Shown here piece after piece: positions 1 to 35,176 of a DNA stretch of 35,176 nucleotides. Every line of letters starts with the position of its first letter. The stretch's first letter is position 1. The notes under the pieces were generated by a model. The model was given only the letters and a program-made list of their open reading frames with translations. It made no database searches and was not told where the DNA came from. Origin of the DNA: a virus; IMG/VR virus record IMGVR_UViG_3300032241_001162, positions 1-35,176 of that record; one strand, written 5' to 3'. The translations under genes were made by a program, and so were the position numbers.

Positions 1-77
1 AATTTGTATGATGGCTTTGTATCCATTCCTATGTAAACTTTATCAATCGGTATGACAGTAATTTTATAGATAAACAT
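1..77 (-). CDS. GIY-YIG-like nuclease family protein, N-terminal fragment (runs off left edge)
   Basis: An open reading frame starts at ATG 77-75 and stays open to the window edge, giving 25 complete codons. The start is supported by a Shine-Dalgarno AGGA (88-85) seven bases upstream. The fragment shows F-I-Y at residues 2-4 and Y-I-G at 15-17, ten residues apart, with a lysine after the first motif. This is the layout of the first beta strands of GIY-YIG nuclease domains. The catalytic Arg and Glu of the family would lie beyond the edge and cannot be checked. Small GIY-YIG-like proteins occur in T4-type phages as homing or repair nucleases or as uncharacterised proteins. The gene follows gp55 on the same strand after 53 bases, and its ribosome binding site sits in a hairpin (see 78-125). 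Family call is tentative because so little is visible; that it is a real gene is more secure. Confidence 0.6.
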   Translation of the reverse strand, partial: MFIYKITVIPIDKVYIGMDTKPSYK

Positions 78-125
78 ATTTTAATCCTAAATGTATATAA
101 TTATTTATGCATTTTGGATTAAAAT
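78..125 (-). promoter_or_regulatory. Hairpin sequestering the ribosome binding site of the GIY-YIG-like gene
   Basis: Positions 78-87 and 116-125 form a perfect 10-bp inverted repeat. The stem continues inward with 89-93/110-114 (5 bp) and 95-97/106-108 (3 bp), with single mismatches at 88/115 and 94/109, and an 8-base loop at 98-105. In minus-strand RNA the AGGA ribosome binding site (88-85) lies mostly inside the stem (GGA pairs with UCC at 118-116), and the AUG (77-75) follows the stem directly. No run of U follows the stem in either direction, so a terminator is less likely. The pairing is seen directly; the regulatory role is inferred by analogy with T4 genes e, soc and 49. Confidence 0.65.
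102..109 (-). promoter_or_regulatory. Late promoter octamer (CATAAATA) inside the hairpin
   Basis: Read on the minus strand, 109 to 102 is CATAAATA, a NATAAATA form of the T4 late promoter TATAAATA. By analogy with T4, transcription would begin about six bases further on, near 96. The RNA would then contain only the 3' arm of the hairpin, leaving the AGGA at 88-85 free. The match is 7 of 8 to the T4 consensus; AT-rich sequence makes chance matches possible. Confidence 0.5.
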
Positions 126-130
126 CAATC

Positions 131-1039
131 TTACTCTGATTCTTCGGGTAAATCTTCGTCGTCGGTTTCCACGCTTTTTGGCATACGCATATTTTTGTAT
201 ATTTCTGCTTGTCTGGCGCTCTCTTCCGCAAATTCATGAAGATTTTGTCTAGTAGAACTAGGAGTGAGTCCTGCTCCTTCCAGAAGATCATCTCGAATAT
301 TCTGACTCTTCTTTTCTAAATTTAAAATACGGGTAAAAGAATTAGTTACGGCAGCAGTATAATAGGCAAATGGATTTTCACTTTTACTTTCGTCAAATTG
401 TAATCCAATTTGGCTTAACTGTAGAATGGCCTGTCCTTTCATCTCATCTACATATGTATATCCACGCCAGTTACTACGTTGTGCGTATCTCTCGCTGAGT
501 TTAATATACATTCTTCCTAAATTCTCAGTAATGCGTCCATGATCTTTACTGAATTTTCCAGTCTTAATACCACCCTTCCAATGACTTTTTCCCACGCAAA
601 TTAATTCGTCATTTTCATCGTATTTCCAATGTTGGAACGGAGGAAAATTTACTTTATCATGGCTATCTGCGCGAGTTTTGGTAGTTTTCTTACGACCTGG
701 TGCCAACGGAATATGATCAAATGTCATAATCCGTATGACAACATCGGTTTTGGCAATAGTTTTGTAATCGGGAATACAATCCGATAGTTTGATTTTTTTA
801 TCGCCGGCTAGTTTTGCAGCAGTAAATGTTTGTAACCCTATTCTTTTAGCTCGAGCACGTTTGGCTTCTGCAATGGTTCGAACATTAATCTTATCTAAAT
901 TCGTTAAGATTAAATCGTATTGATGATATTCTGGTTTACTAAAACTGGAAAACGAACATTTACTTTTATGAATCTCTGCTAACAAATCTCTATTATTAAG
1001 ATATTTTACTTTTCTTGTGGTAATTCCAATATTTGTCAT
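131..1039 (-). CDS. 55: Late-transcription RNA polymerase sigma factor, gp55 family
   Basis: This 302-residue protein is the phage sigma factor that directs host RNA polymerase to late promoters, acting with the sliding clamp in T4. The diagnostic part is at about residues 185-250: an Asn-Trp-Arg-Gly stretch, then a helix with Asp-Glu-Met, then Asn-Pro-Phe-Ala-Tyr followed by a Lys-rich helix. This matches the region 2-like core of T4 gp55. T4 gp55 is 185 residues; the roughly 180-residue N-terminal extension here is, as I recall, usual for gp55 of T4-like cyanophages. The C-terminus is strongly acidic (last 12 residues); in T4 the C-terminus contacts the clamp, so a similar role is possible. 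The start at 1039 has an upstream AGAGGA (1058-1053), a rather long 13 bases away, and a consensus sigma70 promoter behind it. NATAAATA octamers near several late genes in the window support the assignment. Confidence 0.9.
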   Translation of the reverse strand: MTNIGITTRKVKYLNNRDLLAEIHKSKCSFSSFSKPEYHQYDLILTNLDKINVRTIAEAKRARAKRIGLQTFTAAKLAGDKKIKLSDCIPDYKTIAKTDVVIRIMTFDHIPLAPGRKKTTKTRADSHDKVNFPPFQHWKYDENDELICVGKSHWKGGIKTGKFSKDHGRITENLGRMYIKLSERYAQRSNWRGYTYVDEMKGQAILQLSQIGLQFDESKSENPFAYYTAAVTNSFTRILNLEKKSQNIRDDLLEGAGLTPSSTRQNLHEFAEESARQAEIYKNMRMPKSVETDDEDLPEESE

Positions 1040-1065
1040 CTTATTATTATTATCCTCTTAGAGAA

Positions 1066-1093
1066 ATTATAACATATTAAAGTAATATGTCAA
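1066..1093 (-). promoter_or_regulatory. Consensus sigma70 promoter for gene 55
   Basis: On the minus strand TTGACA (1093-1088) is followed after 16 bases by TATAAT (1071-1066). Both hexamers match the bacterial consensus fully. Start of transcription would fall near 1059, just ahead of the AGAGGA ribosome binding site of gene 55. This points to early expression by host polymerase. Confidence 0.75.
1072..1090. promoter_or_regulatory. Operator-like dyad in the gene 55 promoter spacer
   Basis: ACATATTA (1072-1079) and TAATATGT (1083-1090) are perfect 8-bp inverted repeats separated by three bases. The dyad fills the spacer between the -10 and -35 hexamers and overlaps three bases of the -35. 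A dimeric repressor bound here would block the promoter. The symmetry is seen; the function is inferred, and the sequence is AT-rich. Confidence 0.4.
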
Positions 1094-1144
1094 CTATTAA
1101 GTTAGCATTTTATTTATTGGTAAATAGTATATAAGGAGATTTTA

Positions 1145-1942
1145 ATGGCATTACCCGATATATCTGGACCTAGTCTTATCGACGCTTACAATCAGGCTAA
1201 TCCTCAACCCACAGTTAGTTTGACTACAGATATAGGCGGGAAAACAATTACTTCCGTGGTAAATCAGGATGGATCACCAGTACCACCTGGGGCACAACCT
1301 GAAGCTGCACCTCCTTTACAAGTCACTGTAACGAATTCTAAAGGACAGGTAATTCAACAGGATTTACGAGCAAAAATCTTGGTTCCTTCGAAATATCTAA
1401 CAGATGTTCCTTATGGAATGTCTGCCAATGGAGGAATAATTTTTCCATATACCCCGCAAATTTCATACGATGTTAAAGCCGATTATTCTGCTTTAAATCC
1501 CACGCATGGAAATTATACGCAATACTTTTATCAGCATAGTTCAGTTGGTCCTCTTAATATACAAGGGAAATTTACAGTTCAAAATGGTGCGGAAGCTGCA
1601 ATGTATCTAGCCACAGTGCATTTACTTAAATCTTTGACTAAAATGACTTTTGGGGAAGATGCATTGCCCGGAGCTCCTCCTCCGGTTTGCAGGTTGAATG
1701 CTTACGGAAAATATATGATACAGAATGTTCCGGTCGTTATTAATTCATATCGAATTGATTTGCCTAACGATGTTGATTATTTTACTCTCGGTAAAAATAA
1801 TCTAGATCCAACTTATCAAACTGCAATGGTACCGGTATCTTCCACTATTGCAATAACTTGTTATCCACTTTATAGTAGAAATGAGTTATCTCAATTTACC
1901 CTTGACAATTATATCAATTCATATAATTCAAAATACTTATAA
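1145..1942 (+). CDS. Baseplate tail-tube cap/junction protein (gp48/gp54-like)
   Basis: This 265-residue protein is the first gene of the tail block and probably joins the tail tube to the baseplate, as T4 gp48 and gp54 do. The N-terminal 60 residues are Pro/Gln/Thr rich. The conserved part starts near residue 95 with a Phe-Pro-Tyr-Thr-Pro motif, then an Asn/Gly-rich stretch, a helix with Ala-Thr-Val-His, a Thr-Lys-Met-x-Phe-Gly motif near 165-170, a Gly-Ala-Pro-Pro-Pro turn and an Asp-Val-Asp-Tyr-Phe motif near 210. I associate this pattern with gp48/gp54 proteins of T4-like aquatic phages, but cannot tell which of the two it is. The start is well supported by AAGGAG (1133-1138) six bases ahead. 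gp53 follows after three bases. Confidence 0.6.
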   Translation: MALPDISGPSLIDAYNQANPQPTVSLTTDIGGKTITSVVNQDGSPVPPGAQPEAAPPLQVTVTNSKGQVIQQDLRAKILVPSKYLTDVPYGMSANGGIIFPYTPQISYDVKADYSALNPTHGNYTQYFYQHSSVGPLNIQGKFTVQNGAEAAMYLATVHLLKSLTKMTFGEDALPGAPPPVCRLNAYGKYMIQNVPVVINSYRIDLPNDVDYFTLGKNNLDPTYQTAMVPVSSTIAITCYPLYSRNELSQFTLDNYINSYNSKYL

Positions 1943-1945
1943 TAT

Positions 1946-2248
1946 ATGGCAACTTATCAAAAGACTAGTCCCTATTATACAACGACATCGACTTCTGCTG
2001 GCTATCTCGGAACAATGATTTATAGAGATATTCCTGCACAATCTGATGATATATTGTATACCATCGCAGGACAATATCAATATAGACCCGATTTGTTAGC
2101 ATATGCTTTATATAATGATTCTAATTTGTGGTGGGTATTTGCTATGAGGAATCTTTCTGTAATTAAAGATCCTATATATGATTTCGTAGCAGGCACACAA
2201 ATATATCTTCCTAAGCTGAGTACCATTAAATCAACCTTAGGAATTTAA
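1946..2248 (+). CDS. 53: Baseplate wedge protein gp53
   Basis: A 100-residue protein with the gp53 pattern: an N-terminal Ser-Pro-Tyr-Tyr-Thr-Thr segment, then about residues 28-95 forming a LysM-like fold with Arg-Pro-Asp-Leu-Leu-Ala, a Leu-Trp-Trp-Val-Phe motif, and Asp-Pro-Ile-Tyr-Asp-Phe followed by a Gly and Pro close to the end. In T4, gp53 bridges neighbouring baseplate wedges around the hub. T4 gp53 is 196 residues, so this is a short form reduced to the core domain. There is no clear Shine-Dalgarno; the ATG comes four bases after the stop of the preceding gene, so translational coupling is likely. Confidence 0.85.
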   Translation: MATYQKTSPYYTTTSTSAGYLGTMIYRDIPAQSDDILYTIAGQYQYRPDLLAYALYNDSNLWWVFAMRNLSVIKDPIYDFVAGTQIYLPKLSTIKSTLGI

Positions 2249-2249
2249 T

Positions 2250-5135
2250 ATGACCCTTAATGCTGGCGATTCACCGTTAACAGATAAAACTCCAAACACT
2301 TCTCAAGAAAGTTCGGAAATTGTTGTTACAGCAACAAGGTTGCCACCGATCGAAAAAAATGTATTAAATTCTTATAGATCTTACACTTATAATTTTACGC
2401 TAGCTACATTAAACAAAGAACAAGTTAACAATCCTTCCAGTTATAGAAATTCTAATATTGTATCGAATGTTATTTTAAGATCTGGCGGGAAAGCAGGAAC
2501 AGGAATAACTCCTCCTCAACCTGCCTCTGCCGATCAACTTAATGCTATAGATCAACAAATAATACAAAATCAACAAAGTGCAAAGGTTGTAACATTCAAC
2601 GACGCTATAACTAATGCTACGTTGTCGGGAAACACAAACAGCATTGATTTTACAGCCCAGGAAAATGCAGCGGTTCAATTAGCTGCTCAAAATAACGCAG
2701 GATTAAATCAACAATTAACTTTATTAAAAGACGGTCCTCAGGTGGTTGAAGATTATAATGCTAATTCTTGGGCAAAGTTCGATTATTATATCGATAATGT
2801 CGAAATACAAACCATTATGGCTCCAACACAAAAGGCACAGGCTACCATTATATCTGGTATGTCTTTTGAAGTATACGAACCATATAGTATTAGCGGATTT
2901 TTAGAAACACTTCAAGTAGCTTCGGTTGCTGCTGGATATATTAATTATATGCAGGCAGTATTTGTTTTAGAAATAAAATTTATAGGATATCCTGACGGTG
3001 ATGATTTTACAGATCCTCATATTGTAGATAAAAGTACTAGATTTATTCCTTTTCATTTTACAAAAGTAGAAGTAGATGTTTCTGAGCAAGGGACTAGATA
3101 TCGATGCCAAGGTGTACCCGTGGATCAAATGGCCTTTGGTCATCCAAATAATTTACAAAGACCTATACAGGTTCCATCATCAAAAGAAAAAGAAGCACCG
3201 TTCAATGTAAAAACTGTTTTAGAAAATTTAATGAGTAGTGTTACTAAAGGAATAGGATTAGATGCCAAAGAAGGAAAATATGTAGAAGGAACGCCTACTC
3301 CTACAACAAATGACGAATATAAAATAGAATTTCCTTCATATGTGGACAAAAAGTTGGATTATACTGTAGAAAATGATATAGCAACAGCAGAAGTTACAAA
3401 AATATTTTTACAAAGAAATCTCTATGATTTCAAAGATCCAGAGCTATCAAAAGGTAGTAACTATAAATTTGATGATGAAGAAGGCGCAAACGATTCTAAT
3501 ACTCAAGTTAATCCATCTAGCACAATTATGGTATTTCAAGCAGGAGCAAATATTAGTGAAATTATTAGTTCCGTAATACGAGATAGTGATTATCTAGCTA
3601 AAAAATTACAAAAATTAGCCGACGGCGGTGATATCGACAGTGTGATCGACAATTACGACATGATAGATTTTTGGAGAATAACAATTAAGGTCGAAATAGG
3701 AGCATATGATCCTGTATGGGGCAAAAATAAACGTACATTTACATATGTAGTTACTCCTTATAAAATGCATTATACTTTAATTCCGGGATTTCAAAAAGAT
3801 AATTCAAATCCTGAACGGTTAAAATCTTTAATACGCCGTGCCTATAATTATATCTATACAGGTCAAAATGTTGATCTATTAGATTTTAAATTAAATTTTA
3901 ATACTCTATTTTATGAACCGTTAGTAAGAGGAATGGGAAACAATGATATTGTTCCTAGAGCTAATGCATTGGCCCCTGACGAACAAGTCAAAGCGCAAAA
4001 AGCAGCCCAGAAAAATTTAGAGGATGTAATAAGAAAGACTATCGGACAACCTGTCAGTTTACCGGAAAAGTTAGCTAGTCGGTTAAATCAAAAAAATGCC
4101 GGACTACCAAAAACTGATCCATTTTCAATACAAGCAAAAAATATGTTTCGTTCGTTAATAGAAACATCTCAGTTTAGTATGTTAATGGGAGATTTAGAAA
4201 TAATAGGAGATCCATTTTATCTAGTTACAGGAGGACTGGGAAATTATTTTCCTGATGAATCAGAAGACAGCCCCGCAGAAACATCGGATGGAGAAACAAA
4301 TCATAATTACGGTCAAGTTTTAATACAAATAGATTTTAAAAACCCTATAGACATCGATGATGTGCCGTTCTCAGATGGAGGTACTGGTTTAGCAAAATTT
4401 AATACCGACAAGATTTCTTTTTCAGGAATATATAGTGTTACTCGAGTAACTTCCATGTTCAAAGAAGGTGTATTTAAACAAAAATTACAAGTCTATAGAA
4501 TGATATCTGTCGATGTTAACGATCAAGTTACAATTAGTAATCCAGGAGATAACATGAAAGTTTCTCCAAACCCTAATGATGCACTTGTTCCAGATGCTGC
4601 TAAAAATATCGTAAAAACTCCTCCAGCAAGCTCGATATCTCAATTAATATCGGGTATACAAAAAATTGAAACTTCTATACAAACTGCGGTTTCTAAGATA
4701 GAAGGAGCTATAAGTGGTGCAATAACTTCTGCGGGTCAAGCAGTTTCTGCTGTAACGGCTGCGCCTGCTGCTGCAATAAAAAATGTAACTAATAGTATAA
4801 ACGGGACTATACAGGGAATTGCATCTCCGATTACTAATGCAGCATCCCAATTAGGGCTAACTACTGCTGAATTGTTAACTTTAAAACCTGCGCAATTAGC
4901 ATCGATAATTGCTCTTTCTAAACTTGTACCACCTAATTCAGGTGTAATACAACAATTACAAAATGGAGTAGTAATACAAACTCCGCAAGATTTACAAAAT
5001 TTACCTGCTGCTAATCCGGTTACGACAGCTATAAATGAAGGGTTAACTTTTAATGGAAGAGTTTATACTTTAGAACAGATACAAAAAATTAGAGCCGCTG
5101 CGGCACAAAACGGAACTGATATTCCTGGAGGATGA
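2250..5135 (+). CDS. Baseplate central hub protein (gp27 position)
   Basis: A 961-residue structural protein placed directly before the spike gene, where a hub protein that carries the spike trimer is expected (T4 gp27 and gp5 act together). Residues 21-30 contain a Val-Val-Thr-Ala-Thr-Arg motif. Residues about 170-310 form a beta-rich region with a Lys-Phe-Asp-Tyr-Tyr-Ile start and a Val-Pro-Val-Asp-Gln-Met-Ala end, resembling hub domains that sit on the tail tube. The middle is mixed alpha/beta. Residues about 790-870 are Ala/Ser/Ile rich with a heptad-like look (coiled coil or amphipathic helix), and the C-terminus is Gln/Asn rich. It is much longer than T4 gp27 (391 residues). AGGA ahead of the ATG supports the start; it begins one base after the gp53 stop. 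Hub function is inferred from position and fold type, not from a clear family match. Confidence 0.55.
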   Translation: MTLNAGDSPLTDKTPNTSQESSEIVVTATRLPPIEKNVLNSYRSYTYNFTLATLNKEQVNNPSSYRNSNIVSNVILRSGGKAGTGITPPQPASADQLNAIDQQIIQNQQSAKVVTFNDAITNATLSGNTNSIDFTAQENAAVQLAAQNNAGLNQQLTLLKDGPQVVEDYNANSWAKFDYYIDNVEIQTIMAPTQKAQATIISGMSFEVYEPYSISGFLETLQVASVAAGYINYMQAVFVLEIKFIGYPDGDDFTDPHIVDKSTRFIPFHFTKVEVDVSEQGTRYRCQGVPVDQMAFGHPNNLQRPIQVPSSKEKEAPFNVKTVLENLMSSVTKGIGLDAKEGKYVEGTPTPTTNDEYKIEFPSYVDKKLDYTVENDIATAEVTKIFLQRNLYDFKDPELSKGSNYKFDDEEGANDSNTQVNPSSTIMVFQAGANISEIISSVIRDSDYLAKKLQKLADGGDIDSVIDNYDMIDFWRITIKVEIGAYDPVWGKNKRTFTYVVTPYKMHYTLIPGFQKDNSNPERLKSLIRRAYNYIYTGQNVDLLDFKLNFNTLFYEPLVRGMGNNDIVPRANALAPDEQVKAQKAAQKNLEDVIRKTIGQPVSLPEKLASRLNQKNAGLPKTDPFSIQAKNMFRSLIETSQFSMLMGDLEIIGDPFYLVTGGLGNYFPDESEDSPAETSDGETNHNYGQVLIQIDFKNPIDIDDVPFSDGGTGLAKFNTDKISFSGIYSVTRVTSMFKEGVFKQKLQVYRMISVDVNDQVTISNPGDNMKVSPNPNDALVPDAAKNIVKTPPASSISQLISGIQKIETSIQTAVSKIEGAISGAITSAGQAVSAVTAAPAAAIKNVTNSINGTIQGIASPITNAASQLGLTTAELLTLKPAQLASIIALSKLVPPNSGVIQQLQNGVVIQTPQDLQNLPAANPVTTAINEGLTFNGRVYTLEQIQKIRAAAAQNGTDIPGG

Positions 5136-5144
5136 TTATATTTT

Positions 5145-7253
5145 ATGGCAATGAATGATAGAAGTCTAGCACCGTTACCATCTCCTGGCCCATTTATAGG
5201 AGAAATAACAAACCATCTCGATTCTTCATTCATGGGTGGTGTAGAAGTCGCACTGATAACAGGTATCCCTGGACCAGTTAGTGATCAAGATTTTGTATAT
5301 CCAGTTCAATATCTTAATCCTTTTTATGGAGTAACTTCGGCAAAGTTTGAAGGTAATGATAGCAGTAATTTCAATGATGTTCAAAAAAGTTATGGAATGT
5401 GGTTTGTTCCTCCTGATATAGGTACAAAAGTTTTAGTTATTTTTGTCGACGGCGATCCCAACCAAGGATATTGGATGGGGTGTGTTATGGATACTTTCCA
5501 AAATCATATGATTCCAGGAATTGCAGCCTGTGACAAAACTGCAATGACACAGGATCAAATCAATTCTTATGGAACCACAAAATTACCGGTAGCGGAAATA
5601 CATAAAAAAAGTCAAAACTTAAATGATGGCGGTGTAGTAAACAATATATCTAAAGCAGTGCATCCATTTGCCGATAGATTAAAAGTACAGGGATTGTTAA
5701 TAGATGATATAAGAGGTATAACATCTAGTTCCGCTAGAAGAGAAATTCCTAGTGCAGTATTTGGAGTCAGCACCCCCGGACCAGTCGATACCACCAAAGG
5801 GGCTAAAAGAGGAACGATCGGATATAATGGTAGTCGTTTAGCACCGGTTAGTAGATTAGGAGGATCTACTTTTGTTATGGATGATGGCGATGTTAATGGG
5901 CAAAATGAATTAGTAAGAATACGCACAAGAACTGGGCATCAAATTTTATTACATAATTCTGCAGACTTGATTTATATTGCTAATAGTGCGGGTACTGCTT
6001 GGTTAGAAATGACTAGCCTAGGAAAAATAGATATCTATGCAGCAGACTCAATTTCTATACACAGCGAAAATGATATAAATTTTAGAGCTGATAGAGATGT
6101 CAACATCGAAGCATTAAGAAATTTAAATTTATCAGCCTCGAGCAATGTACAAATACAAAGTGTAGCTAAAACAACAATTATATCAGGAGACGATTGTTTT
6201 GTTCAAACAGGCGGTCAAATGAATATCAATGCTTCGGGGGATACTGACATTGCATCAGAAAATAATGTGAATATTGTTGGAAATAGTTCTGTTAAGATGG
6301 GTAGTTCTGCTGACATACATTTAGCTGCGGGAGGGATCATGTATCAAGGATCCAGCGGTAATTTTAATGTTTCTGCTGGCGGAACTTATTTTGAAACGGC
6401 GCAGCTTATACAAATGAATGGTCCTGCGGCCGCAACACCAACCAGTCCATCAACACCGGAATCTGCTTCTCCATTACCTCTATTTTCATTACCTAATAGA
6501 GCAGCTGGCGCATCAGGCACTTGGGAAAATGGTCAAAAATATGCGGCCCCTAATCTTACAACTATATTACCACGTGTTCCTACACATGAACCGTACGATC
6601 AACATGAAAATAAGAATCCTTCACAATTCAGTGCGGCAAATACAGATATACAACGACCGGGCGGCCCGACTTCTCAAACAAATGGCGGAATTTCTACAAG
6701 CATTTCAACCTTATATCCGACCAAGCCTAATATTGCGGGAACCCCACCTGCAAAAACAGGAAATGTTCCTGCAGATAATCTGAATGCGTTTTTATGGATG
6801 ATTAGATATGCTGAAGGAACCGCAACAGATAACGGATACCGAACAATGTATACCGGAGCATTATTTAATGTTACGGATCCTACAATAAATGGCCAACCTA
6901 ATACTACATACAATTATGCGGCACACCCTAACATTGTTAACGGTAAAAATACAAAATACCCGTCGACTGCTGCGGGCGCATATCAATTCTTATATTCGAC
7001 TTGGAAAAATTGTCAAACGATCCTTAATTTGCCCGACTTTAGTCCTGATAGTCAGGATAAAGCCTGTAAGCTACTATTGACCCAAACTAATTCCATGGAC
7101 GACATATTAAACGGTAATTTTAATGTTGCCGTAGCAAAAAACAAAAATATATGGGCTAGTTTACCTGGGTCTATTTACGGGCAACCTACTAGACAATTAG
7201 CCAATATACAACAAGTTTACTTAGATGCTGGAGGCACAATTGCGTCGGTTTAA
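5145..7253 (+). CDS. 5: Baseplate spike (gp5-like) with C-terminal lambda-R-type muramidase domain
   Basis: A 702-residue cell-puncturing spike. Residues about 12-130 match the OB-fold region of gp5/VgrG-type spikes. Residues about 258-426 are a chain of short beta repeats with alternating Asn/Asp, Ile/Val and Ser (Asn-Ile-Asn, Asp-Val-Asn, Val-Lys-Met and so on), the intertwined beta-helix needle. A Pro/Ser/Thr-rich linker follows to about 540. Residues about 545-702 match the lambda endolysin R family (lytic transglycosylase, GH104): Ala-Glu-Gly-Thr with the probable catalytic Glu557, a Ser-Thr-Ala-Ala-Gly-Ala-Tyr-Gln-Phe motif, Asp-Phe-Ser-Pro-x-Ser-Gln-Asp, and Asn-Ile-Trp-Ala-Ser-Leu-Pro-Gly near 665. 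In T4 gp5 the lysozyme lies between OB fold and beta-helix and is of a different family. GGAGG lies 12 bases ahead of the ATG. The role would be local digestion of peptidoglycan during DNA injection. Confidence 0.88.
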   Translation: MAMNDRSLAPLPSPGPFIGEITNHLDSSFMGGVEVALITGIPGPVSDQDFVYPVQYLNPFYGVTSAKFEGNDSSNFNDVQKSYGMWFVPPDIGTKVLVIFVDGDPNQGYWMGCVMDTFQNHMIPGIAACDKTAMTQDQINSYGTTKLPVAEIHKKSQNLNDGGVVNNISKAVHPFADRLKVQGLLIDDIRGITSSSARREIPSAVFGVSTPGPVDTTKGAKRGTIGYNGSRLAPVSRLGGSTFVMDDGDVNGQNELVRIRTRTGHQILLHNSADLIYIANSAGTAWLEMTSLGKIDIYAADSISIHSENDINFRADRDVNIEALRNLNLSASSNVQIQSVAKTTIISGDDCFVQTGGQMNINASGDTDIASENNVNIVGNSSVKMGSSADIHLAAGGIMYQGSSGNFNVSAGGTYFETAQLIQMNGPAAATPTSPSTPESASPLPLFSLPNRAAGASGTWENGQKYAAPNLTTILPRVPTHEPYDQHENKNPSQFSAANTDIQRPGGPTSQTNGGISTSISTLYPTKPNIAGTPPAKTGNVPADNLNAFLWMIRYAEGTATDNGYRTMYTGALFNVTDPTINGQPNTTYNYAAHPNIVNGKNTKYPSTAAGAYQFLYSTWKNCQTILNLPDFSPDSQDKACKLLLTQTNSMDDILNGNFNVAVAKNKNIWASLPGSIYGQPTRQLANIQQVYLDAGGTIASV

Positions 7254-7258
7254 CCACC

Positions 7259-7266
7259 GATAAATA
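7259..7266 (+). promoter_or_regulatory. Late promoter octamer (GATAAATA) before gp25
   Basis: GATAAATA matches the T4 late promoter at 7 of 8 positions and the relaxed NATAAATA form fully. It lies in the 18-base gap between the spike and gp25 genes, five bases before the ATG at 7272, so transcripts from it would have almost no leader. Confidence 0.55.
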
Positions 7267-7271
7267 TTATT

Positions 7272-7715
7272 ATGTCATTCAAATCAATAGAAATTACAAA
7301 CCCTTCCGCATTAAAAACATCACCTGCTACCGGCGGGCATTTATATGCAGGATTTAGTACTGTTGACAGTGCAAACCCTGGGTCTAAATTGTACGATATC
7401 GCATTAATACGTCAGGATCTTATTAATCGATTTAATACTAGAAAAGGCAGCAGGGTAATGAATCCGACATTTGGTACTTCTTTATGGGATTATCTAATGG
7501 AACCTATGTCAGAAAATATAACAACAGCGTTGCAAACGGAAATAACTGCTGTTTGTACATCAGATCCTAGAATAAACCCTACTAAAATAAATCTTACAGA
7601 GTATACTGATGGCTATTTGCTAGAACTAACAGTAAACATTGTAGGAACAAATCAAGCCGCTAATATAATTTTGTCGTTTGATCAAAATCTTGGTTTAGTC
7701 AGTGCGGTCCAATAA
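7272..7715 (+). CDS. 25: Baseplate wedge protein gp25
   Basis: A 147-residue protein of the gp25 family, the wedge component that touches the sheath and starts sheath assembly (the family is shared with type VI secretion TssE). The key segment is residues about 45-80: Leu-Tyr-Asp-Ile, Arg-Gln-Asp-Leu-Ile-Asn, Thr-Arg-Lys-Gly-Ser-Arg-Val-Met-Asn-Pro and Phe-Gly-Thr-Ser-Leu-Trp-Asp, which is the family signature. The C-terminus ends with a beta hairpin as in T4 gp25 (132 residues). No Shine-Dalgarno is visible; the late octamer is only five bases upstream. Position between spike and gp6 agrees with the T4-type order. Confidence 0.92.
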   Translation: MSFKSIEITNPSALKTSPATGGHLYAGFSTVDSANPGSKLYDIALIRQDLINRFNTRKGSRVMNPTFGTSLWDYLMEPMSENITTALQTEITAVCTSDPRINPTKINLTEYTDGYLLELTVNIVGTNQAANIILSFDQNLGLVSAVQ

Positions 7716-7735
7716 TATACCAGGATTATTATATC

Positions 7736-7743
7736 AATAAATA
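7736..7743 (+). promoter_or_regulatory. Late promoter octamer (AATAAATA) before gp6
   Basis: AATAAATA lies in the 45-base gap between gp25 and gp6 and matches 7 of 8 positions of the T4 late promoter. Transcription would begin near 7749, about 12 bases before the gp6 ATG. A second, poorer match (TATAAATT, 7747-7754) lies a little further downstream. Confidence 0.5.
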
Positions 7744-7760
7744 CCATATAAATTAAAATC

Positions 7761-10700
7761 ATGACTATACCATCAACACCATCCGAAATACTTATTACAC
7801 AAGATTGGACTAAAAAGTACCAATCTTACCCTAATGCTGAATTTCAAAGTTATGATTTTGTCACACTAAGACGCATAATGATTGCTTACCTTCAGGAAAA
7901 TTTTCCTGAAGATTTTAATGATTACACTGATAGTAGCGAATATATTGCTCTAGTAGATTTAATAGCTTACTTAGGTCAAAATTTAAGTTTCCGCATAGAT
8001 TTAAATGCTAGAGAAAACTTCTTAGAAACTGCACAACGTCGAGATAGCATATTAAGATTAGCACAGTTAGTCAGTTATAACCCTGCTAGAAATACCCCGG
8101 CTTCTGGGGTATTAAAAATAACAGCTATTTCTACAACAGAAAGTGTATTCGATAATACCGGAGTAAATTTAGCTAATACAACAGTTGTTTGGAATGATCC
8201 TAGAAATCCCAACTGGTATGAACAATTTATAAGCATTATTAATGCTACTATGAATCCTAATTTCGGCTTCAATAATCCCTATGACAGCGTGACTATTAAT
8301 GGAATATTGACTCAGAAGTATCAAATTAACAGTTCAAATAAAGATGTTCCAATTTTTGATTTTACAAAAAATATCAGCGGAACCTCGATGAATTTTGAAA
8401 TTGTGCCAGCTTCATTATCCAATGGAGTATCTATAACTGAACAGCCTCCGCAACCTAGCAGTAATTTTAGCTTTCTTTATCAAAATGATTATCAAGGAAA
8501 TTCCAGTGCGAATACTGGATTCTTTACTTACTTTAGACAAGGACAAATTGGATTATCTAATTTTGCAGTAACAAATCCTTCGGCTAATGAAATCATCGGA
8601 GTTAATATTAACGGAATTAATAATTCCGATGTATGGCTATGGCAAACAGATTCTGATGGAAATTATAAAACATTGTGGTCCCGAGTTCCTGCTATTACTG
8701 GTAATAGTGTAATTTACAATAGTATTAATTCGAATACAAGAAACATTTACAGCGTCTCTACTAGAGACCAAGATCAAATAGATTTAAATTTTTCCGATGG
8801 AAGCTTCGGTAATTTACCTCAAGGAAATTTTGCCTTATTTTATCGTCAAAGTAATGGATTAACATATTCGATTACTCCGCAGCAAATGAGCGGAATAACT
8901 ATTCAGATTCCTTATGTAAATCAAAATGGTCAAAATAATTCGATAACAATGACCATGGGTTTACAATATACTGTATCTAACAGTTCCGGTCCTGAAACCA
9001 ATGACAGCATAAAATTAAAAGCACCGCAAACATATTATACACAAAACAGAATGGTCACTGCGGAAGATTATAATATCTCTCCATTAACATTAGGTAGTGA
9101 TATATTAAAAGTCAAGAGTGTAGCAAGAGTTACTAGTGGTGTTAGTAGATTTTTTGAATTAAGTGATGTCAGTGGAAAGTATGGATCGACAAATATATTT
9201 GCTTCTGACGGTATATTATATAAAAATAATTCCGAATCTAATTTTACATTTACTTTTTCTAATCAAAATGATATTTGGAATATTATTAAAACACAGGTAG
9301 AACCTATTGTATCTAATCCGGCGTTATTATCTTTTTATTACGATCAATACAGAACTAATGCTCCGGTATTACTTGACTCGACACAAGGTGTTTCTTGGAA
9401 TTTATATAGTAACATTACTGGTCAATCTACAGGTTATTTTATAAGTGGACAAAATTCGGTAAATGTTGGAACATATGCTTCAAATAATTTACAATATATT
9501 GCTCAAGGAGCAATGATTAAATTTGTCGCACCGGGCAGTTTACCTGAGACTGATCCTAGATATAATCCTTCTTTAAATTATTTTACACCATCGGGGAATT
9601 TAGTTAAAAATCAAGGATCGAATGGTCAGTCTTATATATGGGCTATGGTTGTACAAGTTACGGGCAATGGTGCTACTGTAATTAATAGTACAGGTCCTAT
9701 TGTTTTAAGTAATGTTGTAGGAAATGGAGCTATTCCTGTTGAAATTATTCCTGCATTTATTAATTCCTTTACTTATAATTTTCAAAATAACTTAGTAGCA
9801 CTGTGTCAAACTCAACAAAATTTTGGGTTAACTATTAATAAGATTTCTAGAACTTGGACAGTAATTTCCGATACTAATTTAAATCTAAAAGGTGAATTTA
9901 ATTTAACTAGTCAAGGAGATACATCAGGTGCTAGTATGGATTCCAGTTGGATGATTGCATTTTTCTGGACTGGCACCGGTTATGAAGTACGATATAGACT
10001 TACAAAATATATTTTTCAAAGCAGACAGGAAACTGCGTTTTATATAGATCCTAGTACAGTAAACTATGATTTCGTTAACAATACAGTTGTAAAAGACCAA
10101 ATTAAAATATTATCGGTCAATGCTTTGAATACTAGTACTAGTATAGGGTTAGGTAAAGATTATCCTTGGCAAATAGACAATAATATTTCAGAAACAGATG
10201 GTTATATAGATCCCAGCAAAGTACAAGTTAGTTTTTATAATTACGATAACTCGGGTTATATTTTAGATCCTGATTCATTTAATAATATTGTACAACCTAA
10301 CAGCGTAAATTCTTTAACAGGATATCAAGATAAATTTGTTTTCTTTCAAGTGCAATCAGATGGACAAACATATGCCTTGGTAGATAGTGGAATGTTTACA
10401 GCATATCCAACTCCAAACGATGTTCCAACTTCTGGTCCTTTAAAGCCTGCCGACGGTGATTTATATTATTTCTATGATCCTGCTTATAATGTTGTTAACA
10501 CTTATGTTGCTTCAGGTATTCGCCAATATGGCGGTGGTCAAGGACCGACTGGATATGTATATTGGCAATATGCTCCAGGATATCAAGTTTATCCAGGCCG
10601 TTCCGATTTAAAATTTCAATACTTACATAATAGCGGAGAAGATACAAGGATTGATCCTAGTAAAACTAACATCATTGATATCTATTTGTTAACATCCGAA

Positions 10701-11246
10701 TATGATTCGGATTATCGAACTTGGTTAAGTTTAGGAGGTGTAGGCACAACACCATTAGCACCTACTAGTAATAGTCTATCTCAAAATTATTCTGCTCTAT
10801 TAGAACCAATTAAAACTATTAGTGACCAGATTATATTTCAACCTGTAAGTTATAAAGTATTATTTGGTCCATTAGCAGACCCTGCCCTTCAAGCCACTTT
10901 TAAAGCAGTGAAAAATTCTTCAAGTGTTGCTAGTGACAGTAATTTAAGAAGTCGAATTTTAATTGCTATTAATGATTTCTTTGCTTTACAAAATTGGGAC
11001 TTTGGACAACCATTTAATTTTAGCGAACTATCTGCTTATGTTATGAATTTATTAACTCCAGACATAACAAATTTTGTTATAGTTCCTAATGCTGAAAATG
11101 CATTTGGTAGTCTGTTTCAAATTACTTGTTTAAATACAGAGATCTTTATAAATGGTGCAACAGTTAATAATATAGAAATTATTAGTTCTATTACAGCTAG
11201 TCAGTTGAATAGTACAAATAATATAATCACTAGTGCCGGAAGTTAA
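7761..11246 (+). CDS. 6: Baseplate wedge protein gp6
   Basis: A 1161-residue baseplate wedge protein. The N-terminal region, residues about 15-120, is the gp6/J-like signature: Phe-Pro-Glu-Asp-Phe-Asn-Asp-Tyr, a Leu-Ile-Ala-Tyr-Leu-Gly-Gln-Asn-Leu segment, Asn-Ala-Arg-Glu-Asn-Phe-Leu-x-Thr-Ala, then Arg-Leu-Ala-x-x-x-Ser-Tyr. In T4, dimers of gp6 form the ring that holds the wedges together. T4 gp6 is 660 residues; this one has about 500 extra, mostly a beta-rich, Asn/Ser/Tyr-rich centre (about 430-930), with the C-terminal conserved part (about 1000-1130) keeping a Pro-x-Ser-Tyr-Lys-Val-Leu-Phe-Gly stretch. No strong Shine-Dalgarno is present. It is followed after two bases by the giant gene. 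Confidence 0.88.
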   Translation: MTIPSTPSEILITQDWTKKYQSYPNAEFQSYDFVTLRRIMIAYLQENFPEDFNDYTDSSEYIALVDLIAYLGQNLSFRIDLNARENFLETAQRRDSILRLAQLVSYNPARNTPASGVLKITAISTTESVFDNTGVNLANTTVVWNDPRNPNWYEQFISIINATMNPNFGFNNPYDSVTINGILTQKYQINSSNKDVPIFDFTKNISGTSMNFEIVPASLSNGVSITEQPPQPSSNFSFLYQNDYQGNSSANTGFFTYFRQGQIGLSNFAVTNPSANEIIGVNINGINNSDVWLWQTDSDGNYKTLWSRVPAITGNSVIYNSINSNTRNIYSVSTRDQDQIDLNFSDGSFGNLPQGNFALFYRQSNGLTYSITPQQMSGITIQIPYVNQNGQNNSITMTMGLQYTVSNSSGPETNDSIKLKAPQTYYTQNRMVTAEDYNISPLTLGSDILKVKSVARVTSGVSRFFELSDVSGKYGSTNIFASDGILYKNNSESNFTFTFSNQNDIWNIIKTQVEPIVSNPALLSFYYDQYRTNAPVLLDSTQGVSWNLYSNITGQSTGYFISGQNSVNVGTYASNNLQYIAQGAMIKFVAPGSLPETDPRYNPSLNYFTPSGNLVKNQGSNGQSYIWAMVVQVTGNGATVINSTGPIVLSNVVGNGAIPVEIIPAFINSFTYNFQNNLVALCQTQQNFGLTINKISRTWTVISDTNLNLKGEFNLTSQGDTSGASMDSSWMIAFFWTGTGYEVRYRLTKYIFQSRQETAFYIDPSTVNYDFVNNTVVKDQIKILSVNALNTSTSIGLGKDYPWQIDNNISETDGYIDPSKVQVSFYNYDNSGYILDPDSFNNIVQPNSVNSLTGYQDKFVFFQVQSDGQTYALVDSGMFTAYPTPNDVPTSGPLKPADGDLYYFYDPAYNVVNTYVASGIRQYGGGQGPTGYVYWQYAPGYQVYPGRSDLKFQYLHNSGEDTRIDPSKTNIIDIYLLTSEYDSDYRTWLSLGGVGTTPLAPTSNSLSQNYSALLEPIKTISDQIIFQPVSYKVLFGPLADPALQATFKAVKNSSSVASDSNLRSRILIAINDFFALQNWDFGQPFNFSELSAYVMNLLTPDITNFVIVPNAENAFGSLFQITCLNTEIFINGATVNNIEIISSITASQLNSTNNIITSAGS

Positions 11247-11248
11247 AA

Positions 11249-14200
11249 ATGGCAACAAATTTTATTCAATCAGTTCAGTTATTACCTGAATTTTTGCAGA
11301 CTAGCAAGAATACAAAATTCCTTGCTAGCACTATTGATCAGTTAATTCAAAAACCCGATTTGGAAAGATTAGATGGTTATGTGGGTTCTACTAATACTCC
11401 TACATATACTACTAGCGATGTATATATTTCGGAAATTTCCAATTTAAGATCGAATTATCAATTGACACCTGCATTAATTTTACAGGATAATTTTAATAAC
11501 GTTAAGCAAGCCGTTGCAATAGATGATTTAATAAATGAAATTAATCTTTATAATGGTAACACAAGTAATCTTGATAGATTATTTAGATCTGATGTATATT
11601 CGTATGATCCCCATATTGATTGGGACAAATTTGTAAATTATCGAGATTATTACTGGTTAGTTACTGGTCCTACAACAATACAGTTGAATAATGTAGGAGA
11701 TGTCGGTAATATTATAGGACAACAGACATATACCATTAATGGAATAACATTATCGAATGGTATGAAAATAACATTTGATGAAACAGTTGATCCACTTTTC
11801 CAAAATAAAGAATTCTTTGTCGAAGGAGTAGGAGATCACATTTATTTAATAGATTATTCTTTCCTATCAGGGCAAGAAAAAGTAGATATAGAAAATCAAA
11901 TAACCTTCGATGAAACCCCGTTCGACGAATATCCGTTCGACGGTTTTGTAAATTTACCTACCACTCCAGAATATATAACAATTAATCGTGGTAGTCCAGA
12001 TTTAAATCCATGGACAAGAAATAATCGATGGGTGCATCGAGATGTAATCGCTGCCTCTGCTGCCGCTTCAAATCAAGTTCCAGTATATCCTGCGCATTTA
12101 AATGCAAAAAGACCTATTATAGAATTTGAAGCAGGATTGAAACTTTATAATTTTGGTGCCTACGGAATTCCTAATGTTGATTTTATTGATACTTCTATAA
12201 CCGATGTATTCGCTACTATTTCCGGATCGACTTCTACTGTTGTTATTGACGGAGTTGCTATAACACCGGGATCTGCCCAAGGAAATAGAGTAATATTCCT
12301 TGCCGATTCTAATCCTGCAGTAGTAGGAGTAATTTTTGAAATCAAATATGTAACTATAGCTGGACAATTAAGATTAACATTAACAGAGATTGATAAACAA
12401 GGACACCCTGGGTTCGAGCAAGCATATCAAACCGGCGGGGTAGGTCAAACCCTGGGTGAACTCGGCGGAGCAGTAACCGCAGTTAACAAAGGAAATAATA
12501 AAGGAACCAGTTGGTGGTTTGATGGAAGTACTTGGAACTACGCTCAACAATATACCACAATTAATCAAGCTCCACTATTTGATTTATTTGATGAATATAA
12601 TATTAGCTATGGAGATAAAAACTATTATTCCAGCGACTTTAAAGGAAATAAAATATTTGGTTATGCAATAGGAACAGGCACACCTGATCCTGTTTTAGGA
12701 TTTCCTTTAAAATTTCGAAATAATTTAGATCTAGTAGCCACTTACCTTTTTGAGAATTATTTTGCAAATGGAACCATCACCATTATCGAAGGGGAAACTA
12801 CGAGAACTATTTCTACAGGAATAACAAATTTTTTTATCTATAGCCTTTTCGAGAACCTTTTTCCTTATCTGAATAAAGTATGGACAAAGGGTGCTACTTA
12901 TAAAATTCCAAAAATAAATTCAAATGGCTCCACTTATTACGATCTTCCATTAGGTCTTACTAATAATCCGTTAAATGGACCAATCGAAACTTTTACATTA
13001 AGTGATCTCACAGATCATTTTAATACAATGGTTGTTAATTCACAACAAACCGGTAGTTTGGGTATAAGAGATTTACCTAGAAAGTCTTATGTTTCCTATG
13101 GTACTAGATTAATATCAAATGCTAATCCGCTTCCATATGCTCAGTTGTTTATCGGGACAAAAGAAAATAGTGTAATTGATGCATTAACTAAAGCAGCGGA
13201 TCAGTATAATCAATTTAAATTAGGATTTTTGAAAAAGATAACAGATATAAACATTCAAAATAATCCTGTATTGGCAGTTGATACTGCATTAACAGAGATT
13301 AATGCCAATAAAACATCTTCTTCTGCTTATTATTTGTCAGACATGGTTCCTTACGGAACAGATTATATTTCTAGAACATGGACAGTTGCTAATGATAGTA
13401 ATACAGATTACCCATTAACATCACCATATGATCCTACTCAGTTAAATCGTTCGGTATTAGTTTATGTAAACGGAACGCAATTAATTTATGGACAAGATTA
13501 TAATTTTTCTACAAATAATGAAACTGTTCACTTTTTAATTAAATTAAATCTTAGAGATGTAATTGTCATTAACGATTACACAAATACAGAAGGAAACTAT
13601 GTTCCACCAACTCCTACTAAATTAGGGTTATATCCACAGTTTACTCCTAAGATTTATATAGATAATACATACATTTCTCCTACACAGGTAATACAAGGAC
13701 ACGACGGTAGTATTACGGTAGCTTACGGTGATTATCGAGATGAAATAATATTAGAATTTGAAACAAGAATTTATAATAATATTAAGACTTTCTATAGATC
13801 TAGTGTATTAGATGTCAATTGTTCTTCGCCCGGAGCATTTAGAACCACACTTAATGATTATTCTGTCGAAGAAATTAATTCTATAATACAACAAGATTTT
13901 ATTAAATGGTCGAATCAATACGGAATTAATTATTCTGATAACACAATTTTTGATTTAGGGAATCCATTTACTTGGAATTATACCGGAGGTTATAGTAATA
14001 GTACTGACACATTTCTAAATGGGTCTTGGAGATCAGTTTACAAATATTTCTTTGATACAGATCGACCACACACTAATCCTTGGGAAATGCTAGGGTTTAG
14101 TGAAGAACCCGTCTGGTGGGTATCTCAATACGGTACTGCTCCATATACCTCTGAAAATACTGCACTATGGACTGATTTGCAAAATGGTCAAATACAACAA

Positions 14201-17200
14201 GGTGATCTTGCAGGTATTAATGTTTATTATGCAAGACCTGGATTATTAAATTTAATTCCTGTAGATAATTTAGGAAATTTAATTAGTCCTAAAGATCTCT
14301 TTTCAAATAATAATGTTACTGAATTAACCAATAATCGATCATGGAAGTTTGGTGATCAAGGACCCGCAGAAACTGCATGGCGTAGAAGTAGCTACTGGCC
14401 ATTTGTTGTTCAAAAATTATTAGCATTAACAAGACCAGCTTCATATGCTGCATTAATGTATGATCCTTTCAATATTAATCCTGTTAATCAATTTATTGCT
14501 GGAAATTTAGTAACTTACGGTGTCAATGAAGAATTTTTAAAATTATCGTCCATGCCAGTGCATGGTGTAAGTAATAACCCAAATAGTGGTTATAGTGTTT
14601 ATGTTAGCGAAATCGGCCAACAAAGAACAATAAATTATAATCAAGAATTACAAAATGATTTAACAAATCTCGACATAAAACTTTTTTACAAAGTTGGAGG
14701 ATTTGTTAATAATAAGGAACTTCAAGTTGTTATCGACGCAATAGATCCTGCTAGTTCTAGCCCGGGTTCTGTTTTACAACCGGAAGATTATTCTCTTATT
14801 TTAAATGTTAGTAATCCTATAAAATCCACTGCAATCTCTGGAATTATTGTACAAAAAAATAATGGAAAATTTTTAGTTAAAGGTTATGATACATTAAACC
14901 CTTATTTTAATGTCTATAATTGCATAAGAAATCCCGATACTACTGCAATCACTATAGGAGGCATTTCTGAATCTTTCTTAATATGGTCTTCCAGTTCAAC
15001 GGAAGTCGACTCTGGATTGTCGACTGATCAAACCACGACAGCTAATTCTGCTATCTATGGAACTTTTTATCAAAAAGGTCAAATTGTTTCTTATAATAAT
15101 CAATATTATGTTGTACAAATAAGTCATAGAAGTGGAACTACTTTTGATCCTTCATATTTTCAACGTATACCTTCTCTACCAATTGTAGGAGGCAGCACAG
15201 TACAAACTGCAAGCGGTTTTGATAAATCTTCGACTTTACAAATACCATATGGTACAGAATTTAGTACTATACAACAAGTTTATGACATGATAATCGGTTA
15301 CGGTGCATGGTTGGAAGATCAAGGATTTTCATTTACAGAATACAATTCCGATCTACAATCTATCCTTAATTGGGATTATACATCGAAAGAATTTTTATAT
15401 TGGACCACACAAAATTGGGCCGATCAAAGCGTTATCGCTTTAAGTCCATTTGCAAATCAGTTAAATTTCCAACTACCAAATTCTGTAGTTGATAATATTT
15501 TTGATAGTTTTTATGAATACAGTTTATTGCAGGCTACGGGAGAATTATTTCCTCAAGAGCAACTATCTGTTACTAGAACTAATGGGCTATGTACAATTCA
15601 AACTTTAAATGCAGTTAACGGTATATATTTTGCAAGATTGAATTCTGTTCAAAAAGAACACGCAATGGTCTTTAATAATTTCACATTGTTTAACGATACC
15701 ATTTATGATATCGAAACAGGATTTAGACAGGAAAGAATGAAACTAATCGGGTTCCGTACTGCTAACTGGAATGGAGATTATTTTAGTCCTGGATTTGTCT
15801 ACGACCAAGCAATTATAAAAAATTGGAAACAATTTACAGATTATAAAGCAGGCGATGTAGTTTATTATTCTAGTAATTATTATTCTGCTATTAACAATAT
15901 TAATGGATCGGCTACCTTTATTTTCTCTCAATGGGTATTATTAGGTAATAAACCAGTTGCCGGATTATTGCCAAACTTCGATTATAAAATCAGTCAGTTC
16001 GACGATTTTTATAGTTTAAATATCGATAATTTTGACTCTTCGATACAACAGGCCGCACAAAATTTAATAGGATATACTCCTCGTCCTTATTTGAATAATA
16101 TTTTTAGCGATCCTACCGCACAATATAAATTTTATCAAGGATTTATTAGAGAGAAAGGAACACAAAACGCAGTTACAAAACTAGCCCGTGCTAGCTTGAA
16201 TACAATTAACAGTAGAATAGATTATAAGGAAGAATGGGCATTCCGTGTAGGTTATTATGGTTCTTATTCTTCGCATGATGAAATTGAAACAGCATTAAAT
16301 GAAGGATCATTTGTTAATAATCCACAAATTATTAGTTTTGTTGATTCTCTTCCTACTCCTGCTTCTGATTTAATATCATTTGTTTTACCTTCTGAGCTGA
16401 AAATTGCTCCTCGTAATTATCGACCTAATTCTACGTTTGTTACTACCTCAACTAGTGATATATTCCAATTAGATGTTGCCGGATATGTAAGATTTGATGA
16501 TATAGATTTAACATCTTTTAAACAGGCTGATATTTTAAATCTTACTAGTACTAATATTATAAAAAGAGGAACCACAATATGGTTAGCTAATACTGATAAT
16601 AAAGATTGGAATGTATTACGATACAATGTATTACCTGCCGGTCTTGTTAGTATGACAGTAGATCCTGTAATAAATGACCGATTTAATTTTGTAACAAATA
16701 TTAATCACGGGTTATCGGTAGGACAAATAATATCTATTGTTGAATTTGACCTTACTATGGACGGAGTTTATCAAGTTAATTCTGTCGACGGGCTAAACCA
16801 ATTTAGTATTATTAGTACATCTACTACCGCAATATCTAATATTAAGCCTAAAAGTTTAGGTTTAATTTTTACATTTGATAGTACTAGATACAATACTTTT
16901 GATAACTTACCGTCAGATGATAAGTTAATAACATTAAAGAGAAATTCTAAAGTTTGGGTTGATGACTCTGGTTATGGAAATTGGGCCGTATACCAAAAGA
17001 TAAAAAATTATAATAATAATAGAATAGCACAGAAAACAGTACCTATCAATCAACAATTAGGGTGGAGCATTAGTAAGAAAAGAAAATTTAATATTTTCTT
17101 AGTAGGAGCTCCGGGATATAAAGATTTTCGAAATTCGGGTAATGTTTATGTTTATGCAGAAGATAATAATTATGTTCCATTTAGATTTAACTATGGAATT

Positions 17201-20200
17201 AATTATAATTCTTCAGAAACATATTATACTTTAGGATCTCCAACAGGATTTGGTCAAAGTGTGATATATGATGATACTTATAGTACATCGTCATACGGTT
17301 TAATGTTTGTCGGAGCTCCGTTAACTAGTAATGTTAAATGGACTAATTCAGGAACAGTAAACACCGCGACTATTTTCTACACTCCTTCTTCTAATATACA
17401 GGAAGGATTAGTGAAGATCAGTGGTATAAATCCTCGAGTAATCAACGAAGATACACAATTAGTATTAGCAAGTCCTAATCCTTCTAGCTATGAACAATTT
17501 GGTTATAGTTTATACGAAGCAGGATTTCTAGACGGAAGATTATTATTAGTAGGCGCACCGCAAGTAAACAAATCAGGTACGGGTAATGTATATTCTTATT
17601 GGTTATCTACTGCTACTACAGATATCTTAGATAATATTTCTTATGTCGGTCAAATCACAACCTCGTCGATTACTACATTAGGAAGTTTATGGGGTAATAC
17701 TATTGGCGGCTCTGACAATGCTGAGTATATAGCAATTGGTGCTCCTGGTTATTATACTGGTACTGGTTTAGTTTCGGTATTTCAAGGAACTTCCACCAAT
17801 TATTTTCAAACTATATACAGCCCGTTCGATAAAAACGGAAATTTTGGACAATCTATTTCCTTTAATTCTTCCGGTACTTACTTGTTTATTTCTGCTCCTA
17901 ATACTAAAGCCGGTAGATCTTACGGTAAAGTAGCTGTTTATAATAATGAATCAGGAATTTATACATTAACTCAAATTATTTCTAATCCTATAGTAGGTGT
18001 AGGCATGAATTTCGGCCAAGCTATCGGAGTTAATGCGGATGCTACAGAACTAGTAATTACTGCCATAGGCACCAATGTTTACATCAAGGTAACATTGGAT
18101 GTATATACAAAGAAATTAGCCGACGGCAAGGCATTGTTTAATTCTACATATGTAAATGATTCTAACAGTGATCCTACTATTGAATCTACAACATTTGACT
18201 TAGATTCAACAAACTTTTTTGATAAAATTATATACTCCGGGGCTGCATATGTATATAACAGAAAAAATCAATTATTCAAATTAGCAGAAGAATTAGCACC
18301 TATCGACACCAATACTGGAACTAATTTTGGTTATAGTATTGCTGTTAACGAAAATTCTATATATGTAGGAGCTCCTGCTTATAAAAATAAAATATCTCCA
18401 GATCCAGCTATTAGTTCTATTACAAGATATTATAAAATTAATGATACTGCCGATAGCTGGAATCTATTAAGATCACAACCAAATTTAGTACAGACAGATA
18501 CTATACAAAAAGTAACACTCTTCGATACACAGAATGATGATGTATTAGAATATTTGGATGTAATTGATCCATTAAAAGGTAAGATTTCAGGAATAGCTGA
18601 TCAAGAATTAAAATATAAAACTTCGTTCGATCCGGCAATATATTCTATCGGTATAGATTCTACAGTTAATAATCTTGATAGTAATTGGCAATCATCTCAT
18701 GTAGGAGAATTGTGGTGGGATCTAAGTACTGCAAAATATACATGGTATGAACAGGGAGAATTAGAATATAGAAGAAACTATTGGGGCGCATTATTTCCTG
18801 GATCTAGTATCGACATTTATGAATGGGTAGAAACTACTTTATTACCTAGCCAGTGGGCAGCTCAAGCTGATACAGTTGCAGGAATTTCTTCAGGAATTAG
18901 TGGACAACCTAAATACCCTGATAATAGTGTTCTTTCTGTAAGACAGGTATATAATAATATTAGCGGACAATTTACAAATTATTATTATTATTGGGTTAAG
19001 AATTCTATTATAGTACCCAATGTTTCTAATAGAAGAATTTCTTGTAATGAAGTAATACAGATTATTTCTGATCCTAGAAATTATGGATTAAAATATATTG
19101 ACATTCTTTCTAGTAATGCCGTTGCAATAGCCAACGTAGGAAATTTATTAATTAATGATTCCATCGACCTAAATATTTCTTATGACATTATTAATAATTC
19201 TATTCCAAGACATACAGAATGGTTATTATTACAGGAAAATGATGAAAACAGTGTTCCTAATTCATTACTACAGAAAAAATTATTTGATAGCTTGTTAGGG
19301 CATGATAGTTTAAGTAATTCTGTTCCTGATCCTAGCCTATCTGAAAGACAAGCGTATGGCATACAAATTCGCCCAAGACAGTCGATGTTTAAAGACCGTA
19401 TTTCGGCGTTACGCAATGTTATAGAATTTACTAATAGTGTATTAATAAATCAGCGTATTGTTGGTAGTTATAGTTTTGAAAATTTAAATAAACAAGAACC
19501 AATACCACCAATATCAAATAATGAATATGATCGTATTGTAGAAGATAATGACGCATTATCCTTAATAGATACTTCGGGATTTGTAACAGCAGTATTCACT
19601 TGTACATTAACTACAAGCACCGGTCAAATAGAAAGCATTAGTATTGTAAATCCTGGAGCAGGATATACTATCACACCTACAGTATTAGTGAAAAACGATA
19701 CGTCCGGATGCGAGATTGGGGTACAAATTAATGCATCGGGATCAATCACCGGTACCAATATAATTAATGCAGGATCGGGTTTTACAACACCACCGACTTT
19801 AATTGTTCGTCCTTATACAGTTATTGTTCAATCGGATAGCACATCTAACGGTAAATGGTCTAAGTATATCTATAATAATGGCCAATCTCCTACATGGATT
19901 AAAGATCATACCCAATTATATAATACTCCATTATATTGGAATTATGTAGATTGGATTAGTCCTAACTATAACAAGTATATTGATTACAAATATACAGTTA
20001 AAAATATATATGATCTTGGCAGCTTACCAGAGCTATCCACTGGAACATATATAAAGGTTAGTAATGCCGGCGCCGGTTCTTATGCTATTATAGAAAAAAC
20101 AGCAGCGGGAGTGCTCGGTAATTTTAACGAAAAATTTGACGTAGTATATTCTCAAAATGGTACTATACAAATTTCAGATAATATATGGGATATACCGAAT

Positions 20201-23200
20201 AATAATTACGGATTTGATTATAAAAACACATGGGATCAAACCCTGTACGATCAAATACCTGATGTAGAATTACAATATATTTTAACAGCAATTAGAGATG
20301 ATTTATTCATCAATGATTTAAAAATAAATTGGAATTTATTCTTCTTTACAGCAGTCAAGTATGCTATATCTGAGCAAAAACAATTAGATTGGGCATTCAA
20401 GACTTCATTTATAAATGCAATCAATTATTCAGGATCATTAGGACAACCGCCTGTATATAAATTGTCAAACAGTGACAATTTCAAAGAATATTTGTTAGAG
20501 GTTAAGCCATATCATACACAAATTAGAAACTTTATAACTGATTATACTTCATTAGATAATTCGTATTCATATATTACAGATTTTGATTTACCTTCCTATT
20601 ATGATACTTCTTTAGGAAGACTTAATACTGTAGAATTAGGTAATCCATTGTTGAATCAATCACCTTGGAAAGATTGGGCAAATAATTATACATATCAGGT
20701 AGGAAGTATTGCTGTTGCAAATTCTGGAGCAGGATATACTTCAGCACCGTCTGTAGTAATAACTCCCGCTCCGGGAGATACTGGATTAGGGGCTGCTGCG
20801 ATTGCTTATATATCTTTAGGCAAAGTATATCTCATTCAAGTTACAAATTCTGGGTCGGGCTATATATTAACACCAACAGTTACCTTAACCGGCGGCGGAG
20901 CTGTTACAACTGCTACAGCATATCCGTATTTGGTAAACAATACTGTTAGATCTCCGGCTATTACAATGAAATTTGATAGAATTAGTAAAGAGCCTACAAT
21001 AATAACTCTTCCGGCTTTTGATAGTTTTATTGCCGACGGAAAGAATTCGGAGTTTGTCTTATCTTGGGTAGCAGCAGCTGACAAATCGACTATCAAGGTT
21101 AATTACGGCGGAATTCAAGCATTACCATTAGATTTTACAATAGTTTATTACAACTCTTATTATAATGGTTATAAAAAGAATTATAGTAAGTTAGTATTTT
21201 TAAATTATACACCGGCAGCTAATACTCGTATAACAATTTCTTACAAAAAGAATATAAACTTATTAAATGCTTATGATAGAATAACAAATAATTATTCTCC
21301 AACAGCAGGCATGCCAGGTACTGGATCTAATTATGCACAATTAATGTCAGGGATAGAATATCCCGGCACTAACGTAATTAGTCCTCCGTTCTTATTCAAT
21401 CCAAATGATCCTAACTTAATCGATAGTCAATATATAGGCGGAACATGGAATACTACTAGTACGTATTCAAATCCTTCGACTTATGGAGTAATTAATTCTG
21501 CAGATTTTGTTCAAGATCCTGTTACTGGACTATATATGATAGGGGGTACAACAGCTACGCTCGGCGGGACTATTTTAGACGGTGATAGATTTATTACTCC
21601 TTACACTGGGCATGCTCCTGAAGAATTACTGCCAGGTGAGGTTAATGAAAGTTTAGGAATAAATGTATATACTAAGAGTGCTGCAGGTTCGCCGTTAGTA
21701 CTATCTTCTTCCTTTGATATATTTGCTAGTACCACTGCTACTTCAGTAAGAAAGATGAGTATAGTTCCTCCTAACTATGCCAGCGTATTAGTATCCTTTA
21801 ATGATACAATTTTTCAATATAGCACAACAACTAATTTTGTTAATAACAATAGTTTTTCTATAAATTGGGCAACTAATGAGATGATTATACCACCCCAGCC
21901 CATTAATGGAAAATTATCTTATACAATTGTTAGCGAAGGAGGTTTGGAATCTGAGAATCAGACTGGATTTATTGATAAGAATACGGTAGTTACTACCTCG
22001 ACGATGGCTTCTGTGAGAGGAATAAGCGGAGGAAATACTGTAAATTCCGCGTATGTTTCAGTTAATGGACAAACAATTAATGCAATTTCTAACACCGCAA
22101 CTCAGTATGGTTATGTATTAAATAGCGGAACAGTTCATGTATATAATTTGCCAGCAGGTAATAATGCTATTACAGCATGGTTCTTTGGAACTAGCTACCA
22201 ATATTTTAATGAAATTAATGAGCAAATTATTCCGGTAACTACTTACCAAAGAAATCCAACATATACGGAGTATGTATTACCATTAATTAACCCGCCTGGC
22301 AATATTAAACCAGAGGTTGCTAATGCATTGGTTGAATTTAATGATGGTTACGGAATACATTTATTAGTTCCTCCGCATATCGATTATTACGAAGTAAATT
22401 CTTATAATATTAATCAAAGAATTTTTGCTATCAATAATACTAAACCTGGAAATACAACATCGACATTCAATTTGAATAATATTAGAGTTTATATTAACGG
22501 GGAAGAATTAAATCCAGGGTTTGATTTTACAGTAACATCTAATCCTTCTTTTGATATTAATCCTAATTATGTAACTATTAACGCTGGGTTGTTATCCATT
22601 GGTTCGGCAATAGCAATTTTAAGTAAACCAGGTGGTGCGGGCGGACCTCTTAATGCATATAATGCTTATCAACAGAATTATGAATATGACATTATAGGAG
22701 ATCAATTGAGATTGTGTGTTCCGCCTCAATCTTATATATTTGGTTGGGATCCTAATCGTGTTGGAGAAATTAGAGTCATTACATATACAGATCATGATGA
22801 CTTATTAATGAGAACAGAAACTTTCTACGGAAATAGTGCAGGCCGATTCCAAATATCTAGACCAGTATTGGATTTAAATTATATATGGGTCTTTGTTAAT
22901 GGAGTAGCTTTAGTGAATTTTGTTGATTTTGCAGTACTCGATGATCGTGTTACTGTAAAAATATCTAGTTCATATAGTTTAACACCAACAGATAATATTG
23001 AAATTATTACTTTTAATAGTAATGATACTCCATCAAGCATAGTAGGATACAGAATTTTCAATGATTTGTTTAATCGAACACAATTCAATCGACTAAGTCG
23101 TGCCAATTCGACCTATCTGTCTCAGCCTTTATATTCTACTAGTACAGTTATTAATGTTAATGATGCCAGAGTATTATCCCCTCCATCTGTAGAAAATAAT

Positions 23201-24364
23201 TCTCCTGGTGTAATTATGATTTCTGGAGAACGTATCGAATTCTTCACCATCGATTATAATAATAATATTTTAGGTCAATTGAGAAGAAATACGTTAGGAA
23301 CAGGTGCGAAAACAATTAATGAAATAGGAACCACAGTTTTTGATCAAAGCTCGTTACAAACAATTCCTTATAAAGAGCAATATTTGTATCAAAATACATT
23401 AACAAACTTTCATAATAATGTTTATACGATATCTACGGTTTCTTCGATAATTCAATACTCTTCGAACCTCAACACTTTTGTTAATGACGGTATTACTCTA
23501 TCAACCTCTACAAATAAAAACGGTTCTGAGAAAGGAAGAGCCGCTACAGCCGTAGATCAAATAATGGTTTATTATGGTGGCCGATTGTTGAATAAGTATG
23601 GATCCTATTATCAAGATACTGATTTATCATTCGATCCACCAATTATAAATTATAGTACTGCTACTACTTTTGCTAATTCATCAACCGGACTTATACAAGT
23701 ACCGTTTGTACAAGATTTACCAATTACGAATAAAATCGGAGATGCATGTATTGTTTTAAATATAGGTGCAGAGATTTCTGCTGCCACTACTAATTTTAAT
23801 GTATTACCGGCTGGTTCAACTGCAATTCCGGTATATGGGTTAGGGTGGGTAGGTTTGATTAATACAGGAAATTATGTAACTTGCGTAATTGATCAAATTG
23901 GCGGATTTATATCAGCTATACCTGACGGTACTACAATAATTGATTTCTCTTCAATCGGAGCTAACGTTAATCAAATAATTTTAAGTACGGCTACTACTGT
24001 CGATTTACCAATCGAAGGAGCAATTGTATCTGTTTATGAAGATACTCCATATAAGCAAGTATGGGTATATGAAAATTCCACATCCGTTGACGCTGTTAAT
24101 GGATATGTATATCGAGGAATAAACTATCAACCTCCCGAATTTACAATTGATGTTTCCACACAAGAACTTACTCTTAACCTTGTAGAGGGCGTAAAAGAAG
24201 GAGTTAAATTAACTGTAGTTCAACGACAGATTACAACTGCAACATCTTGGTCTTGGAATACTGGAGCATTGTCTCTAGTAGATAGCAACACACCGCAAGC
24301 AAATTTCTTAAAAATTAGCCCGGTAGATTTGCCTACTGATTATTATTATGGCGGAACGCCCTAA
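11249..24364 (+). CDS. Giant tail/baseplate structural protein, 4371 residues, with internal beta-propeller
   Basis: One uninterrupted 13.1-kb frame, over a third of the window. It follows gp6, where T4 has gp7 (1032 residues), so it may combine the gp7 wedge role with receptor-contact or fibre parts; that is inference. Residues 1-140 hold a helical segment with Leu-Pro-Glu-Phe-Leu-Gln and a Trp-rich motif (Asp-Trp-Asp-Lys-Phe-Val-Asn-Tyr-Arg-Asp-Tyr-Tyr-Trp). Near 935-960 is an Arg-Pro-His-Thr-x-Pro-Trp-Glu-Met-Leu-Gly-Phe block. Residues about 1943-2385 show seven Gly-Ala-Pro-type repeats like FG-GAP beta-propeller blades. Near 2510-2535 is an Ile-Tyr-Glu-Trp-Val-Glu segment; Lys-Pro-Tyr-His near 3086; paired Gly-x-Gly-Tyr repeats at 2801-2850 and 3158-3210. 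The last 1000 residues contain repeated Val-Asn-Gly beta-sandwich-like modules. Composition is rich in Asn, Tyr, Ser, Thr and Ile. GGAAG before the ATG supports the start. I believe similar giants occur in related aquatic phages. Confidence 0.75.
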   Translation: MATNFIQSVQLLPEFLQTSKNTKFLASTIDQLIQKPDLERLDGYVGSTNTPTYTTSDVYISEISNLRSNYQLTPALILQDNFNNVKQAVAIDDLINEINLYNGNTSNLDRLFRSDVYSYDPHIDWDKFVNYRDYYWLVTGPTTIQLNNVGDVGNIIGQQTYTINGITLSNGMKITFDETVDPLFQNKEFFVEGVGDHIYLIDYSFLSGQEKVDIENQITFDETPFDEYPFDGFVNLPTTPEYITINRGSPDLNPWTRNNRWVHRDVIAASAAASNQVPVYPAHLNAKRPIIEFEAGLKLYNFGAYGIPNVDFIDTSITDVFATISGSTSTVVIDGVAITPGSAQGNRVIFLADSNPAVVGVIFEIKYVTIAGQLRLTLTEIDKQGHPGFEQAYQTGGVGQTLGELGGAVTAVNKGNNKGTSWWFDGSTWNYAQQYTTINQAPLFDLFDEYNISYGDKNYYSSDFKGNKIFGYAIGTGTPDPVLGFPLKFRNNLDLVATYLFENYFANGTITIIEGETTRTISTGITNFFIYSLFENLFPYLNKVWTKGATYKIPKINSNGSTYYDLPLGLTNNPLNGPIETFTLSDLTDHFNTMVVNSQQTGSLGIRDLPRKSYVSYGTRLISNANPLPYAQLFIGTKENSVIDALTKAADQYNQFKLGFLKKITDINIQNNPVLAVDTALTEINANKTSSSAYYLSDMVPYGTDYISRTWTVANDSNTDYPLTSPYDPTQLNRSVLVYVNGTQLIYGQDYNFSTNNETVHFLIKLNLRDVIVINDYTNTEGNYVPPTPTKLGLYPQFTPKIYIDNTYISPTQVIQGHDGSITVAYGDYRDEIILEFETRIYNNIKTFYRSSVLDVNCSSPGAFRTTLNDYSVEEINSIIQQDFIKWSNQYGINYSDNTIFDLGNPFTWNYTGGYSNSTDTFLNGSWRSVYKYFFDTDRPHTNPWEMLGFSEEPVWWVSQYGTAPYTSENTALWTDLQNGQIQQGDLAGINVYYARPGLLNLIPVDNLGNLISPKDLFSNNNVTELTNNRSWKFGDQGPAETAWRRSSYWPFVVQKLLALTRPASYAALMYDPFNINPVNQFIAGNLVTYGVNEEFLKLSSMPVHGVSNNPNSGYSVYVSEIGQQRTINYNQELQNDLTNLDIKLFYKVGGFVNNKELQVVIDAIDPASSSPGSVLQPEDYSLILNVSNPIKSTAISGIIVQKNNGKFLVKGYDTLNPYFNVYNCIRNPDTTAITIGGISESFLIWSSSSTEVDSGLSTDQTTTANSAIYGTFYQKGQIVSYNNQYYVVQISHRSGTTFDPSYFQRIPSLPIVGGSTVQTASGFDKSSTLQIPYGTEFSTIQQVYDMIIGYGAWLEDQGFSFTEYNSDLQSILNWDYTSKEFLYWTTQNWADQSVIALSPFANQLNFQLPNSVVDNIFDSFYEYSLLQATGELFPQEQLSVTRTNGLCTIQTLNAVNGIYFARLNSVQKEHAMVFNNFTLFNDTIYDIETGFRQERMKLIGFRTANWNGDYFSPGFVYDQAIIKNWKQFTDYKAGDVVYYSSNYYSAINNINGSATFIFSQWVLLGNKPVAGLLPNFDYKISQFDDFYSLNIDNFDSSIQQAAQNLIGYTPRPYLNNIFSDPTAQYKFYQGFIREKGTQNAVTKLARASLNTINSRIDYKEEWAFRVGYYGSYSSHDEIETALNEGSFVNNPQIISFVDSLPTPASDLISFVLPSELKIAPRNYRPNSTFVTTSTSDIFQLDVAGYVRFDDIDLTSFKQADILNLTSTNIIKRGTTIWLANTDNKDWNVLRYNVLPAGLVSMTVDPVINDRFNFVTNINHGLSVGQIISIVEFDLTMDGVYQVNSVDGLNQFSIISTSTTAISNIKPKSLGLIFTFDSTRYNTFDNLPSDDKLITLKRNSKVWVDDSGYGNWAVYQKIKNYNNNRIAQKTVPINQQLGWSISKKRKFNIFLVGAPGYKDFRNSGNVYVYAEDNNYVPFRFNYGINYNSSETYYTLGSPTGFGQSVIYDDTYSTSSYGLMFVGAPLTSNVKWTNSGTVNTATIFYTPSSNIQEGLVKISGINPRVINEDTQLVLASPNPSSYEQFGYSLYEAGFLDGRLLLVGAPQVNKSGTGNVYSYWLSTATTDILDNISYVGQITTSSITTLGSLWGNTIGGSDNAEYIAIGAPGYYTGTGLVSVFQGTSTNYFQTIYSPFDKNGNFGQSISFNSSGTYLFISAPNTKAGRSYGKVAVYNNESGIYTLTQIISNPIVGVGMNFGQAIGVNADATELVITAIGTNVYIKVTLDVYTKKLADGKALFNSTYVNDSNSDPTIESTTFDLDSTNFFDKIIYSGAAYVYNRKNQLFKLAEELAPIDTNTGTNFGYSIAVNENSIYVGAPAYKNKISPDPAISSITRYYKINDTADSWNLLRSQPNLVQTDTIQKVTLFDTQNDDVLEYLDVIDPLKGKISGIADQELKYKTSFDPAIYSIGIDSTVNNLDSNWQSSHVGELWWDLSTAKYTWYEQGELEYRRNYWGALFPGSSIDIYEWVETTLLPSQWAAQADTVAGISSGISGQPKYPDNSVLSVRQVYNNISGQFTNYYYYWVKNSIIVPNVSNRRISCNEVIQIISDPRNYGLKYIDILSSNAVAIANVGNLLINDSIDLNISYDIINNSIPRHTEWLLLQENDENSVPNSLLQKKLFDSLLGHDSLSNSVPDPSLSERQAYGIQIRPRQSMFKDRISALRNVIEFTNSVLINQRIVGSYSFENLNKQEPIPPISNNEYDRIVEDNDALSLIDTSGFVTAVFTCTLTTSTGQIESISIVNPGAGYTITPTVLVKNDTSGCEIGVQINASGSITGTNIINAGSGFTTPPTLIVRPYTVIVQSDSTSNGKWSKYIYNNGQSPTWIKDHTQLYNTPLYWNYVDWISPNYNKYIDYKYTVKNIYDLGSLPELSTGTYIKVSNAGAGSYAIIEKTAAGVLGNFNEKFDVVYSQNGTIQISDNIWDIPNNNYGFDYKNTWDQTLYDQIPDVELQYILTAIRDDLFINDLKINWNLFFFTAVKYAISEQKQLDWAFKTSFINAINYSGSLGQPPVYKLSNSDNFKEYLLEVKPYHTQIRNFITDYTSLDNSYSYITDFDLPSYYDTSLGRLNTVELGNPLLNQSPWKDWANNYTYQVGSIAVANSGAGYTSAPSVVITPAPGDTGLGAAAIAYISLGKVYLIQVTNSGSGYILTPTVTLTGGGAVTTATAYPYLVNNTVRSPAITMKFDRISKEPTIITLPAFDSFIADGKNSEFVLSWVAAADKSTIKVNYGGIQALPLDFTIVYYNSYYNGYKKNYSKLVFLNYTPAANTRITISYKKNINLLNAYDRITNNYSPTAGMPGTGSNYAQLMSGIEYPGTNVISPPFLFNPNDPNLIDSQYIGGTWNTTSTYSNPSTYGVINSADFVQDPVTGLYMIGGTTATLGGTILDGDRFITPYTGHAPEELLPGEVNESLGINVYTKSAAGSPLVLSSSFDIFASTTATSVRKMSIVPPNYASVLVSFNDTIFQYSTTTNFVNNNSFSINWATNEMIIPPQPINGKLSYTIVSEGGLESENQTGFIDKNTVVTTSTMASVRGISGGNTVNSAYVSVNGQTINAISNTATQYGYVLNSGTVHVYNLPAGNNAITAWFFGTSYQYFNEINEQIIPVTTYQRNPTYTEYVLPLINPPGNIKPEVANALVEFNDGYGIHLLVPPHIDYYEVNSYNINQRIFAINNTKPGNTTSTFNLNNIRVYINGEELNPGFDFTVTSNPSFDINPNYVTINAGLLSIGSAIAILSKPGGAGGPLNAYNAYQQNYEYDIIGDQLRLCVPPQSYIFGWDPNRVGEIRVITYTDHDDLLMRTETFYGNSAGRFQISRPVLDLNYIWVFVNGVALVNFVDFAVLDDRVTVKISSSYSLTPTDNIEIITFNSNDTPSSIVGYRIFNDLFNRTQFNRLSRANSTYLSQPLYSTSTVINVNDARVLSPPSVENNSPGVIMISGERIEFFTIDYNNNILGQLRRNTLGTGAKTINEIGTTVFDQSSLQTIPYKEQYLYQNTLTNFHNNVYTISTVSSIIQYSSNLNTFVNDGITLSTSTNKNGSEKGRAATAVDQIMVYYGGRLLNKYGSYYQDTDLSFDPPIINYSTATTFANSSTGLIQVPFVQDLPITNKIGDACIVLNIGAEISAATTNFNVLPAGSTAIPVYGLGWVGLINTGNYVTCVIDQIGGFISAIPDGTTIIDFSSIGANVNQIILSTATTVDLPIEGAIVSVYEDTPYKQVWVYENSTSVDAVNGYVYRGINYQPPEFTIDVSTQELTLNLVEGVKEGVKLTVVQRQITTATSWSWNTGALSLVDSNTPQANFLKISPVDLPTDYYYGGTP
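17076..18390 (+). repeat. Seven FG-GAP-like beta-propeller blades within the giant protein
   Basis: The encoded segment (about residues 1943-2380) repeats a unit of roughly 45-95 residues: Phe-Gly-x-Ser/Ala-Ile, then a short strand, then Val-Gly-Ala-Pro or a variant (Ile-Gly-Ala-Pro, Ile-Ser-Ala-Pro, Ile-Thr-Ala-Ile-Gly), then Gly-x-Val-x-Val-Tyr/Phe. Seven units can be counted, the sixth being degenerate and carrying an insertion. This is the pattern of integrin-alpha-type FG-GAP propellers. The calcium-binding Asp-x-Asp-x-Asp-Gly loops typical of many such blades are not evident. Confidence 0.65.
19649..20890 (+). repeat. Two pairs of Gly-x-Gly-Tyr/Phe repeats in the giant protein
   Basis: Four copies of Asn-x-Gly-Ala/Ser-Gly-Tyr/Phe-x-x-x-Pro-x-Val/Leu occur at residues 2801, 2840, 3158 and 3200. 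They come in two pairs with 39 and 42 residues between members, each pair followed by a short beta-rich segment. Similar short modules are found in phage tail proteins and bacterial surface proteins. About 310 residues of different sequence separate the pairs. Confidence 0.6.
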
Positions 24365-24372
24365 TCGGCTAG

Positions 24373-24380
24373 TATAAATA
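24373..24380 (+). promoter_or_regulatory. Late promoter octamer (TATAAATA) before the 219-residue gene
   Basis: A perfect copy of the T4 late promoter TATAAATA in the 22-base gap after the giant gene. By eye it is one of only two perfect copies in the window, both just upstream of gene starts. Transcription would begin at about 24386, one base before the ATG. Confidence 0.7.
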
Positions 24381-24386
24381 TATTTT

Positions 24387-25046
24387 ATGGAACAGTCTAA
24401 AACTATGAACAACCCAACACAAATACAAGAAAAAGAGGAAAATTCTCGCCCAAACGAGCAAGGATCTGTTAAAATTCAGGGCCATATTAAGATTTTTGAT
24501 CCGCAAACTAAAGAAGTATTTGTAGACAAGCGTAATGCTATACATTATGAAAATTTTTCATTAGCTTTAGCACAGAGTTTAAGTAATCAAGGGTACGGAA
24601 CTATTTCTCAGATGGCGTTCGGTAATGGCGGTACATTAGTCGATGATACAGGTATTATTACATATTTGACTCCTAATACCATTGGTCCTACTGCTTCTTT
24701 ATATAACGAGACTTATAGTAAAGTAGTTGATCCTACATTACCTAGCGATTTAGATCCTGCTAGAAATTTTATGCAAGTACGACATATTTTAGGAGCAACT
24801 TACAGTGATGTTTTAGTTAGCTGTTTATTAGATTTTGGTGAGCCATCGGGACAAGCAGCATTTGACAATGCTACTACTCCTAATGGTGACTATATTTTTG
24901 ATGAATTAGGATTAAAAAGTTATACATCGACTGGGGATAGTTTATTATTAACTCATGTAATATTCCACCCGGTACAAAAATCATTGAACAGAATGATACA
25001 GATTGATTATACTGTGAGAATACAAAGCCTCACCGGCGGCCTATAA
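24387..25046 (+). CDS. Putative tail/baseplate structural protein (unrecognised family)
   Basis: I do not recognise this 219-residue protein with certainty. The first 25 residues are hydrophilic (Gln/Glu/Asn rich); after that comes a beta-rich domain opening with a Lys-Ile-Gln-Gly-His-Ile-Lys-Ile-Phe-Asp stretch, then Arg-Asn-Ala-Ile-His-Tyr-Glu-Asn-Phe and a Met-Ala-Phe-Gly-Asn-Gly-Gly-Thr turn near residue 75. It lies between the giant structural protein and two fibre-like proteins, so a baseplate or fibre-attachment role is likely by context only. No Shine-Dalgarno is seen for ATG 24387; an in-frame ATG at 24405 is an alternative that would leave a 19-base leader from the late promoter and a weak GGAA upstream. 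Confidence 0.6.
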   Translation: MEQSKTMNNPTQIQEKEENSRPNEQGSVKIQGHIKIFDPQTKEVFVDKRNAIHYENFSLALAQSLSNQGYGTISQMAFGNGGTLVDDTGIITYLTPNTIGPTASLYNETYSKVVDPTLPSDLDPARNFMQVRHILGATYSDVLVSCLLDFGEPSGQAAFDNATTPNGDYIFDELGLKSYTSTGDSLLLTHVIFHPVQKSLNRMIQIDYTVRIQSLTGGL

Positions 25047-25047
25047 T

Positions 25048-26076
25048 ATGTCTTATACAATATTAAACACTGATGGTTCGATTTTAACTATATTAGCAGA
25101 CAACACCATCGATTCTAACTCTACTTCGCTTTCTCTAATAGGTAGAAATTATAGCGGTTTTGGTCAAGCTCTTAATAATAATTTTATTAAATTATTAGCA
25201 AACTCTGCTAACAGTACTCCTCCTGTTTCTCCATTAGTAGGCCAAATATGGTATGATACTGTGGGTAAAAGATTAAATGTATTTGACATAGATTTTAAAG
25301 CTATCAATGGTGCTATTGTAGCAGGAAGCCAACCAGCAGATTTAAGTTCAGGAGATTTGTGGTGGGATTCTACTAACAATCAACTGAACATATATAATAA
25401 TTCAACAATATTTACAATTGGTCCGTCTTCTGGATGGGCGCCGACCACAATTAATACAACCGTATACAATGCAAATGTTCCTCCCCAATCGTTGCCAATT
25501 ACATTGTTAAAAAATGGAACAGATGGAACATTGCTAGGTTATATGAGCAGTGTTCAATCATCTATTGGAACATCTAACCCAGTATCTTTATATCTAAGTT
25601 CATTAACTAATACTTCGGTAAAAGGATTGACAATATTAGGAGATATTCAATATACAGGAAAGATATTAAATAATTATCTATCTGTAACAATTGATTTAGG
25701 ATCAATAGCTACTCCTGGCTCTGCATATTATGCAGTACCTAATCCTCTAGTACCTACTCCTACGTTTCTTTCGACCTCGCCAGGTTATCCTTTAGGGCAA
25801 AATGGATTTATTTCTCAATTTTTATCAAGAATATTTCCAATTAATACTGGTTCAAATGCTACAATCACTAATCCTGGTAATTCTTCTTTATTAGAACCGG
25901 GAGTTCCTTTAAACAGTCAAGTAAGAGTCATGTTAACTTGCCCCGGGTATTATCAAATAAGATTATTCCAAGCTGGGTTAACGGCTGGGAAAACTGGAGA
26001 ATGGCAAGCGCCTACTATTTCTGATCCTGGTGTCTTTACATTTACAAATATAATCTATCAATCAGCCGCAGTATAA
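25048..26076 (+). CDS. Putative tail fibre protein, first of two related genes
   Basis: A 342-residue protein whose N-terminal half is clearly related to that of the next gene: Met-Ser-Tyr-Thr start, Ile-Leu-Thr, Gly-Arg-Asn-Tyr-Ser-Gly-Phe-Gly near residue 32, Asn-Phe-Ile-x-Leu-Leu, Gly-Gln-Ile-Trp-Tyr-Asp near 66, and Gly-Asp-Leu-Trp-Trp-Asp near 104. Such Gly-x-x-Trp-x-Asp modules are common in fibre-like proteins of T4-type aquatic phages. The C-terminal half differs from the neighbour's: a Gly/Pro/Thr-rich beta region ending with a Pro-Gly-Tyr-Tyr-Gln-Ile-Arg-Leu-Phe segment, likely the exposed tip. The ATG follows the preceding stop by one base (TAATATG) and has only a weak ribosome binding site, so translational coupling is probable. 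Fibre role is inferred from sequence style and position. Confidence 0.6.
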   Translation: MSYTILNTDGSILTILADNTIDSNSTSLSLIGRNYSGFGQALNNNFIKLLANSANSTPPVSPLVGQIWYDTVGKRLNVFDIDFKAINGAIVAGSQPADLSSGDLWWDSTNNQLNIYNNSTIFTIGPSSGWAPTTINTTVYNANVPPQSLPITLLKNGTDGTLLGYMSSVQSSIGTSNPVSLYLSSLTNTSVKGLTILGDIQYTGKILNNYLSVTIDLGSIATPGSAYYAVPNPLVPTPTFLSTSPGYPLGQNGFISQFLSRIFPINTGSNATITNPGNSSLLEPGVPLNSQVRVMLTCPGYYQIRLFQAGLTAGKTGEWQAPTISDPGVFTFTNIIYQSAAV

Positions 26077-26088
26077 TTAGGAAAAGAT

Positions 26089-27297
26089 ATGTCGTATACT
26101 TTAACAAAAACAAATGGAAATATATTAACTACAGTTAATGAAGCTTCATTAAATGTAACTACAAGTTTAACGTTTGTAGGTCGTAATTATTCCGGATACG
26201 GCAGCGTTATAGATCAAAATTTTGTTTATCTATTAGAAAATTTTTGTAATTCTGTTGAGCCAGCTAATTCTATTCATGGTCAATTATGGTTCGATTCCGC
26301 ATCCAATCAACTTAATGTTAATTATGACGGGTCGAATTTCAAAGGATTAGCGTATCTTAGTACTTCTAATGTACAACCTACAAGTTTAAATGTAGGAGAT
26401 TTATGGTGGAATGGTGCTCAATTAGCAATTTGTGATGGCACCACTTATGATACAATTATAGGTCCTCCTTCAGATGCTCAATCTTGGAAGTATGATATTG
26501 CAAATTATTCTCCTGCTAGTTTATTATATAATACAAATCCTACTCCGGTAATGGTTGTAGCGTCGAACGTTACAATTGGATTTAGTGCTAATACATTTGC
26601 AACATTAAATTCTATTCCGTTGCTTGTTCCTAATCCTACCACAGACTTAGCTAATGCAAATTTTAGTGGAGGAATAGCTCAAGGAATAACTTTAGCAGGT
26701 ACAGATTTAAATGGATCTAGTATTGCTAGCGGAAATTATTTTTGGGGAACTGCATCAGAAGCATTATCTTCCAATTCTAAAATATTAGCAGCGTCGGATG
26801 ACAATAATTATTATGTAACATTTGCCTCAGATACCACTGGCAATTTACCATTAAATTCTACATCAACTTTTTATTTTAATCCATCTACTAATGTATTAAA
26901 TGCCACTGCTACTGCTGCTCGTTATGCAGACTTAGCAGAAAGATATGCAGCGGATACTTCTTATGAAGTTGGAACAGTAGTCATAATTGGAGGAGAAAAG
27001 GAAATTACAACTACTAATATAGTAGGAGACATTGCAGTAGCAGGTGTAATTTCGCAAAATCCTGCTTATATGATGAATTCTGATGCAGGTACCGATCAAT
27101 CACATCCTTATGTAGCACTAAAAGGCCGTGTATTATGTAAAGTAACAGGACTAATTAAGAAAGGATCTAGTTTAGTTACTAGCAGTAAGTCTGGATATGC
27201 TCAGCAATTTTCAGGAACAGAGCATGCTAGAGCAATTTTTGCTGTATCACTTCAAGATTTTGAAGGCGAGCAAGGTTTAATCGAAGTTAAAATTTAA
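26089..27297 (+). CDS. Putative tail fibre protein, second of two related genes
   Basis: A 402-residue protein sharing its first 150 residues with the preceding gene (same Gly-Arg-Asn-Tyr-Ser-Gly, Gly-Gln-Leu-Trp-Phe-Asp and Gly-Asp-Leu-Trp-Trp motifs). The C-terminal 120 residues begin with Tyr-Ala-Asp-Leu-Ala-Glu-Arg-Tyr and include a Val-Ala-Gly-Val-Ile-Ser-x-Asn-Pro-Ala-Tyr motif and a Gly-Arg-Val-x-Cys-Lys-Val segment. This resembles C-terminal domains that end many phage fibres, some of which act as self-cleaving chaperones (Peptidase_G2 type); cleavage here is not shown. AGGAAAAGAT before the ATG is a good ribosome binding site. The gene is the last of the plus-strand block, and its stop overlaps the end of thyA by four bases. 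Confidence 0.62.
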   Translation: MSYTLTKTNGNILTTVNEASLNVTTSLTFVGRNYSGYGSVIDQNFVYLLENFCNSVEPANSIHGQLWFDSASNQLNVNYDGSNFKGLAYLSTSNVQPTSLNVGDLWWNGAQLAICDGTTYDTIIGPPSDAQSWKYDIANYSPASLLYNTNPTPVMVVASNVTIGFSANTFATLNSIPLLVPNPTTDLANANFSGGIAQGITLAGTDLNGSSIASGNYFWGTASEALSSNSKILAASDDNNYYVTFASDTTGNLPLNSTSTFYFNPSTNVLNATATAARYADLAERYAADTSYEVGTVVIIGGEKEITTTNIVGDIAVAGVISQNPAYMMNSDAGTDQSHPYVALKGRVLCKVTGLIKKGSSLVTSSKSGYAQQFSGTEHARAIFAVSLQDFEGEQGLIEVKI

Positions 27298-28178
27298 ACA
27301 GCCATTACGGCTTTGATGCTATCTTGACTTTGATAATTAATTAATTCGATATCTTCCATTTCGAAATTAGTAATAACATCGATTTCTGGATTTAATTTTA
27401 ATTCTGGTAGAGGAAACATTTTACGAGATAACTGCTCTTTTACTTGATCAATATGATTATTATAGATGTGTGCATCCCCTACCGAAATAATCAAATCTTG
27501 GACTTCTAGATTACAAACTTGTGCTATCATATTTGTAAACAATGCATATGATGCAATATTAAATGGCATTCCTAAAAACATATCAGCACTACGCTGATAC
27601 ATATGACAGCTTAATCGACCATTATTAACATAGAATTGCGATAATACATGGCATGGCGGTAATGCCATTTGATCTAGTTCTCCTGGATTCCATGCAGTGA
27701 TAATATGTCTACGGCTATAAGGATCTTCCTTAATACCATTAATGAGTTCTAATAATTGATCGTGATTTTGTAATACAACCTTATTAATGCGTATAAGATG
27801 TTTACGCCACTTACGCCATTGCACACCATAGATACGACCTAAATCACCTTTATGGCGCTGGTTATGTTTATTAACCCAATTAGGAGCCTGTGCATTACCG
27901 GTCCAAATGGTAGTTTTATCTGTATAACGTTCTCCATGTAAGATTTCTCTTAACCGAAATTCGTCACCGCTGCCTTCTAAGAACCATAACAATTCACTAA
28001 CAACAGCTCGCCATGCCAACTTTTTAGTTGTAACAGCCGGAAATCCTTCTGTCAAATCAAAACGCATCTGAAGCCCAAAAACACTTAGAGTACCGGTCTC
28101 AGTCCTATCAGGACGATCTTGACCGGTATCTAAAATATCTTTGAGAGCGTTTAAATAGACCGTTTCTGAAGAACTCAT
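27294..28178 (-). CDS. thyA: Thymidylate synthase ThyA
   Basis: A 294-residue, apparently complete thymidylate synthase that makes dTMP from dUMP with methylenetetrahydrofolate. Key residues are present: an N-terminal Asp-Arg-Thr-x-Thr-Gly-Thr loop with the phosphate-binding Arg25, Leu-Trp-Phe-Leu near 64, Gly-Asp-Leu-Gly-Arg-Ile-Tyr-Gly near 111, the catalytic Cys176 in Pro-Pro-Cys-His, Arg196-x-x-Asp199, Asn207 in Pro-Phe-Asn-Ile, and Asp-Ala-His-x-Tyr at 235-239. Asn207 is at the position that favours dUMP; dCMP hydroxymethylases carry Asp there. The start overlaps the stop of the gene before it (ATGA), so the two are probably translated together. The gene supports phage DNA synthesis when host thymidine supply is limiting. 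Confidence 0.96.
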   Translation of the reverse strand: MSSSETVYLNALKDILDTGQDRPDRTETGTLSVFGLQMRFDLTEGFPAVTTKKLAWRAVVSELLWFLEGSGDEFRLREILHGERYTDKTTIWTGNAQAPNWVNKHNQRHKGDLGRIYGVQWRKWRKHLIRINKVVLQNHDQLLELINGIKEDPYSRRHIITAWNPGELDQMALPPCHVLSQFYVNNGRLSCHMYQRSADMFLGMPFNIASYALFTNMIAQVCNLEVQDLIISVGDAHIYNNHIDQVKEQLSRKMFPLPELKLNPEIDVITNFEMEDIELINYQSQDSIKAVMAV

Positions 28179-28819
28179 TCAACTTCTACGCTAACATCTT
28201 TCTTAGACTTCTTTTTAGGAGGGTCAATCGAATCTGCTTGCTTGCGAAGTTGTTGTGCTTGCTTAAACAATGCATCGGCTCTTGATCGTAACTCTGTAGG
28301 AGTTAATTCGATGTTAGTAGATGACGGCTTTTTAACCGCAGATTCTTCAGTGGCATTTACACTAGCACTGGTTGTTTTAGTCGGATCATCTAATGTAACA
28401 GAGCTCCTAGGATTAGGATTAACTCCGTCTGTCATAGCTAATTCGTCGAGGCTAACTCCCCTTTGTTCAGCAATTTCTTGATTTAGCATATCTAGAGAGA
28501 TATTATCTGTCTCTCTAGTAGTTGGAGTCATCAATACGCTGTCAGTAGGAACTCTAATTAATTGTCCTCGTTGATGCAACCAGTGAAGCATAGTGCTACC
28601 ATCGGGGAATTTTCTAACAGCAAGTATCTCCGCTAATTCATTAGCATCTTGTCCTTCTTGACCTTGTACCAATGATATTAGCGAATCGTGATAAGATTCC
28701 CCAAGTTTAGCAGTACTAATTACCAATGCGTTATAAGCATCTCCTGGTAAAGTTCGATATGCTACAACGACCCTTGCTCCGTTGTTTTTCATTTTACCTA
28801 CATGCTTTATTGGTTGCAT
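28175..28819 (-). CDS. Conserved phage protein of unknown function, 214 residues
   Basis: The start is placed at ATG 28819-28817 because GGAGA lies six bases ahead of it; an upstream in-frame ATG at 28894 would give an Arg/His-rich 25-residue extension overlapping the neighbouring gene and lacks such a site. Residues 1-95 look like a compact domain (Gly-Ala-Arg-Val-Val-Val-Ala-Tyr-Arg near 14-22, Phe-Pro-Asp-Gly near 72, then Val-Pro-Thr-Asp). Residues about 100-170 are low-complexity and acidic, and 165-214 form a Lys/Gln-rich helix with a Lys-rich patch near the end. I do not recognise the family. It lies between a 96-residue small protein and thyA, overlapping thyA by four bases. Confidence 0.8.
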   Translation of the reverse strand: MQPIKHVGKMKNNGARVVVAYRTLPGDAYNALVISTAKLGESYHDSLISLVQGQEGQDANELAEILAVRKFPDGSTMLHWLHQRGQLIRVPTDSVLMTPTTRETDNISLDMLNQEIAEQRGVSLDELAMTDGVNPNPRSSVTLDDPTKTTSASVNATEESAVKKPSSTNIELTPTELRSRADALFKQAQQLRKQADSIDPPKKKSKKDVSVEVE

Positions 28820-28829
28820 AATTTTTCTC

Positions 28830-29120
28830 CTACTGTTGTGCTGCCGGTGCTGATACTGTATTCGATTGATCGCCCTCGGTCGGTGCCGGTGCAACAGAAT
28901 TTAAGAAAGTGTTTAGTCGATCAAAAGCAGCTCCAACGAACGATGCTTCAGCGGCTTGGAAAGCACCACGACGGACAGCCGTGTCAACAATAGCACGAAG
29001 ATTTTGTAAATCTTGTAAGTTAATTTGCGGAGGCTGAGCGGGTGTTGCAGTATTATCTACGGCGGCGTCACCACCAACGCCATCCTGAGTTGCTACTTGT
29101 GCTGTGTCTTGATTATCCAT
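28830..29120 (-). CDS. Small conserved phage protein, unknown function, 96 residues
   Basis: A small acidic protein with low-complexity Asp/Thr/Ala-rich ends and a helical core at about residues 33-80 (Leu-Gln-Asp-Leu-Gln-Asn-Leu, Arg-Arg-Gly-Ala-Phe, Asp-Arg-Leu-Asn-Thr-Phe-Leu). Proteins with this Leu-rich/Arg-Gly-Ala-Phe core are, as I recall, common among T4-like cyanophages without a known function. AAGGAA lies 10 bases ahead of the ATG, and the preceding stop is one base away. It probably shares the transcript that begins at the late promoter at 29439-29432. Confidence 0.78.
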   Translation of the reverse strand: MDNQDTAQVATQDGVGGDAAVDNTATPAQPPQINLQDLQNLRAIVDTAVRRGAFQAAEASFVGAAFDRLNTFLNSVAPAPTEGDQSNTVSAPAAQQ

Positions 29121-29121
29121 T

Positions 29122-29418
29122 TTAAAATATTTCCTTTTTGGTTTTGTGTATGTAGGGACATCCCAATGTAAGCATAGTAATTTCCCTAGAATCTTCTATG
29201 CCTATTTCGATCACTTCAATCATTTTATTGTTATGATCTATAATAAACGATTTTTTAATTGCATACCTGCTATTTAAGTTATAGTTAATCCACTGATTTA
29301 AAATTTTGATATCCGTAAGCAAATCTACAGAAATTTTGGTAAAATGTTTTGGTATAAATTTTAACCTTCTGAGATTTAATACACTTAACGGATTAACTTC
29401 ACCTCTATTCAATGACAT
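29122..29418 (-). CDS. Small phage protein, unknown function, 98 residues
   Basis: A basic 98-residue protein that I do not recognise. It has an N-terminal Leu-Arg-Arg-Leu-Lys-Phe segment, a central helix with Trp, then alternating strands with Ile-Glu-Val-Ile-Glu-Ile, suggesting a small alpha/beta domain. It starts 13 bases downstream of a perfect late promoter octamer that overlaps the end of the upstream gene, and may therefore be the first gene of a late transcript running to thyA. No strong Shine-Dalgarno is visible (an AGATA lies close to the ATG). Confidence 0.7.
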   Translation of the reverse strand: MSLNRGEVNPLSVLNLRRLKFIPKHFTKISVDLLTDIKILNQWINYNLNSRYAIKKSFIIDHNNKMIEVIEIGIEDSREITMLTLGCPYIHKTKKEIF

Positions 29419-29430
29419 TATCTATGTACT

Positions 29431-30678
29431 TTATTTATAGTATGCAGTCTGGCCGAATGGAGAAACGATAGATTCGTTTCCATGAATAATGAACAACGTG
29501 TCACAATAATCCGGATCTCCCCAAGAATCCCAAGGATAACCGTCAGTAAACATAATAAACCTTTTTGGCTGGATATCATTATCTTTCATATATTGCCAAT
29601 TGCAATTAAAATCTGTGCCGCCCCCGCCTTTCAATTCATAAGTCATCAAATCGTCGGCATTGTCTCCGGTAAATTCGGCATAATTATATACATTAGTGTC
29701 GAAACACCAAAGTTTAAGTTTAAAGTCTTTATATTCTTCCATAATACCTTTAACTTCGCTGATCATTTCTTTACCCATTTCATTGGTAATACTACCGCTC
29801 ATGTCAAAGGATACGCATACATCAATGGTTTCTTCGTTCAGCATGCCCGGAAGAATAGCGCCACTTTGTTGACTTTTACGATTTGGACGAGTAAAACTAA
29901 AATTGCTTTTAATAATACTCTGGATATTCATTCGAAGAATTTGTCTCCAATCCATCTTCGGTTCGGTAAAATTTTGAATCATTCTAGCAACGGCAGCAGG
30001 TACTTTACCTGCTCCTGCAGATTGTGCAGCCGCCACCATTGCTTCTTTAATTTCGTCTCTGATAGCTTTTCTTTCTTCAGGAGTTAATTTAGGGCGTTTG
30101 CTTTTACCATCGCCATCCTCGTCCTCACTATCTTGGCCTTCACCGTCGAGATGTTCGTCGAGAAGTTCTCCCAACTGACTGATATCAATCTTGTCTGCTT
30201 TTTCGTAGATATCATTATAAATTTGTTCATATGACCATCCGCGATATTTGTTATCTTGGAAGATTTGAATCCATTCTGGAACTTCACCGATTCGTTCATC
30301 TTTTAAAATCTGATTAGTTGCATAGTCCGCAGCAATGTTCGATAATGTAGGATCTCGACCTTCTCGACGACCCATGTGATCAAACACATTATGAAGAACT
30401 TCATGTGCAAACCCAAATTCGGCATTTTTAGGAGTGCAACGATTAACGAAATCATTATTGTAATAAAAATTTCTACCATCAGTTGCTAGCGTAGGAAGCC
30501 AATCGGTGGCATCTACCAATTTTAAACGAGTTGCCAAATTACCGAAAAACGGATGACGCAATAAAAGACCAATTCTTGCAGTCACTAGTTTTTCAATGAT
30601 TTTGTTTTTTTCAGCTTCAGTAAACTCTTTTTTTTCAAGTTTAATTTTAGCACGTTTGTTTGCAGTAGTAGCAGTCAT
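29431..30678 (-). CDS. Putative metallopeptidase-like protein with C-terminal VWA domain
   Basis: A 415-residue protein with two visible parts. Residues about 20-150 hold an HExxH zinc motif (His92, Glu93, His96), typical of the putative metallopeptidase domain found ahead of VWA domains in the DUF2201 type. An acidic linker of Asp/Glu/Gly lies at about 175-195. Residues about 284-410 form a VWA domain with a full metal-ion-dependent adhesion site: Asp292-x-Ser294-x-Ser296, Thr355-Asp356 and Asp379. It is encoded five bases after the MoxR-type ATPase, and such pairs act together as AAA+/VWA machines in which the VWA part binds the client. Relatives in cyanophages have been annotated as cobT-like, but the HExxH part argues against a simple cobaltochelatase subunit. 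Its target is unknown. GGAA lies 11 bases before the ATG. Confidence 0.82.
   Translation of the reverse strand: MTATTANKRAKIKLEKKEFTEAEKNKIIEKLVTARIGLLLRHPFFGNLATRLKLVDATDWLPTLATDGRNFYYNNDFVNRCTPKNAEFGFAHEVLHNVFDHMGRREGRDPTLSNIAADYATNQILKDERIGEVPEWIQIFQDNKYRGWSYEQIYNDIYEKADKIDISQLGELLDEHLDGEGQDSEDEDGDGKSKRPKLTPEERKAIRDEIKEAMVAAAQSAGAGKVPAAVARMIQNFTEPKMDWRQILRMNIQSIIKSNFSFTRPNRKSQQSGAILPGMLNEETIDVCVSFDMSGSITNEMGKEMISEVKGIMEEYKDFKLKLWCFDTNVYNYAEFTGDNADDLMTYELKGGGGTDFNCNWQYMKDNDIQPKRFIMFTDGYPWDSWGDPDYCDTLFIIHGNESIVSPFGQTAYYK
29432..29439 (-). promoter_or_regulatory. Late promoter octamer (TATAAATA) before the 98-residue gene
   Basis: Read on the minus strand, 29439 to 29432 is a perfect TATAAATA. 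It overlaps the last codons and stop of the VWA gene (Tyr-Lys-stop). Transcription would begin near 29426, about eight bases before the ATG at 29418. Confidence 0.65.
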
Positions 30679-30683
30679 TGCAA

Positions 30684-31763
30684 TTATTCCATTGCCTGGA
30701 TGATAAATTTACCGTATTTTTCATGAAAACGATCAAAATTCTTTAATTTACTTGCATCAAATGGCAATTGAAAATTTGTAAGAGCAATTTTAGCACCCAT
30801 GACAACTAATTCTGTCGGAAAATTGTCCATCATAAATCCAAAGAAACAATCAGCCATTTCATCCCAATTCTTAACCTTTTTCTGATGTGCAGTTTTCAGT
30901 TCATAACACAAACTTGTAGTTAATGAATACATTGCCGAGATTTCTTTAATCTCGCTTTTCTTAACAAGTCCGCTAAGAATTTGTTCAGGCTCAGGCATCT
31001 GTTTAGCAACCTTACGGTGTGCCATAAATTTAACAGCAAGTCCTTCGCCCACAGATCCTGCAACAAGATTGGTCAAAGTATTGTCGTCGAGATCATCTTC
31101 CATAAGAAGTTCGCTGACAAAATTCCAGCTACGAGGAGTAGCGAATGCACGACTGGAACCTTTCGGATCGAAGTCATAAAGGTCTTGTTTAGCAAACCCT
31201 AAATAACCCACAACCTGTTCGTGTACCATATTCTTTACAGCCCATTCCTGCCAATCATCAAAATCAGTACGCAATTCAAGATGCAAGAATCGATTCTGTA
31301 ATGGAGCAGGCATGCGATAAGTAACGCCTTTATCAGACTCTCTGTTACCCGCAGCAACAATACTTACGCCCTTGGGCAAAGTGTAAGTACCAACTCGACG
31401 GTTAAGAATTAGCTGATAAGCAGCAGCCTGAGTGGCCGGAGCAGCAGAATTAAGTTCGTCTAGAAACAGAATATCTGTGCTTTCAGGATCGCTAGGCAAT
31501 TCAATTGGAGGAGCCCAACTCATAGTATTAAGAGAGCTATTATAGTAAGGAATACCTTTAATATCGGTAGGTTCCCACAAACTCAGACGAATATCTCGGA
31601 CATTTCGATTTTGTTCGGCGCCGATCTGGTGAACAATATCCGATTTACCAATGCCCGGTGGTCCCCAGACAAATACAGGTCGCTGAATATTAATACATTT
31701 ACGAACGCTACGTTTAGCTTCGTTAGGGGTAACTGTACGGTTAATGGAAAACTGCTCTGCCAT
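30684..31763 (-). CDS. MoxR/CobS-like AAA+ ATPase
   Basis: A 359-residue AAA+ ATPase. The start is set at ATG 31763-31761 because GAGGA lies five bases ahead; an upstream in-frame ATG at 31814 falls in the promoter region. Motifs: Walker A Gly-Pro-Pro-Gly-Ile-Gly-Lys-Ser (34-41), Walker B Ile-Leu-Phe-Leu-Asp-Glu (98-103), sensor 1 Asn140 in Ala-Ala-Gly-Asn, and a candidate arginine finger Arg158 in Gln-Asn-Arg-Phe. The C-terminal 190 residues are a helical lid and an extra helical domain. MoxR-type ATPases assemble as rings and remodel clients brought by VWA partners; the next gene encodes such a partner. T4-like cyanophage relatives are often labelled cobS, though a role in cobalamin synthesis is unproven. 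A sigma70-type promoter directly upstream suggests early, strong expression. Confidence 0.9.
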   Translation of the reverse strand: MAEQFSINRTVTPNEAKRSVRKCINIQRPVFVWGPPGIGKSDIVHQIGAEQNRNVRDIRLSLWEPTDIKGIPYYNSSLNTMSWAPPIELPSDPESTDILFLDELNSAAPATQAAAYQLILNRRVGTYTLPKGVSIVAAGNRESDKGVTYRMPAPLQNRFLHLELRTDFDDWQEWAVKNMVHEQVVGYLGFAKQDLYDFDPKGSSRAFATPRSWNFVSELLMEDDLDDNTLTNLVAGSVGEGLAVKFMAHRKVAKQMPEPEQILSGLVKKSEIKEISAMYSLTTSLCYELKTAHQKKVKNWDEMADCFFGFMMDNFPTELVVMGAKIALTNFQLPFDASKLKNFDRFHEKYGKFIIQAME

Positions 31764-31814
31764 AAAATCCTCAAATTTAGTGTAAAATGGATTGTATCTA
31801 ACTTCTACATACAA

Positions 31815-31843
31815 ATTCTACATTAAATTTACCAAGATGTCAA
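31815..31843 (-). promoter_or_regulatory. Sigma70-type promoter for the MoxR-like ATPase gene
   Basis: On the minus strand TTGACA (31843-31838) and TAGAAT (31820-31815) are separated by 17 bases, the optimal spacing. The -35 matches consensus fully and the -10 at 5 of 6 positions. The -35 overlaps the stop codon of the upstream 127-residue gene. Expected start of transcription is near 31808, leaving a leader of about 45 bases. Confidence 0.72.
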
Positions 31844-32223
31844 TGAGATTTTAAACTTTCTGCTTTGGCATTAACAAATCTTTCTATATTACCCGAAAAT
31901 AATATTATCTGTACTGCTGTTTTATCCCCAAAAACAAATATTTCATTTCTAAACAAAAACCATGGACTATCTATAAATCGATCTAGCCAAATAACTAATT
32001 GATTACTATAGAATTTAATTGGAGCTTCTAATTTTATTTTGTGTGCTTTAATGTCTGCCTGTTTTAAGGAATTGAATCCTTGTTCGGTAAGATGCAGACC
32101 GCCGGTTGGTTTATTTCGAGGATTTTGCCACCAAGCCTGTATAAGTTTTTTAATCGATTTGTTATCTAACGGTAACCCTAGTATTTCAGCAACTTTTTTG
32201 GTTATTTCAATTTTTGGGTTCAT
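31840..32223 (-). CDS. Conserved phage protein of unknown function, 127 residues
   Basis: A basic 127-residue protein. The N-terminus is helical; residues about 30-52 contain Trp-Trp-Gln-Asn-Pro-Arg and Gly-Gly-Leu-His-Leu-Thr-Glu-Gln-Gly-Phe, suggesting a small winged-helix-like or RNA/DNA-contact domain, although this is only an impression. A second part (70-115) has Trp-Leu-Asp-Arg-Phe-Ile-Asp-Ser-Pro-Trp and ends in strands with Phe-Gly-Asp-Lys. I believe homologues are common in T4-like cyanophages with no assigned role. It overlaps the end of the preceding gene by 17 bases and has only a weak ribosome binding site. Confidence 0.75.
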   Translation of the reverse strand: MNPKIEITKKVAEILGLPLDNKSIKKLIQAWWQNPRNKPTGGLHLTEQGFNSLKQADIKAHKIKLEAPIKFYSNQLVIWLDRFIDSPWFLFRNEIFVFGDKTAVQIILFSGNIERFVNAKAESLKSH

Positions 32224-32506
32224 CAGTTAGTTTTTCGCCAGTAGTTAATTTAAAAACAGAAAATTCATTAGTGTTGAATATTTTGTTTAATTTTTCTGAT
32301 AAGTTAAAAGCATGGCCGGCATTGGAAAATGATACTTTTTTATATTTTGGGCCTAGCTGCTGTCCTATCAAACTGGAAGTTTTAAGATTAATTGGGCGAT
32401 CTTGGTAGAAAACTGCCCAAATAGCTTCGGCTTCTAATACTTGTTCAGTTTTATAAGTTTTTTTGCTAGTAGTTTCTAATAAAACTTTTGGTTTAGGTCT
32501 TGACAT
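32207..32506 (-). CDS. Conserved phage protein of unknown function, 99 residues
   Basis: The start is set at ATG 32506-32504 (Met-Ser-Arg-Pro-Lys-Pro-Lys), with GGAGAG 12 bases ahead; an in-frame ATG at 32548 would add 14 residues and include that ribosome binding site within the coding sequence. The protein has a Thr-Tyr-Lys-Thr-Glu-Gln-Val-Leu-Glu-Ala-Glu segment, an Ala-Ile-Trp-Ala-Val-Phe-Tyr stretch and a Tyr-Lys-Lys-Val-Ser-Phe-x-Asn-x-Gly-His-Ala motif near residue 60. I recall similar small proteins in T4-like cyanophages, function unknown. A late-type octamer (32546-32539) lies in the gap upstream. Confidence 0.75.
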   Translation of the reverse strand: MSRPKPKVLLETTSKKTYKTEQVLEAEAIWAVFYQDRPINLKTSSLIGQQLGPKYKKVSFSNAGHAFNLSEKLNKIFNTNEFSVFKLTTGEKLTDEPKN

Positions 32507-32538
32507 AATATAAACATACTCTCCAAAAAGTACGCATA

Positions 32539-32546
32539 TATTTATC
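32539..32546 (-). promoter_or_regulatory. Possible late promoter octamer (GATAAATA)
   Basis: Read on the minus strand, 32546 to 32539 is GATAAATA, 7 of 8 to the T4 late consensus, in the 50-base gap before the 99-residue gene. A transcript beginning near 32533 would carry the GGAGAG ribosome binding site. It lies within a small-gene cluster not obviously late, so confidence is modest. Confidence 0.35.
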
Positions 32547-32556
32547 AATTTTTAAT

Positions 32557-32778
32557 TTAAAAGTTTCCACCATCCATGTTGATTGACACCGTAGCGTTTG
32601 TATTATTCGCAGCGATGTTGTCTAATTGGCCGGATAATCTCGTCATCACAACACTTAAACTATTTTGAAGATCAGTAGCTTCTTTAATGGTTAAAGTAAC
32701 AGTTTTTTGATTGCTTTTAATAGCGATTCTAACTAGGTCTAAAAAATCTTCAATAGGTAGTGTGTTCAATTGCTTCAT
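32557..32778 (-). CDS. Small phage protein, unknown function, 73 residues
   Basis: A 73-residue protein with two predicted helices (about 8-22 and 28-52, the second with a Leu/Val heptad-like spacing) and a C-terminal strand ending in Asp-Gly-Gly-Asn-Phe. No family recognised. It overlaps the preceding 160-residue gene by four bases (ATGA), a sign of translational coupling, and lies in a row of small conserved genes downstream of the exonuclease. Confidence 0.7.
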   Translation of the reverse strand: MKQLNTLPIEDFLDLVRIAIKSNQKTVTLTIKEATDLQNSLSVVMTRLSGQLDNIAANNTNATVSINMDGGNF

Positions 32779-33257
32779 AATTTGTTAATATTATTTAACA
32801 ATATTTTTAATTCTGCCTCGGTCTTAACTGGCCCATGGAAGGGATAACGCTCCAAAGTGATTAGTTTTGGGCAGAAGCTCTTAACCCATCCTTTTCGAAA
32901 TTTAATAATATAATGTCCGGCACAGTATTGACTCTTACTTTTATTGCTTTTAGCAAATAAAGGTAGTTTCTTTTTTACATTATAAACAGGATTATGCGGC
33001 TTAGAACTGCATGGAAATTCGTAGATCGAATAATTTTTATTTTCCACAACATCTGTTTTGACTTTTTTAATGTTTTCTTCGAATATTGCGATTCCAAAGC
33101 TATCATTAATTTCTGATAGACTTTTAAAATTGATTTGATTCCCATTCTTTAAAAAAACATAACCTTTTTTAGCTTTACTAACGGATCCAATTTTACGATT
33201 TCCGTCACGTACTAGCCATTCTTTATTTGGTATTAATACCTTAGCAGTTGAATTCAT
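32775..33257 (-). CDS. Conserved phage protein of unknown function, 160 residues
   Basis: A basic protein with an N-terminal beta-rich domain (about 1-60, SH3-like in look: Trp-Leu-Val-Arg-Asp, Gly-Tyr-Val-Phe-Leu-Lys) and a C-terminal region (75-150) with conserved-looking Pro-Cys-Ser-Ser-Lys-Pro-His-Asn-Pro-Val-Tyr, Tyr-Cys-Ala-Gly-His-Tyr-Ile-Ile-Lys-Phe and Ser-Phe-Cys-Pro-Lys-Leu. Three Cys and two His in these motifs could bind a metal, but spacing is not typical of a known zinc finger. I recall homologues in T4-like cyanophages. The start overlaps the exonuclease stop (ATGA) and AGG is 10 bases ahead. Confidence 0.78.
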   Translation of the reverse strand: MNSTAKVLIPNKEWLVRDGNRKIGSVSKAKKGYVFLKNGNQINFKSLSEINDSFGIAIFEENIKKVKTDVVENKNYSIYEFPCSSKPHNPVYNVKKKLPLFAKSNKSKSQYCAGHYIIKFRKGWVKSFCPKLITLERYPFHGPVKTEAELKILLNNINKL

Positions 33258-34246
33258 TGATTATACCTCGAATTTAATGGTTCAGCATAACTTTGTACTT
33301 GTTCGCTGATTTTTTGTAAATCATATTCCGCACAAAATTTTAATAATCTAACTCCAACTTGTGGAATATTTTTATTTTTTTCTATTTCTGTTTGAATAGT
33401 TTCTTGAATAATCTTTTTGATGTCGTCGGGCTGCGCTTTTAAATCGCATAATAGTTTATTACGAAGATAATCATCTAGAACACGATGTTCAACACCTTCG
33501 TGATCAATCCACCTCTGTAACATCATATTATTCCAGTTGTATCCTTTACTATTACGATCCACAAAGGCTTCTCGTAATCCAACTTTATTTTTTGTTCCTT
33601 TTTCTCTTACACCAGGATACGCACTAAAAATATTATCGCTTGTGTCACCCCGCATACACTTCTCGAATAATTGCCATTCGGGTTCTGGTGCGGGCTTAAT
33701 TTCTTTTGTCTTTTTATCTAAAACAGGCTTGCCTTTTTCATCAAAATACCCTTCGTGTGTAATAGTAATACTACTAACACCGTTATATTGACGAACGTTC
33801 GGAGAAATAAGTTGAGCAAAATCACCATCGGTACTAATAATAACATGATTGTCATTGGGGTGATGTTCGATAAATCCTGCAATTAAATCATCTGCTTCTA
33901 ACCTAGGGTGATGTAAGATACTGCAATTAGTTTTATTAATAATAAAGTCTTTAAATTGATCAAATGTTTCCCAAAAAACTTTTTCTTCTTCTTGTTCCTT
34001 CGGAGACATGGCCGCACGACCTTCTGATCGTTGTCTTTTATAAGGCTCGTAATGATCTTTACGCCAACTACGGCCCTCCAGGCAAAAGATAACATGATTG
34101 CCTTTAAAGTCTCTCCATGCCTTACGCACACTACCTAACACGGTATGAATACTCATACCTACTTTATCTTCTAAGTTGCCTCGCACAACATGTCTAGCAC
34201 GAAAGAAAGTGTTCGCAGTATCTACCAAAATGTATGTTTTATTCAT
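33254..34246 (-). CDS. rnh: 5'-3' exonuclease / flap endonuclease (T4 RNase H-like)
   Basis: A 330-residue member of the FEN/PIN superfamily, in the role of T4 RNase H: removal of RNA primers and flaps during lagging-strand synthesis. The acidic metal-binding residues are in place: Asp9 in Val-Asp-Thr-Ala-Asn, Glu117-x-Asp119-Asp120, Asp140-x-Asp142 in Ser-Thr-Asp-Gly-Asp-Phe, and Asp201-x-x-Asp204 in Arg-Gly-Asp-Thr-Ser-Asp. An Arg/Lys-rich arch segment (about 59-75) matches the Tyr-Lys-x-x-Arg motif of the family. After residue 205 the helix-hairpin-helix region is modified by Gly-Val-Arg-Glu-Lys-Gly. The start (34246) overlaps the preceding stop by one base (TAATG). Confidence 0.9.
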   Translation of the reverse strand: MNKTYILVDTANTFFRARHVVRGNLEDKVGMSIHTVLGSVRKAWRDFKGNHVIFCLEGRSWRKDHYEPYKRQRSEGRAAMSPKEQEEEKVFWETFDQFKDFIINKTNCSILHHPRLEADDLIAGFIEHHPNDNHVIISTDGDFAQLISPNVRQYNGVSSITITHEGYFDEKGKPVLDKKTKEIKPAPEPEWQLFEKCMRGDTSDNIFSAYPGVREKGTKNKVGLREAFVDRNSKGYNWNNMMLQRWIDHEGVEHRVLDDYLRNKLLCDLKAQPDDIKKIIQETIQTEIEKNKNIPQVGVRLLKFCAEYDLQKISEQVQSYAEPLNSRYNQ

Positions 34247-34671
34247 TAACTTACTTCAGTCCGTCCGCCGCCCAAATTATTAGTATTAATATATCCAGTC
34301 GCCCTGCGAGTCATATCAATACCTTCCTGATCTGCTGAATTTTTAGCAACATCACTAAACCAAGCAGCAACTACTTCTTCATCTGCTTGCCCAGTATATC
34401 CTGCTCGCCTTAATTCTTGAATAAAATATTCATTCCAATCTAATTCAAAAAACCCATTTCTTACATTTTCTGAATTAACTTGTACATCGAGGCATCCTAC
34501 CCAAGGTTCTTTCTTTTCTGTAGCTAAATCCTTAGGAGATAACCCTTGCAGACGATTTACTTCTTTAGCAGCATCGGCTGCTTCTTGTGCAACCTTTAAT
34601 TCTTCTTCTGCTTGTTTTTTAGCAGCTTCAATCTTATCAATCCCGAAAAGTTTCTTAATAGCATTTTTCAT
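34246..34671 (-). CDS. Conserved phage protein with N-terminal coiled coil, 141 residues
   Basis: The start is set at ATG 34671-34669, one base after the queE stop; an in-frame ATG at 34704 would overlap queE by 32 bases and give a Cys/His-containing extension. Residues 12-45 form an Ala/Glu/Lys-rich coiled coil. Residues 55-120 form a small domain with Pro-Trp-Val-Gly-Cys-Leu-Asp, Asn-Gly-Phe-Phe-Glu-Leu-Asp-Trp-Asn-Glu-Tyr-Phe and Gly-Tyr-Thr-Gly. I recall this second motif set in hypothetical proteins of T4-like cyanophages but know of no function. The C-terminus is Gly/Asn rich. Confidence 0.75.
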   Translation of the reverse strand: MKNAIKKLFGIDKIEAAKKQAEEELKVAQEAADAAKEVNRLQGLSPKDLATEKKEPWVGCLDVQVNSENVRNGFFELDWNEYFIQELRRAGYTGQADEEVVAAWFSDVAKNSADQEGIDMTRRATGYINTNNLGGGRTEVS

Positions 34672-34672
34672 A

Positions 34673-35176
34673 TCATGTACCCCACGCATTGCCAAACAAA
34701 TCAACTTGTAATCTCGGACTATAACGCCAACCTTGGCTCATAGCATACTCTGCTACCTGACGATTATTCATCATATAACTTTCAACAGTGCCGCCTACTG
34801 GCATTAAGTAGACTGGGCACATAATACCAGCCTTTTGATAAGATTCAACAGCCCTATTAACATCGAGTATATCATTATCAGTGGCAACAACAAACTTAAG
34901 ATAAAGACTGCTGCCACCAGAACAATATAAATCATAATAAGACTTAACAATGTCAGGTTGGATGGCTTCATCCCACTTCTCCCCACTGACTGAGAGTTTT
35001 GGACTACAGGACCAAGTGACGTGGAGTTTTTTTGTTCTGGTTTTAAGATAGTCAGAAAATTCTTTATGTAATTTTTGAGTTGCATTAGTTTCAAACGTGA
35101 GATTTTTTAGATCTCGCATACCTTCATGTTCTAGTAAATCTATATAACTACGCTGCCAACCTAATAACGGTTCGCC
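34673..35176 (-). CDS. queE: 7-carboxy-7-deazaguanine synthase QueE, C-terminal part (cut by right edge)
   Basis: The frame is open from the window edge, so the gene starts outside; 167 C-terminal residues are visible. Translation from the edge begins Gly-Glu-Pro-Leu-Leu, the Gly-Glu-Pro motif of radical SAM enzymes of this family, followed about 20 residues later by a Leu-Thr-Phe-Glu-Thr-Asn-Ala-Thr stretch (usually Glu-Thr-Asn-Gly-Thr). Further on are Cys-Ser-Pro-Lys-Leu-Ser, Leu-Met-Pro-Val-Gly-Gly-Thr, and the C-terminal Tyr-Ser-Pro-Arg-Leu-Gln-x-Asp-Leu-Phe-Gly-Asn-x-x-Gly-Thr, close to the family ending Arg-Leu-His-x-x-x-Phe-Gly-Asn-x-x-Gly-Thr (Gln replaces the usual His). QueE makes CDG, a precursor of preQ0 used for tRNA queuosine and, in several phages, for 7-deazaguanine in DNA. 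The radical SAM Cys cluster lies outside the window. Confidence 0.88.
   Translation of the reverse strand, partial: GEPLLGWQRSYIDLLEHEGMRDLKNLTFETNATQKLHKEFSDYLKTRTKKLHVTWSCSPKLSVSGEKWDEAIQPDIVKSYYDLYCSGGSSLYLKFVVATDNDILDVNRAVESYQKAGIMCPVYLMPVGGTVESYMMNNRQVAEYAMSQGWRYSPRLQVDLFGNAWGT

Follow-up and report, generated by a model that had tools for sequence, protein, structure and literature searches.

A hairpin leader that appears to hold a GIY-YIG homing endonuclease untranslated until late infection in giant T4-like phages

Just behind a gene for the late sigma factor gp55, a stretch of viral DNA (IMG/VR record IMGVR_UViG_3300032241_001162, positions 1 to 35,176; the whole 35,176 nucleotides are called the window here) carries a 48-base palindrome that includes both a late-promoter octamer and the ribosome binding site of the next gene, which raises the question of what this gene is and what such a leader does for it. 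Comparisons of sequence indicate that in giant T4-like phages the stretch before this gene, which codes for a homing endonuclease, appears to hold the enzyme untranslated early and to start it late. Taken as a whole, we consider it likely that the leader unites an early RNA lock, a late promoter and a probable operator of a homing endonuclease that targets gp47. The features concerned lie in the window as follows.

1..77, minus strand: GIY-YIG homing-endonuclease gene, first 25 codons; the contig ends at base 1, and full homologues have about 254 aa
78..125, minus strand: RNA hairpin in the endonuclease leader, 18 pairs with two mismatches and an 8-nt loop
85..88, minus strand: Shine-Dalgarno (SD) sequence AGGA in the 3' arm, 7 nt from the ATG
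102..109, minus strand: octamer of the late promoter, CATAAATA, shared by 5' arm and loop; 41 of 45 leaders have its exact core
110..128, plus strand: CATTTTGGATTAAAATCAA, an exact 19-nt copy of gp47 codons (H-F-G-L-K-S region), identical to the empty-site relative L061
78..97, minus strand: TATACATTTAGGATTAAAAT, a second, inverted target-like copy that forms the 3' arm, found by arm-profile comparison
131..1039, minus strand: gene 55 homologue (late sigma factor), the host gene upstream of the insertion, from profile matches and annotated homologues
1066..1093, minus strand: sigma-70 promoter of gene 55, TTGACA-16-TATAAT, a 12/12 match

The window itself contains only 25 codons of the endonuclease gene and no gp47. 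Three relatives of its gene 55 have a gene of about 254 amino acids before gp47, whose N-terminus resembles that in the window (MFIYKIT...YIG), and a search with this family recovered 79 loci; nearly all the close homologues (L082 to L149) are flanked by homologues of gp55 and gp47, and in two of them the contig stops before or within gp47. The family matches PHROG homing-endonuclease profiles (2.8e-12), its best sequence match in the PDB is the I-TevI catalytic domain (4.6e-5), and the predicted fold (pLDDT 88) agrees best with the I-TevI domain 1ln0 (TM 0.85 on the target). Y4, Y15-x-G17, R28, H32, E75 and N90 are invariant in 20 homologues, and the Pfam GIY-YIG match is below the family cut-off. 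The initial annotation had described the gene as GIY-YIG-like, and judged by these profile, sequence and fold matches the gene after the hairpin is a member of the GIY-YIG homing-endonuclease family with the I-TevI fold. No full-length member was found among annotated phages, where the best matches span less than 60% of the protein, and no literature was found on the combination of GIY-YIG, a late promoter and gene 55.

Upstream, the gene at 131-1039 matches the late-sigma profiles PHROG 12791 (E 5e-83) and PHROG 234 (4e-24), and its promoter at 1093-1066, called strong in the initial annotation, is the 12/12 match listed above; this promoter is the presumed source of the read-through RNA. In viral contigs, relatives of gene 55 are mostly followed by a gp47/SbcD-like gene, and in PA5oct an SbcD-like gene comes directly after gene 55.

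Read on the minus strand from 125 to 78, the hairpin consists of ATTTTAATCC-A-AAATG-C-ATA, the loop AATAATTA and TAT-A-CATTT-A-GGATTAAAAT, giving a stem of 10, 5 and 3 pairs with two 1x1 mismatches. The AGGA (88-85) lies inside the 3' arm and the ATG (77-75) immediately 3' of the stem, as the initial annotation had it; the coordinates that it gave for hairpin, octamer, AGGA and ATG agree with ours to the base. The ribosome binding site is predicted to be sequestered by this hairpin in read-through RNA. Its energy is -15.6 kcal/mol (z = -3.2 against dinucleotide shuffles), and an Rfam search of the window returned no family. In such AT-rich DNA, where 1 of 200 shuffles folds equally well, a palindrome could arise by chance, and it is the conservation and covariation over 45 leaders, presented below, that refute this reading and reduce its probability to practically nothing. 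The stem was also tried as a candidate terminator and rejected, being AT-rich, without a U run and absent from the window's terminator-like sites.

The late octamer claimed for positions 109-102 was found there as CATAAATA, and the spacing known from T4 leads to a predicted start of the late transcript at about 96. ATAAATA occurs 7 times on the two strands of the window, against 33.7 occurrences expected from shuffles, and all 7 directly precede a gene that is read from the same strand, in a window of which called ORFs cover ~98%; the genes behind them include baseplate genes. Scarcity elsewhere together with placement before genes would be the trace expected of a functioning late promoter. 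As in T4-type late transcription, TATAAATA-like octamers are found upstream of late genes and gp55 is encoded by the phage, and NATAAATA has been reported as the late promoter of cyanophage S-PM2 (PMC2984593). A further octamer, AATAAATA, is located at 1111-1118 on the minus strand, upstream of gene 55 and just ahead of its sigma-70 promoter, and given this site gene 55 itself may also be transcribed late.

The alignment across relatives that the initial annotation had proposed was made with 45 distinct leaders of endonuclease homologues (44 distinct rows once aligned), to which the 19-column stem of the window was applied and compared with 500 shuffles and with slid-partner controls. The stem covaries. 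Its cells are paired in 84.7% of cases across leaders, a value that 0 of 500 shuffles reach and that falls to 46% or less in the slid-partner controls; both sides are altered in 12 of the 19 stem pairs, double-change cells number 77 compared with 32.5 in shuffles, and all five covariation measures are attained by 0-1 of 500 shuffles. The column pair 18/48, which adjoins the SD, occurs as five standard pair types. Where the octamer core is exact it lies at -35 to -30, always within the 5' arm, the SD is in the 3' arm in every leader, and the start codon always marks the end of the repeat. Such covariation across some 45 divergent leaders suggests that the lock is a lasting feature of these elements. 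G-U pairs (30) are not in excess over A-C mismatches (50), as sense-RNA wobble would have it, so covariation alone identifies neither the selected strand nor RNA as opposed to DNA.

Over all viral contigs, the exact pattern of octamer and 3' arm was found in 25 stretches, every one of them upstream of this endonuclease, indicating that the leader travels with the gene; the octamer core was present in 0 of 73 empty gp55-gp47 junctions. These counts bear on the proposal that the hairpin is a transcription terminator or an RNA-processing site after gene 55. It does lie only 6 nt past the gene 55 stop codon, but it accompanies the endonuclease and is missing from the empty junctions, which makes such a role very improbable. 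In four leaders (L025, L064, L083 and L101) a sigma-70-like promoter stands directly before the hairpin, as at empty gp55-gp47 junctions; early RNA from this promoter would start at the foot of the stem and carry most or all of the stem.

What the fold would mean for translation was estimated from the energy needed to open the start region from -14 to +3. The median cost was 14.5 kcal/mol in read-through RNA with both arms versus 3.3 kcal/mol in the predicted late RNA, the early cost exceeded the late one in all 45 leaders, and gp47 starts of 72 empty loci, taken as a control, cost 5.1 kcal/mol. With the spacing of T4, late transcripts over the leader set would begin between -22 and -17 relative to the ATG, where the 3' arm has its foot. 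The mean unpaired probability of the SD gave little contrast (0.25 in early and 0.32 in late RNA), and it is the opening energy alone that separates the two RNAs. In structure, the arrangement is that of a hairpin-gated late endonuclease, with the start region in a hairpin that only upstream RNA can form and a predicted late RNA that lacks the 5' arm. The view that read-through RNA folds whereas late RNA is open was upheld by these computed costs and by the covariation, and we regard an early/late switch at the endonuclease leader as well supported on comparative grounds.

The distribution of the gene is that of a mobile element. A gp55 tree of 243 loci calls for at least 24 changes between presence and absence of the endonuclease, and 9 changes were counted on a smaller gp55 tree. 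Compared with the empty relative L002, whose gp55 is 96% identical, the window loses its similarity abruptly at the stop codon of gene 55. With L175 it has 123 nt in common without a difference, from inside the base of the hairpin to the end that both contigs share, beside gene 55 DNA of only 66-85% identity per 100 nt, a combination that points to recent transfer. These two contigs come from different metagenomes and stop at the identical base within the endonuclease gene (window base 1, L175 8036), which probably marks a branch in the assembly where strains continue differently. At L051 (2040-2782), the gp55-gp47 site is occupied by a different GIY-YIG gene with its own unrelated hairpin, which contains AATAAATA and a sequestered GAGGG; the design probably arose independently here, and the L051-type protein was found in only one further contig.

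A candidate target for the enzyme was found in the leader itself. On the minus strand, CATTTTGGATTAAAATCAA is the 5' arm of the hairpin and adjoins the octamer. When a profile of 16 leader 3' arms was run over both strands of 240 gp55-sampled loci (1.37 Mb), 88 matches of at least 15 bits were obtained, 78 at the D-x-H-x-G codons of gp47, 10 in leaders and 0 elsewhere. The longest exact match between an arm and gp47 is 20 nt, from the arm of L084 (TATACATTTTGGACTAAAAT) to the gp47 of L067. DIHFG is encoded in 161 of 193 empty loci versus 10 of 50 occupied ones, frequencies that are not population estimates as carriers were found mostly through the endonuclease search; other motifs in carriers are DVHFG, DLHVG, DLHIG, DLHFG, DLHLG, DIHLG, DIHYG and DIHWG. 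A pair test that is independent of these frequencies used 13 phylogenetically independent pairs, in about 7.7 of which the motif was lost with the endonuclease, and never the reverse (median p 0.008). In phosphoesterases of the SbcD/Mre11 type, D-x-H constitutes metal-binding motif I. Recognition of active-site codons is common among homing endonucleases, according to the account in PMC2988022. We propose that the D-I-H-F-G codons of gp47 are the probable cutting site and that the altered codons of carriers are probable self-protection alleles. Patchy presence at one site, empty alleles and an altered target in carriers together form the pattern of a homing endonuclease.

At L047 (3909-4080) there is a remnant of the endonuclease gene, only the 3'-terminal ~165 nt together with the gp47 RBS, and the gp47 of this locus has the carrier-type motif DLHIG. 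The remnant includes TTGAAA-18-TATACT, which in complete endonuclease genes lies ~140 nt before gp47. By its position, this looks like a gp47 promoter nested within the endonuclease gene, an arrangement that PMC2988022 describes for T4.

The likeness to gp47 has to be accounted for, and a lock with a late promoter would explain the hairpin, the octamer and the SD without it. The gp47 likeness would then be a relic of the leader's origin to which no enzyme binds, and the poor target match of the divergent leaders L116, L117, L132 and L136 fits this. We think this account unlikely, though it deserves to be taken seriously, since gp47 likeness is kept in many leaders and the base before CAY follows the gp47 codon of the clade: in the L117 clade, where 33 of 46 empty gp47 genes have ATT, 9 of 12 leaders show T at this position, and outside that clade, where ATA is the prevailing gp47 codon, 26 of the 28 leaders scored show A. 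The leader, then, probably mimics the cutting site of the endonuclease as well, like the I-TevI operator, which overlies the late promoter and has 15/20 identity to the homing site (as given in PMC2988022). With hairpin arms that are inverted gp47 copies, the enzyme probably binds across the late promoter in its leader and keeps its own production in check. Self-repression as in I-TevI is probable here on the strength of a target-like operator that overlaps the late promoter; the resemblance is one of sequence, and binding is what we infer from it.

Could the palindrome be an operator and nothing else? Two inverted sites for the endonuclease or another protein around the late promoter would leave the RNA hairpin as a by-product without translational control, which agrees with the resemblance of both arms to the gp47 target and with G-U pairs that do not outnumber A-C mismatches. 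Against this, columns 18/48 change jointly, often to A, giving AGG(A/G) and departing from the gp47 codon while the 5' arm follows, and the repeat invariably covers the SD and stops at the start codon, so that we rate an operator alone as rather improbable. The DNA operator role and the RNA role are compatible and do not exclude each other.

Joining the lock to the operator, we propose that the 48-base hairpin serves as leader to a GIY-YIG homing endonuclease whose free-standing gene has been inserted with gene 55 on one side and a gp47-like gene for a recombination nuclease on the other. Early read-through RNA from gene 55 would contain both arms, fold and hide the ribosome binding site, a pairing that the comparison reveals and a translational block that would follow from it. 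After synthesis of gp55, RNA polymerase carrying it would initiate ~13 nt downstream of the octamer's first base, and the late RNA, without the 5' arm, would expose the AGGA and allow the endonuclease to be translated. The enzyme would then cut the gp47 of element-free co-infecting phages at or near the D-I-H-F-G codons, and repair of the cut gp47 would copy the element into the recipient, two steps that we infer from where the element and the altered gp47 codons occur; the carrier would be spared by its altered codons. More tentatively, with a chance that we put slightly short of even, a single palindrome does three jobs: its target copies flank the late promoter, as DNA it is an operator for autorepression, and as read-through RNA it is a translational lock, in an element placed directly behind the late-sigma gene that unlocks it and aimed at codons for the active site of gp47, which as a recombination nuclease may serve the very repair needed for homing.

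The logic of the lock is already known. The initial annotation had cited the T4 genes e, soc and 49 as precedents, and the same logic does hold for them, but the closest precedents are the homing endonucleases I-TevI, segB and mobE; the gp47 target copy in the hairpin arms had not been part of that annotation. In e, soc and 49 the start region is likewise concealed in early RNA, and late transcripts of e escape the hairpin from promoters within its 5' side, as outlined in PMC3014915; unlike the present gene, these are ordinary non-mobile phage genes without target mimicry. The design of hairpin and late promoter is given for I-TevI, I-TevII, I-TevIII, segB and mobE in PMC2988022, where early and middle RNA of I-TevI has its ribosome binding site concealed by the hairpin and the 5' side of the hairpin is missing from the late-promoter transcript. 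I-TevI, from the td intron of T4, thus shares with the window's element the GIY-YIG class, the hidden ribosome binding site, the late promoter and the target-like operator, besides being its best PDB match in sequence and fold. It differs in being intron-borne, whereas the element described here stands free, flanked by gene 55 and a gp47-like gene, and has target-like sequence in both arms, another DNA-binding part and a probable target in gp47. T4 segB and mobE of Aeromonas phage Aeh1 are free-standing and have the same layout of hairpin and promoter, yet they occupy other insertion sites, mobE is an HNH enzyme, and the passages on them in PMC2988022 and PMC3014915 mention no two-arm target copy.

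The early/late lock on homing endonucleases has so far been described for a handful of T4-type phages, and comparison now places it in uncultured phages with contigs of up to about 330 kb, in some 45 divergent leaders. The copy of gp47 in the leader and the loss of the codons in carriers allowed a probable cutting site and probable self-protection alleles to be proposed from sequence alone, and the arrangement suggests that an operator and an RNA lock can be one palindrome.

Distant homologues at L157, L159 and L160 lie by a sliding-clamp gene, with the clamp loader further downstream, and have near-perfect hairpins around ATAAATA; no target copy for this group was found in 80 related clamp loci, and the matches were in other leaders only. 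Elsewhere in the window, a single ORF of 4371 codons (11249-24364) follows a baseplate-wedge gene in the structural gene cluster. At three octamer sites (7259-7272, 24373-24387 and 29439-29418) the predicted late start precedes the annotated ATG by 0-8 nt, an interval that has no SD, and the late mRNAs of the phage may be leaderless or nearly so at these sites, unless translation begins further in.
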